Origin: Desmodus rotundus
Taxonomy: Eukaryota; Chordata; Mammalia; Chiroptera; Phyllostomidae
Direction: 5' to 3'
Length of the DNA: 64,000 bases
Assembly: GCF_022682495.2 (NCBI RefSeq)
Contig: NC_071389.1
Coordinates: forward strand, 185,427,556 to 185,491,555
The number at the start of each line of letters is the position of its first letter. The stretch's first letter is position 1. Shown here in pieces: positions 1 through 64,000 of the stretch. A model generated the notes under the pieces. It was not told the DNA's origin. It saw only the letters and a program-made list of their open reading frames with translations, and made no database searches. The position numbers and the translations under genes were made by a program.

Positions 1-85
1 AGGCAACCACATATTGATGTTTCCTCCCTCTCTTTCTCCCTCCCTTCCCCTCTCTCTAAAAATAAATAAATAAATTTTTTTAAAA
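1..85 (+). repeat. VES SINE, 3' end
   Basis: GGCAACCACATATTGATGTTTC, a CT-rich run and an A/T tail match the 3' part of the bat VES SINE; the tRNA-like head lies before the window. Confidence 0.8.
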
Positions 86-288
86 AAAAGTTTTAAATTA
101 GTTATTTACAATATTGCCAATATCTAACAATTATACTTTCTAACAATCTACATAAACCTCAATATAAAATGCATGAATATTCTCTATGGCAATTATATTT
201 TTTGGTAAGATACTATGGGGGAAAAGTAACATGTTTTGATCTCTTTTTGATTTTAAAATTAAATTAAAACAAAAATAAAACAAAATGA

Positions 289-2107
289 GGAGAACCAAGA
301 TGGCGGCGTAGGTAGACACACTGCGCCTCCTCGCACAACCAGAACTGACAGAGAATCGAACAGCAAGGGGGACCGACACCAAGGAAATAGAAAATAAACA
401 TTCATCCAGACTGGTAGGAGGGGCGGAGACGGGCACCGGGGTGGAGAGGACTCGTGTGGCTGTGGTGGGACTGAGACTGGCGGAGTGTGGGACAAATGGC
501 GCAGGCAGTCCGAGCACTAGCAGACCCTGCGGCCCCACATTTGCACAGATAAACCCAGAGGGCAGGACTCAGAGTGGCAGAGAGTGGGGCAGGCAGAGCG
601 GCAGGTAGCACCCTGCGGCACCACATTCACCCACAGATAAACCTGATGAACGGCGGGCAGCGAAGCAGACCACATAACCCAGGGCTCCAGCTCGGGGAAA
701 TAAAGCCTCAAACCTCTGATTGAAAGTGCCCCTGGGGGTTGGGGCGGCAGCAGGAGAGACTCCCAGCCTCACAGGAGAGGTCGTTGGAGAGACCCACAGG
801 GGCCTAGAGTGTGCACAGGCCCACTTACTCGGGAACCAGCACCAGAGGGGCCCAGTTTGATTGTGGGTAGCCGAGTGAAAGATTGAAATCCGGAGGACAG
901 TGAGGCGGGCGCCATTGCTCCCACTTGCCCCTCCCCCACGTACAGCGTCACAGCGCTGCGACCAGCATTACCCCGCCCCGGTGAACACCTAAGGCTCCGC
1001 CCCTTAAAGTAACAGACGCTCCAAGACAAAAAAAAGAAAAATGGCCCAAATGACAGAACACTTCAAAGCTCCAGAAAAAATACAGCTAAGCGAGGAAGAG
1101 ATAGCCAACCTATCGGATGCACAGTTCAAAGCACTGGTTATCAATATGCTCACAGACTTGGTTGAATCTATTCGAAAAACAGATGAAAAAATGAAGCCTA
1201 TGCTAAGAGAAACAAAGGAAAATGTACAGGGAACCAATAGTGATGCGAAGGAAACTGGGACTCAAATCAATGGTGTGGACCAGAAGGAAGAAACAAACAT
1301 CCAACCAGAAAAGAATGAAGAAACAAGAACTTGGAAAAATGAGGAGAGGCTTAGGAACCTCCCGGATGCCTTGAAACGTTCCAACATCCGAATTATAGGG
1401 GTGCCAGAAGGAGAAGAGGAAGAACAAAAAATTGAAAACTTATTTGAACAAATAATGAAGGAGAACTTCCCTAATCTGGCAAAGGAAATAGACTTCCGGG
1501 AAGTCCAGGAAGCTCAGAGAGTCCCAAAGAAGCTGGACCCAAGGAGGAACACACCAAGGCACATCATAATTACATTACCCAAGATTAAACGCAAGGACCT
1601 ATATCCAAGATTACTGTATCCAGCAAAGCTATCACTTAGAATGGAAGGGAAGATAAAGTGCTTCTCAGATAAGGTCAAGTTAAAGAAGTTCATCATCACC
1701 AAGCCCTTATTATATGAAATGTTAAAGGGAGTTACCTAAGAAAAAGAAGACAAAAAAAAGGAACAGTAAAAATGACAGCAAACTCACAGTTATTAACGGC
1801 CACACATAAAACAAAAACGAGAGCAAACTAGGCAAACAACTAGAACATGAGGGTTGTCATTAAGGGAGTGGGAGGGGGAGAGGGGGGTAAAGATACAGAG
1901 AATAAGTAGCATAGATGATAGGTGGAAAATAGACAGGGGGAGGGTAAAAATAGTGTAGGAAATGTAGAAGCCAAAGAACTTATAAGTATGACCTATGGAC
2001 ATGAACTATAGGGGGGGAATGTGGGAGGGAGGGGGGTGGGCAGGATGGAGTGGAGTGGGGGGGAAATGGGACAACTGTAATAGCATAATCAATAAATATA
2101 TTTAAAA
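289..2107 (+). mobile_element. 5'-complete HAL1-type L1 derivative (5' UTR, ORF1-like, 3' UTR; no ORF2)
   Basis: The element starts at the canonical L1 5' end with a YY1-type site, CCAAGATGGCGG (295-306). A GC-rich 5' UTR of about 0.75 kb follows, then an open ORF1-like frame (1041-1739), then directly a G-rich 3' UTR (G runs 1864-2066) and an A-rich tail after AATAAA. No ORF2 sequence is seen. A 12-bp target-site duplication with one mismatch flanks it (AAAACAAAATGA at 277-288, AAAACGAAATGA at 2108-2119). This layout matches half-L1 (HAL1) elements, which must borrow L1 ORF2 protein to move. The open frame suggests a fairly recent insertion. Confidence 0.85.
1041..1739 (+). CDS. L1 ORF1p-like protein of HAL1 element, internally deleted
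   Basis: A 232-codon open frame from ATG 1041. Residues 1-90 are an acidic, helix-rich, coiled-coil-like segment (LSEEEIANLSDAQFKALVIN). Residues about 100-175 match the L1 ORF1p RRM (NLPDALKRSNIRIIGVPEGE, ending PRHIIITLPKIK). Residues 185-232 match the end of the C-terminal domain (PRLLYPAKLSLRMEGKIK ... TKPLLYEMLK). About 50 residues normally between KIK and PRLLYPAK are missing; the junction lies at a KDL/AAGGAC microhomology and the frame is kept. ORF1p is a trimeric RNA chaperone; whether this shortened one binds RNA is unknown. Confidence 0.85.
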   Translation: MAQMTEHFKAPEKIQLSEEEIANLSDAQFKALVINMLTDLVESIRKTDEKMKPMLRETKENVQGTNSDAKETGTQINGVDQKEETNIQPEKNEETRTWKNEERLRNLPDALKRSNIRIIGVPEGEEEEQKIENLFEQIMKENFPNLAKEIDFREVQEAQRVPKKLDPRRNTPRHIIITLPKIKRKDLYPRLLYPAKLSLRMEGKIKCFSDKVKLKKFIITKPLLYEMLKGVT

Positions 2108-2182
2108 AAAACGAAATGAAATAAATTTGCTATATAATTTGAAAGCAAGATTTATGTCTTTTTAAAAAATTGTTATACACAC

Positions 2183-2266
2183 CTGCTTTGTGATAAGGAT
2201 AATAATCTATAGTAAGCTGTGTAAAAGATAATTGCATAGCTCCTCCAGTAATACGTCTATTTGACT
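2183..2266 (-). CDS. UHRF1BP1L: UHRF1BP1L coding exon 9 (last in window)
   Basis: 84 nt: completes Glu, then SNRRITGGAMQLSFTQLTID, YYPYHKA and the first base of a Gly codon. Acceptor TTTTCCCAG, donor GTGTGT. The intron after it runs out of the window at position 1 and holds the HAL1 insertion. Confidence 0.94.
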
Positions 2267-5200
2267 CTGGGAAAAGAAAAAGATGGATTTGAGAGAAAAA
2301 GAAAAGAATATATCAGAAACACTTAATTTATCATACCTACAGTCCAAGCAATAATACGCGTCTCTCTGTTATCACAGATAATACATTAAGGATTTTAGGA
2401 AATGCAATTCAATTTAATAAGTATTAAGCCCCTATCATTTGCAAAGTAATAGGCTAAAAAATGAGGATGCAATACCACAGCTTTTATATTTACAGCCTTA
2501 ACAATATGTGAGGCATTATTTTAAATAACTTAGTTATACTTACTTGTTTTTCATAACAACCCTATGAGATACCATATTATTATTTTCATTTTCTAGATAA
2601 AAAAATTGAGACACAAAGAAGTTAAGTAAAATAGGTAAAGCTCATATAACCAATAAGGGTAGAGTTGGTTTTGAACCCTAGCAATTTGCCACTACACTCT
2701 ATCATCTTGCCTCTTACTGAAGAGAAATTGAGTCTACTGGGTTGGTTAAGTTGTCCAAGATGACATGGCTATATTAAGATTACAAGTAGATAAGTCAGTG
2801 TAACTCCAACATAAAAATCAAATTTTAAAACACCACAGACCCATCAAGTACAAATTAAGACACAGTGATGTACATACTCTGTTTGTTCATTTGTTAACTT
2901 TAATTTATCTCATCTAGCAGAATGTCTAGTACAGATCACAACCACTCATTTTAAACCCTGAACATGGGATTTAATTCACAGCCCAACGCCCTTACTAATG
3001 CAGCAGGAGAAAGGTTATTTCTACATCTTGATGGACAACAGCACCCCATTGGGAAAAATAGAAATAAGTCACTTTTTTACACTTTTACCAATTTGAAAAA
3101 ACAAAACAAAAACTCCAAAACCTAATGTTTTAGAAATCAGAATTTTTAAAATATTTTATGAAAGTAAAAGTATATATACACAAGGTATATCATATAATGC
3201 CTCCAGTAGATTCTGAGGCAGCACTAAATGAAAAAACCAATAGTAATTCCACAACAAAACTCAAATATTTACACTAATGGGTAAAATAAAGATGATGAAT
3301 AACAATGTATTTGTTTAGGTCAAGTTTTTCCAGCAAATAAGTTTTTCACAAACCTAAGAAGAAACATTTCAGAACTTTCGGTTATTTCAGAATAGCAGAG
3401 CACTAATTACAGATCTGTACACTGATGAAGATATTTTGGTTGAGGGGTTTTCTCTTAAATGACATCATTCAGCTTATTCTCAGGGAATATGAAAGTAAGG
3501 AATGTCAAAGAGCTTAGAAAACAGTTTTCTCTGTTCTTTTGCTTATTACTTAACCATGACCCCTCATTTTGTTATTTTGGTTTGTTTTAAATTTTTAGAT
3601 TTTCCTTCCAAATCACCAACTATGCCAAATGACACAAAGGTGAACAAAGGAAGGACAATAAACCTTCTCAAATTCCAAATCTTGCTCACCTTTTATGCTC
3701 TACCTTTTGATCTGGTAGCCTTATGTGATGAAGGCAAGATAATTTCTACTAAGTATCCAGTATCAGTCTCAATAGTCACTCTCAGCTTTAAAAGTCCAGA
3801 GCAACAGTTCTCTTTTTCTTTTTTTTTATTTTCCTGTTTTCATCTTTCCTCCACTTCCTCCATCCTCCTCCCCTCAGTAATCACCACACTCTTGTCCCTG
3901 GCCATGAGTTCTCTTATTTTTATTTCTTTTTTGCTCCAAAGCAACAATTTTCATAGCTATGATTCTGATTTAGGTCTGAGGAACACAGGTCAAGTATCTC
4001 CATTTTTAAAAAGTCCTCGGCTTGATCCTCAGGCTCATCAAAATCTGAGAAGCACTGTCCTAGAGACAGGACCACCTACTGAACCCTTCCCACACTCATG
4101 GACCAGGGACACTCTTTGACAGAGAAATGCCCCAGAATTTAGATTAGAGGAGCACAGGTTTTCAAAGTGACCAAGAACAATTACCTTTTTCTTTAGCATG
4201 AATATCATCACATATGTGTAGATCTAGATGAGAAATCACTAAATGACGGGAAGTTTCTTTAACATCAAAGTCATTGAATAGTTTCACAATTGCATCATTT
4301 AGATCAGGAGCATTTGATGCCTGTGGTGTCTTTACTTGCTGCGTAGACAGGGCTGCTGTAGAGCTCTAAAAGATTCAAAACTGCATTATCACTACAAGTT
4401 AAATGCTTGAAATTTCCCAAACAATAAAACTTAGTTTTAGGAATGAAGTGATAAAAATACGCTAATATATTTTCTTTTATATCAATAACTCAGTTTTCCT
4501 TAAATATTTTCTTAATTACATAGGAATAAAACTAAAACTCAAAAACTATACAAAATTTGAATATGAAACCAATTATGTTTTGGTAAATATTTGAATAGTT
4601 ATATTTATATATTTATAGCCCTTCTTGTCTTAGAAAATGTACTTATTAACTATCAAAGTCAGCTTATTTAAATATTTTTAAATATATTACAGAGAAAACA
4701 AATATGAGCCCTGTATACATCAGCTGTACACATTATTATATACCCTACAGAAATTAATCACTTCTTTATAAAAGTGCTCATGATATTATTTAGTACTGTA
4801 AGTGCTCTGGTGCCTCTTACAAGGTGTGGTATGACCTTTGAACTTGGATATCTAAAGGAGCTAGAAAGCAGAAGAGCCTTATAACAGATGTAAGTTCAAA
4901 TTCCTTTCTCCTCAAAGAGAAAAAGCATAGAATACTAGTAAAGTATGTAGACAGACATATATGTGAACCTCTTAATAGCCTAAATAATTCTGCATACATA
5001 ATCTGATGATCTAATACATTAGCCTAAGAACTCTACATGAAACTTTGGTAATAAGAAACAAAATAAAGACCAAATATTTCACTAAAAAATATCACAAATT
5101 TTCTAATTAACAACAATTCATTAATAAAAAGTATAGTTAGTTATTTATGGAAAATTAAAGTATATATTCTGTGTTTCTATATATTTACATGTATCTATTA

Positions 5201-8200
5201 AGAATGATGATCACACTGCAAAAGAATTTCAAAGTATATTCAGTAAATAAAAGTGTCTGTGAAAACAACATAGCCTATAGTAATTAAAGAAAACATGAAA
5301 TGTAGTTGTGAAGCCATTAATACTAGAGACTCAACACAGAGAGTCCCAAACAAGATGGACACACACAGGCCCACTCCAAGACACATAATTAAAATGCCAA
5401 AGGTTAAAGATAAAAAGAGAGAATCTTAAAAGCAGCAAGAGAAAAATAGTAGTTACCTACAGGGGGGTTCCCATAAGACTGTCAGCTGATTTCTCAAAAG
5501 AAACTTTGCAGGCAAGAAGGGACTGGCAAGAAATATTCAGTCATGAAAAGCAGGGACCTACAGCCCAGTGCTGCTCTACACAGCAATGCTATCATTTAGA
5601 ATCTAAGGGCAGATAAAGAACTTCCCAGACAAGAAAAAACTAAAGTTCATCATCATCAGACCATTATTATATGAAATGTGAAAGTGATTTATTTAAGAAA
5701 AAGAAGATAAAAACTATGAACAATAAAACGGCAATAAATACAAATCTATCAACTTAATCTAAAAAACAAACTAAGCGAACAAGAAGAAAAGGGACGGAAT
5801 CATGGATACAGACAGTGTTTTGATGGTAGCCAGACGGGAGTGGGGTGTGGTGGAATGGGTGAGGAGGTGAGGGGATTAAGAAGTATAAATAAGAAGTTAC
5901 AGAATAGCCATGGGGATGTACAGTACAGGAAATGGAGTAGCCAAAGAACTGATACTCAAGACCCATGGCCATGAACAATGGTGTGGGGATTGCCTGACTG
6001 AGTGGGGGTGCTGGGTGGAGGGGGAGCAAAGGGGGAAAAAATCAGGATAAATATTATAGCACAATCAACAAAATATAATTTTAAAAAACAACATATAATA
6101 CTAGGAGTTCAAGTAAAACTTTTTGATTAATTGTTAAACTCATTTCCATCATAAAAACCATTCTTATGTTTTCCCTACTTTAAAACATTAACAGATTAGT
6201 ATTTATATCTATATCTATTTAATACTATTTTGAAAGCAAACACTCTCTTGTATTTCTTTAATCATGTTTTCTCTCTTATTCATCAAGATAAATACTGATA
6301 CAAATTAAAAAAATAAACATTTGTCTCTCTACAAACCCTTCTCTCAATACTGTGGTAGATTCAGGAGTTTGGATGCTGTCTGTGGGGGAAAAAGCAGGTC
6401 ACGATAAATTCTTTAGCTTTGTGGTTAATAACTCTGAATTATGGTCCTCTTTTTCTCTCACAGAAGGAAAGGATAAGGATAAGCAAACACTTATGATAAG
6501 AGCTGGCTCTCAAATTGTAAAGCTGAGCTGTAACTACTTCACTCTCTAATCCATTCTCCTGATACTTCACATAATCAGGACATTCTTCATCCTGCCTAAG
6601 GTAGCGATATGACAACTACAACCCAAGGAAGAAACTCTGTGGTAATGTGAGTGCTGAAGTTAATCTATGAAGTATTATGGAGAGACAAAAAAATAGCAAT
6701 TACAAACACTAACAACATGGAAGAACACTGTATATATCCACTTACTACATAATTACTAAAAGTAGGGGGGAAATGCAGATACCTAGGCAGAAAAATCTGT
6801 AAGGAAATGCCTCAAAATGCTAACATTTATTCTGTTATGATGGGAAGATTATAGAATTTCATGCTTCTTCCTCGTTTCCTAATCTGTATCTTTCTTTAGT
6901 TTCCTAATCTATATTCTATTTTATATAAATATACCTACACATTGTATAATCAAGAGTTATGGTAACATTAACACTTTGTCTATTCTTTAATTTCAACTAC
7001 CATCTCCATTAATGACATCCTAAGCTATTTAAATCATCACTGCAAGCCATAACAGACCACTGTTTATGTCTGTGATGGAAAAATTGTAAAATATTACCCC
7101 CTGTACTTCTTCAATTGTTTTTCAACTCCAAAAAAGAACTCATTACTTTTCTTAGCTTTACCTCCTTTAATCAAACTTGTTTCTTTCTCTGCATTCCCAT
7201 TATTGGCTAAAGGAACTACCAATTTTGATTTGCAAAGTCCTCAACTGTTCCCTCTTCTTCATCCTCAACTGATGAAAGACTCTGCTACTCTCACCAATTT
7301 AGCTTGTATTTCTTCTTCAAAACCATTACCGGACGTTCAAGTCCCCCCCTCCTCTGACACCCGCTATCTCTTTTTCCGTCCATTCTCTATAACACCACCA
7401 TGCCCTATTTGACTGTCCTTTCCTATTTAAAAACTTCCATGAGCTGCAACGTGGCTACAGGAAAAATTCCAAATTCTTCAACATATAACACACGTCATGT
7501 TTAGTCACCACACACTTCTGCTAAATTCAGACTACCTGCCCAGGAAAATTCTATTCTTTTCTACAGTCCAGTGTTCTGTTCACTGAACTTTTAAAATTGG
7601 ATTACCCCAGAGAATTCTGAAGGTATCTTATTGAATAAATATTACTGGTAGAATGATACAGGGCTTACCATCAATTCTCTACCTATTTGTTTTTATGGTG
7701 AAAAGCTCTGAAAAACTTGGATCACATAAACAGGTAGATTGGAATAAAGTGAGTTTTGTTTTAGCAATGTAACATGATCCCTTCAACTCCTTCAAGTTAC
7801 ATTCTAGGACTCACAAAATGATCTGTTATGAAAAATTACTTTTAATAACCTAAAAGCTGACATTTGTTAGATCTTCCTTCAAATGTGTTGAAAATGAACA
7901 TGTGGAAATCACCTAACTTGTTATTTTATCCCTGGTTATTAACTTCTGATAAGGGTAGCAATATTTCAAATTGCCTGTGTTGCTTCCCAAGGTTTTTTGG
8001 TTTTGTTTTGTTTTGTTTTCCTGGACAAATTCATTATAGTAAGAATAAGAACAAATAAGAAGAATGCTTTTCATTGCAAAATAGGATAAGAGTAAGTATG
8101 GGAAGGGAGAATCAGTCTGACATCTTAACATAAGAACATTCTTAGGTAGACCGAGTTTAAGACAGAGTACACATCAGAATGGAAGATGTGGTACTCAATT

Positions 8201-11200
8201 TCCTAAAACGCTGGACAGTTGTCATATATCCCACAAGATGTGTACCTCACCTCAAAAACAATGCTCTAGTAACACCAAACTCCTTAACTTATCATGCTCT
8301 TTAACATCACCACACTTTTGCAGATTCTTTTTCCTCATCTGAAATACCCTTCCCCTCACCTAGAAACATCTACGCATTTTAAGACTTAATTTCATTATCC
8401 TTAGTGAAACCTTTCCAAACTCTGCAAGCAGTTAACTAAAACTTCTGTGCCTCACCCCTCTTTTTAATTCTGCACTTTAGCATTTGTGTTAAACTGCAAC
8501 GATTTGTCTTAATGTGAGTTATACTCTGAGATCCTTCAGGGCAGGGTCAGATAATATCAATTTTTATATCCCCAGTGTCTGGCCCTGCACCTTATGACAA
8601 AAGAGGCAGGCTATAAGTAATGCCAATTTGATAGACACAAGAAAGCCTAAATGTATTCCATTCTCACGTACAAGCCAAATTACCAAGCTATAAACCTGAA
8701 ATACATTACTCAGTTTCCAAAGAAGTACTAGCTTCACAGAAGTATGATTTCACAGTAACACCTAAGTTTTTACTGAGAGCAGTGAGAAAGGGTAAGGAAA
8801 CAAAATGGAGTCACTATAGTCAGCTAACAAAATTAATTAAATCAGAATGAACAGAACCATGAGGAAACTATTTCATTTTAGTTGAACTAGCTCGATATCT
8901 TAAACTTTCAAACTTTTCAGCTGTAGGTCAATGTCTGGATGTACATAAATCCTACAGATAACAATCTGAAGAATTTAGGAACAGATGTATCCATTATCCA
9001 CCTGACATACTTGGGAAAGACTGTTTCATTGTCCAGACCACCTGGTATCTCAAAGATTACCTTTTTCAACTAACCCAGAGGCTAAGAAGGGAGAACTGGT
9101 TCTTCTCAAGTATGTTTTTTTTACTACGAAAACTCTCAACTTCTCTCTTTGCTTCTGAACACTCTAGGTATTGCCTGGTACTATTTCTCCAGTTGCAATT
9201 TATTTAAGATCCCTGAATAAAACTGTCATTCAAGTCTGGCAAAGTCTCCTGATTCATGTTCCTTGAATGACATTTAACATAAAAATTCAATTGTACTTTT
9301 TATAAAATTACCAAAAGACACTATACAATGGGATTTTCAACATCCCTTCTAGAAATATTTTCATGTTAAATTTCTCAGAATTTAGTACCGGGAAAGATTT
9401 CTAGAAAACTGTTTACCCTTCAAACCAAACAGGGACAACTTCTGATTTTAAAAAAGTGGTTATTGTATTTCCCCCATCTTTGCACCAGCTGTCAGACAAC
9501 TCTACAGTTTTGTGTTCCACTTCAGCAGTTCCCCAGGGTTTTCATTTCCTGCACGATTAATTCTCACACACCACCCTGGACTACAATTCCCCAGGGGTTT
9601 TTTCCTTTTCTGTCTTTACTTTAGTAATTTGAAAATTGTGTATTTTTAACTTCCTGAAAGGAGATATCAAGTATTTTTGCCATCATTATTAACTCTAGTG
9701 CTTAATACAGACCTGCAAACAAATAAGAACTATATAGATAGAAATACAATTAATATGTTTTCATATAGGTATCAAGTATGTAAAAGTATATAGTAAGACA
9801 AATAAGGTGACTCTTGGAAGCAGAGTATTACAATCTACTTCACATAAAGAAAACAACTATCCATTCTGATTTTTAAACCATTTACATGTAAAGTAAGGCT
9901 TTGTTTTCTCCTGTTAACAGCTTACCTGTGTAGGTTCAGGAGCCATACTCTTCCTTTGTTCTGTTGATTTTTCTATTGCTTCACTAAGAGACTTTGCGTA
10001 TTGTACCATAGCCTTCAACTGAGAATCCGCCAAAACCCATAATAAGTCATCCAATATGAGAACTAACTTTGTTGCAATGACATTGCAGTCTTTTAACTGT
10101 CAAAAAAATTGATTCATAAAATTAAGCCAAGAAATAAAACTTATAATGTACTTTTTAAAAAAATTTGGTTTAAAGGGAATTAATATGGATCCTTCCTTCA
10201 TTCACCCAATATTTAATGAGTTCCAAGAGGATAGAAAGAATATCTCCTAGTATTGGTGATACAGTGGTAAAAAAGACTGACAAATTCCTGTACCTAAACA
10301 GGTAAAAAGAATATAGATACAAGTACTTACATGATTTAATTCTGTATTGATAACTAATAAATCATTTAATTACCTATGTTAATTCAACTGATTCTAGTAG
10401 CAAAAAGGGGCATTAACATTAATTAAATATTAAAATGCTGTTTTCAAACCACATATTCTAAAAATATTTTTTCCCATTTAATATAGTAATTTGTGTCCTA
10501 GTGATACAAAACATGTTGTTGAGACTTTAAGTCATGGTTAACTAAGTCATTACTCTGTCATCAAATTTCATTACAATCCATAGAAAACTCTCACTTCTGA
10601 CATCCTTAAGTACCTATCCTTTTTATTTATCTTAATTACCAGTCATACCTTAATAACCTTCTAAAGCTAGTAGTTTTGGTTACTAAAGTTTACCCACTCC
10701 TGAGTGATTCAATAGTAGAAATAAAATTGTAAAATTGTAATATTCAACAGATACCTGGCAACTGACAAATTACTGAATCATAAAAAATAAAAATCTAGAT
10801 ATTAAATATAGAGGACTGAAAACTTTAATATTACAAGTTTCTTCAAATATTGCTTATGCTACTACATTTCCTTTTATTTTTGCACTGTTTTAATATGCCA
10901 ATGTTCTGCCTAAAAATTATTTTAAATTTCCTGTCAATTCTAATACTTATCACATGAATCAAAAAGAAAACCTTGCTAACTTACTCTTCTTTTAAGTGTG
11001 ACTCTGATTTTTGATTGGTTGGTTAGTAATCGAACAGGAGCACACATAATTTCAAGTTGTGAACTTTGGGTAGCATCTGCCTCTATTCGAATCATCTGCC
11101 AATTTATTTCTTTAAATGTCAAAACCTAAAGAGAACACAGAGATTAGCTTCACTTGCACAAGAAAAATGTAGATTTTAAAAAAAAGAACTGTACCTTTTC

Positions 11201-14200
11201 ACTAATTTTCATATGACATTCTAGATAAAGTTACTATAACTATTTTTTTAATTGTCTACTTTCAACAAATTCAGTAACACATTCTCGTAATTATATTCAT
11301 CATCTGTAAAGCTGTTAATGCTTTTATTCTAAGTAATTTAATTTTAATATAAAGTACAAAGAGTATCTGAATCATGTGACCAAGAGTTTAAATGACATAT
11401 TTTAGTTTTATAAATGTAAAATTCAATTCTGAGTAGCTGTAAAGTTAAAAGTTAAAATAGGACTTATTAACTCTGTAAGTTGAAAGATTTGTTACAATAA
11501 AAATACTATATATATACATTTAATAATGATTAAGAATAAAACCGAGAAAAGTACAGTTAAAAGGCAAGAGTGAATCTAGGTAACCATAGGAAGTAATTAT
11601 TTTAAGTATCTTTTATTTATCACTGACTAAAATAGTTTTTAAACAAAGAAAAAATCTTTACCTCTCCTCTTTGTGGATCTTGAATACGAGTAAATCTTAA
11701 ATCTCCGTGTTCCCAGTTTGCATTTACGCTATAGATACGTAACTGGAAAAGTTCAAAGGACGCATTGAACGCTTTTGCTCCAATGCGGATGGCAATGGAA
11801 TTTACAGAAACAGTAATTCCCTCAACTACTTTTTCAGCAAAACCGTATTCACTGGAAAAGTAAAGCAAAACAAAATATAATGTGCTAAAGCCCAAAAAAA
11901 TATCATTTAAAGAAAAATTATGTGTTAATATTCTCACACAAGCTATCGCAATATTAATTTTGTTTTTAAAAACAATTTTTTGTTAAAACAATAGCGTAGC
12001 CTGGTTACATGTAGTTATAAAAATGCTCTTCTCGAAATGATGAACAATTTTTAAAACTGGAGGTCATTCTCCAAATTAAATTTTTATAATCAGTTTCTCA
12101 AAAAGCATTAGTCTAGACAATTGGCATCTATAATTTAAATAAGAGACCTAAATTCTTGACACAAAGAAGGATACAGAGTCCAGTTGGAATATAATCTTGT
12201 AATTCAGGAATAAGGTAGGGAAAAGTTCACATTCTCTAATTCTATTTAACAAATATTTATTGTGCATCTACTATGTGAACAACACTGTGACATAAGGAAA
12301 ATCAAAATACAGTTACGGCATTATAGGGCTCACAGGTTATTTGGGGAGGAAAACAAAGACCCTAGTAACTGAAACATGAAGCTATCTGTAATTAAGTGTT
12401 TTCTAAAAGAAATCATCAGTATACTTAGTAGAGGAAGAAACTGTTTATACCTAGGGAGAAATATATCCAGAAAAAGAAAATGAACTTTCCACGAGGAGAG
12501 ATGTGAAGGAAGGGAAATCTTGGAATAGGAAAAAGCCTGAGTAAAGACACAGATACGTAGGGAAGCAGAGATTGTATTTCGAGAATGATGAATAGTGCAG
12601 TATAACTGGAACATAGGCTATCAACACATTTTGGCAGAAGGGGTGGTGAAAGTTTGCCCAACTGGCACATTACTTCAATTATCACCAATATGACCATTTA
12701 TTCCTAAATCTCTCTCTCTACCGAAGTCTCTCACTTCAGACTATAAACTTCAAATGTCTACCACATACCTCCACCAGGCTTGCTCTCACACATTTCAGAG
12801 CCAACATGTATAAAAGTGAACCCATCATCGTTATGGATCATGTACATGCCTCCAGTATATCTGCTGCTATGCTTTTTGATTTATTAAATAAATAAATCAT
12901 TTAGCCTTTCTAAGTCTCATATGACTTATCTTTTTGTGATATATTTTTAAAATTTTTTATTTATCCATTTGATTGAGAGAGAGAAACATCAGTCTGCTGT
13001 TCCACCATCCATGCACTCATTGGCTGCTCCTAGCACATACCCTGAACAGGGATCAACCCCGCAACCTTGGTGTATCAGGACAATACTCCAACCAACTGAA
13101 CTACCCAGCCAGGGCCTGACTTGTCTTTTAAATCAGGTAATACTTGGTAGGTTATCTGTAGATTACATGAAGTAATGCATATTAACCAAATAGTCCATCT
13201 CTTCTGATACTTCGTAAAAATATAACTATTATTTATAATATTATTAGTAGTATATTATTATTAACACTATTGAAAATCTGTGAGCCTGTTTCCTCATTTG
13301 TAAAATGAAAATAATACCTATTTGAAAAGGTGGTTGTGGTTCTTAAGTGAAACAGTATATGCGTAGTAATTTATATAGTTCTTGGCTTGCCTGATGTAGT
13401 TTTGTTATAAAAAGAGGTGGCCATCTACTTTGGGTTTAGAGAATCAAAGAGTAAGAACTCATCAGCATCCTAAAAAGGAGGTGCTTTGATTCTAAGGAGA
13501 ATTATCAGCCACTTAGGTAGAAATATTCCTGGAGTGGAAAGAATATTTCTGAAATAGTTTTACGGGAATACCCTTTAGAATATCCATCCCTGTCTGTTCT
13601 AAAGTATGCGCATTAAAAAGTGTTACAGTTGTTTTGCAGGATTTACCATCAGCAGGGTGATGCCAGAATCAATGACTAAGTCTACACGTTTATGGTTATG
13701 TCATCCATTATAACTTAAAGGTAAAATTCCTGTTTACCAGTAAGTTTCTTCTAAGCCTATTAATTATTAGTTTCCCTCTATTTTAATCTTTTAGCTAAAA
13801 ACAAATAGATCAGTGTTTCCCTAAGTTGCATGACTCTAAAGAATTGTAAAAAATACATATTCGTATTCCTTTTTTTTGTTTTTTAGAGAAAGGAAAAAAG
13901 AACACATCAATTTGTTGTTTTGTTGTTCCACTTATTTATGAATTCATTGGTTGATTCTTGCATGTGCTCTGACTGGGGCTCAAACCCACAACCTTGACAT
14001 ATTGGGACAAATGCTCTAACCAACTGAGCTACCTAGCAGAGCCCATATTCATCTTCTTGACAACCATTATAGACCTAATGAATCATAATTTCAAAAAAAG
14101 GAGCTTAAAAGACTCTGCAGACTTAGTAAACACCCTAAGTGATTGTTACAATCAAGCAAGTATGAAAAACGTGGGAATAGATTAACCATACTGCCACGCA

Positions 14201-17200
14201 TCAAAGGACAAGGATTGCCATCATATGATTACAAAGCCAGAATATACAGCTTACTGATACTATAAAAATGTGAATTAGGAAGGACACTATCAACTACATT
14301 TAGCACACACTGACAAAATCTCTAATTTCTGCCACATCTAAACTAAATCTTTCATTAATAGCAATTTTCCTGATCTTTTCCTCTTTCAATAATCTTATAA
14401 ACATCTCTACTTTCTAATTTTTTTTTGACTCTAGCTAATTTAAAGACCAACTGCTCCAATCTACTCTATCAAACCTGAAAACATACATTAAAATATCAAA
14501 TTGCTGGACAATGCAAAAATTACAAATAAGTTCATGTGGAAGCTTTTTTCCCAGTCACTATTACCTGTAATGCAAATATAAATTGTACATCTGATAGAAT
14601 ATACTGATATCAAGGTGGTTCAACCTTGGTGGAAGAAGATGGTGTAGGTGTGTGTATGTATGTATGCGCATCTTCATCCTCAAGAAGAGTATTATCACTG
14701 GTTCTACTCTGTACCTAGAATACTATAAATGTTCAGGGTTCCCAGCTGTACAGCTGGAGGAGGTGCCAATCACATTAAGTCTATGTGAGCATTTTACATG
14801 AGTAACTGCACAATCTAAAATGGTATAAAATCCTGCCTTGAAGAAAGGATGTATAGCACAAGATCCAAACACACGGAATGCAAAAATAAACAGTATTTTT
14901 TAAAAATCTATTTTTCAAGAACTATTCTAACTTTTCAAGAAGACTTTGCAAAATGGGTCGTGTTTCTACTTTATTAGCATCTGACCTTGTCTATTAAAAT
15001 CTAATTTGGGAGCATTCTTTATTTAACAATTTTTAGAGTAATCTAAAAGGTCTATAACTTTTTAGGCATCAATTTAACTCTTTATCAATGTGTAGAATAA
15101 ATGATAGGCATCTGATTTATAGTATGCCTAAGCTCTACTAATTTCATTTTCTGCTACTGCTCTGCCTTTGGTTGTTAATTACTATTTAAATATCAAGAAA
15201 AGCAAGATAAATAAAAGAGGCTAAAAATCAATTCTGCTACCTTTGTAACATACATACTAAAACTCTAAAATGTTTGATGGGAGAGGTTTTATGTTACATT
15301 ATTGCAGATAATAGAGATGACTATAGGAAAAATTTCCCTTTGCCAGATGAATGGAAATAGCTCACCTCTGTCCTGAAGCAGTTGCAATTGGTGATGGGCC
15401 ATTAGGATTTCGTGGTTCTTCACATGTACTCATTTCCATTATTACTTTATCTAGAGACTAATAAAAATACATTTAAAAAGCAAACAATTAGATATTTTAT
15501 CTTTTATTTTATGTACATTATAAAAATATTATTTAAGACCATATTGTCTTTCATTTCTTTATGAGCAAAGTAAGCAGTAAGTGAGCAGAGCCATTTTAAA
15601 TGTCTCTGAAGGCCTAAGAAGACAAATGTCAAAATAGAAAACACTGTGCTTAGTCCTTTCTCAAGGTGCTATCTGGCAGAGAAGTTGTATTATAGGGGTT
15701 TGACAGAAGAACTCTAAGAAGTAGCCATATACTGCTGAGCAGTTTCTAATCCCAGGATGTGTTAATATTACAGGAGTAGTCAGATCATGTGCTATAATAA
15801 ATGTTTACTTCTGAGGCAATTCAGAACTCACCAAACAGATGGGATGTGTTTTCAGTTTTGTCCATGGGATCTTAAAAAAAAAAGAAGTTTTTGCTTTAAA
15901 ACAAATCATTTAAAAAATGTAAAACAGTAAACAAGTTTCTTTTTTAATATAGTGATAAACATGCCAAATTGTATCAGATGATTTATTAAATTGCAAAATA
16001 TTAAATAAGCAATTCATTCATACTCTTAAAATTAAATGTACCTATATTATATAAACGACTAGTCATATTTTCTTAGTCATCTTTTTAAGTAAAAATTTCA
16101 GGTTGCCTCAAATATCTGCTCTTCCCAGTCCTTAAAACACATTTTAATTTCAGAATTTTAGCTAAGACTTCCCAGCAAAGCACAATTAGTACTTTGTTCA
16201 TTTTAACAATTTTTTTTATTCTGGAATTCTCACCAATCTTTTTGCAAATATTCAAGGTAAGTACAAAAATGAGGCCATTGCTGTAAAATGTAGGCAATAT
16301 CAAGTAAGTAATATTCCAATATAATCTTCATGAAAATACCATATCTTTATAGATACTTAGGTTTGTGAAGGATAGAACAAAAAATTGAAAGAGACTATCT
16401 TTTTTCCATAATCTTTTCTTTTGGTGTCCAATTTTAACTTTATGAAACAAATTTTTATTCACTATTTCTACTAACAGACTTTCAAACTAAGCCAGACTAT
16501 TCTTAAATGTATAATTTATTGATTTCTAGAGAGAGAGAAAAATCAGTTTTTGCTGTTCATTTATTTATGCATTCATTAGTTGATTCTTATATGTGCCCTG
16601 ACCAAGGATTGAACCCACAACCTTGGTGTACATGGACAACACTCTGCCCAAATGAGTTACCCAGCCAGGGCCAAACTAAGTCTAGTCTTTAAGAGCAAGA
16701 AGTGATATGACTAGTGTCAAAGCAAGTAGGGATAAGTTTTAATAAGTAGTAATAATAAATTTTAAATGTCTTCATTTAAAATAAACACAATTTAAATTGT
16801 TGCATTTGACAACAAATCCTATTAAAGTTTCAATGTGCCAAATTTAACTAATTACTTTATTAATAAACTACCAATAAATTTATTTGTGTTAGTAACTTTA
16901 AATTTTAAGTGAAAATTAAAATCTATAAATAACAAATATATTAGTTATAACTAAATTTATAAGGCACATAATCGTGTAATTATTTAGACAAAGGTATTTG
17001 TCTTTTTAAACTATATTAATAAAAATACTTTTTACAGAATTACCTAAAACAAAATATTTACTTTAAAAGACAGGGATGAAATTAAAAAATAAAAACAAAA
17101 TGCTTTTCACAGATATCAGTCTCACCCTAATAGATGCTTTATTACAAAAAACTTTGTTGATAGCAAGCCATGTTGGCAAATCCAACATATTCTGGAGCAC

Positions 17201-20200
17201 CTCCTCATCCAACTCCAAATTCTTCAGTTCACCTTCTCCTTTAAGGGTACTTAGATTTATCTTGTCAGGAGATAAATTTTTGGTAAATCTGAAAGAGAAT
17301 ATATATCGACACTTAGTGTCAGTTATGGTAGAGTCATTCTTGCAAATATACAGAGCACTAAAAATGCAGTAGCACTAAGAAACCCTAAACCACAGTGACA
17401 GGCTCGACTCTAATGCATGTTTTTCAACATGGGTTTATTATTTTTTTGTTTTTATCTCTCTCATCTGTAGTTCTCTTATAGAAAGTTACGGTGTTTCTGT
17501 CATACATTTGAATATTCCCATATGTAATCAATCAAGCTCTGGTTCACAGGCCAGCACTCAATTCAGTGAGCCACACCAGACAGGGATTGTTTTGTTTTAA
17601 GGTGAGAAAAGTCAGTGTGTTTGTATGCTGATGACAATGATGCAGAAAAAACAAAAAAAAACAAAAAACTAGTATTGATGGTACCAGGAGGACAGACAAT
17701 CCTTGATCAGGAGACAGCAGATAAAGTGCACAAGAGGAAGGGTTGGCTTTGAATAGTTTTGACTTTGGAAAGCATGTTAGTACTCTACATATGTAAAAAA
17801 TAAAATAAAATGAGAAAGGATGAGAAGAGGGCAAACACCTAAAACTAAAGGCAAATTTAAACAAATGACCCTAATTCTACTTCAAAAAACTATAACCATA
17901 CTAATGAAAAAAACAAACAGAAAAACAGGAAGAAAGGAAGGACTGGCAGAAGGACAAAGACTAATCTGAGTTAAGCTCATGAACACAACATTTGACTCTG
18001 TATCTTCAGTGTTGGGCAGGATGGACTGTATGGATGTGTGTATGCCCATGTGGAGAGAGGGAGGTAGTGGAAAAATCAGGCAACATCTTGATTAGTATGT
18101 ACAGGAATGTTCATCTCAATATTTACAAAGGGAAAAAAGTAAAAGTAGCTAAATGTCCAAAAGGGAGTAGTTCCTTTAATTTTGATACATTATGCTATAT
18201 ACAAATCACGTAATAAATTTTGCCAAAGAAATGTTTACATTATAATGTCTGGTGTAAATTCAAGGTTTAAAGTTATACACTGTGATTTCAATTATATTAA
18301 AAATGCACTATAGCCCTGGCTAGTGTGGCTCAGTGGATTGAGCACAGGCCTGAGAACCAGAGTGTTGCCGGTTCAATTCCCAGTCAGGGCACATGCATGG
18401 GTTGGCGGCCAGGTTCCCAATGGGGGTGTGTGGGAGGCAACCACACATTGATGTTTCTCTCCCTCTCTTTCTCCGTTCCCCTCTAAAAATACATAAGTAA
18501 AGTCTTTTAAAAATGCATTATAAAAACTCAAATATCAAGGGTACCTGTGGTTGGTGAGATTTTAGATTTATTCATCTTCATACTTTTCTGCATGTTTACA
18601 TGTATACTGAGCATTTATCACTTTTATAAAGACAAAAGTTCAACAGAAACCCAAAAAACAAGTTTGGCAAGAGTGAAAAGTGAAAGACAGAAAGATTAAG
18701 ATATATGTTATTCACAAGAAATCCTATCTTCAAATTAATTCATAACAAAGGGATAACATCTGCAAAGAGCATGGGCTTTAAAGTCGAACAAACAGGTATG
18801 AATTCTAGTTTAGCTACTTATTGTGATAACTCTCTAGCTCAATTTATTCATCTATAAAATGGGGAAAATAATACCAACCACAAAAGATTTTAGTGAGGAT
18901 TAAATATAATATATAAAGTATCTAGTACAAAATAGATGTTCAACTGAGTTTTCTTTCTCCTTCCCTCTATTTAGATTAAATTATGAACGCACTAACTATA
19001 GTTTTTAACTGGAACCATATCAAAAGGTCATGCTTATCCAAATAGGATTTTTCAATGGCTGAGCTACGAAGCTAATCTTAAAACCATTTTACGTTAACAT
19101 CGCTCATCTTTTATAATATTTTTTAAATTAAAATATTTTAAATAGGAAGCTGAAAATATATTGGTAACTGTCACATCCACAGCTATTAAAAAGCTGGTTT
19201 CTTATATTGGGTAGGCAGTGTATATATCAAATTATTTATCTCCTATTATTCATGTTAGACTTTAATTTACATGTATCTCAGTTTTGCACAAATGTTTCCC
19301 AACCGTTTATTAATATAATTATGCTTCTAACATTAGAAACAGTAGAATGGCTCTTTAGCCACATTTGTTATAATTTAATTGATATGGAAAAGCAGACTTT
19401 CATTAAGTGTATACTAGGCAAACAAAGGGATGAATACTCATAAAAGAACATTAAGGCTTGAAAGAGAGATGTGTCTACCTATGCTTTTCCAAGTGTTGCT
19501 ACAGGCTCTTTAGACTAAATTGCCATTTGAAGTCTACAGATAATTGTATTACTCTTCTAAATGTTATAATTGAGAAGTGTTATAACACTAGTCCTGATCC
19601 TAAAGAGAATAAATTATATCTCATTAAAGAATCATTTAAAGCTGTAAAAAGTCATACAAACATTTTAAAGCTTAACTTTAAAAAAATGTTAGAAATCTAG
19701 GTCAAATTAAACACTGAATAATTATTTTATTTGGTGGAGATGGTGGGGAGAATAATAGAAGCATGAAATCTATGTAAAACCAAAGCAGAGTAGATGTGAA
19801 CAAAGACTCAAAACAAAGATAAAAGAGAAAGCTGATTGACCTGAATATGCCAAAGTTGTAACAACTGCACAGAAGAAAGTCATACCACATAATAAAGATA
19901 AAAATGTAAAAGATAAAGACACAACTCTTACTGATATTTTTAAAATCCAGAACATACACTAATGTTTCATTGCTATGTACATCATGGCAGGGATCCCCAG
20001 TACCAGTCGGGGCCTGTCAGGAACCAGGCAGCACAGCAGGGGGTGGGCTTGAATGTATGTACTGTGCTTGAATCATCCAGAAACCTCGTCCTCCACCCCA
20101 GTGCATGGAAAAACTGTCTTCTCCAAAACCAGTCCCTGGTGCCGAAAAGGTTGGGACCGCTGCCTTGTGGCATGCAAAGAGGTTTTAAAATAAATATGAC

Positions 20201-23200
20201 CTTTATTCTAACATTAGTATCATATAAAATAAATTTCATTGTGAAGGTATATATTTTATTGGTTAACTTTCTCATATTTTCAATAATGTAACAATTAAAA
20301 AACATAAAAACAGGCTTTCATTTTATCCAAAATCTTCATTAATTACACATAATACATGAAAATATATTTACTATATTAACAATAACAATAGCTAACTAAA
20401 ATTTCTAGGCAAATGGAAAGAATGGGTTTGATTTATATTATACAATATATGATTGATGTGTAATTATTAGAGCCTAAATTATGTGCAAAGGACTGTGCTA
20501 AATAAACATTTAGGGCAAAGAAAGTAAGTCCATTTAATCAAGGTTTATAATTTGCTTAAGGGAACACAGCATAAATGCATTGTCAAGAAAAGTCAAGAAT
20601 CCCAGCTCTGCAAGAAGAAAAATACCACTCACTACTTAACCTCTCTTCTATGCCTCAGTTTCCTCATCTATAAAATGGGACTAGTAATTATACCTGCCTC
20701 ATGGGGTTGTTTTTAGCATTAACTGAGCTGTAACACTTAAAATGCTAGGAACTGTCCCTACCACACAGGAAAACTCAGTATTAGTTCTTAATAATATGAA
20801 GATAACGGTTAAATAGGAATATGAACAATACAGAGACATTATATAACCAGTGATCACAATTTTCTCAAAAAAATTCTGGCCTGATTAAACACTAAGTAGG
20901 CAGTAAACTATAAATCAACGGTACAAATTTTGTATCTGATGTTACTATAAATTTTAGTCATGGTTTATTTCAGCTTTCATTAGATTCATCTTACAGCTAC
21001 ATCATAAAAACAGAGATCATACAGTTTTGTTATTTGCTAAAGAAACCTGAAACAGATTTGTGAACTGAACCATCTGCGGTTAAAAATAATATTTGAGGGT
21101 AAAATCATAGAATAAAGCTCAAAAGAATCTTAGAACATAGTTTAGAAAAACCCTTTTCTGACCTTCTTCCACATTTACCTTGTTGCATTCATATAATGAA
21201 TTTCTTGATCTAGCTTGTCCTGAAATTGTTTACAGTTCCTATTAGAGATTCACATGAACACACACTACTTCTCTAAACTTAAGAATTAGCTGTGCTACTT
21301 AATAATGTTTTATAATATTATTATAATTATATTATAATAAATATATATAATATATTTATATATATATAATATATAATATATAATATAATATAAATATATA
21401 TAGTAAAGTTATAATTAGAAATAATCATTCCTATTCTACATTTCATGCTATAGCATGAACTACCAGATTTTACAGAGAACTTAATAATGCATTTAAATTG
21501 TTTAATTAACAAACTTAAAGTAGGCACTCAATCTGAAGTTTGAGGATGGCTGTCAAGGGGTTCAGGGTATTTTGTTGTATTTTCAAAAGGCATTTTTAGA
21601 CACCAAAAAGGCTAACAACCAATGCCTTGAAGAAAAAGAATTTTAACCATCCAGAAATTATTTCAATATCATAATTTGACTTTTATTAGTCACTAAGTTA
21701 AATTAACTTGTTACTAGTAAACAAACACTTGTTAGGGTGGCTGCCCAGCTAGCTACCAGTGATTCCAACTCTCAGAGAAAGGCTACGGACATAGGGGAAA
21801 GGTGAAAATCTAAAATATTCTAACAGACTTCCTTGGTTACAGCTGATTGATCTAGAGGCTGACAAGGTTTCTAGGCTGTTTAATCAGATTCTTTCCTTCA
21901 AGAGTTGAAACTAAAACACTACCACAGAATCAGGATGACAAGTAATAAAAGAGTGCATTTGAGATAGAAACACAGATCCAACATTTTAGAACTTAAAGGT
22001 ACCGTAAAGATACTTCCCCATCATGTTCCATTCTCCCCAACTGGGCCCAACTCAAACACCCTTGAAATGAAAAAGTAATTGAAAACACTAGCTAGTATCT
22101 CAAAATGTGTGCCCTTACAAGGATTAAATTCTCATTGAATATGAAGACATATTACAAGAAGCAGTACCTTTGTGTAAGCAAATTTAACAGCTTCTGCTTG
22201 ATTTTATTCAAAACAGTATTTCTCGAAGAGAAAAGGACCTTATGGCCACATGTTCAAGTCTTACAAGAGAGGATGTTCTTGGAGAGGCTTCCCAAAATCT
22301 GATAGACTGCCAAATCCTTTGACTAGGAACATTAAGTTAATAATCTGAACTAATTACATCCTTTCACAGACTGTGGGCTTCATCATGCGGCCTAAATATA
22401 CCTCCAATCAAAACTAAGAAACAGAAAGCTTTTCCAAAGAAACCCATTATGTTTCTCCCTCACCCAACACCATTTTTTTTTACCCAGTCTATACTTCCTT
22501 TAACCTGGCACCGTCCTCTTAGGGCTAGCTGCTTTCTTGCCCTACTCTATACCTCAAAAGCAAATTACTTATTTCAAATTTTTCTATATGTGCTACGTCA
22601 AGAAATACACTACTAAAGTTACAATCTAATACACACATATAATTGAAACAAAAATTTCACAAAGCAGTAGTTTAATACAATCTGACATTTTCTACTCTAC
22701 TTCATTTTTTTCAAGTGGTGATCATAATCTACTACACTAATTCCACAAGGCAACCTATGACCCACAGTTAACAAACAATACATAAGAAGTACTGTTAGAT
22801 TTATAGAAAAGTATTCTAAATTAAACATCTTATTTTTAAAAATCATTTAGCTGTATATGGAAGGTGTATGTAAATCCCACTCAATAAAAGGTTAGTGCAA
22901 TAAAAATATCAATTGTATTTCCATATCCTAGCAACAAACAATTAGAAACTGAGTATTTTTTAAAATTTTTTATTTATTTATTTTTAGAGAGAGAAGAAAG
23001 GGAGGGAGAAAGAGAGGAAGAGAAACATCCATTAGCTGCCTCCTGTTGTACACACCCCACCCAGGCACCAAACACACAACCCAGGCATGTGCCCTGACTG
23101 GGAATCGAACCGGCAACCTTTCACTTTGCAGGATGACACCCAACCAACTAAGCCACACAAGTCAGGGTTGGAAACTGAAATTTTAAAGTACCATTTACTT

Positions 23201-26200
23201 TATCATAACAAGTATGAAATTTTTAGGGATAAATCTGACAAAAGGTGTACAAGACTTACATACTGAAAGCAACAAAATGTTGCTGAGAGTAATTAAAGAC
23301 GACACAGAGAAATAAAACATATATGTAGATCAGAATACTTAATATTAAGATGTCCAATCCCCCCAAACAGATTTATAGATTCCAAGCAAATACCCAGAAG
23401 GCTTTTTGGAAGAAATGACAAGATGATCTAAAGTTTATATGAAAATGCCGAAGACTTAATATATCAGAGTTGGAGGCCTCGTACCACCATTTCAAGAGTT
23501 GTGATCTGCCTTGGCTGGTGTGGCTCAGTGGATGCAGCGCCAGCCTGCGAACCTAAAGGTCGCCAGTTCGATTCCAAGACAAGGTACCTGCCTGGGTTGT
23601 GGGCCAGGTCCCCGACTGGGGGCGTGTGAGAGACAACCAATATGTGTTTCTCTCATACATCGATGTTTCTCTCCCTCTCCTTCTCCCTTCATTCCCCTCT
23701 CTCTAAAAGTATGTATATAAAATATTTTTTTAAAAAAAGACCTGTGATTAATGGAACAAAGTACAGAGTCCTGAAATAGACCCAATTTTTTTGTCAGCTA
23801 ATTATCAAGAAAGGTACAAAAGCAATTCAATGAGAAAAAGATAGTATTTCAATAAATTGTGTTCAAACAACTGTATGTAAAAAAAAAAAAGGAACCTTGA
23901 CAGTTCGTACCATAAACAGAAAACCAATTCTAAATGGATCACAGACTGAACTCTAAATACTGAAAGTGTAAAATTTCTCTAAAAAATTATAGGAGGAAAT
24001 CTTGGTGGATCTTGAGCTTGGCAAAAATTTCTTTAATGCAACAGAAAACACAAATAATAAAAGAAAAAATCAATAAAATGTACTTTATCAAAATTAAAAA
24101 CTGAGCCCATTAAAACACACTGTTACTAAAGGATAAGCCACAGATCGAAACCATATATTTATAAAACCTGTTTGAAAAGAATTTGAATCTGCATGTAAAA
24201 AGAACTCTTACAACTCAAAAATAATGCACTCTATTAATAAAACAGGCAAAAGATTTAAACAGACCTTCAAACCAAAAAAGACATACTAATGACAGAAATG
24301 CGCATGTAAAGATGTATACCATCAGTGTCAATAGGGAACTGCAAATTAAAAACCACAATAAGATGTGGCTTTTACCTACTTACCCACTAAATAGGTAAAA
24401 ATTAAAAGGCTGACCATCCTGAGTATTGGTAAAGATATGAAGCAAGTAGAATTCTCACATCCTTGCTGGTGAGAATATAAAATGTATACTTTGGAGCCAC
24501 TCTGGAAAGCTGTTTAGTAGTTTCTTAAAAACTTATACATTACCTACATATAACCCAACCATTCTACTAGGTATTTACCCAAGAGAAATGAAAAGTATAC
24601 CAGGTCTGTCTGGAAAAAACCCAACCATAGTTAATATAACGAGAATGGTTTGTGCGACATTGATGTAACCTGGCAGCCAAGGAGAGTGGACTGGAATGTG
24701 TATGTGTGAATGACAATTTCACCGTACTAGTCAGTGGGGGCAGCAGACACCATTGAGTGAGCTTATGTCCTGTGTAGCCATCACATTCAAAATGACTGAG
24801 TGAGTAGAGCAACGAATGTGCGTCAAATTTTGCGTTAGCTTGAACATTCCTCTGCAGAAACTGTCTGGGTGATTCCAAAGGCTGCAGCTATGGGCAAGTG
24901 GTGATTGGTAGCTTCATCATGACAATACGCCCACTCATGCATCACAGCCATGCAGAGATTTTTGGCAAAACATCAAATCATCCAGGTGACTCAGTCCTCC
25001 TGCAGCCTGGATTTGGTCCCCTGTGACTTCTAGCTTTTCCCAAAACTAAAATCATCTTTGAAAGGGAAAAGATTTCAAACTGTTGATGAAATTCAGGAAA
25101 ACACGTCAGGGCACCTGATGGAGACTGGGAAAACTGTGTGAGGTCTCAAGGTGCCTACTTTGAAGGAGACTGAGGTGTCATTGTCCTATGTACAATGTTT
25201 CTTGTAACTTGTATCTTCTTCAATAAATGTCTCTATTTTTCATATTATGTGGCTGGATACCTTCTGGACAGACTTCGCAGGTCCTCACAAAGTCTTATAT
25301 GTGAATGTTCATAGCAGCTTTATTGTAAGAGCTAAAAACTGGAAAAAACCCAAGTGACCACCAAAAGGTGAATGGGTCAACAAGCTGCAGCGTATCCACA
25401 ATGGAATATACACAGCAATAACATAAAATGCATAAAACCAAAAGAGATTCATTCTAAAGTGTTTATGCTAGGGGAAAAAGGTTAGAAAAGTAAAGTGACT
25501 ACATCGTTCATTTATATAAATTCTGGAAAACGCAAACTAAGTGAAATTAAAATATATTACATAATAATAAAAGACAAAGCAAGAGAGAAGGAAGAAGAGA
25601 TTACAAAGGGACATGAGAAAACTTGAGGGTGTATCAAAATTTCATCAAATTCTACACCTTAAATATCTGCAGTTGACTGCACATAAATCAATTATATTTC
25701 AGTAAAGCTGGTTATACAAGATTGGTTAATTTTCTTTACTTGCATATTACAAAAATAATTAAGCCAAACAAACTCTGTATATTGGGTGTTGGGAATGCTC
25801 AGAAAAGAGTAATTTATCATGAGTACACCTTGATACACACATATCTGTATACATATACTTCTTGACAAAAAAGAATAAACTAACACAATAATTTACAAAG
25901 GAATAAGAACTTTTAAGGTAAATGAAGCATGGAATTTTGAAAACTACATCATTGCATTTGTCATCTAAAGATATTAGAAATGACTTTAAGTTTAAAAAAA
26001 AACTAAATAAAGCCATCGGTAGCCTTCATGCTGGCAAAAAATATCAAATAACCTTAGAATTTGAGTGCCTAAAAAGTCCCTCTGATCCAAAATCCTCATT
26101 TTATAGTAGAGAATGGGAAGCCCAGAGAGGTTCGATCAACTGCTCAAGGTTACAGCAAGGCAGTACAATTGTACAAATTGTATAATCAAATTTGTACAAT

Positions 26201-29200
26201 TTTAACATAAGAGGTATTTAGGATCAATTACCATTCCATTATCATACTGATCAAATTTCAATGCAGCTGAATATCTACTAGGCATTATGGGGGTATATGG
26301 CAATTTTCATCCTCAATGTCAATTGGTGAGGTTTATTAAATATTTAAGGCATAAGTGTTATTATTTTTTAATGAAATCTACAGCACTAATGGAACAAGGA
26401 TCAAGGGAGGTACAGCACAGTAAATTACCCTTTTTTGGGCATTCTCAATTTACAGAGTTTGTTTGGCTTGGTTATTTTTGTAATATGCATGTAAAGAAAA
26501 TCAACCGATCTTGTCTAACCAGTTTTTCCACAGGAACATTTAAAGAATGAAAGAGGTTGAACGTTGGCAGCCTGTGAGCTATGTTTTACCTCTACATATA
26601 TTTTTTCTGGCTTACATAGTGCTTTTGAAAACCTGGACTTGTGGCTAACATTTAAAATGAGTTGACCTTATACTGAAAGCTGAGCTTCTGAATTTTGCTG
26701 AAACACTGAAAGACCTGACACAACTACACATCCGTCCTTCACGGCAAAGACTAAGCACTGATTAGGCTCTTGGGCAACTTAGATAAATAAGACAAAATTA
26801 CGTCTTTCAAAACCCTCCAAGTTTATCATTAGAGATAAGCACATAAATAAATCACTGCGGTACATTAAGTTCTTACAATGTGCAGGCACTGGGTGTCAGA
26901 TGACCCTATTCTCAATAAAATGAAAAAAGGATGAGATTGAGGCACAAGGGAAGAGATGAGCGATTATGGTAAAAAAGAATACTGCTTTGGGAAGGCTTCA
27001 AGGAGGATAGGGCAGAAAAGGACATTTCAAGCAAAGCAGCAGCATGTTCAAGGTTGCAGGTTCACATACCGTAGTCAAAGATAAAGTACAAGGCATCCAG
27101 TAGTTTGGAAAGAAGTGAGAAGCCTTGAAAGATGGACTGACGCCAGGTCATTAAGAACTCGTGTTATCCCAGGTGAGAAATGTGGGTTTCAACCTACACC
27201 TTAGTATTTAGTTCCCACAGTGCCACCTAAGACTGCTCATGATTCAACCCAGGTGGGAGAAGAAATAAAAATGGAAAGGATATGATAGCTGACCCCTCTA
27301 ATTACTGACTCAATGACAGGAGCTCTACTTTTGTCTATTTTGCAATGTAGTGAAGTTCTACTTTAATTTTTTTCTGGAGAAAATATTCTACTGTTATAAA
27401 CAAACTTTAAAAAAAAATCTTAAACATGAGCCATTAAAAGATTCTTACCCAGAAATTAAATGATAAGATTAGCATCTTGGAAAGGTCTCTCTGGTAACAG
27501 TGCCAAGGATGGAACAAAGAAGTATGAGGCCAGAAGGAAACAAGAATACTTAGTTGCAACAACTGATGCAAGACATAATGAGTTATATCTGGGTAGTAAC
27601 AACAGATATTCAAATATTGTTGATATCTACTTTGTGCTAAGTTGTTGCCTATGTGCTAAGTTCAGAATAAAAAACATAAATTTGAGTTATTTAAATAAAA
27701 AGAAATCATAATTGATTAAAATGAGAAGGTAAAGAAATTACCAAGGAATTAAACTTGGTAGGTGACTTTAATAAACTCATGAATAGCTGTGGTTTAAACT
27801 GAGAATAAAATCATAACACCTTATCTTCAATAGGCTAAGTACAAACCAGGCCAAAAAAGATGTTCAGGATATATAATCTAGAAAAAGCACAGGATTACAG
27901 TTATGACTATACTTCAGGAGAAGGTCCCAGAGGATCTGCTAGAGGCACATAGAAAATCATAACCATCCTTGAACAACATTATAAACAACAAGTACTTAAA
28001 TATCAATATCCCAGAGAGAATCTCAAAGGTTTCACTAATGGTCTACCTAAGGTTAAAGCATGGCATCTCTCCTTTAGCAATTCTGGTAGAGATCCAGATA
28101 TCCAAATGATACCATGGAATCATGGCAGACAAGAATATTGAAAAACAATACTTACATCACCATACCTGTACAATTGCTAGCTAACATATGACCAACACGT
28201 TAATCACCTGTCCCATTACTCCTAAGGTAAGTATGTAATGTGTTGCACAATTCCACTCATAGTTATTCTTTAATTACCAATTTCTAACTACACTTTTAGA
28301 ATAGGTTCCAAGTAATTATGTGGATACATTTGCCAAGCATTAGAAGTGTTCGACAATACTGAGTTTCTAGGTTTCTCATAGCCTCCTAAATGGAAAGAAA
28401 TTCAGTGCCATTTCCACATGAATCTGGTTTTATAACATAATTGCTTTCCCTGATAAATGAATTTTTAAAAGGGAGAGAGAAAAGGGAAAGAATGGGGTTG
28501 GGGAGCTTTTACATGTTTCAAAAATGAATCATATTTTCATTGCTGTCCATGAAAGTTACTTCAATCTCCTTAAAAAGATTATAATTAATATTAAGTATAC
28601 AAAATAAACTCTTAAGCCCTTCAGTGAGAGAACTGATCAAAACATCCTCTTTATCACAAGAGCCTTCATTCCTCATTAATTGTATTAGATTATGAAGCCT
28701 TACCCATTAAAGAATAGATCAAATGCTAATTACTATTTCCAAGTATCTTACTCTAAATTATAAAACTCTTCTCTTGACAACATCAGAAAATGTAAGTGCA
28801 TTGTCAAACCTTACATACTGGAAAACATTGTAAGACAGGAATTGCACGAGCCTGTAGCTACATAGTTTAAAAAAAAAAAGAAACTGGTATCTGACTAAAA
28901 CAATAAGAATTAGAAATTATTCTCTAAGTATCTTTAAGAGGGGCATAATAAGTGCTCGCATTTACAGAAAGAAAACAAAACCATGGGGAATAGAAGTATT
29001 ACCTGAGGGCAGGAAATTTCAGACAAAAGGTCCCTATTCCTGATGAAAGCAAGTAGTCAGATGCCAGGGTCTCTTAGACTCCTCTGGTACTCATTTGGGT
29101 GATTAGGAAATTCACAGCACACCAATCTCCACCACAGCCAGCAGGGATCACTGCAGGTAATGGGTACACGGGGGACACAGAAGGGAGCAAGTTTAAGGGA

Positions 29201-32200
29201 AGGGAGAGGAAAGGAATGATATGATAAAAATATTTAGCTGTGATTCACTTTTTAAAAATATTTGTATTTCACACTGGATTAACTAAAACAAGCACTGCTA
29301 AAATTTTAAGATAAATTAACCATTTATGATTTCTTCATTCTCCCTACCACCGGAATTACTACTACGCTACCAAATTAATAGGTATTTTTTTAATATTTTA
29401 ACTAAAAATGCTAATTAACAAAAGTGAGATAGCTTATATTATACAGAAGTTATACAAGGACGGAACTATATAACTCAACATTAAATGAAGCCAGTTAGGA
29501 CAAGCAGTCTAAAAGACATGCAATCTACAAATACAAACTGTCAAATTAACTGTCACAAGGCCCAGTGAAACATATAATCCTCATTTCATTGGAGAAAATA
29601 CTAGAGCAAAATTACCTATGAAAAGTAACCCAAAAACTGAAGAGAAACCCAGCAATAAACTACATCTGTATACTCAAAAGTAAATTGGAGAAGTATAGTA
29701 TTTATCAGGAAAAAAAATTTCAATCTATATTTTGTGGATATGAATCAACTTTTAAACCAGCCAAAAATGGAATTCAGGGCAACCAATTCATGCCCTGTGT
29801 ATTCGAGAAAGGCCAATGTAGTATAAATTTATTTCTCCAGTCAGCTAAATATGTTTCTGAACAATTACTATGTACCACAGGACTGTGGCAGCTGTTAAAG
29901 GTACAATGGTGAACAAGACAAGGTCAGTCACTGTCCTCAGAATTCAGAGCCTATCAGGGTGATTCTGCCCTTAAGGAGATAACAATCTGCACTAGTAACA
30001 AAATATGAAGCTTCTGTTTTAATAAAGTAAACAATGTATTTTAAGACCTAAAAAACTTCAAATGAAGATAACCAGTAAAGACTAGTCTACTTAAAGTCGC
30101 CTATGGAAGATTCAGAAGTCAAACGAAGCCTGAGAGGACGCACTGTCATGAATGGATGCAGACAATCTGACTACAGAAAATAAAACAGAAGATGGGTGAA
30201 AAGGGCGAGGGCAGGGGAGTGTAGTATTGGAAAACAGTGAAAAACAAATTTCAGCCAGATGTGGAGGACCTCAGTCATCCTCAACGTCTCTAAATACCCG
30301 CCTTAAATATTCCCTTGGTATGCACGCTGCAGTCAGACAAAGTAGATTTAATAACTACCCATTTTTATTTCACTAAACTGTCGTTAATGTGCTTTTGTTA
30401 TTGCTTTACAACTTTCTGAGATTCTAGCTTAAATTCTACTTACTCACCCACAATATTGTTTCCAAAAGACATTTCTAGCCCTTAATTTTATTTATATGTC
30501 TTATAGAACCTTCTTTAAAGTGCTGGTAGAAAAAAAATAAATGAATGAATTATCAATGAGGAGATTTACAATATTTCTTAAAGATAAGATAAATCGTACA
30601 TATTATGGATGTCCCTTTTTATAGCACATGTCATCTATATATAAAGCATCACAGCCAAAGAAAAATTTGGAGCAGAAACTGCAATTTAGTATTTAAAAAC
30701 ATAGTTTTACCAAATTTTAAACCTCTAATTTTCTAGTATTACTACATTTATCCCTAAGTATTAATTTCTAACAATGAAATTACAAAAGGTTTACAAACAG
30801 ACATCAATAGAGGAAAACAACACTTGATGCTAGGCTAGCAGTGTCAAAAGTCATCAGGCAGCCCTCTCTTTAATGGTTTTTTGGGTAGAAAAAGAGCGTA
30901 TATACTTAAAATAACATCTTACAGGGCAGACAAATACGTAGGGGCCAACAGAAGTAACGCCTGCTTGCTGAGTGCAGCTGGGTAGGGTACAAGAACATCT
31001 TGCCTGAGATGGACAACGATTTGACCATTTCACCTAAAATGTCATGAGGTGTGCTTGAGTGTGATATTATGTTACCAAATTACATGCTTATGATTTTGTG
31101 ATAAAACATTTTGTAATACAAAGGGGACATTATTTGTGCTAGACCCTGTAGAATTCAAAATTTATACACTATATTCATTTTGTCTAGGAGAAGTCTCAAA
31201 GCCAGTCAGTGAATTATCTATCAGACAAACCAGTAGTAAGTTTGTTGCCTGAAAAATCAAACAAACAATAAATTACTATATCCTGAATCATATTTGCTTC
31301 AACTCTCAACATGGTCTTGACATAACTGTTCATATTTCACTCATGGAAATAGTCATTAAGTCTTCTACTTATAACTTACATTCAATATGAGCTCCAGTCA
31401 CTAAATACCAACTGATTAAATACTAATATTAAATAGAAATATTAAATTACTCACTCTAAATAATGTAAAATGAAGAATTAAAAGATATATAACTGGTAAG
31501 AGATCAACTTATTAAGGAAATGTTTACACTGGAACTGCAGTATTAAGGTAAAGTGCAATATTGCAAAAAATAATATTGCAAAAAGTAATATTGCAAAAAA
31601 GATTATGCAAGTAAAAAGAAAAGGATGGAGAAATAATGCTTCCACAACTTCAAAAAACTACTGTGTCAAAGGATTCCCAAGTAATAAAAGAATCTCCTAA
31701 GGACTATTGCAGCAAGATGGCGAAACACCATAAGAGTAATAATGGAAATGCTGAAAACTGAGTAAAAGAAAATCAAGCCACTAGGTGGGAACGACAGCCT
31801 AAGCAGGCAGCATAGCAAAATCAAATTAACAGGGTGCTGGATCAGTGACTTAACCACTCAGCACCACCTGTCCAACTTTAACCTTAGGCAAGTGACACAT
31901 CTCAACGTTTAATAATCACCTTCTCATAGACAGGAACAAATCCCGTCTGATTCTGTAACAGAAGGGTGATATTAGAACACCCAATGGGCCAAGCATTCAA
32001 CCCCTTTTACACCTAAAGTTTTCAAATCAATCTCCTGAAAGTAACTTCAGCAAGAATCAGTATCTGATTTTATTTGAAAATTAATGTCAAAGAAACAAAG
32101 CACCTGCTGGATTTCAGATGCTTCACATAGTGCACTTAATAGTAAATAAATAAATAAAACAAAAATTCTGTGTTGCATAAACCAAAGGATAACCACACAA

Positions 32201-35200
32201 AAAAAACCATAGACGTTATTGCCCGACTAAAACACGTAAATTAGTTCACAAATAAAAGGGATCTTCATAGATATCTAAAAAGCATCCAAATTAACGTATC
32301 CAAAACCAAACCCTTGATCTTCTTCCACAAGCCTGTTCCTCACGCAGTCTTCAACTTAGTGAACAGCAACTCCATCTTGTCAGCTGCTTATGTCAAAAAC
32401 TTCGGAGTCAGCCATGACTGCTTTCTTTCTCTCTCAATCACATTTTATCTGGCAATAAAATCCTGTGGTTCTACCTTCAAAATACATCTAAAACCTGATG
32501 ATATCTCAGCAACTCCACTGCATCCACCTACGTCCAATATCATTCTCATCTGGATAGTTAACACTTTTAATTGGGCTCCTGTTTCTGCCCTTGCCCTCCT
32601 ATTATTTATTTCCCACAGGGCTGCAGAGTGATCCTTGGCTCCAAGCCTTCCAGTGGATTCCAATCTCACTCAGATAAAAGCCAAGTCACTACAAGGCCCC
32701 ACAAGATCTGGCCTTTGATCGCATCTTGCACTCATTCCATTCTTCACTCTACTTTACCTGTATCAATGGCCTAGATATATATCGAGGGTGTCCAACCCGC
32801 AGCCCTGGGGCTGCATGTGGCCCAGGATGGCTACGAATTCGGCCCAACACAAAATCATACATTTAATTAAAACATTATTTAGTTTTATTACTAAGTTTTA
32901 TACTAAGTTTTAAAACTTAGATATATACATTTTCTATATTAGTGATCACAAACTTGGGACCTGCCCAATGATTTCAAAAGATTATTGAAAGGGCCGCTGC
33001 ATAATTAGGGTTACTATGTGAGGATTTTTTTGCTTATCTGTGGTGGCAGATATAACGAAAATTATGCATGAACCTTTTTTTTTGCTCATCAGTTTTTGTT
33101 AGTGTTTGTGTATTTACTGTGTAGCCCAAGACAACTGTTCTTCCAGAGTGGCCCAGAGACACCAAGAGGCTGGACACCCCTGACATATATCAAAAATATC
33201 AAACTAGCTATTGAATCTCTTCATTTGCTTCTACCACCTCTCTCAGATCTCTTCTCAAATATCACCTTCTCAATTAAGGCTTCCGGAATCAACAGATTAG
33301 AAATTGCAAACCCTGTCTTCACCTGTGTGTACTTCCTATCCCCTTTTCTGTTATTTTTTTTTCAGTAGCACTTACCACAAACTGATACAACGTATTTCCC
33401 TTGTTTATTTTATTTATTTACTATCAGCATCCTCTAATTAAAATGTAACTCCACTGAGGGCAGGGATTTTTTTGCCCTAGGCATATGGACCAATACATGG
33501 TACAAAGTAGCACTCAGCAAATATTTGTTAAATAAATGACTAGTATATCCAGTGTCAAACATTATTGGAGATTATTTTTAAAAGAATACTGTCAATATAA
33601 GTAACCAAAAGTTACTTTAAAAGTCCCCAAATTTATAAAAGTAAATGTATTTATAATCCTAAAAGGGAACATTTAACCCAATTTTTTTCCAGTTGTCTAC
33701 TCCAAGTAAAACAAACCTCACAAATTTCAATGGCAGCATAGTTCTGTACATAGATTATATTTAGTGATCCTTCTCATGCTTCTTATGCCATAATGGGAAT
33801 CACTGAAGCTTCTCAAGAGATGAGACCATATCTTACCCATTTTTGTGACTCTAATGCCAAGTGCTCAAAACCATATATACATAAAACCTCAAAAATTACT
33901 TATTGAGCTTAACTATAAAAGTGGAAGATGTAAATAATTAGCCCATCAACAATAATATAAAATTACTATTTGAGAAAATAATTTGACAGTCTAATAATCT
34001 ATGTTGTATTTCCTTTTAAGAATGCCCAGCCCTGGCTGGTGTGGCTCAGTGGATTGAGTTCAACTGAAAGGTCACTGGTTCAATTCCCAGGCAGGGTACA
34101 AAAAAAATGTCCAGTACAGGAACAATTATATACCTAACAGCATTCATCTCCAATTATATTCACCTTAACTTCTTCAACAACTCACTTCTATGGTGACACT
34201 GTGTACTAAACTAGGACTACCCAACCTTTACAATCTTAAACTTCAATATAACACTTTCAGACAAAACCTCCAATCTTTCCAGTTCTCTCATTTGTTTTGC
34301 TCAACTGCTCTTCCATCTACATAAAATTTCCAATCCTTGGATAGTTCTTTCCTTTTCTTCCCAAGCTATCAATTGGTGCCCTTCTCTCCCCTCCCTCCCT
34401 CCCTCCCTCCTTTTCCTTCCTTCCTTCCTACCTTCCTCCCTCCCTCCCCCCACCCCTTTTGCCACGTAAGCCATCCCATCAATACGTCGTGAGGCAATCT
34501 AAACTCTCTTATTACTTTGCCATCCAGACACAGGATCCTGCCAAGTGTTCAACCCTTTCTAATCTCCTTAATAAATATTCCAAATATTCAGCAATCTTCT
34601 CAGGTGACCCCTCCCCCACACTATCTATTTGTTCCCTCCCCTTAGTTTAGAGAACACATCTTATTGAAAGTGTTGGGCAGTTTCCACTACCTAGAGCCCT
34701 GAGGCTAGTCTGGATCCAGTCCCTTTCCAAGTCTGGTTCTCTAACCTTCTCATAAATCCTGTGGGATAATGACATCCTTCCAATACATTATGTGTCTATT
34801 TAAGTTAATCAGAGCCCCCCCGCAGACTCTATATTTCCACCCCAGAGAATTTTGAACCCTGGACTTCAAAATCCAAACTGATAACCAGGCATCTTTACTG
34901 ATCATATCATTCATTCTCTTGTCTGGAATTCTTTGTTGTCAGTCACACCTGAGATGAAGTTCAATTTCCTGAGCATAGCAAATGGCCTCTGATATCTAAT
35001 TTATATCAGTGCCTATTAAAGACAACAAGCCTGACTCAAAACACTAGTTCTCCCCATGACCATATCTTTACTGTACCTATTGTCTTTTGCCATTGCTAAT
35101 TGGCCCATGGATAAATAGAACTGAGCCAAACAGATTTTCCCCCCCAGGAATCTGAAACTTGACAGGAGAGATCACAGTTTGGGAGTTGAGAAAGACAAGT

Positions 35201-38200
35201 TAGCACCCTAAAGCAATGGTTCTCAACCAAGAAAGATTTTGCCCCCAGGAAACATTTAGTAACATGTGGGGACATTCTTCATTGTCAAGACTGTGGGAGT
35301 GCTACTGGCATCTAGTGGGTGGAGATCAGAGATGTTGCTAAACATTCTACAATGTACAGAGCATCCTTTCACAATAAAGAATTATCTTGTCGAAATGTCA
35401 ATAGTGCTGAGATCCAAGAACACTTCCAAACAGGTTCCAGGAGCTGGCTAGTTCCTCCCTTCCCCTTATTCTTTGACCCACCCCAATAGCTACTGGTTAC
35501 ATGTACTTTTTTACCTAAGTAAAACAGAGCAGGGTTTTGTTGTTTATAGACAGAATAACCTTTACTAGCACAGTAACCCTAGTTCAATCATCTGACACAC
35601 ATGTTTACACTTTAAACCAGTTTTTCAACTTCGTAACTATTGACATTTGCACCAAGTACTTCTCTATTGTGGGGGAATGTGCTGTGCATTGGAGGATGTT
35701 TAGCAGCATCCCTGGCCTCTAACTCCTAGATGTCAGTACCCTTAACCACCCCCCTGTTGTGACATTCAGAAATGTCTCCCAACATTGCCAATTTCCCCAC
35801 AGGGGCAAAATCACCCCTGCTTAAGAACCACTGCTTTAAACAGGACAAAAATTCCACTCCCATGTGGTGTATGTCTCTCCTGCCAACTCCCACCCCCCAG
35901 TAAACCTTGTGCCCATTACAGTATGCCTTGAGTCAGAGGGAAAGGGGAAACACTTCTATCTGAACTTCCCCTACCCCCTTTCAGGTCCGAGCTTAAATAC
36001 ACCCCATCTTCCAGCTTCTATTTTCCCCCTCTTCACCTCTGCTTGAGCATTCACATATACACACACAGTAAAAGATAATGAGTCCTTGGGCTGAAAGGTA
36101 GCGCCTGCTCTTACTTCCTTTCTGATGCTTATTATAACTTTTCTTTATAACTTTCCATTCCCTTGTGAAAAAAAGACACTCCCAGGAAATATTCCAAAGC
36201 ATACTTTGTGCCAATTACAGTATGAAACATGGAGGTAATTTCTCCTTCAAAGATATCCTGTTTCACTTCTCTAAAATGTTAACAACTCCAACCCCCACCC
36301 CACCACATACACAAATGGTCTCCTCTATCTCTCCCTTCCTCCACCCACCCCATGCCTGTTAGTTTCAGATCAGCTTCAAGTATACAAACTTATTTTATTA
36401 ACAATACAAGACATGCTTGGGATAGAAACTAAACCATTAGGCAAGGAACAACTATATCAATTTAAAAGACTCAAAGAGTTCAGCATGTACTCAAAGTCAG
36501 CTTTTCACACACCTACATCCAGGTGACACTGGTTTTGGTTTTAATCTTAAATATCAAGGCTCAGTCAGAGTAAGCATTCTCTTTCTCCTGTTGGTTCATT
36601 TTCCTAGTCCTTTTTGCCAGGACACCATAAACACATTTACGCAGTGATTCAATTACCCATTGCTTTCTCAAAACCACAGGTAAACTTCAATAATATTGGT
36701 GGCATAGAGTCTTGCCTAAGTTAAGAAAAAAGCAATGTGAGTGAGTCAGGTGACTAGTGCCACGCTTTCATTCATTCAAAAACGAAATTTGTGTTTTATT
36801 TTGTTTTTTCTGCCCTTGGCGGGGTGCTCAGTTGATTAGAGCACCATCTGATATGCCAAGGTTGTGGATTCCGGGTCAGGGGCACCTAAAGAGACAGCCA
36901 ATGAATGCATGTAAGTGAAACAACAAAATCAATGCTTCTCTCTCAAATAAACAAACATATCCTCAGGTGAGAATATAAAAAATATATATTTTTCTTTTGT
37001 CCTGGCTGAGTGGCCCAGTTGGTGGAAGCACTGCCCTGGTACACCAAAACGTTGCGGGTTTGATCTCTGGTGGGGAGTGCGGTGGGGCATGTAAGGGAGG
37101 CAACTGATCAATGCTTCTCTCTCACACCTATGTCTCTGTCTGTCTGTCTGTCTCTCTCTCCTCCCCAAATCAATAAACATATCTTTGGGTAAGGATTAAT
37201 AAAAAAGTGGGGTTTTTTTTTAAATTGATTTTAGAGAGAGAAAAGAGGGAGAGAGAGAGAAGGAGGGAGAGGGGGAGAGAGGGAAAGGCCTCGAGGCAGA
37301 GAGAGAAAAAGAGGGAGAACAAGAGAGGAGGAGGGAGGGAGGGAGAAAGGAGCGGGAGATGAAGAGGGGGAGGGAGGGGAAGGGAAGAGAGAAAGAGAGA
37401 GAGGAAGGGAGGGAAACACTGATTTTGTTGTTCCACTTACCTGTGCATTCATTGGTTGTCTTTTGTATGTTCCCTGACCAGGAAGCCACAATCTAGGCAA
37501 CACAGACAGCAACCACATGACGGAAGAGGACGAACGCTCTACGGAAGTGTGGTCAGTCAAGCAAGAAAGACTCCCTTGGAGACAGTGCCAGGGTCGCAAC
37601 CACTGGCCACTTGAAATGTCTGCTATTGGAAGTAATGTGCTTTAAGTAGTTCCTGTTAAACGTTAGTAAATTGTATTCCAGATGATCACATCAATATAGC
37701 GACATCTTCATTACTAATCTGTACAATTAAGCTTGACCCAGGTGATTTCACAAGTTCATCCCTACTGGAATAATTATTATTTACCACCTCGTTTCATCTA
37801 CTGTCATCCTTTAGATTTACAAATAACATCATGAAGATGACAGCAATAGCAGTAAGATTAACTGGGAATATAAATGTGATACTCTGCGTCATCTGAGTTG
37901 TTTTGAAATATGAAATAAAAACTCAAGTGTTTCAAAAACTCATCCCTGAGGAAAAAATCCTCATTACTATTTACAACACAGATCCTCGAAATCATACAAA
38001 TTCCGAATATGTGGGTATTGTCTATTTTGTGAATAGCCATTTCCTTGGCTATTAATTTGTAAGAGTCCTCAACTGTTCTACATGAGAATTAAACTCTCGT
38101 GCTCTACGGCACTCACTGATTGAATTAACTTTCCGCCTTTACATCGCCAACGGAACCACGGGCTACCGTCCTTGGGAGAGTGAGAAAATAGTCGCTCAAA

Positions 38201-39534
38201 TCGTTTTCTGTAGGTCGGAATATTCCTGTGGACCTAAGGAGAAGAAGGACTGAAGGACATCTGATAGGTAAGACCTCACCGACACAATAAATTAAAAGTA
38301 AAGATAAAAGCTTCTTCCAAAAGAAGTTACTCACAGGGACGGTATGAACAATTTTAAAAGAAACTTTTTAATTAGTGGTAAATTAAGAAACGTATAGTAA
38401 TAAATGTTGCTATAATTTCTTACTTTTAAAAACAATTATATCCTATTCAATAGTATGAAGAAAATATCTGCTGCATCACAGAAATATTGATTGTTCCCCC
38501 AACAGATAACCTGTGATACCCAACGATCGTACGATCAAGATCTGTCATTACCGCACAAGGGAATCATTATACCCGTCCTTCCCTTCCCTCAGTTAAAAGG
38601 AATCACTAACTCACAAATAACAGAGTAAAGGGTCCTAACCGAGCGCTCCGGACTCGCTGTTAACAACTTGGAAACAAGATGCTACATTTAGCCCGTGTCT
38701 TCAGACGAACAGGGGGAAGCCAGGAGCAACCAGCTGCCAGCTTTCCTGAGTCATGTTTCTGAATAAAACCGCCTTAGGAAATGGAAAGAACGACAAGTCT
38801 CGGGTTTATCACCGCAGATGTTGACTCTGAATTTATGGGTCTCGGGTTAAGACAAAAAAAAAAAAAAAGCAAAAACACTGTTTTGCAAGAATGACGTGTG
38901 GCTAAAATGACTCCAGAAAGAACGTGCCGAGGCCGGGGACGGCGCGCGTGCACCTGGAACAAACCCCAACTGCGCGAACAGCGCACCCTCCGCCGCCCCG
39001 GGGCGGGAACGGCGAGGCGGGGTGGACTCGGAACAATAACAGGTTCCCATTTCCCCGGGAAGACGAGCCTCTGCCCCGCGGGTCACGCCGCGCGAGACGC
39101 CCTCGGGTAACGGAGCGGCTCCGCGCCGAGCTCGCGCTCCTTCCACCACGTCCCCCGGGCACCCCGGCGACGCCGGCCCAGCTCCACTCTCCGCCGAGAG
39201 CGCCCCCAAGGGGTCCCCGGGCCGCCCCGGCTGCCGCGGCGGGGGCGATCCCGGCCCCCCTCCTCCTCCGGCCGCCCTCCGGGAGCCGGCCGGACGAGAA
39301 CCCGTCCAGGGGCTCACTCCCGGGGCCAACCCCGGGCGCGCACGGCAGCTGGGGCTCCGACCCGAGCGGGGAGTCCGAGGGTCGCCTCCCGCACGGTCGC
39401 CAGACCCCGCCGTCCCCGAGGCTTCAGGCTGCCTCCGGTGCCAGCCAGGGCGGAGGCGGACGGGCCCCCACGTCAGAGGCTCTCACTGACCTGGAGAGGT
39501 GCTTCAGGATCTGTTTTTTGATGAGCCCAGCCAT
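2183..39534 (-). CDS. UHRF1BP1L: UHRF1BP1L (BLTP3B/SHIP164), 5' part, nine coding exons, partial
   Basis: Nine minus-strand exons join in frame (1105 nt, residues 1 to about 368) with consensus GT-AG borders. From the 5' end: 39534-39491, 17288-17126, 15870-15832, 15457-15366, 11851-11662, 11125-10985, 10096-9926, 4365-4185, 2266-2183. The protein opens MAGLIKKQILKHLS, then RFTKNLSPDKINLSTLKGEG, the N-terminal chorein-type start of the VPS13/ATG2-like bridge lipid-transfer family. I recognise it from memory as UHRF1BP1L, a roughly 1460-residue human protein. The family carries lipids along a hydrophobic groove at membrane contacts; this member is linked to endosome and Golgi traffic. Intron 1 is 22 kb. 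The remaining exons lie before position 1. No stop or frameshift is seen. The close paralogue UHRF1BP1 is the main alternative, but divergent placement beside ACTR6 supports UHRF1BP1L. Confidence 0.95.
2490..2720 (-). repeat. MIR-like SINE remnant
   Basis: Contains the MIR core-like pattern (CCCTATGAGAT ... TGAGACACAAAGAAGTTAAG ... TTTGAACCC), diverged. Orientation is uncertain. Confidence 0.55.
3805..4085 (-). repeat. L1 3' end fragment followed by hAT/MER-type remnant
   Basis: 3810-3945 resembles the antisense L1 3' end (TTGTCCCTGGCCATGAGTTC, compare the copy at 57595). 3958-4070 has the ATTCTGATTTAGGTCTG ... GAGAAGCACTG pattern of old hAT-Charlie MER elements. An open frame across it (3502-4119) is not a gene. 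Confidence 0.5.
4185..4365 (-). CDS. UHRF1BP1L: UHRF1BP1L coding exon 8
   Basis: 181 nt: SSTAALSTQQVKTPQASNAP...HICDDIHAKEK plus the first base of a split Glu codon. Acceptor ATCTTTTAG, donor GTAATT. The opening Ser/Thr/Gln-rich linker is the variable part; the NDAIVKLFNDFDVKET helix that follows is well formed. Confidence 0.95.
4366..5317. other. Intron sequence, AT-rich, nothing recognised
   Basis: No coding similarity or identifiable repeat between exon 8 of UHRF1BP1L and the L1 fragment at 5327. Confidence 0.5.
5327..6095 (+). mobile_element. 5'-truncated L1/HAL1 3' fragment
   Basis: Begins inside the ORF1 RRM (QRVPNKMDTHRPTPRHII-like, with frame breaks) and continues through the C-terminal domain region missing from the element at 1041-1739. 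The 3' UTR is related but diverged (CCAAAGAACTGATACTCAAG versus CCAAAGAACTTATAAGTATG). It ends in an A-rich tail. A 9-bp duplication, TAATACTAG, flanks it (5318-5326 and 6096-6104). Confidence 0.75.
6105..8229. other. Intron sequence, mostly unassigned
   Basis: AT-rich unique-looking sequence. 7080-7420 is pyrimidine-rich and vaguely L2-like. Nothing firm was found. Confidence 0.4.
8230..8605 (+). repeat. L2 LINE 3' end
   Basis: Pattern of the L2 3' end: AAATACCCTTCCCCTCACC, GAAACCTTTCCAAACTCTGC, then CTTCAGGGCAGGGTCAG and TATCCCCAGTGTCTGGC. Confidence 0.7.
8606..9925. other. Intron sequence, unassigned
   Basis: No gene or clear repeat seen. 9100-9260 ends in CCTGAATAAAACTGTC, which could be an old LTR poly(A) region, but this is not supported further. 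Confidence 0.35.
9926..10096 (-). CDS. UHRF1BP1L: UHRF1BP1L coding exon 7
   Basis: 171 nt (57 codons, phase 0): LKDCNVIATKLVLILDDLLW...QRKSMAPEPTQ. Acceptor TTTGACAG, donor GTAAGC. The start forms a strand and helix; the end is a low-complexity linker. Confidence 0.96.
10180..10330. repeat. Probable L2 remnant
   Basis: TTCATTCACCCAATATTTAA and GGTGATACAGTGGTAAAAAA are L2-like, heavily diverged. Confidence 0.35.
10985..11125 (-). CDS. UHRF1BP1L: UHRF1BP1L coding exon 6
   Basis: 141 nt (47 codons, phase 0 at both ends): VLTFKEINWQMIRIEADATQ...RVTLKRR. Acceptor CTCTTTAG, donor GTAAGT. Confidence 0.96.
11662..11851 (-). CDS. UHRF1BP1L: UHRF1BP1L coding exon 5
   Basis: 190 nt. Acceptor ACTTTTCCAG, donor GTAAAG. 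It encodes EYGFAEKVVEGITVSVNSIA...LRFTRIQDPQRGE. The alternating hydrophobic beta-strand pattern fits the repeated groove modules of bridge lipid-transfer proteins. Confidence 0.96.
12230..12660 (-). repeat. L2-like remnant
   Basis: TTAACAAATATTTATTGTGC, ATCTACTATGTGAACAACAC opens as L2 elements do when read from the complement of the 3' end. The rest is diverged. Confidence 0.45.
12935..13115 (-). repeat. VES SINE
   Basis: Reverse-strand tRNA-like head ends AGCCAGGGC; B-box-like GGGATCAACCC. Target-site duplication TGACTTATCTTTT (12922-12934) versus TGACTTGTCTTTT (13117-13129). Confidence 0.85.
13265..13400 (-). repeat. MIR remnant
   Basis: TTTCCTCATTTGTAAAATGA followed by ATAATACCTA, the typical MIR core; orientation uncertain. 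Confidence 0.6.
13868..14043 (-). repeat. VES SINE
   Basis: Reverse-strand head with CTCTAACCAACTGAGCTACC and ACAACCTTG. CATATTC occurs on both sides as a probable short target-site duplication. Confidence 0.8.
14045..15365. other. Intron sequence, unassigned
   Basis: No recognisable gene or repeat; a short GTATG/GTGTG run lies near 14650. Confidence 0.4.
15366..15457 (-). CDS. UHRF1BP1L: UHRF1BP1L coding exon 4
   Basis: 92 nt encoding SLDKVIMEMSTCEEPRNPNG...ATASGQ plus AG of a split Ser codon. Acceptor TTTTTATTAG, donor GTGAGC. SLDKVIMEM is the strand following the chorein core; the Pro/Asn-rich part is a likely loop. Confidence 0.95.
15832..15870 (-). CDS. UHRF1BP1L: UHRF1BP1L coding exon 3 (39-nt microexon)
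   Basis: A 39-nt exon encoding IPWTKLKTHPICL, phase 0 on both sides. The acceptor follows a long A/T tract ending TTTTAAG and the donor is GTGAGT. Frame and sequence continue exactly from exon 2 (ASIR) to exon 4 (SLDKVIMEM). Confidence 0.93.
16505..16671 (-). repeat. VES SINE
   Basis: Reverse-strand VES with head ending CCAGCCAGGGC. Flanks CAAACTAAGCCAGACT (from 16483) and CAAACTAAGTCTAGTC (from 16672) form a diverged target-site duplication. Confidence 0.8.
17126..17288 (-). CDS. UHRF1BP1L: UHRF1BP1L coding exon 2
   Basis: Acceptor TTCTCTTTCAG, then 163 nt encoding FTKNLSPDKINL...LPTWLAINKVFCNKASIR, with donor GTGAGA. It carries the core of the chorein N-terminal domain, including the ELKNLELDEEVL segment typical of VPS13-like proteins. 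Confidence 0.95.
17289..18119. other. Start of UHRF1BP1L intron 1, mostly unassigned
   Basis: A/C-rich and AT-rich intron sequence. 17520-17585 contains a degraded VES-like piece (CACAGGCCAGCACTCAATTC). No gene seen. Confidence 0.45.
18120..18640 (+). repeat. Old L1 fragment interrupted by a VES SINE
   Basis: AGGAATGTTCATCTCAATAT ... AGCTAAATGTCC and, past the SINE, ATACTTTTCTGCATGTTTAC resemble the 3' end of L1 ORF2 in old mammalian families. The VES (18313-18508) lies inside it. Confidence 0.55.
18313..18508 (+). repeat. VES SINE, full length
   Basis: Head GCCCTGGCTAGTGTGGCTCA, B-box GGTTCAATTCC, then CT-rich tail. Target-site duplication AAAAATGCACTATA (18299-18312) versus AAAAATGCATTATA (18509-18522). 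Confidence 0.9.
18755..18960 (+). repeat. MIR remnant
   Basis: ATCTATAAAATGGGGAAAAT and AGGATTAAATATAATATATA are MIR-type core and tail. Confidence 0.6.
18961..19987. other. Intron sequence, unassigned
   Basis: AT-rich. Short open frames near 19207-19700 show no family resemblance. Confidence 0.4.
19988..20162 (+). mobile_element. Non-autonomous hAT-like DNA transposon
   Basis: Ends CAGGGATCCCC and GGTTGGGACCGCTG fit the inverted termini of a common mammalian hAT-type element. The interior has CCTGTCAGGAACCAGGCAGC and CAGTCCCTGGTGCCGAAAAG, and the central part has been lost. Confidence 0.7.
20630..20790 (+). repeat. MIR remnant
   Basis: GCCTCAGTTTCCTCATCTAT, AAAATGGGACTAGTAATTAT, then GGGTTGTTTTTAGCATTAA: a well-preserved MIR core. 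Confidence 0.7.
21300..21410. repeat. AT-rich, near-palindromic low-complexity tract
   Basis: About 110 bp almost wholly of A and T with repeated TATATAAT units on both strands. Confidence 0.8.
21411..22840. other. Intron sequence, unassigned
   Basis: No gene or firmly identifiable repeat. Confidence 0.4.
22953..23168 (-). repeat. VES SINE
   Basis: Reverse-strand VES, head ending CACAAGTCAGGGTT. GAAACTGA on both sides (22945 and 23170) is a short target-site duplication. Confidence 0.85.
23508..23740 (+). repeat. VES SINE, full length
   Basis: Head GCCTTGGCTGGTGTGGCTCA, B-box GGTCGCCAGTTCGATTCC, then GATGTTTCTCTCC and CT-rich tail. Confidence 0.9.
24598..25281 (+). mobile_element. Mariner-like DNA transposon, internally deleted copy 1
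   Basis: Near-terminal inverted ends CAGGTCTGTCTGGAA (24601) and, read on the minus strand, GAAGTCTGTCCAGAA (25276). The plus strand holds decayed mariner transposase sequence including PCDF and LFPKLK, the region of the third catalytic Asp (PCD). About 0.68 kb instead of the usual 1.3 kb. It interrupts L1 ORF2-like sequence. Confidence 0.75.
25708..26522. repeat. Inverted repeat, arms of about 100 bp, 0.6 kb apart
   Basis: Left arm 25708-25816 read on the minus strand matches right arm 26421-26522 read on the plus strand: CAGAGTTTGTTTGGCTT, ATTTTTGTAATATGCA and GTAAAGAAAAT are shared in order. The spacer contains a MIR-like piece (26100-26170). No protein is supported. It could be long terminal inverted repeats of an old DNA transposon, or two opposed copies of an unrecognised repeat. 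Confidence 0.7.
26730..27140. repeat. Probable L2 remnant
   Basis: ATTAAGTTCTTACAATGTGC, AGGCACTGGGTG and GGGAAGGCTTCAAGGAGGAT recall L2 sequence; diverged. Confidence 0.4.
27141..29830. other. Intron sequence, unassigned
   Basis: No gene, RNA gene or clear repeat. Confidence 0.4.
29831..29995. repeat. Probable L2 remnant
   Basis: ACAATTACTATGTACCACAG, GGTACAATGGTGAACAAGAC and AGCCTATCAGGGTGATTCTG fit an old L2. Confidence 0.45.
29996..32285. other. Intron sequence, mostly unassigned
   Basis: A tandem repeat of about 17 bp (AATATTGCAAAAAA-like, three copies) lies at 31557-31605. 31640-31880 has fragments of reading frame but no product is recognised. Confidence 0.4.
32290..33540 (+). mobile_element. 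L2 LINE 3' region, split by a hAT element
   Basis: Left part 32290-32780 has L2 ORF 3' patterns (TGCAGAGTGATCCTTGGCTC, TACAAGGCCCCACAAGATCT). Right part 33183-33540 holds the L2 3' end (CACTGAGGGCAGGGATTTTT ... AGCACTCAGCAAATATTTG). The hAT element sits between. Confidence 0.7.
32783..33182 (+). mobile_element. hAT-like DNA transposon inserted in L2
   Basis: Termini GAGGGTGTCCAACCCGC and GGCTGGACACCCCTG are inverted; interior GGCTGCATGTGGCCCAGGAT and AGTGTTTGTGTATTTACTGT is typical of a widespread mammalian hAT family. About 70 bp near 32945 does not fit and may be unrelated. Confidence 0.7.
34030..34105 (+). repeat. Short VES-head SINE with A tail
   Basis: Only the tRNA-like part of VES (CCCTGGCTGGTGTGGCTCAG ... 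GGTTCAATTCC) followed by an A run. Flanks AATGCCCAG (34021-34029) and AATGTCCAG (34106-34114) form a target-site duplication with one mismatch. Confidence 0.75.
34381..34456. repeat. Polypyrimidine tract (CCCT)n/(TTCC)n
   Basis: About 75 bp of nearly pure pyrimidine on the plus strand with repeated CCCT and TTCC units. Confidence 0.9.
34457..35210. other. Intron sequence, mostly unassigned
   Basis: 34890-35020 has an L2-like run (CTGGAATTCTTTGTTGTCAG). Otherwise nothing firm. Confidence 0.35.
35211..35402 (+). mobile_element. MER5A-type hAT-Charlie element
   Basis: Starts AATGGTTCTCAACCAAG, continues GGCATCTAGTGGGTGGAGAT and AAATGTCAATAGTGCTGAG: the MER5A pattern. Confidence 0.75.
35610..35838 (-). 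mobile_element. MER5A/MER5B-type element
   Basis: Reverse-oriented terminus CTTAAGAACCACTG at the right end; TTTAGCAGCATCCCTGGCCT and CTAGATGTCAGTACC in the interior. Confidence 0.75.
35839..36811. other. Intron sequence, unassigned
   Basis: C-rich patches (CCCACCCCACC near 36293) but no gene or clear repeat. Confidence 0.4.
36812..36985 (+). repeat. VES-related SINE, diverged
   Basis: CCTTGGCGGGGTGCTCAGTT, GATTAGAGCACCATCTGATA and ATGCCAAGGTTGTGG belong to the older VES-type subfamily with a longer tail. Confidence 0.75.
36999..37200 (+). repeat. VES-related SINE
   Basis: GTCCTGGCTGAGTGGCCCAG then GTTGCGGGTTTGATCTC, ending in a (TCTG)n and TCTC run at 37134-37160. Confidence 0.8.
37209..37505 (-). 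repeat. VES SINE with expanded polypurine tract
   Basis: Reverse-strand VES 3' tail (TTAAATTGATTTTAGAGAG) leads into about 190 bp of nearly pure purine (37226-37417), then TTGTTGTTCCACTTACCTGT and CCCTGACCAGG. The 5' head is degraded and the exact end is uncertain. Confidence 0.75.
37620..38900. other. Intron 1 of UHRF1BP1L next to the promoter, unassigned
   Basis: Unique-looking sequence without recognisable repeats; it may include regulatory DNA. Confidence 0.4.
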
Positions 39535-39990
39535 GGTGTCGGGGCGGGAGGCGCCGCGCTCTCTCTCGGTTCCTCACTGCCTCCTCTCTTCGTGGCTGTC
39601 TCCTCTCTGTTCGGGTTAACCCGGCCGAAGGAGAGGCGCCTGAGCGCTCACGCCCGGGAAAGACCCGAGGCCCCGGCCGAGGCCACAGCCGCCGCCTCTG
39701 TCGCGGAGGACCGGGAGCATCTCCCTCACGCCGCCGCAGCCGCCGCGGACGCCATCTTGGCTGCAGCATCACCGGGGAGACCTGGGGGAGGGCGGGAGCG
39801 ATACAGGCTCGGGGCGGAGCGAGCGCGAGGAGGGGCGGGGCGAGCGAGAGGAGGGGCGGGGCAACGCGCGTGTGGGGGCGCGGAAGTCTGCAGCCCTGCC
39901 ACGCTGGTCCCAGACTGGGCCGGTGTCCTCAGCTGCCCTGAGGCTTCGGGGTGCTTTGACTCCCGATCCCAAAACCTTGCCGGGCTTTAA
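38920..39990. promoter_or_regulatory. UHRF1BP1L: CpG island and promoter of UHRF1BP1L
   Basis: An abrupt change from AT-rich sequence to about 1 kb of very GC- and CpG-rich DNA around the UHRF1BP1L start codon. Two GC boxes (GGGGCGGGG) lie in a near-tandem pair at about 39832-39862. A YY1-type site, CCAAGATGGC on the minus strand at 39760-39751, sits about 220 bp upstream of the ATG and so probably lies in the 5' UTR. No TATA box is evident, so dispersed transcription starts near 39760-39870 are inferred. Several long open frames here on both strands are GC-driven and not genes. Confidence 0.85.
39491..39534 (-). CDS. UHRF1BP1L: UHRF1BP1L coding exon 1 (start codon)
   Basis: The ATG at 39534-39532 sits inside the CpG island and encodes MAGLIKKQILKHLS plus two bases (AG) of a split Arg codon. 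The donor is GTCAGT at 39490-39485. The start is chosen because it reproduces the conserved family N-terminus, in which the first helix begins the chorein domain. Confidence 0.95.
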
Positions 39991-42010
39991 TCCACCCTCT
40001 CCACCTCTGTACTTCCTGTCGCCATCACTGAGTTTCCTACCACAATCTACTTCTCTTTTTTCATTTCCTCAGAATTTGCTCCACAAACTTTTCTGCTTGC
40101 TCTGCTCTGTTTACCTACTCAGCTTTTTCCATATTCTTGTCTCATTTTGTTTTCCTTTGCTAAGATACCCTGCTTTCCTGGCTAAGTCCTGTAATGTTTC
40201 ATCTGGTGATTCCAATCATCAGGGAAGTAAAAGTTGACAACGTGCCCTAATAGAGACCAGGACTTGGGAATTAAAAAGACTAACCAAGTCCTGGGTCTAG
40301 TATTTTCTAGGTGGTATTTTCTCCAGTGTTAACCCGGAGAAAATAATTTCCTTGTTTTTAGCCTCAGTTTAATCATCTATAAAATGAGCTAATAATATCA
40401 GCCTTACCTACCTCACTAGGTTGTTGTATCTGAAGAAATAAAGATGTAAAATCGTACTTGAATATTTTTGTAAAAACGGAAGGAAAATGTTGGAATAGCA
40501 GGGAGAACTATTACAGCTCTGAGCCTCCACCCCACCCAACCCTAAACCAACATTTTTCATAGGTGAAAATGACCACCCAGTGATTTGTAGAAGAGGAAAA
40601 GAAACTACGCTATCTCTGAGGGATGTATCAAGAAGATGCGTGGGTATGAGTCGAGGAGAGTGGGTAGTTTACACAGAGTCCAACACCTGTCCCTTTCCAA
40701 AGAAAGGAAAGCAGATATATATGGGTTGACTATTTACTCACTTAACATTTATCATGAACCAGCTATTATTCAAATAACTAGGGATGCCTCAATAAAAAAC
40801 GAACAAGTGCCCCTGCCATCAAAGAGTTAAGAGCCTCCTGTGGAAGGTAAATTGCTAATGCTAAGACCTTGAACTCTGTCATTAAACTGGCTCAAATGCT
40901 GGCTCAGCCACTTCGTAGCTGTGTAAACTTGGGCAAGTTATTTATATCTCTCACCCTAAGTTACCATTTAGGACTATTGGAGTAATGGTTTCTAACTCAG
41001 AGTTTCGTGGGGATTAAATGATATTATGCATATAAACTGAGTGCCTAGTATGTGTCAAGCTCTTTAAAATGCTATTATAATGAGCATAATTGCAAACAGA
41101 AACAAAGTACAATGAGAATGCGGGAGGGAATGATTCATTTCTATCTGGTTAAGTCAGAGATTTACAGTGGAAATATTATTTCAAAGTTGAGAATGTCAGC
41201 TTAATGTGTTAAAAAGAACTGGCTCTGAAGTCAAAGACTTGCGTTTGAAACCTAGCCCTGTAGATTTTTAGGTATGCGGTCATAGAAAAAGTATGTGCTC
41301 ATGGGAAAGAATGTGATTTTTTTCCCTATGTGATCATAGGAAAAGAATCTCTGAGCCTCATGGTGCTATTTACCTTCATGAGGTTGTCATGAGTTTTGAA
41401 GTACTTAGAGAATCTGAGATGCAATAGAATGGTATTAATTCACTAGGCAGGAAAAGGATGTTTCAGACAGGTGAAACACAATGATGAAAAAAGACAAAAG
41501 TGTCAAAGTTCATCGCTTCTAAATGGCAAGTAGCCCAATGTTTTGGCTATAACAAAATGTAGATTCCTTTTTCAAAGTAGTAAGTTTTAATAAACTATGC
41601 AGGTTAGTAATTGTAGTTATAGTACCTTTTTATTGAGAAAATGCAGGGTAATAATTTTAATTTTACTCTCCCTGGATTGAAAGAACACACAATGTCACAA
41701 AACCACCATAAATTTAACATTTTAAATTAATTTACATTTTTGTTAGTTGCTATTTAATGATCAAATTTTCAAAAAGTTAAAAACATGACTGTCTTACAAA
41801 TATATAATGAACATGCATCAAAGATTTATTAATTCATTGATGTAAGAACCAGCAAGATAGGGTATAAACCTATTCACTTATTAATATGACTTAAATATGT
41901 TGCACATGTCTACTACATATTTATAGAAGTGTCATGTTTTTAACTGTTTTAAAATTATACATTGCTGAACTATATATCTGAAAAGTAGAACTTACATGTT
42001 TGAGATTATT
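39991..42010. other. Intergenic region with MIR remnants
   Basis: MIR-like pieces at 40355-40470 (TCATCTATAAAATGAGC), 40860-41080 (AGCTGTGTAAACTTGGGCAA) and 41205-41440. The rest is unassigned. No transcription unit is supported. Confidence 0.5.
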
Positions 42011-42033
42011 TGTGCTAAAACCGGGGAGGAGAG

Positions 42034-42068
42034 ATAACTTCTTGGACTTTTGGCTAAGATCAAGTGTA
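42034..42068 (+). pseudogene. 3'-truncated U2 snRNA retrocopy
   Basis: ATAACTTCTTGGACTTTTGG, CTAAGATCAAGTGTA matches the first 35 nt of U2 snRNA apart from a few changes. It is flanked by TAAAACCGGGGAGGAGAGA (42016-42034) and TAAAACCTGGGAGGGGAGA (42067-42085), 17 of 19 identical. Short, 3'-truncated snRNA retrocopies with long duplications are a known pseudogene class. Confidence 0.7.
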
Positions 42069-42085
42069 AAACCTGGGAGGGGAGA

Positions 42086-42955
42086 GTGTGTAGTGTGAAG
42101 GTAAATGGTGTTAGAGCTTTTACAGAAGGGTCTGTGCAGAAGCTGGCTTATACTGGCTTATGAGACCAACTGTGTGCCTCTCTTCCTGACTCTGTGTTCA
42201 GTGTTTGGTGACTTCAAGATAGCTTGACGTTATCTGTTGTAACTGTATTTGTTCCACAGAAGTGGTCAAGCCGTATAAATCAGGGTTTTATTTCCTGGAG
42301 ACCTGATTGTTAAACATTTCCCAGCATAAGATGAGTTGAAGGGGGGTAAAATTGCAAATGCATGCACATTATTTCACAGGCAATGTCAAGCCATGGAAGA
42401 CTTCTACGGAGGGTGGATTTGGGGAGGATGATTGGATTTCTGCTTTAGAAAATGTTGCTGATAATATGCTGGCCGTACAGAGGATAGATAATGATGAGAA
42501 GAGAATGGAGGCAGGATGGGCATTGAAGATACAGTGGCATTATTTCAGGTGAGAGATAAGAGAGTATCAGTAGAGGTGAAAGAAGGTTCATTGCAGAACC
42601 TTAATCTCTCATTCCAGAGATTAATAAGGATTGTAGTTGAAGGTAGTTGAGGTTTCTAACTTGGGTCATTGTGTGGCTCTTGGGGCATACCACTAATTGA
42701 GATAAGTAATGTGGATGTAATAAGCAGTTTTGGAGATGAGATTCAGTTTTGGTTTTGTTGTCTTTGAAATTATCTCAGGGTATCTGGGTAGAAACATTCA
42801 GGTTATAGTTGGAGGCAAAATTCTGCTTTAGGATTTATCAGCATTTAATGATAGCTGAAGCCAAGAACAAAAAAGATCATGATCAAGGAGCATGTAAAGG
42901 AAAACAAAAAGATAAGCTTAAATGTGAAAAGGCTGATAACCAGGAGAGACAAGGT
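42086..42955. other. Intergenic, unassigned
   Basis: No gene or repeat recognised. Confidence 0.4.
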
Positions 42956-42967
42956 TGAAAGAACGTA

Positions 42968-43189
42968 ATTTTTAAAAAGATTTTACATGTTTACTTATAG
43001 AGAGAGGGGGAGGGGAGGGAGAAAGAGAGGGAGAGAAACATCAATGTGTGAGATATATATTGATGGGTTGCCTCTCACACAACCCCAGCTGTGGACCTGG
43101 CCTGCAACTCAAGCCTGTGCCCCGCCTGGGAATCCAACCTTTCAGTTTGCAGGCCAGCACTCAATCCACTGAGCAATACCAGCCAGGGC
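42968..43189 (-). repeat. VES SINE
   Basis: Reverse-strand head ends CCAGCCAGGGC. Target-site duplication TGAAAGAACGTA (42956-42967) versus TGAAAGAGTGTA (43190-43201). Confidence 0.85.
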
Positions 43190-43489
43190 TGAAAGAGTGT
43201 ATTTTAAAAGATAAGAAACTGATATTGGTGGTAGCTGCTCTATGATATAAAATGTATAAAATATTCTTTACATGATTGTAGTAAGGGACCTTATCAATTG
43301 AATATTAGAGAAAATAAAATCACTAAAATTTGGCATAATTTTGGACATTCAGTGACTTTTTTGATACAAAGGGATGTCAACACCAATGGAACAGAGTGCC
43401 TGACTTCAAGGAGTTTGCAAGGTATACAAGTTAACAGAGAATGATCGTATGTATTAAAAGGATGATGATGATGGTGGTGGTTATAACCA

Positions 43490-43875
43490 CTACCAGGCAC
43501 TTGACTTTTATTGTTTGCTCTTCATAAACAATTCTGCAAGTGGTGCTGTTAATATTATTCCATTATACAGATGAAAAAACTAAGGCGTAGCAAGGTTAAA
43601 TAACCTTTCTGCCCATCTAGTAGCAAAGCCCCAATTTGAGCTAGGCGTTTGAATTCAGAGACTGCACTCTTAACCATGTCTTTGATTTCTGTAATAGTAC
43701 CTCATTCAGAAATTGTAAAGATTAAATTAGTTAACATATGTAAAGCTCTTAGAGCAGTTTACCCACGTGCATTAAGTGTCGCGTATTATTCATTATCATC
43801 TTCATTGTCCAAGGTTACACAGCCATTTTGTGGCAGGGTCCAGATCCAGTCCAAAATTCATTCTCTTATCCATTA
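43490..43875. repeat. MIR remnants
   Basis: ATTCCATTATACAGATGAAA, AAACTAAGGCGTAGCAAGG and, further on, AAGGTTACACAGCCATTTTG are MIR-like. Confidence 0.55.
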
Positions 43876-44339
43876 TGATATAAAGGAGTTAGCCGAGAGC
43901 ATTACCGGAACACAAAGGAGGAACACCTAATTTTAGGAAGGGGAACGGAGAAGTACTCGCACATGTCCAATGTTGGGAAGACTTTTTTGATAAGAAAGAT
44001 GCAGAGTTCCGTCCTTATGAGTAAGTAGACAGGGGAACTGTGTGAGTGTGAGTAAAAAAGCAAGGCGGTTGACGCAACAGCATATTTGTAATTCAGGGTA
44101 GTTGGATCCTGCAGTAGGACGGGCAACGGCGGGGAATGAGGCTGAAAAGACCTCATAACCAATACTATACTGAATATGTTTTTGCACTTTATTATACATA
44201 ATTGTCACTGTTTGAACAATATTATCCGAACATATACACACACACACCTAGTTCGCTACAGAAGTTAGAAGAAAGTTGCAGTAGCGATTCAAACTGCGAA
44301 GTAAAGGACAAATTCGCAATGGGCGAAAAAGCGTTTAGT

Positions 44340-44616
44340 CCCTTCCACTCGTGGATCTCGCCATGACGTAAATGGGTTAGGCTGGAGCACGCCAGTACTG
44401 ACTCTTGCGGAAGAGCAGGGCAGCGAGGCCGTTTCTGGCTTCCGGCGTCCTCCGTTGCTAAGGCAAACCGGAAGCGCACCTTTAAGCTCCACCCACACAA
44501 ACCAAAAAGGGCCCGGAAAAAAAAAAAAAAAAGACTTACGAGAGAAGGGCCGGCAACAGAAGGAAACGGGGCCTTTTAGTTTTTTGTTTTTTGGATTTTT
44601 TTTTTTTTTTGCTAAA
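44340..44616 (+). promoter_or_regulatory. ACTR6: ACTR6 promoter and 5' UTR
   Basis: A short CpG-containing region just before the ACTR6 start. Visible sites are a CRE-like TGACGTAA (44364-44371), two ETS-type sites (CTTCCGG at 44439-44445; ACCGGAAGCG at 44467-44476) and GCGGAAG at about 44408. There is no TATA box. ETS/CRE promoters are typical of housekeeping genes. The 5' UTR contains an A run (about 44519-44532) and a T run (about 44598-44610) just before the ATG. Confidence 0.7.
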
Positions 44617-44684
44617 ATGACGACGTTAGTGTTGGATAACGGAGCCTACAATGCCAAAATCGGTTACAGTCATGAAAATGTCTC
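44617..44684 (+). CDS. ACTR6: ACTR6 exon 1 coding part
   Basis: [20 protein letters not shown], then NV and two bases of a split Ser codon. Donor GTAAGT. Holds the first phosphate-binding loop of the actin fold. Confidence 0.97.
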
Positions 44685-47511
44685 GTAAGTGATCGTTTTC
44701 TCCGAGGTACAAGGCATACACGCCTAGTCGTTTCTCAGACTACGCTTCGTCTTTGAGACATCAGTAAAAGACTCAAGGCCCCGCGTGGCACTAACTTGAG
44801 CCCAAGAGATGCTCTGGTTGGAGCTAGGTGGTTGGGAAGCTTTGAACTGGGATTTTGATGTTAATTCTGGGCAGCATGTCCCGAGAAGTGGGATGTATGT
44901 TTCCTTTTGTTTCCTTTTGTAACCGGAAATTGATCAGTGAAGCCTAGTTGGAGGGTAGAGGGGCGGTTCTGTACACAAAGTTCATGAATCTTAGGAGTCG
45001 TTGGCAACATTTGTTTGTATATGCATTTTCCTGGAAACGCAATTATAGATTTCTTCAAATCCTCAGAGGGCTGGCTCCACGACCCCTCTAATTCGAAAGG
45101 TTGTGCCTAAGCCCTTCAAAGTGCTGGTTGGTTAACCTGGTTCATTATAGAGTCAATTAAACAAATAATACCATAGCATTCATGTATGTTTGCATAAAGA
45201 ATAAGTAAATTTAAAGACACGCTTTTCTTCTATCATATTCGCATAGGGTTTTTTTTTTTCTCCCTCTTTTCCGTTTTCTTTTAAAAGAGAACAGTCGAAC
45301 TGCTTAGGGATGGAAATTGTTACAACCTTCTGAAAAACCTTTAGCAATATGTATCATTGCTTTTATCCTTTGACACAGCAATTCAGTTATCAGTTAGCCA
45401 AGGAATAAATTAGAGGTGCTTGCTAAGAGTAAATACAGGATACTATGAAGTATTTATAGACATTGTGTACCATAGCGAAAGAAAGAAAAGAAAGCATGCT
45501 AAATAATCAAGAATAACAAACTGGTTAAAATTGTAATACAATCATAAGATTGACTACAATGCAGCTTTTAAAAATCATGTGTTTAAACACAGAGAGAAAA
45601 GTACACGTGTGTATGATTGATAATGGCTCTAGTTTGTCTTCCTAAATAGATTGTAAGCTCAAGGTGGACAGCAATCACATTTAAAACTACTTCTTTGCCC
45701 TATACCAGCTTGCTGATTGAAAATCTTTGACTTTATGGAAACTTAATTTTATGGCCAGAATATTGAACTTATAAACTTTTTACCAGAATGTTATTGAGAA
45801 TGTTATTTAATTTAACTAATTAAAGCTAGAAAGACCCTGGACTTTACTGTAGGTTCTCTATTCATCTCTTTGGTGGCAGAACCAATACCCACCCACCTGC
45901 AAGGATTTCTTGAGGATTATTTAAGAAAGAAAAGAAGCCCGGTATAGAACCTCATATACACTAGAAACCTAAAAAGAAGACTTAATTTTGTTATTATTTG
46001 AAGAACAATGAGAAACTCGGGTTTTGGATATTATTTGGCATCCAGGGTGGTGGCTAAGTAAATGTATTTATAGCAACTAAGTATTTAGGAAATAATTATA
46101 TTATTTAATTCTTTGTTTACAGGGTTGTTCCTAACTGTCAGTTCAGGTCAAAAACAGCACGTCTTAAAACCTTTACTGCTAACCAGATAGATGAAATAAA
46201 GGACCCTTCTGGACTCTTTTACATCCTTCCCTTTCAGAAGGTAATTCAATGATGTCATTTCTGCCATTACAGACCTAAATTGAAAGATAATTTTTAAATT
46301 TATGTATAATATTTTGTATGTATGGAACTATTTTTAGATCTCTGAAAAAAGTCATTTAAATTTTAAATGAGAGCTTAGTAAAACCAAAATTGGTTTTCTC
46401 TTGTTAAAAATAAATAATCATGATTGACTTACTGGCTATAAGTGTGCGTGCTGAATTTTGTTAGTTTATGTTAAAGATAAATGAGCTGAACACATTAAAG
46501 AAAAGAAGTGTAGAGAATCATCTCTACATATTGGTATGTCTTTTGAACTCTTGACATTTTGGTTATTGTTCATTTGCAATTTTTTGAACTTGTAGAAGGA
46601 GGAAAAACAGTATTAGACTGATGAAGGTAACCATAAAGAAATAGAAATCAGTGATTTAAAATATATTAATCTGTTTTTAAAAATTGTTAAAATATTTTTC
46701 ATTATTAAATTTATTTAAAAAATTTTTTAGGGTTACTTGGTGAATTGGGATGTTCAAAGACAAGTTTGGGATTACCTTTTTGGAAAAGAAATGTATCAGG
46801 TAACAAATTAGAGTATGTATTCAAATTTATTTCCATGTCTTAATGCAAATGAAAAATTGGAGCTTTTATTTTAAGATTTATAAACTTTTGAATATGCTTC
46901 AAATATTTAAGTCACTTAATATACTATGCCTAGCTTTTTTTTTTAGCATTTAAAAAGCTTTTTATTTCAATTCTTTCAACACAATTACCTTTCTTTTTTT
47001 AAATAATTTTAATTTTTTATTGTTATTCAATTACAGTTGCGTGCCTTTTCTCCCCATCCCTCCACCCCACCCCAGCTGAACCCCCCTCCCTCCCCCACCT
47101 CTACCCTCCCCCTTGATTTTGTCCTTGTGTCCTTTATAGTAGCTCCTATAGACCCCTCTCCCCACTATCCCCTTCCCACTCCCCTGTGGCTATTGTTACA
47201 ATGTTCTTAATTTCAATGTCTCTGGTTATATTTTGTTTGCTTTTTTCTGTTGTTGATTATGTTCCAGTTAAAGGTGAGATCATATGGTATTTGTCCCTCA
47301 CCATCTGGCTTATTTCACTTAGCATAATGCTCTCCAGTTCCATCCATGCTGTTGCAAAGGGTATAAGCTCCTTCTTTCTCTCTGCTGCGTAGAATTCCAT
47401 TGTATAAATGTACCATAGTTTTTGGATCCACTCGTTTGCTAAAAATATGGAACGCTTCACGAATTTGCGTGTCATCCTTGCGCAGGGGCCATGCTAATCT
47501 TCCCTGTATCC

Positions 47512-47547
<36 letters not shown>

Positions 47548-50500
47548 AGCTTCTTTTTTTTTTTTTTTTAAGATTTTATTTATCTTTAGAGAGAGAAGGG
47601 AGGGAAAAAGAAAGGGAAAGAAATATCAATGTGTGGTTGCCTCTTGTGTGCCAACCCCCACCCCCACCCCCGACTCAGGACCTGGCCCGCAACCCAGGCA
47701 TGTGCCCTGAGAAGGAATCAAACTGGTGACTCTTTGGTTCACAGGCCAGCACTCAACCCACTGAGCCACACCAGCCAGGGCACTATGCCTAGCTTTGATT
47801 TTCTAAATATTAAGTAAGTGCAAATGAACAAAATTTCCATATTGAAGTGGAATTTGAGGTTGAGAAGAGATAATCTGTATGAAACTCAAGATGAAAATTT
47901 TACTTTAGATTTCTACTGTTATTAGACTCTGTCTTATTTTTATTTTCACAATAAAATATTTTTACCTACATATCTAAATATGTGAATATTACAATGTGAG
48001 AAATTTGTGTTTTAAATGTCGGTTGTGTGACTCTAAGTATACAGAGAGAATGTTCAAATTTTAATTCTGCTTGAGAATGCAGGGGAGAGAATTATGTAAA
48101 CATTAAATATCCTCAAGCTTCTTGCCTTTTAACTTTTAAAAGCAAAATAACAACAACCCCAGTGCTTATAGTTATTGACTACTTTTGCGTAATTACCTTT
48201 AAACCATTTGATACTACCTTTTTATTCATATTACCATTAAGACAATTAAAGTTAAATAATAGTCAAAGTGCATGAATTCTGTAATCAGACTTCCTGTGTT
48301 CAAATACTGGCTATGTCACTAACTAGGTACATGAGTGTTGGTAACCTACTCAACTTTTGTGCGCCTCAGTTTGTTCACCTATTAAATGGGTATAATAAGA
48401 ACTGGATTATTGCATCCATTTAATAGGTTAATAATTTAATAATTTGCTAGGATTATTGTGAGGATAAAATCAGTTTGTTTATATATGTGAAACATGTTTA
48501 TAACTATAACCACAAAGTTATAAAACTCTTGGGATTTTTTCCTCTCATAGGTTGATTTTTTAGATACTAATATTATTATCACAGAACCATATTTTAACTT
48601 CACTTCAATTCAAGAATCCATGAATGAAATCCTATTTGAAGAATACCAGTTCCAAGCAGTATTAAGAGTAAATGGTGAGTTAAGGTTTTGGTTGAAGTTG
48701 AATTATGCGAATATAGATATGGATAGGGTAAAAGAACACTTAAAATTCAAGAATATCAGGTGGCATTCTTTTAGATTTGAAGGAAATAAACCATGGAGTT
48801 TAAGAACTAGATGGATCCTTAGAGATTATTTATTCACACTTCTCTCATTTTATCTTAATTTTTTTATTGATTGATTTGAAAGAGAGAGAAAAGAAAAGAA
48901 ACATCTGTTTGTTTTTTCACTTTATTTATGAATTCATTGGTAGATTCTTGCATGTGCCCTGACCAGGGATCGAACCCACAACCTTGGTGTATTGGGATGA
49001 TGCCCTAACCAACTGGACTACCCAGCTAGGGCGTCCCATTTTATCTTTTTACTATTATGATAGTTCTCTCTAATGAAGTTCCTAGCCACATATTTCTAAT
49101 TTCTAAAAGATTATTGTTTTTGTGGTAGTTACCTTTTCTGTTACAGATGTGTTAGCTACTATTATTATTGATTGAAATAATGTTAATAGTTCAGGCTGTC
49201 AACATGAGGAAAAACAATCTGTAAATACCATCCAGAAGTAAGTTTATTAAAGGTTAGAATTGCATTATATGGCTGTACAATGAACATATTCAAATATTTA
49301 GCTTTCAGAATTTAAGTCTACATAAAGGAACAATATACTATCATGGTTACAAGCAGAATCTCTAGAACAAGTTCTCAGCCGAGGGTGATTTTGCTCCTCA
49401 GGGGACGTTTGGCAATCTCTTGAGACATCTTTGGTTGTCACAACTGTGAGAGTGCTGCCAGCATCTAGTAGATAGAAAGGCACAATGCTGCTGAGTATTT
49501 TACAATGCCCAGGAAAGCCCCAACAACAAGGAATTATCTGCGCAAAATGTCAGCACTTCCAAGGTTGAGAAGCTCTGCCCTAGAGTCACACTGCCTAGGT
49601 TTGAATCCTGGCTCTGTTAGTTTCTAATTGCGTGACTTTGGGGTATATTACTGAACTCTGTGCTGCAGGTTCTGTAAAATGGGATTGTTGTGAGATTAAA
49701 ATACACCTTTGAGGAGTTTAGAATAGGGCCCAGCATGTAATGAATGCTCAGTAAAATTATCTGCTGCTAAAATAATAATTATAAGCTATGAAATGAATAT
49801 TTACCTTTAAAAATTGATCACATATTCATCTTATATGTACCACAAAAAGGTGATGTTTTAAAGTTTAAACACTGTAAAGAACTCTTGACAGAATTATGAA
49901 TATAATAAATGAACATTTTTCTTATAAATAAAAGAAAAATTTTTTCTTTGCTTGCCTTAGTTTCTACTTTTCTTTGTTACTTTAAATTAATTACATTTTA
50001 ATGTTTATTTTTCTCCTTATCTTCTTTTTTAATAGCTGGGGCTCTCAGTGCACATAGGTATTTCCGAGATAATCCTTCCGAATTATGCTGTATCATTGTA
50101 GACAGTGGATATTCCTTTACACATATAGTCCCTTATTGTAGAAGTAAAAAGAAAAAAGAAGCAATTATTCGGTAAGTTGCAGTTGATTTTTGTGTTATTT
50201 CTTAGGACAAAATGGAAAAATGTGTGATAAACTGATCCAATTTTGCATTCTTCCTTTTTAGGATAAATGTGGGAGGAAAACTCCTAACCAATCATCTAAA
50301 GGAGATCATATCTTACAGGTAATACTTCTTCTTTGGGAGGATGGGATGCTGGCAATGAACCTTTTCAAGCAGTTTAAAACTATTCTTTACCCTTGTTGTA
50401 ACTTCATGTGGCAATTCTATGTTATTATTGTTTACAAAGCTTTTTCACATATATAAATACTAATGATGTTTAAATTGAAAAGCTCTCTAGTGCATGAAAT

Positions 50501-53500
50501 GGTAGTGCCCACCAAAAAAGATATTTCCAAACTCTACAGAATTTAATATATTAATAGTACTTTTAAAATTATAAATGTACATGTACATTGTAAAACAAAT
50601 TTAAAATGTATGTAAGGAAATAAGGATCTAGAAGGAAAATAAATCTTTTATAAATAATAGAGTAATTCTAAAAATGCAACAGTCATAAATAGCATTTACA
50701 ATATTACGTTATCAGTTGCAGAACCAAATAGAATTGGGCTCATTTTTGAAAAGTTTGGATGTTTAGTTGCCCTTCCTCAGTCAGATTAAAAGCAGCAAAT
50801 TGGAAAAGCAGAGAAGGTTAAGACAGATGAGGATGTTAACCAAAGTTCAGGCAATTTGAATGCAGAGACTGTACACTTAATCGTTCCTCCATGATGAATG
50901 AAAAAAAAAACCCATGGATTTTAAAAAGCAAGGCTGTTCACATTCATATTACAGAGAACAAACTGGCAAGAATACCTAGAAATGTGATGGAAGGGAATAA
51001 TAGTGAAAGGAGATTTTTCTAGTAGATAATCACTTTTTTAAATTGTAATAATTAGAATGATTAACTGATAAATAAGTGAGACTGAATAGTAATCTTTTTT
51101 TAAAATCCTCGCCTGAGGATATGTTTTATTGATTTTAGAGAGAGAGGAAGTGGTGGTGGGAGAGTTGTGGGGGCAGGGAGAGAGAGAGAGAAAGATGAAC
51201 GTCCATGTGAGGGAGAAACATCAGTTGGTTGCCTCTCATATGCTCCCTGACCAGGATCAAACCCAAAACTTACATGTGCCCTGACTGGGAATGGAACCGG
51301 CAACCTTTTGGTGTATGGGATGACACTCCAACCATCTAAGCCACCCGGCCACGGCAATGGTTAATCTTGAATCAAACGTATGTTTTTTAAAAAGCAGTAT
51401 ATACTAAAGAAAACATCAGAAACCAATAAGGAGGGGATTAATTATTCTGAGAAAATACAGGGAAAGTTGACTTTTTGGAGAAAAATTAAAATTTTACTCA
51501 GCCTCGTACACTAAAGTTAAAATGGATTTAAGACTTAAATTTAAAAACAAAACCACAACAAGAAATTATTTGACTGAGTTGCTAAGCATAAAAGCAGTAG
51601 AAGAAATAATAAAGGATGTATTTTTCCTACATACAACTTTAAAAAAAAAACTTTTATCGAAGTAAAACATAAATAAAGAAAAGTTTACAGACCTTGAGTG
51701 TACAACTCAATGCATCTTCCAAAAGCGAATATACCTAAGTAATCAGATTATAGTTCAAACATAATATGAAAAGCACTCTGACCTCTCGTTCGTTCCCTTG
51801 TAATCAGGGAAACCACTGACCTTAAACAGAATAGATTTTTCCAGCTTTCCTGTTTAATTACATAAAAAATTTCAATCTTATTTATGTACATCAAAAGCCC
51901 TTGTAAATAAAACTAAGGTAAACATAAACCTGAAACAAATACAACAAGGTTATTTTCTTTAATGTATTAACCCACGAGAAAGCTACCCAGGTATAAAATG
52001 GTTAGATAATTCTCAGAAAACAAATGGTCGATGGCACAGATAGAGGATCGATAGAGAGTTACATACAAAGGATATAGGAGGATAATTCTCAGACATAAAA
52101 AATGTTAAACACCTGTAGAAATTACGGATTCAGTTCAATTATTTATCAAGCATCTGTTTAGGCTCTTAGGATGCATGAGTTAATAAAACAGACAAGAATG
52201 CTTGTTCCTCTTGGCACTTCTTAGTAGAGAAAATGCAAATTAAAATGCCATTTAATCCACATTAAAGGAATTTTTTCAAAAGAAGATGGTGTAGCCCTGG
52301 CCAGGTAGCATAATCCTGATATGCCAAGGTTGCAGGTTTGATTCCTGGTCAGGGCACCTATAAGAATCAACCAATGATAGAGCATTGTCTGGTAACTAAA
52401 GGATTTCGTGTTTGATTCCTGGTCAGGGCACATACCAAGGTTGGAGGTTCCATCCCTGGTCCAGGTGCGTACTGGTGGCAACCAACCAATGTTTCTCTCT
52501 CTCCCTTACTCTTTCCCTGAAAGCAATGAAAAATTGTTCTCAGGTGAAGATTAAAAAAGAATCAACCATTGAATACATAAATAAGTGGAAAAACAAATTA
52601 TTATCTCCCTCTCACTCTCTCCCCCTTCTTCTCTCTCTCTAAAAATCAATTTTACAAAAAGGAAAGCCCTGGCCAGTGTGACTCAGTGGGTTGAGTGTCA
52701 TCCTGCAAGGCCAGAGGTCGTAGGTTTGATTCCTGGTTAGGCCGCATGCCTGGGTTGTATGTGAGAGGCAACCGATTGATGTTTCTCTCACACACCGATG
52801 TTTCTCTACCTCGCTTTCTCCCTACCTTCCCTCTCTCTAGAATAAATAAATAAAAAATAAGTAAGCAAAAATGTATTTTAAAAAAGGAAATAAGATGGAG
52901 TAGATTTGTGATATGGGCACTCTTATTTGCTGCTGATGAGAATACAGCTTGAAATAACTTTTCTGGTAAACAACTTGGCAGTATACCAAGAAACTAAGAG
53001 CATTTCATATTCTGTGTCCTAGGGTATGAATAAATAATGAAATAATCAGAGATATAGATTAAAAAATACCTATATTTCATTGATTCTGAGTTGTACTTTT
53101 TTTATATTTTAACCTTTGAAATTGAGGTGAGTATTCCAATCATTGGTACCTCAGAATTTTCATAGTTTAATTAACATTTTTTTCTTCTCATTAGTACAGT
53201 TGTGTATCTTGGAGAAGGTGGAATACGGTATATATGATGATGTATAAAACAAAAGCAAAAAGATAGAAGCAATACTAATGTTTTTATTTATTGAGTACAG
53301 GGACTATGCTAAATACTTTTCATGTATGATTAGAATGATATACTTATTATAGATGTATTAAGTTGGTGATCTTAATACCTTTTAAGACTTAAAGAGATGT
53401 GGTTCCAAAGAGGTAAAGTAACTTGGCTACTAATTTGGGATTAAAACTAAGTCTTTGGCTCCAAAGTCCATGTTTATAAACACCCAAGTATCTTTCCTCC

Positions 53501-56500
53501 CTGATCTAAACTTCCAACATTAGAAACACAGATAAATACATTTTAATAGATCCCTCTGATAGACTATTTTAGGGCAGTAAAATATCATTTTTAAAGAATA
53601 TGTGAAATTAGAATGTTCATGAGATAATGTTTAGTCTCAGACATAAAATGCAAACATGTATGTAATCTATGTGCAGAGAAAATATTCAAAGGAAATAACC
53701 TTCCATTTTTGTTTGTTTTTAAAAAATCTTTATACATTAAGCCCGTGTTTTCTTAGATTCACTCATCAATTATTTATTAAGCATCTGCTGTGTGCTGACT
53801 CACAATACTTCTGTCATCAGAAAAAAAATTTTAAAGAGTTAAGGCAAGATTCTTTCAGAATGGTTGGAGGAAAAAGTTTGCTCTATCATTGGGTAAACCT
53901 TTCCCTTAACACGTGCTTTCAATTTCCTTCTGTAAACTGGACTTACTTGCATTTGCCTTCAGAGGGATAATGTGGAGATTAAATAAGACAATGGAAATAA
54001 GTATTCCATAAAGTTATAAGTATCTTACACACTCAAAAATTCGCTACTTTAAAAAATTAGTTGCCTGAAAATTTAATTCCAGAAAAGATAGTTAAAATGA
54101 TAATTATGTTATATTTAATTTTTTTTCAATTTTAAATTTTACAATTTTTATTTCTTTTTAGGCAGTTACATGTTATGGATGAAACCCACGTGATTAATCA
54201 AGTGAAAGAAGATGTCTGCTATGTGTCTCAGGATTTTTACAGAGATATGGATATTGCCAAGTATGTATAATGCTAACCGGGGAATTGGGAGGTTGATTCT
54301 TGGGAACGTTACATGTAGTTAAAATAGTTCATAAGTCTATATTTTGTTTTCCAGGTTGAAAGGAGAAGAAAATACAGTAATGATAGACTATGTTTTGCCA
54401 GACTTTAGTACAATTAAAAAGGGCTTTTGTAAGGTAATTTGAAAGATCCTTGATTATATTCCTTCCAGGGACCACCTCAGTCAGATTTGAAAAGCATCCA
54501 GCTGGGATTGGCGGAGTGCCTTTGTAGTGGCCATTTCTCCAGGCACAAGTGCATAAATGTTTAATAAATATCTCACTAAAGTTATTTAGAAAAAGAACTG
54601 TCAGCTGAATGATAGCGTATGGACAAATCTGGAGATAAAAGTGTCATTACGTGTATCATGGTTAACCCTTTTCTGTTTTTGTAAGAATTAGTTTAAATTC
54701 AGTTAGAAGTTGGTTATTTGCCTATTGTGAATATTATGGATACACCTGATCCAGGGCTGAATTTTACTCATGTCTGATCTGCTGTGATCAGATTGTAGTG
54801 GAAAAGGGCAAAATCGGATATACTTTCAAAGTGTTGAGAAGCAGTTTATCTTGGATGTGAAAATAAAGTGATTTCTCCTTATCTTTGATCAGTTCAGGTA
54901 AACTTTCAGTTCTGTGTTTGGGTAAATGTGAAGATAACCCTTGTAGTGACTGGCATGGTAAAGACTGTTAGGAAGTTAGAAAACTCTGGTTAGAAATGTA
55001 AGCATATTGCACAAGGAGACATTTATGGTAATATTCATTGCCCTATTTTAGAAGAGTGAAAATTTGGGAAGAGCCTAAATATCCAGATGGGTACTGGAAA
55101 CATCAGGAGGAACACTTTGTAAAGTATATGATTGTCTAACCACTATCCTGTACACCTGAAAGTAATACAAAATAATGCTAACTGTAAATTGTAATTGAAA
55201 AATTTTTTTAATTTATAAATTTAAAAAATTGTAATATTTGCCAATGTATAAAACTAAGTTAACATTAAAAAAATCAACTAATGGTAGAATAAATAAATTT
55301 TGGTATATTCATATTATAAAATAAGCAGTAGTGAAAATGAAGTAGAACTGCAAGATCATCATGGATAAGTCTCAGAAACATGTCTAAAAGTAAGTTTTAG
55401 AAGGATATGTAGTTTCAGGCTATGCAGAATAAAAATTTGTTGTTTAGGACTATAGAAATATGAAGTAAAAATATAAAACTATATATATGAATGATTAAAT
55501 TAAAAGGGGAGTGTTAATTTACCTGTAAAACTACATTAAACTGGTTGATAGATATGGTTTTATATAATAATTTATGCTCCTTTGCATGCCTGAAATGTAA
55601 AAACAGGTTTTTTGGCCAGATTATTGAGTGACAATGCAAGTCAGAGTTTAGAGAAGGCTACCCAGTGCCTTATAAAGTTGAAATCATCCTATGTCCTTAG
55701 AAGCAGATCCTTGTGGGGGGACCCAGGGTGGCTTTCAGAAGTGGGAACTGGGACAAATGTGATCAGGTTGCCTGGAGGACATGAACTAGGAAGAGAAACT
55801 GGAAGCCCAAGTCTGACGTAGCTTATAGAAGGTGTGTTTTTGTCTTTATAGACTACTCCAAACTTGGAGCTGTCAGTCTGCTTTCTCATTAGGCACGTTT
55901 GATCATACTTATGTATTATAGCTGATTAAAACACTCCAGTGATAACAAACACCTTATGGACCATATTCATGTTCTCAGCTCCTGTCCCTGGAAATGCTTA
56001 GTGCCTGAGTTTGAAAACTTACTTAATCTTAAAAAAAGAAAAAGTCTCTTCCAGATGATTGGACTGCCAGCTTGTTTTGGAAATCTATCTGCTTTTTAAA
56101 AATGTGTTTCTCTCCTGCCCTGCAGATGACAACCTGTCAGTTTTTGCCATTATGTCTGCTAAACAATGCCAATTTCTTGCTTGCCAAGTCATGAGCCTTG
56201 TTTCCTCAAACCTGCACCTTACGCAGTGAGCCAGTAGAGGTGTGGTTATTACAGTTGACCGTTGTTTTATGCATTATCTTCGGAGAAAAAAGGCAGAAGC
56301 CACATCACATTACTTGCAGCTCTTTCATTGGCCTTTGCCCTCCTGATCGGAATGTTGTTATAGTCCGCACTTCACTAACTCCGTACCGATTTCTTTTTCC
56401 TGGTGGTACTTTAATATCAGTTGAATGAATGGAGTAAGTGGGACTGGACTTTTGCCAGATGAAGGAGTGTTACATTGAATGTTTATTTAAAAAATAATGG

Positions 56501-59500
56501 CTTAATCTTTACTTTGCCAGTTAGTGTTAAAATTTATACATTATTCACAGTACGTGTTGAATCATATATCTTAATAATTTTTTAAATTTAGAAAGTTATA
56601 TTTTGTGCATGCTAGGAATACTCCTAAAATGTATTATTTTGAATTTAATGTTTCATTAACTCATTTGCATTGTTTCCTGATAATGTAACAACTTTGATGA
56701 GAGCTGATAAGTATTTATGAAATTAGAAAAACAATACTACATACAGAGAAAAATTTGAGAGCTGCTACATTTAGGCTGTTGTTAAAATTTGGGCCTTGAA
56801 AGTTTAGTCAAGAATATTTTTAAGTACTCGGGGAAAAGTTGCAACTTGATTTTCTAGTAATGATGATAGTAACAAGAACAATAAGGTCTATAATATCGCT
56901 GATTACAACTGATAGAAATTCCAGTTTTATCTCTTATCAGAAAGAGGATACCTACTAACGTGTAATGCACTTGACTGACCTAAACTGAGAAATAGCCTTC
57001 ATAATTAAGATTGCCACTTTCTGCAGAGCCATTGTAATTTGAACTGATCATTTCTTTCACGGTACCAGAATGAAGTTTATGAGGGCTATGCAGTAACCAC
57101 GGCCTACACTGACTAAAATAGCAACTCCCAGCAGTCCTTATAAGTTCCTCTGACTGTCTTGAGTCTGCAATAAAAATCTCTTTTGGAATTATGCTAATAA
57201 AACCAGAAACTGTCTGTAATTCCAGATTACATACTAACAGTTAATGGCTTTATAGCTAACATTCAACAAGGATATTTAGTTCTGGCTCTTTCCCCTAGTT
57301 AGATATTTGATCCAGGGTAAGTTACATGATTCTTGCCTGTAAAATCAAGGCTATGAACTAGATAACCTCTAATGTTTTGTCAGCTGAAATTCCCCAAGTT
57401 TGCATCTCTCTCAGGTTATTTTGAGTGTTGACAAAACGAGTTATGTCCTTTCAACTCAAGCCAATATCACCTTTAAGTGAATTGTAAATTTATAGTAAAT
57501 ATTTTTATTTTTTTTAATTTAATCTGTTGTATTTTTTTTACATTACCTTTTAGTTTCCTTATACCCACCTACCCCCAGCAAGCATCACAATGTTGTCCAT
57601 GTTCATGAGTCCTTTTTCGTTTTTGCTCCATCCCTCCAACCCCACTAGCTGCCATCCTGCTCTCCATCTATGAGTCTGTCCCCATTTTCGTTGTTAGTTC
57701 AGTTTGTTCATTAGATTCCACATATGAGAGAAATCATGTGGCATTTATCTTTCTCCGACTGGCTTATTTCACTTAGCATAATGTTCTCCAGGTCCATCCT
57801 TACCGTTGCAAGGAGTAAAATTTTCTTTTTTACAGCCCAGTAGAATTCCACTGTGTAAATGTCCCACAGTTGTTTTATCCACTCATCTACTGATGGACGC
57901 TTGGGCTGCTTCCATATTTTGGCAATTGTAAATAACGCTGCAGTAAACATAGGGGTGCTTATGTTCTTTCGGATTAGTGTTTTGGGTCCCTTTGGATATA
58001 TTCCCAGAAGTGGGATTGCTGGGTCAAAGGGCAGATCCATTTTTAATTTTTGAGGTATCTCCATACTACTTTCCACAGTGGCTGCACCAATCTGCATTCC
58101 CACCAACAGTGCAAAAGAGTTCCCCTTTCTCCACATCCTCACCAGCACTTGTTGTTTTTTGATTTATTGATGACAGCCCTTCTGACTGGTGTGAGATGGT
58201 ATCTCATTGTGGTTTTAATTTGCATTTCTCTGATGATTAGTAAATATTTTTCATTCTACCTGAGAAAGAACAATACGTTATCTGTGAAGAAATAATATTC
58301 TTCTCTTTGCTAGTGTAACAATAGTTTAATTGGGTTAAAAGTGTTTTGTAGTTTTCCTTGTTTTCCCATAGTAATGTGAATATTGTTTAATTTTTAGGAT
58401 TAAAGGTGGAATTTCATTTGGAATTTCCAAATGATAACAAAAGTTTGTTGGCCTACGTGCCATTGTTCGAGTTCATTGAATACTTGTTGTGTATCAGTGC
58501 TATGCGATGCTGTGTAGTGGATATGTGGGTGCACAGTACAGTTTATGACGGGTAATACACAGAGCCATAGTAGAGAATAATGGATGGACCTCTTATCTGG
58601 GAATCAGAAAAAGCCTCTCTGACGAAGCTGGAATCTGAACGGAGAGGAGATGACTGATTATATTTAAAAATCCGTAATATTTTCTTTTTTTAAATTTTAT
58701 TTTTCAATTACAGTTCACATTCAATATCATTTTGTATTAGTTTCATGTGTACAGTATAGTGGTTAGCATAATATTCTTTACATATCATACTCTGTACTAA
58801 TAAATTATTGATATTTGTTCATATATTTTAAGTATTTTCATACCTGTATAAAGGATTAGGATATACTCTGTTATGGGAGGAAAATTGCATATATTAGTCA
58901 AATGAAGTGAATGTCTATAGCTGAATGTAGAAAAGCTGATGATTCTTAGTAAAATTGAGGGAATATTATTAGAAAAAAAATTTTAAATCCCCACCCAAGG
59001 ACATTTTTTCATCGCTTTTACAGAGAGAGGAAGGGGGAAAGAGACAGGCAAGAGAGACAGACAGATATCGATTGGTTGCCTTCTTGTATATGCCCTGACT
59101 GGGGATGGAACCCACAACCTGGGTATGTGCCCTGACAGGAATCAAACCCATGACCTTTTGGTCTGTGGGACAGTGCTCCAACCAACTGAGCCACCTTGAC
59201 CAGGGCGAGAGGGAATATTATTTTAATTATGTAAAATGTTGTAAAAAGAGATGATTTTTCTTTTGGCCCCTTCAAGGAACACAGCTCATGGATAGGTGGG
59301 TTAGCAGGAAATAAATAACAAGAATTTCAATGATAATGTCCATGTGTTTTCTTAAATCATTTGCAAACAGATTTTTTTAAAAGATTTTATTTATTTAATT
59401 TTAGATGAGGGGAGTGGAGGGAGGAAGAGAGGGAGAGAAATATCAGTCAGCTGCCTCTCACACACTTCCAACTGGGCACCTGGCCCACAACCCAGGCATG

Positions 59501-61839
59501 TGCCCTGACTGGGAATTGAACTGGTGACCTTTTGATTCACAGGCCAGCACTCAATCCACCAAGCCACACCAGCCAGGGCCAGAAACAGATTTTTTAATAG
59601 AGATTGGATAAATAATAAATTTTACAGGCTTTTTGCACAAGGGAAAGGGAAAATCCAGATGGAGTGGAACCACAGTATTCAGTAAGCAGCTAACATAGGG
59701 GAGTGAAAGTGGATAGTGGAAGAAACATAAGAGTGTTTTATATTGAGAGTATGTTCTTTGTTTTTAAGAAACCAGAATCAGTCTAGTATTATAGGTAGAT
59801 CATAAAGTTCCCTCCCACGTGTTCTTCTTTTCTTTCTGTTTAAAATGTGTATGAGAAGGCCAGATTATCTTTTGGAGAATAGCTGTGTTAGAGTCAGTAA
59901 TTATTTATTTATGTAGTTTAGGCAACAGGAGAGAAGACTACTTTTTTCCTAACTTTTGAGAATCCTGAAACTTCCCAAAACATGTTAATATATTAGTATT
60001 ACATATTACTAAATGTTATTACTGAGGTGAGCCAGATAATGTAGCTTAAATGTTTTATCTTATTTCTCTTTAAGCCAAGGGAAGAGATGGTGTTAAGTGG
60101 AAAATATAAATCTGGGGAACAAATTCTTCGTCTGACCAATGAAAGATTTGCTGTTCCAGAAATACTTTTTAATCCTTCTGATATAGGCATTCAAGAAATG
60201 GGAATTCCAGAAGCTATTGTCTATTCAATTCAGAACTTACCTGAAGGTACATAGTCAAAATGTTGAGTAGTAATGATGTTTTTAAAAAACCATAAGCTCA
60301 GTGAGACCTAGAGAAGTCATCTCTTTCTTCTAAATAATTTCAGCAAGTGGCAAGTCTGTTTTATTTGTAGAGATTTCCAGATCCGATAATGTACTTGAGT
60401 AATTCTTTACTGGCCCTAGGTTATAAATCTGATATAGGAGAAGTCATTGCGGCCCACTTAAACTTGAAGAAGTTCATCTCTCCATGAATATTAAATTGTC
60501 ATAACCATTTTAGAAAAAGTTTTAACAGAATAGAACTTTATAACGTAGCAACTTAATGGTTTTCTGCTGTTGGTGGGACTGGTTTATTCTTTCTGTTATA
60601 TTTGGATTGATATCAGGAAGTTAATTTTAATGATTGAAGTATGGTGCTTCATATTGATGTCTAGGTTCTCCTGAAGCATGATTTAACCAATGTTCCAGAA
60701 TTTTAGACTACCTTTATATCTTGGAAACGTCTTCCTAGTTCATAAGGAACACTCTAGGCATTGGAGAAAATCTAGCACGGGCAATATCCTTTCCTCCCAT
60801 TGTATATGTATATATATATAGAGAGAGAGAGAACAATGAAGAAGAAAGTCACATAATTGCCAACACCTTAATATAATTATTTCACAACTATATTCATATT
60901 AATTTTAATTTTATATAAAGTTACACTCATGAGATGTACAGCATTTTATATTATACTTCTTTAATGTCCTGCTGGGAAATTCAATGTCAAGTATATGGGA
61001 ACTCATTCCTTGTTTTGTTGAGTGGGATGGCCAGTACTTATTATTGTAATAATTCCTGATAAATTTCCCAGGGGTTCTCAGTAGGCTTTTAATACCGGCT
61101 AACCATATGGCAGTTAAAGTTTGCCATCATGTAACTTTAATGAGTGTGAAACATAAGATCCCTTCTTTAAATGTTATTATAGATTATGAGTATTTTTCAC
61201 TGTCAAATGTAAGTATTGCATAGTACTTAAATATCTGTCTCAGTGAGATAACTTGGAAATTTGGATTCCCATTTAAAATGTCATGAAGGAACTCCTTTTC
61301 ATCCTTATACTAACTCACAATCTCCTAACTCACAAAGACTCCTTCCATTTTGGGGGAGAATAATTGTAATTATCAAGTGCTCGCTACTGAAATATTACTG
61401 ATTTATGTATAGCTGTGTAATATAGTAAGTAGCCCATAGATCAACCCTTCACTTTAGCTTTTCTTATAAATATGAGGTCATATTCCTGTTGAATGTGTTT
61501 ATTCGTGTGAACTGTAACTTCATTACAAAATCTTAGAAATTATCATTTATGTGGTAATAAAAAAATTATGTGGTTTCCCAACCAGTAACTGTAACCCTTA
61601 AGGACTTTAACCTAAGCCCTCGTCCTCGCCGTTGCAGAAAGATAAGTAAACAGATTTTCTAATGCTTTTTTCTTCCCTTTCTCCCTTTTCTCTTTTAAAG
61701 AAATGCAGCCACATTTTTTTAAGAACATTGTTCTGACGGGAGGAAATTCCCTTTTCCCAGGATTTAGGGATCGGGTTTACTCAGAAGTTCGATGTCTCAC
61801 TCCGACAGATTATGATGTGTCTGTTGTGCTGCCTGAAAA
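44617..61839 (+). CDS. ACTR6: ACTR6, actin-related protein 6, ten coding exons, partial at 3' end
   Basis: Ten exons join in frame (1061 nt, about 353 codons): 44617-44684, 46123-46240, 46731-46799, 48551-48674, 50036-50171, 50262-50318, 54162-54260, 54355-54433, 60075-60246, 61701-61839. The protein matches ACTR6 (ARP6; about 396 residues in human), a nuclear actin-fold subunit of the SRCAP remodelling complex that deposits H2A.Z. Phosphate-loop motifs are [14 protein letters not shown] near the N-terminus and [15 protein letters not shown] near residue 140; the adenosine-site motif [11 protein letters not shown] is near residue 320. All introns are GT-AG. The ATG is in a good context (A at -3) and matches the family start. 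The last roughly 43 residues, expected to begin near PITYAWEGGK, are outside the window. Confidence 0.97.
45310..45640 (+). repeat. Old L1 ORF2 fragment
   Basis: CCTTTAGCAATATGTATCAT, CTTTGACACAGCAATTCAG and ACTGGTTAAAATTGTAATAC resemble the 3' part of L1 ORF2 in old families; diverged. Confidence 0.55.
46123..46240 (+). CDS. ACTR6: ACTR6 exon 2
   Basis: 118 nt: [20 protein letters not shown]...[13 protein letters not shown]. Acceptor TTTGTTTACAG, donor GTAATT. Confidence 0.97.
46731..46799 (+). CDS. ACTR6: ACTR6 exon 3
   Basis: 69 nt: [20 protein letters not shown] then MYQ, phase 0 on both sides. Acceptor AATTTTTTAG, donor GTAACA. Confidence 0.97.
46992..47440 (-). mobile_element. L1 3' end (ORF2 C-terminus and 3' UTR) in chimera
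   Basis: The minus strand reads [20 protein letters not shown] ... [12 protein letters not shown] then stop, the C-terminal end of L1 ORF2p, followed by a G-rich 3' UTR and AATAACAATAAAAAATT at the end. Confidence 0.88.
47441..47547 (-). pseudogene. U6 snRNA pseudogene (part of chimera)
   Basis: Full-length 107-nt U6 copy from GTGCTTGCTTCGGCAGCACA to CGTTCCATATTTTT, with about three changes from U6. No snRNA promoter: the upstream side is the A tail of the VES. It is a retrocopy, not a working gene. Confidence 0.92.
47551..47781 (-). repeat. VES SINE (5' part of chimera)
   Basis: Reverse-strand VES, head at CCACACCAGCCAGGGC, long A tail (T run 47551-47570 on the plus strand) adjoining the U6 5' end. 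Confidence 0.9.
48275..48500 (+). repeat. MIR remnant
   Basis: GGCTATGTCACTAACTAGGT ... GTGCGCCTCAGTTTGTTCAC ... GATTATTGTGAGGATAAAAT follow the MIR core. Confidence 0.65.
48551..48674 (+). CDS. ACTR6: ACTR6 exon 4
   Basis: 124 nt: [20 protein letters not shown]...[10 protein letters not shown] plus one base. Acceptor CCTCTCATAG, donor GTGAGT. Confidence 0.97.
48857..49032 (-). repeat. VES SINE
   Basis: Reverse-strand VES just downstream of ACTR6 exon 4. Target-site duplication CATTTTATCTT (48846-48856 and 49037-49047), perfect. Confidence 0.88.
49367..49580 (+). mobile_element. MER5A-type hAT-Charlie element
   Basis: AGTTCTCAGCCGAGGGTGAT, GCCAGCATCTAGTAGATAGA and CAAAATGTCAGCACTTCCAA. Confidence 0.75.
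49581..49770 (+). repeat. MIR remnant
   Basis: TTTGAATCCTGGCTCTGTTA, GTGACTTTGGGG and GTAATGAATGCTCAGTAAA. Confidence 0.7.
50036..50171 (+). CDS. ACTR6: ACTR6 exon 5
   Basis: 136 nt: [20 protein letters not shown]...[12 protein letters not shown]. Contains the second phosphate loop VDSGYSFTH. Acceptor TTTTTTAATAG, donor GTAAGT. Confidence 0.97.
50262..50318 (+). CDS. ACTR6: ACTR6 exon 6
   Basis: 57 nt: completes Arg, then [18 protein letters not shown]. Acceptor CCTTTTTAG, donor GTAATA. Confidence 0.96.
50319..51083. other. ACTR6 intron 6, first part, unassigned
   Basis: No repeat or gene recognised. Confidence 0.4.
51096..51355 (-). repeat. VES SINE
   Basis: Reverse-strand VES with two CCTGACTGG/CCTGACCAGG units; flanks AATAGTAATCTT and AATGGTTAATCTT. 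Confidence 0.85.
52293..52655 (+). repeat. VES SINE with a second VES nested inside
   Basis: Outer element: head 52293-52377 and tail 52557-52655. Inner, 5'-truncated VES-like unit 52378-52556. The outer element's own sequence is duplicated at the insertion: AAGAATCAACCAATGA (52362-52377) and AAGAATCAACCATTGA (52557-52572), 15 of 16 identical. Confidence 0.75.
52667..52875 (+). repeat. VES SINE
   Basis: Head GCCCTGGCCAGTGTGACTCA, B-box GGTTTGATTCC, GATGTTTCTCTCACACACC, CT-rich run and AATAAATAAATA tail, only about 10 bp after the preceding SINE. Confidence 0.88.
52876..54161. other. ACTR6 intron 6, last part
   Basis: A MIR-like remnant at 53280-53500 (TTATTGAGTACAGGGACTAT ... GGTAAAGTAACTTGGCTAC). 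The rest is unassigned. Confidence 0.45.
54162..54260 (+). CDS. ACTR6: ACTR6 exon 7
   Basis: 99 nt: completes Arg, then [20 protein letters not shown]...DFYRDMDIA. Acceptor TTTCTTTTTAG, donor GTATGT. Confidence 0.96.
54355..54433 (+). CDS. ACTR6: ACTR6 exon 8
   Basis: 79 nt: completes Lys, then [26 protein letters not shown]. Acceptor TTTTCCAG, donor GTAATT. Confidence 0.96.
55020..55600 (+). repeat. L1 3' fragments
   Basis: GTCTAACCACTATCCTGTAC, ACCTGAAAGTAATACAAAAT is an L1 3' terminus; 55270-55590 is L1 ORF2 3' type (GGTATATTCATATTATAAAA). Confidence 0.6.
55601..57489. other. ACTR6 intron 8, long repeat-poor stretch
   Basis: No repeat family recognised over about 1.9 kb. Short frames (55612-55821, 56198-56428) lack similarity to anything I know. 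It may hold conserved non-coding or alternative exon sequence. Confidence 0.4.
57490..58260 (-). mobile_element. L1 3' end (ORF2 C-terminus), antisense to ACTR6
   Basis: An open stretch of 145 codons on the minus strand (58148-57711) reads [20 protein letters not shown] ... [20 protein letters not shown] ... [20 protein letters not shown], the C-terminal region of L1 ORF2p. A 3' UTR and A-rich tail continue down to about 57490. 5'-truncated. Confidence 0.88.
58683..58830 (-). repeat. L1 3' terminus fragment
   Basis: TTTTCAATTACAGTTCACAT, GTTTCATGTGTACAGTATAG is the antisense L1 3' UTR end of an older family. Confidence 0.65.
58971..59206 (-). repeat. VES SINE
   Basis: Reverse-strand VES with doubled CCTGACTGGGG/CCTGACAGG units. 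Perfect 14-bp duplication GAGGGAATATTATT (58957-58970 and 59209-59222). Confidence 0.9.
59378..59580 (-). repeat. VES SINE
   Basis: Reverse-strand full VES; perfect 13-bp duplication AAACAGATTTTTT (59365-59377 and 59583-59595). Confidence 0.9.
60075..60246 (+). CDS. ACTR6: ACTR6 exon 9
   Basis: 172 nt: [20 protein letters not shown]...[10 protein letters not shown] plus one base of Glu. Acceptor TTTCTCTTTAAG, donor GTACAT. Confidence 0.97.
60247..61700. other. ACTR6 intron 9, nothing recognised
   Basis: AT-rich; a short TATA/GAGA run at 60806-60831. No repeat or gene assigned. Confidence 0.45.
61701..61839 (+). CDS. ACTR6: ACTR6 exon 10
   Basis: 139 nt: [20 protein letters not shown]...[10 protein letters not shown] plus two bases. 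Contains the adenosine-binding LTGG motif. Acceptor TCTTTTAAAG, donor GTAAGT. The next exon is not in the window. Confidence 0.97.
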
Positions 61840-62344
61840 GTAAGTGTTGGCTTATATACAATAGAAACAAAACGTGGAAGTCATTGTGTAGATCAAGTGG
61901 TCTGTCTATAGGCAGACGAGTTTAAAACCTGGTTCTACCACGTCGGTAGGTTTAGTTCGCCTCTGGGATCCTCATTTTCCTTTTCCCAAACGTTGACGTG
62001 ATAAACCTTCCGTATCAATGGGTTCATTGGGGTGATGTATGCAAAGTGCCCACCAGTATGTAATGGTTGGTACATAATGGGCACTTGGATAGTAGGAGAT
62101 CACTTCCGTATAGTAAGTCAGTCCTCATTCCTAAGAGATTTTTACAAGCAAAACGATTAGGTCATTATCTATTTGAGTTAATATGAACTGTGTCATTTCT
62201 TGAGAGTGTCTGTCAACTATAGAAATTTAAGAATTGACTCATTAAGTTATGTCAATTCATAAGTTGTTTTGAAATGTTTTAAGATAATTTAAAATATTTT
62301 TAAATTGACTTTTACATTTAACTAGTTTTTCTTAAATTCAAAAC

Positions 62345-62535
62345 TGTTTTATGTGGGCTAGTTACACGGCTGGGTACAGCAGCAGCAGAACCAGTCGCCC
62401 TGAGCCCAGCTGCGTTCCCGAACGGGCTGCACTCTATATCAGGGTGTCCTCTGCAACCGCCACCCCAGGAGGGCTCCAGGCACTGCAGGGGAGGGTGGGT
62501 GTGATACCCCATAGAGTCTGTTTTGACAAAAAAAA
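62345..62535 (+). other. GC-rich patch ending in an A run, unidentified
   Basis: About 180 bp of clearly GC-richer sequence inside an AT-rich intron, ending in an A11 run at about 62528-62538. It resembles the 3' end of a processed transcript, but I cannot identify a parent gene. Confidence 0.35.
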
Positions 62536-63137
62536 AAACCCACCAAATTTTTATATCCCTCTATCCTGTTTTATGAGAAAAAACAGATGTCATTTCCACG
62601 TTAGTGGTAAAAAAATTTTAAAAAGTAAAATTTTAGAGCTGTAAGAAAGGCTTACACACCATCCTGTTTAACATTCTTACTTTGTAAATAAAGAAATGAG
62701 AGCTCATGAGTTGGCAAAGGCTTTACAGTGATTTAATACTGGTGAGCAGACCAAAACCCAGTTCTCTTTCAATTGAGGCAGGAGCTCTAAATAACCACTT
62801 TCTCCCAAGTCTTAAGTGGCAGAGTTGGAAACAAGACCCACAATCCTGACTTAATTTTAGAGTTATGTTTTAAAGCCAGAGTAAAACTTCAAAATCTACA
62901 GCAGATAACAGAAGGCCTTCACCTGATCACTTAGTTCTATAGCTATCAGATAAAAGAATAAACAACCATTAGATATTGAAATGTTTTTTATCAGCATTAA
63001 TGTTCATACACTCTGTATAGAGTATGGAACATATTGAATTTTTGTCCTGCATTTTGAATGTAAGTTGTGCACATATTACAGGCCAAGGGATGCACAGAAG
63101 TAGTTTTATTCTTTATTCATCAAATCTTTATTGTACG

Positions 63138-63173
63138 TCTGCATACATACATACATACATACATACATACATA
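63138..63173. repeat. (CATA)n microsatellite
   Basis: About nine CATA units, followed by GTGTGTGTACACACAC just before the mariner copy. Confidence 0.95.
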
Positions 63174-63200
63174 GGTGTGTGTACACACACACGTACACAC

Positions 63201-63858
63201 ATAGTCCAGAAAAAGTCCAGCCATTATTAATATAACCAAAGTGGTTTGTGTGGCATTGATGTAACCTGGCAGCCAAGGAGAGTGGACTGGAATGTGCACG
63301 CGTGAACGATGATGACTGCACTGTACTAGTCAGTGGGGGCAGTAGACACCATTGAGTGGGCATGTGTAGTGTGTGGCAGTCACATTCAAAATGACTGAGC
63401 GAGTAGAGCAATGAATCTGCATCAGATTTTGCGTTAAGCTTGAACATTTCTGCACGGAAACTGTTGGGATGATTCAGAAAGCTGCAGCTATGGGCATCTG
63501 GTGATTGGCAGCTTCATCACTACAATGTGCCTGCTCATGCATCACGAGTAGTCCAGATTTTTTGGTGAAACATCAACTCACCTAGGTGACTCAGCCCCTC
63601 TACAGCCCAGATTTGGCACCCTGTGACTTCTGGCTTTTCCCAAAACTAAAATCACCTTTGAAAGGGAAGAGATTTCACACTGTCGATGAGACTAAGGAAA
63701 ATAAGGGCTGCTGATGGCGATTGGGAGAACTGTGTGAGGTCCCAAGGTGCCTACTTTGAAGGGGACTGAGGTGTCATTGTCCTGTGTACAGTGTTTCTTG
63801 TATTTTGTATCTTCTTCAATAAATGTCTCTTTTTCATATTACATTCTGGACAGACTAT
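63201..63858 (+). mobile_element. Mariner-like DNA transposon, internally deleted copy 2
   Basis: Same element as at 24598-25281. Plus-strand decayed transposase reads LYSPDLAPCDFWLFPKLK, then SPLKGKRF, including the third catalytic Asp (PCD). Right end ATTCTGGACAGACTAT is intact; the left end (ATAGTCCAGAA) lacks a few bases. Inserted in a CATA/CA-rich microsatellite. Confidence 0.78.
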
Positions 63859-63869
63859 ATACACACACA

Positions 63870-63899
63870 AATGTGTGTGTGTGTGTGTGTGTGTGTGTT
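63870..63899. repeat. (TG)n microsatellite
   Basis: About 14 TG units directly after the mariner copy. Confidence 0.95.
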
Positions 63900-64000
63900 T
63901 CCCAAGGTTAGGAAATGCAATAAATACAATAAGGAAAACATTTGACTTTTTTCTTTCTCGTTTTTTAGATTTGAAACTGAATTGGGAATAGAGAACAGTA

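What the first reader, a model, noticed from the sequence alone, without database searches (positions are those of the whole stretch)
46938..47781. Tripartite VES-U6-L1 chimeric retrotransposon with one target-site duplication
Seen directly: on the minus strand a VES SINE with A tail, a full-length U6 snRNA copy and an L1 3' end follow each other, and a perfect 15-bp duplication (ACTATGCCTAGCTTT) bounds the whole block, starting exactly at the VES 5' end. No duplication flanks the VES alone. U6-L1 chimeras made by template switching of the L1 reverse transcriptase are known in primates. A three-part version with a bat tRNA-type SINE as the 5' partner implies two switches (L1 RNA to U6 RNA to VES RNA) in one event. 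I do not know of this exact combination being described.
Basis: partly seen in the sequence, partly recalled or inferred. Interest (0 to 1): 0.8.

Follow-up and report, generated by a model that had tools for sequence, protein, structure and literature searches.

The report
U6-L1 insertion in bat SINE tail
A jumping-gene copy made of a small spliceosomal RNA joined to a LINE-1 end most likely landed in the tail of a slightly older bat SINE, so what looks like one three-part insertion is probably two ordinary ones, one inside the other.

Summary
The anatomy is real: on the minus strand a full-length VES SINE with an A16 tail, a full-length U6 copy and a 5'-truncated L1 3' end, bounded by a perfect 15-bp duplication. 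The single-event, double-template-switch reading is not the best one. Six bases, GAAGCT, lie between the VES tail and U6 position 1; they match the start of the duplication (AAAGCT) with one mismatch. The simplest account is nested insertion: VES went in first with the 15-bp duplication, then a bipartite U6-L1 landed at the boundary of its A-tail and 3' duplication, an A-rich site of the kind L1 endonuclease cuts. The outer duplication is then VES's own. SINE-U6-L1 tripartites with 15- and 16-bp repeats are published from mouse (B2-U6-L1), and nested insertion is in print as the alternative for triple chimeras. No bat orthologue could be reached, so the order of events is inferred from one locus; the ages of VES and U6 do not decide.

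The parts
47782..47796 (-). 5' copy of the 15-bp target-site duplication AAAGCTAGGCATAGT (read here as the VES duplication)
   Evidence: directly abuts VES position 1
47570..47781 (-). VES SINE, full length, ending in AATAAAATCTT
   Evidence: blastn: 12 further matching places in the window at E up to 1e-3, whole and partial; alignment of 9 copies
47554..47569 (-). VES A16 tail (partly or wholly within the second duplication in the nested model)
47548..47553 (-). GAAGCT: probable remnant of the VES 3' duplication (AAAGCT, 1 mismatch), cut off by U6
47441..47547 (-). Full-length U6 snRNA copy, starting at U6 position 1 and ending in T5
   Evidence: Rfam RF00026, 111.9 bits, model 1-105/105
46994..47440 (-). 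5'-truncated L1: end of ORF2 (stop at 47259-47257), 3' UTR, first A-run (A7)
   Evidence: match to solved LINE-1 ORF2p, E 5.1e-14; translation
46945..46993 (-). 49-nt extra segment with AATAAA, probable L1 3' transduction
   Evidence: sequence after the L1 A-run; no second copy in the window; one other L1 copy (2020-2110) ends in ATTTAAAAAAAA at the matching place
46935..46944 (-). Second A-run (A10), merged with the As that begin the duplication
46923..46937 (-). 3' copy of the 15-bp duplication; in the nested model it belongs to VES

Best explanation
Two successive L1-mediated insertions. Step 1 (inferred): a VES SINE RNA was inserted at AAAGCTAGGCATAGT, giving duplication - VES - A-tail - duplication. 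Step 2 (inferred): a bipartite U6-L1 copy, made by U6/L1 RNA ligation or by one template switch and carrying a 49-nt 3' transduction, inserted at the boundary of that A-tail and the 3' duplication. Its own duplication was A(n)AAGCT, leaving A16-GAAGCT before U6 and A10-GCTAGGCATAGT after the L1. The outer 15-bp duplication is the VES one. Shown: all parts, the outer duplication, and the 5-of-6 match of the filler to the start of the duplication. Inferred: the order, the second duplication (almost all A) and the transduction. The confidence given covers both nested versions (see the second rival).
For: The filler before U6 is GAAGCT, against AAAGCT, the start of the duplication, in exact register with the U6 start. 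899 of 127988 six-mers in the window, both strands, come this close (0.7%). Of 72 other A-runs of 7 or more, 0 are followed by any base plus AAGCT, and 1 has GCT anywhere in the next six bases. In six other full-length VES copies a repeat of the 5' flank follows the A-rich tail: at most 4 of 500 shuffles reach its score in 5 of 6; V23a is weak, 45 of 500. So a tail followed by the start of the element's duplication is what an ordinary VES should show. The start of the VES tail here (TCTT|AAAA) matches the motif TT/AAAA, sense orientation, given for L1 endonuclease. In Myotis lucifugus 378,564 Ves copies are reported, 11.5% of them parts of dimeric SINEs, so joined elements are frequent; the same paper says of mouse B2/B1 dimers that it does not know whether they arose by integration into a tail. 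Doucet et al. name this alternative for triple chimeras.
Against: The filler match was noticed after the fact and has one mismatch (G for A). Only GCT lies outside A-rich sequence (chance about 1%; 0.1% for AAGCT). An automatic local alignment of the 22 bases before U6 with the 22 bases before VES scored an A-rich stretch best, not GCT. The second duplication cannot be delimited because it is nearly all A. Relative age does not decide: VES private changes 7 of 149, U6 changes 3 of 107 against the mammalian U6 as I recall it. The perfect outer duplication and the long A16 tail suggest that VES is not much older than U6-L1. No orthologous locus was seen.
Confidence: 0.8

Rival explanations
1. 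One tripartite event: reverse transcription began on L1 RNA (or a ligated U6-L1 RNA), ran to the U6 5' end, jumped to the poly(A) 3' end of a VES RNA, copied it in full and integrated with one 15-bp duplication.
For: Perfect outer duplication starting at VES position 1; all parts in the same orientation; VES and U6 full length and L1 5'-truncated, as listed for published chimeras; VES and U6 not clearly of different age. Mouse B2-U6-L1 tripartites with 15- and 16-bp repeats have been read this way.
Against: GAAGCT at the VES-U6 joint lies outside the U6 match and follows the VES tail; it matches the start of the duplication. The VES and U6 parts are thus not directly joined, whereas direct joining is a stated feature of such chimeras.
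Confidence: 0.15
2. Nested insertion, second version (a sub-case, its probability lies within the 0.8 of the best explanation): the VES, not the L1, carried the 49-nt segment at its 3' side, and U6-L1 entered the A-run between them. The inner duplication would be A7GAA, seen before U6 (AAAAAAAGAAGCT) and after the L1 A-run start (AAAAAAAGAAAGG).
For: A perfect 10-base match, A7GAA, on both sides of U6-L1. It accounts for the G that the first version treats as a mutation.
Against: It leaves GCT just before U6 to chance. The 49-nt segment holds TTTTT, which should stop a pol III transcript (general knowledge) before the A-run, whereas AATAAA followed by an A-run fits an RNA polymerase II transcript such as L1.
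Confidence: 0.15
3. U6-L1 went in first and VES inserted later at its 5' edge.
Against: VES would need its own complete duplication between its tail and U6; only six bases are there.
Confidence: 0.03

Closest known systems
Mouse B2-U6-L1 tripartite elements (Gogvadze et al. 2007, PMC2104539; abstract and sections 3 and 8 read)
   Same: SINE, then U6, then L1 (5' to 3'), with perfect 15- and 16-bp flanking direct repeats
   Different: The SINE is B2, not VES. Whether the mouse copies carry a partial duplication at the SINE-U6 joint was not checked; their sequences are in a supplement that was not open to me
U6-L1 bipartite chimeras (Law and Burns 2026, PMC13174262, abstract and sections 10, 12, 17; Doucet et al. 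2015, PMC4476161, passages and section 9)
   Same: Typically full-length U6 in sense orientation joined to a 5'-truncated L1; 180 loci catalogued in human. In Myotis lucifugus 10 of 111 analysed U6 copies are tied to retrotransposons
   Different: Here it probably sits at the tail of a SINE and is followed by an extra 3' segment
Dimeric SINEs (PMC8466645, passages only)
   Same: Two elements joined one behind the other; 43,824 Ves copies are reported in dimers
   Different: The second element here is U6-L1, not a SINE; the authors leave open, for B2 and B1 dimers, how they arise

Membership tests
Bipartite U6-L1 chimera | Full-length U6, sense to L1 | tested here: met
   RF00026 1-105/105, same strand as the L1 ORF2 end
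Bipartite U6-L1 chimera | Direct joint to a 5'-truncated L1 3' end | tested here: met
   U6 T5 ends at 47441, L1 from 47440, last ORF2 codons onward; the exact first L1 base was not set against a consensus
Bipartite U6-L1 chimera | Own target-site duplication | tested here: inconclusive
   A(n)AAGCT with one mismatch, or A7GAA; A-rich, cannot be delimited
Tripartite single-event chimera (double template switch) | One target-site duplication around all three parts | tested here: met
   15-bp perfect duplication, but the nested model predicts the same
Tripartite single-event chimera (double template switch) | Parts directly joined (feature listed) | tested here: not met
   U6-L1 joint is direct, but six extra bases GAAGCT lie between the VES tail and U6
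Tripartite single-event chimera (double template switch) | All parts arrive together across species | not testable with these tools
   The genome search on the own assembly did not answer in 10 tries; no bat relative was reached
VES SINE | VES head, body and A-tail | tested here: inconclusive
L1 3' transduction | Non-L1 sequence with poly(A) signal between the L1 tail and a second A-run, with a source locus | tested here: inconclusive
   49 nt with AATAAA, then A10; the source locus could not be searched for outside the window

The most novel reading that the evidence does not exclude
A single L1 reverse transcription event copied L1 with a 3' transduction, then U6, then a complete VES RNA: a four-segment chimera from one priming event, with a bat SINE as 5' partner and GAAGCT as untemplated or tail-derived filler.
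Probability: 0.15. Interest if true: 0.35.

Novelty: new member of a known kind. Interest (0 to 1): 0.15.

Why it matters
One perfect outer duplication does not prove a single event: a second insertion at a SINE's tail/duplication boundary leaves the same outer repeat. A short remnant of the duplication just before the inner element is a cheap diagnostic. It could be applied to the published mouse B2-U6-L1 tripartites, which have been used as evidence for double template switching in mammals.

Tried and rejected
VES age against U6 age. A majority consensus of six other window copies gave VES 29 changes of 188 non-CpG sites against 3 of 107 in U6 (Fisher p 0.0007). I do not use this, because the consensus mixes subfamilies and the other six copies lie at 0.105-0.201 by the same count. 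Private changes (7 of 149 in this copy; 5 to 14 of 139-148 in the six others) do not separate VES from U6. The U6 count is my own against a recalled reference; the script only took the number.

GAAGCT as part of U6 or VES: rejected. The Rfam match starts at the base after it, and none of the 11 other places printed shows GAAGCT after its tail.

Copies used. One search lists 12 further places matching VES. Searches used the six that I judged full length (V59, V18, V43, V23a, V23b, V52) for consensus and flank repeats; two partial ones (V17, V34) were in the alignment and served only in the private-change count; four places (1-70, 37259, 52410, 59194) were left out. In one search the aligned stretches partly include the last VES letters (V59, V43), and in V52 and V23a the repeat starts 12 and 25 bases beyond the point where I set the end of the element.

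More VES or L1 copies from viral contigs: the exact 20-base VES pattern found none; the L1 pattern found one contig, L001, with the match near its end, not used further.

Literature: no paper on VES-U6-L1 was among those listed (4 of 4 listed; 20 of 868; 8 of 8; 14 of 15; 0 found; 10 of 14), judged by titles, starts of abstracts and the passages I read. The library holds open-licence papers only, so this is not proof of absence. Moldovan et al. 2019 (U6/L1 ligation) is not held; I know it from statements and from recall.

Full report
Observation. The reported parts are present on the minus strand. The U6 copy is full length (Rfam RF00026, 111.9 bits, positions 1-105 of 105). The L1 piece starts within the last codons of ORF2: of 60 residues, 3-58 match residues 1217-1272 of a solved LINE-1 ORF2p chain (E 5.1e-14), with the stop at 47259-47257. 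The SINE aligns end to end with other copies in the window. The duplication AAAGCTAGGCATAGT occurs twice in the window at up to two mismatches, both perfect, exactly at the block ends (expected 0.12).

Two features not in the finding. First, between the VES A16 tail and U6 position 1 lie six bases, GAAGCT. Second, after the L1's A7 run come 49 nt containing AATAAA, then A10, then the duplication. The one other L1 copy in the window that clearly reaches this end (2020-2110, 72% identical) shows ATTTAAAAAAAA at the same place, so the 49 nt look extra to the L1, like a 3' transduction. They have no second copy in the window; the rest of the genome could not be searched.

Why nested insertion is preferred. 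The duplication begins AAAGCT; the six bases before U6 are GAAGCT. 899 of 127988 six-mers on both strands come within one mismatch of AAAGCT. Of 72 other A-runs of 7 or more, 0 are followed by any base plus AAGCT; 1, at 14100, has GCT within the next six bases. For six other full-length VES copies I aligned the 22 bases upstream with the sequence around and after the tail start. A flank repeat is clear in five (at most 4 of 500 shuffles score as well) and weak in the sixth, V23a (45 of 500). The VES here thus looks like an ordinary SINE whose 3' duplication was cut after its first bases by U6-L1; the duplication is complete again after the L1, as expected when the inner insertion duplicates its own target. 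The tail start TCTT|AAAA fits the L1 endonuclease motif TT/AAAA (as given), so the tail is an expected target.

Weak points. The match was noticed after the fact, has one mismatch, and only GCT is informative outside A-rich sequence (about 1% by chance). An automatic local alignment of the filler region with the 22 bases before VES preferred an A-rich stretch. A second nested version, with A7GAA as the inner duplication and the 49 nt belonging to VES, fits the G better but leaves GCT to chance. Dating does not help: private VES changes are 7 of 149 against 3 of 107 in U6, counted against the mammalian U6 as I recall it. Thirty duplicated bases without a change have probability 0.40 at 3% and 0.08 at 8% divergence, so VES is probably not much older than U6-L1. 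The A16 tail agrees: tails of 5-10 greatly outnumber longer ones in Myotis lucifugus Ves (passage).

Mechanism of the U6-L1 part. Full-length U6 in sense, joined to a 5'-truncated L1, is the common type; 180 such loci are catalogued in human, with RNA ligation before reverse transcription or template switching as proposed routes. Nothing here separates the two.

Known background. Gogvadze et al. 2007 report two mouse elements made of B2 SINE, U6 and L1 with perfect 15- and 16-bp repeats and read such elements as double template switches. Doucet et al. 2015 state that triple chimeras can come from double switching or from two insertions, the second inside the 3' end of the first, and count 126 selected U6 hits in Myotis lucifugus, 111 analysed, 10 of them tied to retrotransposons. 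In Myotis lucifugus 378,564 Ves copies are reported, 11.5% in dimers. So neither the SINE-U6-L1 order nor the nested alternative is new; a VES version was not among the papers listed in my searches (see Tried and rejected).

Limits. No bat genome could be searched: the own-assembly search did not answer in 10 tries, and the viral contigs held no exact match to a 20-base VES pattern. The order of insertion is inferred from one locus.

Noticed in passing
46945-46993 (-): 49-nt segment with AATAAA after the L1 A-run, followed by a second A-run: probable L1 3' transduction, source unknown.
   Followed up: partly
34029-34125 (+): VES-like copy with an internal deletion that breaks off after about 90 bases near an A-run; looks like a truncated or rearranged SINE.
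   Followed up: no
23508-23712 (+): VES copy with a poorly matching flanking repeat (45 of 500 shuffles score as well), so perhaps an old insertion or a disturbed 3' end.
   Followed up: partly
39811-39862: G+C-rich 21-bp tandem repeat (GGGGCGGGGCGAGCGAGAGGA, 2.5 copies) in a window of 36% G+C; possibly part of a CpG island or promoter.
   Followed up: no
21311-21425: AT-rich tandem array with overlapping periods (2, 10, 13, 38, 53).
   Followed up: no
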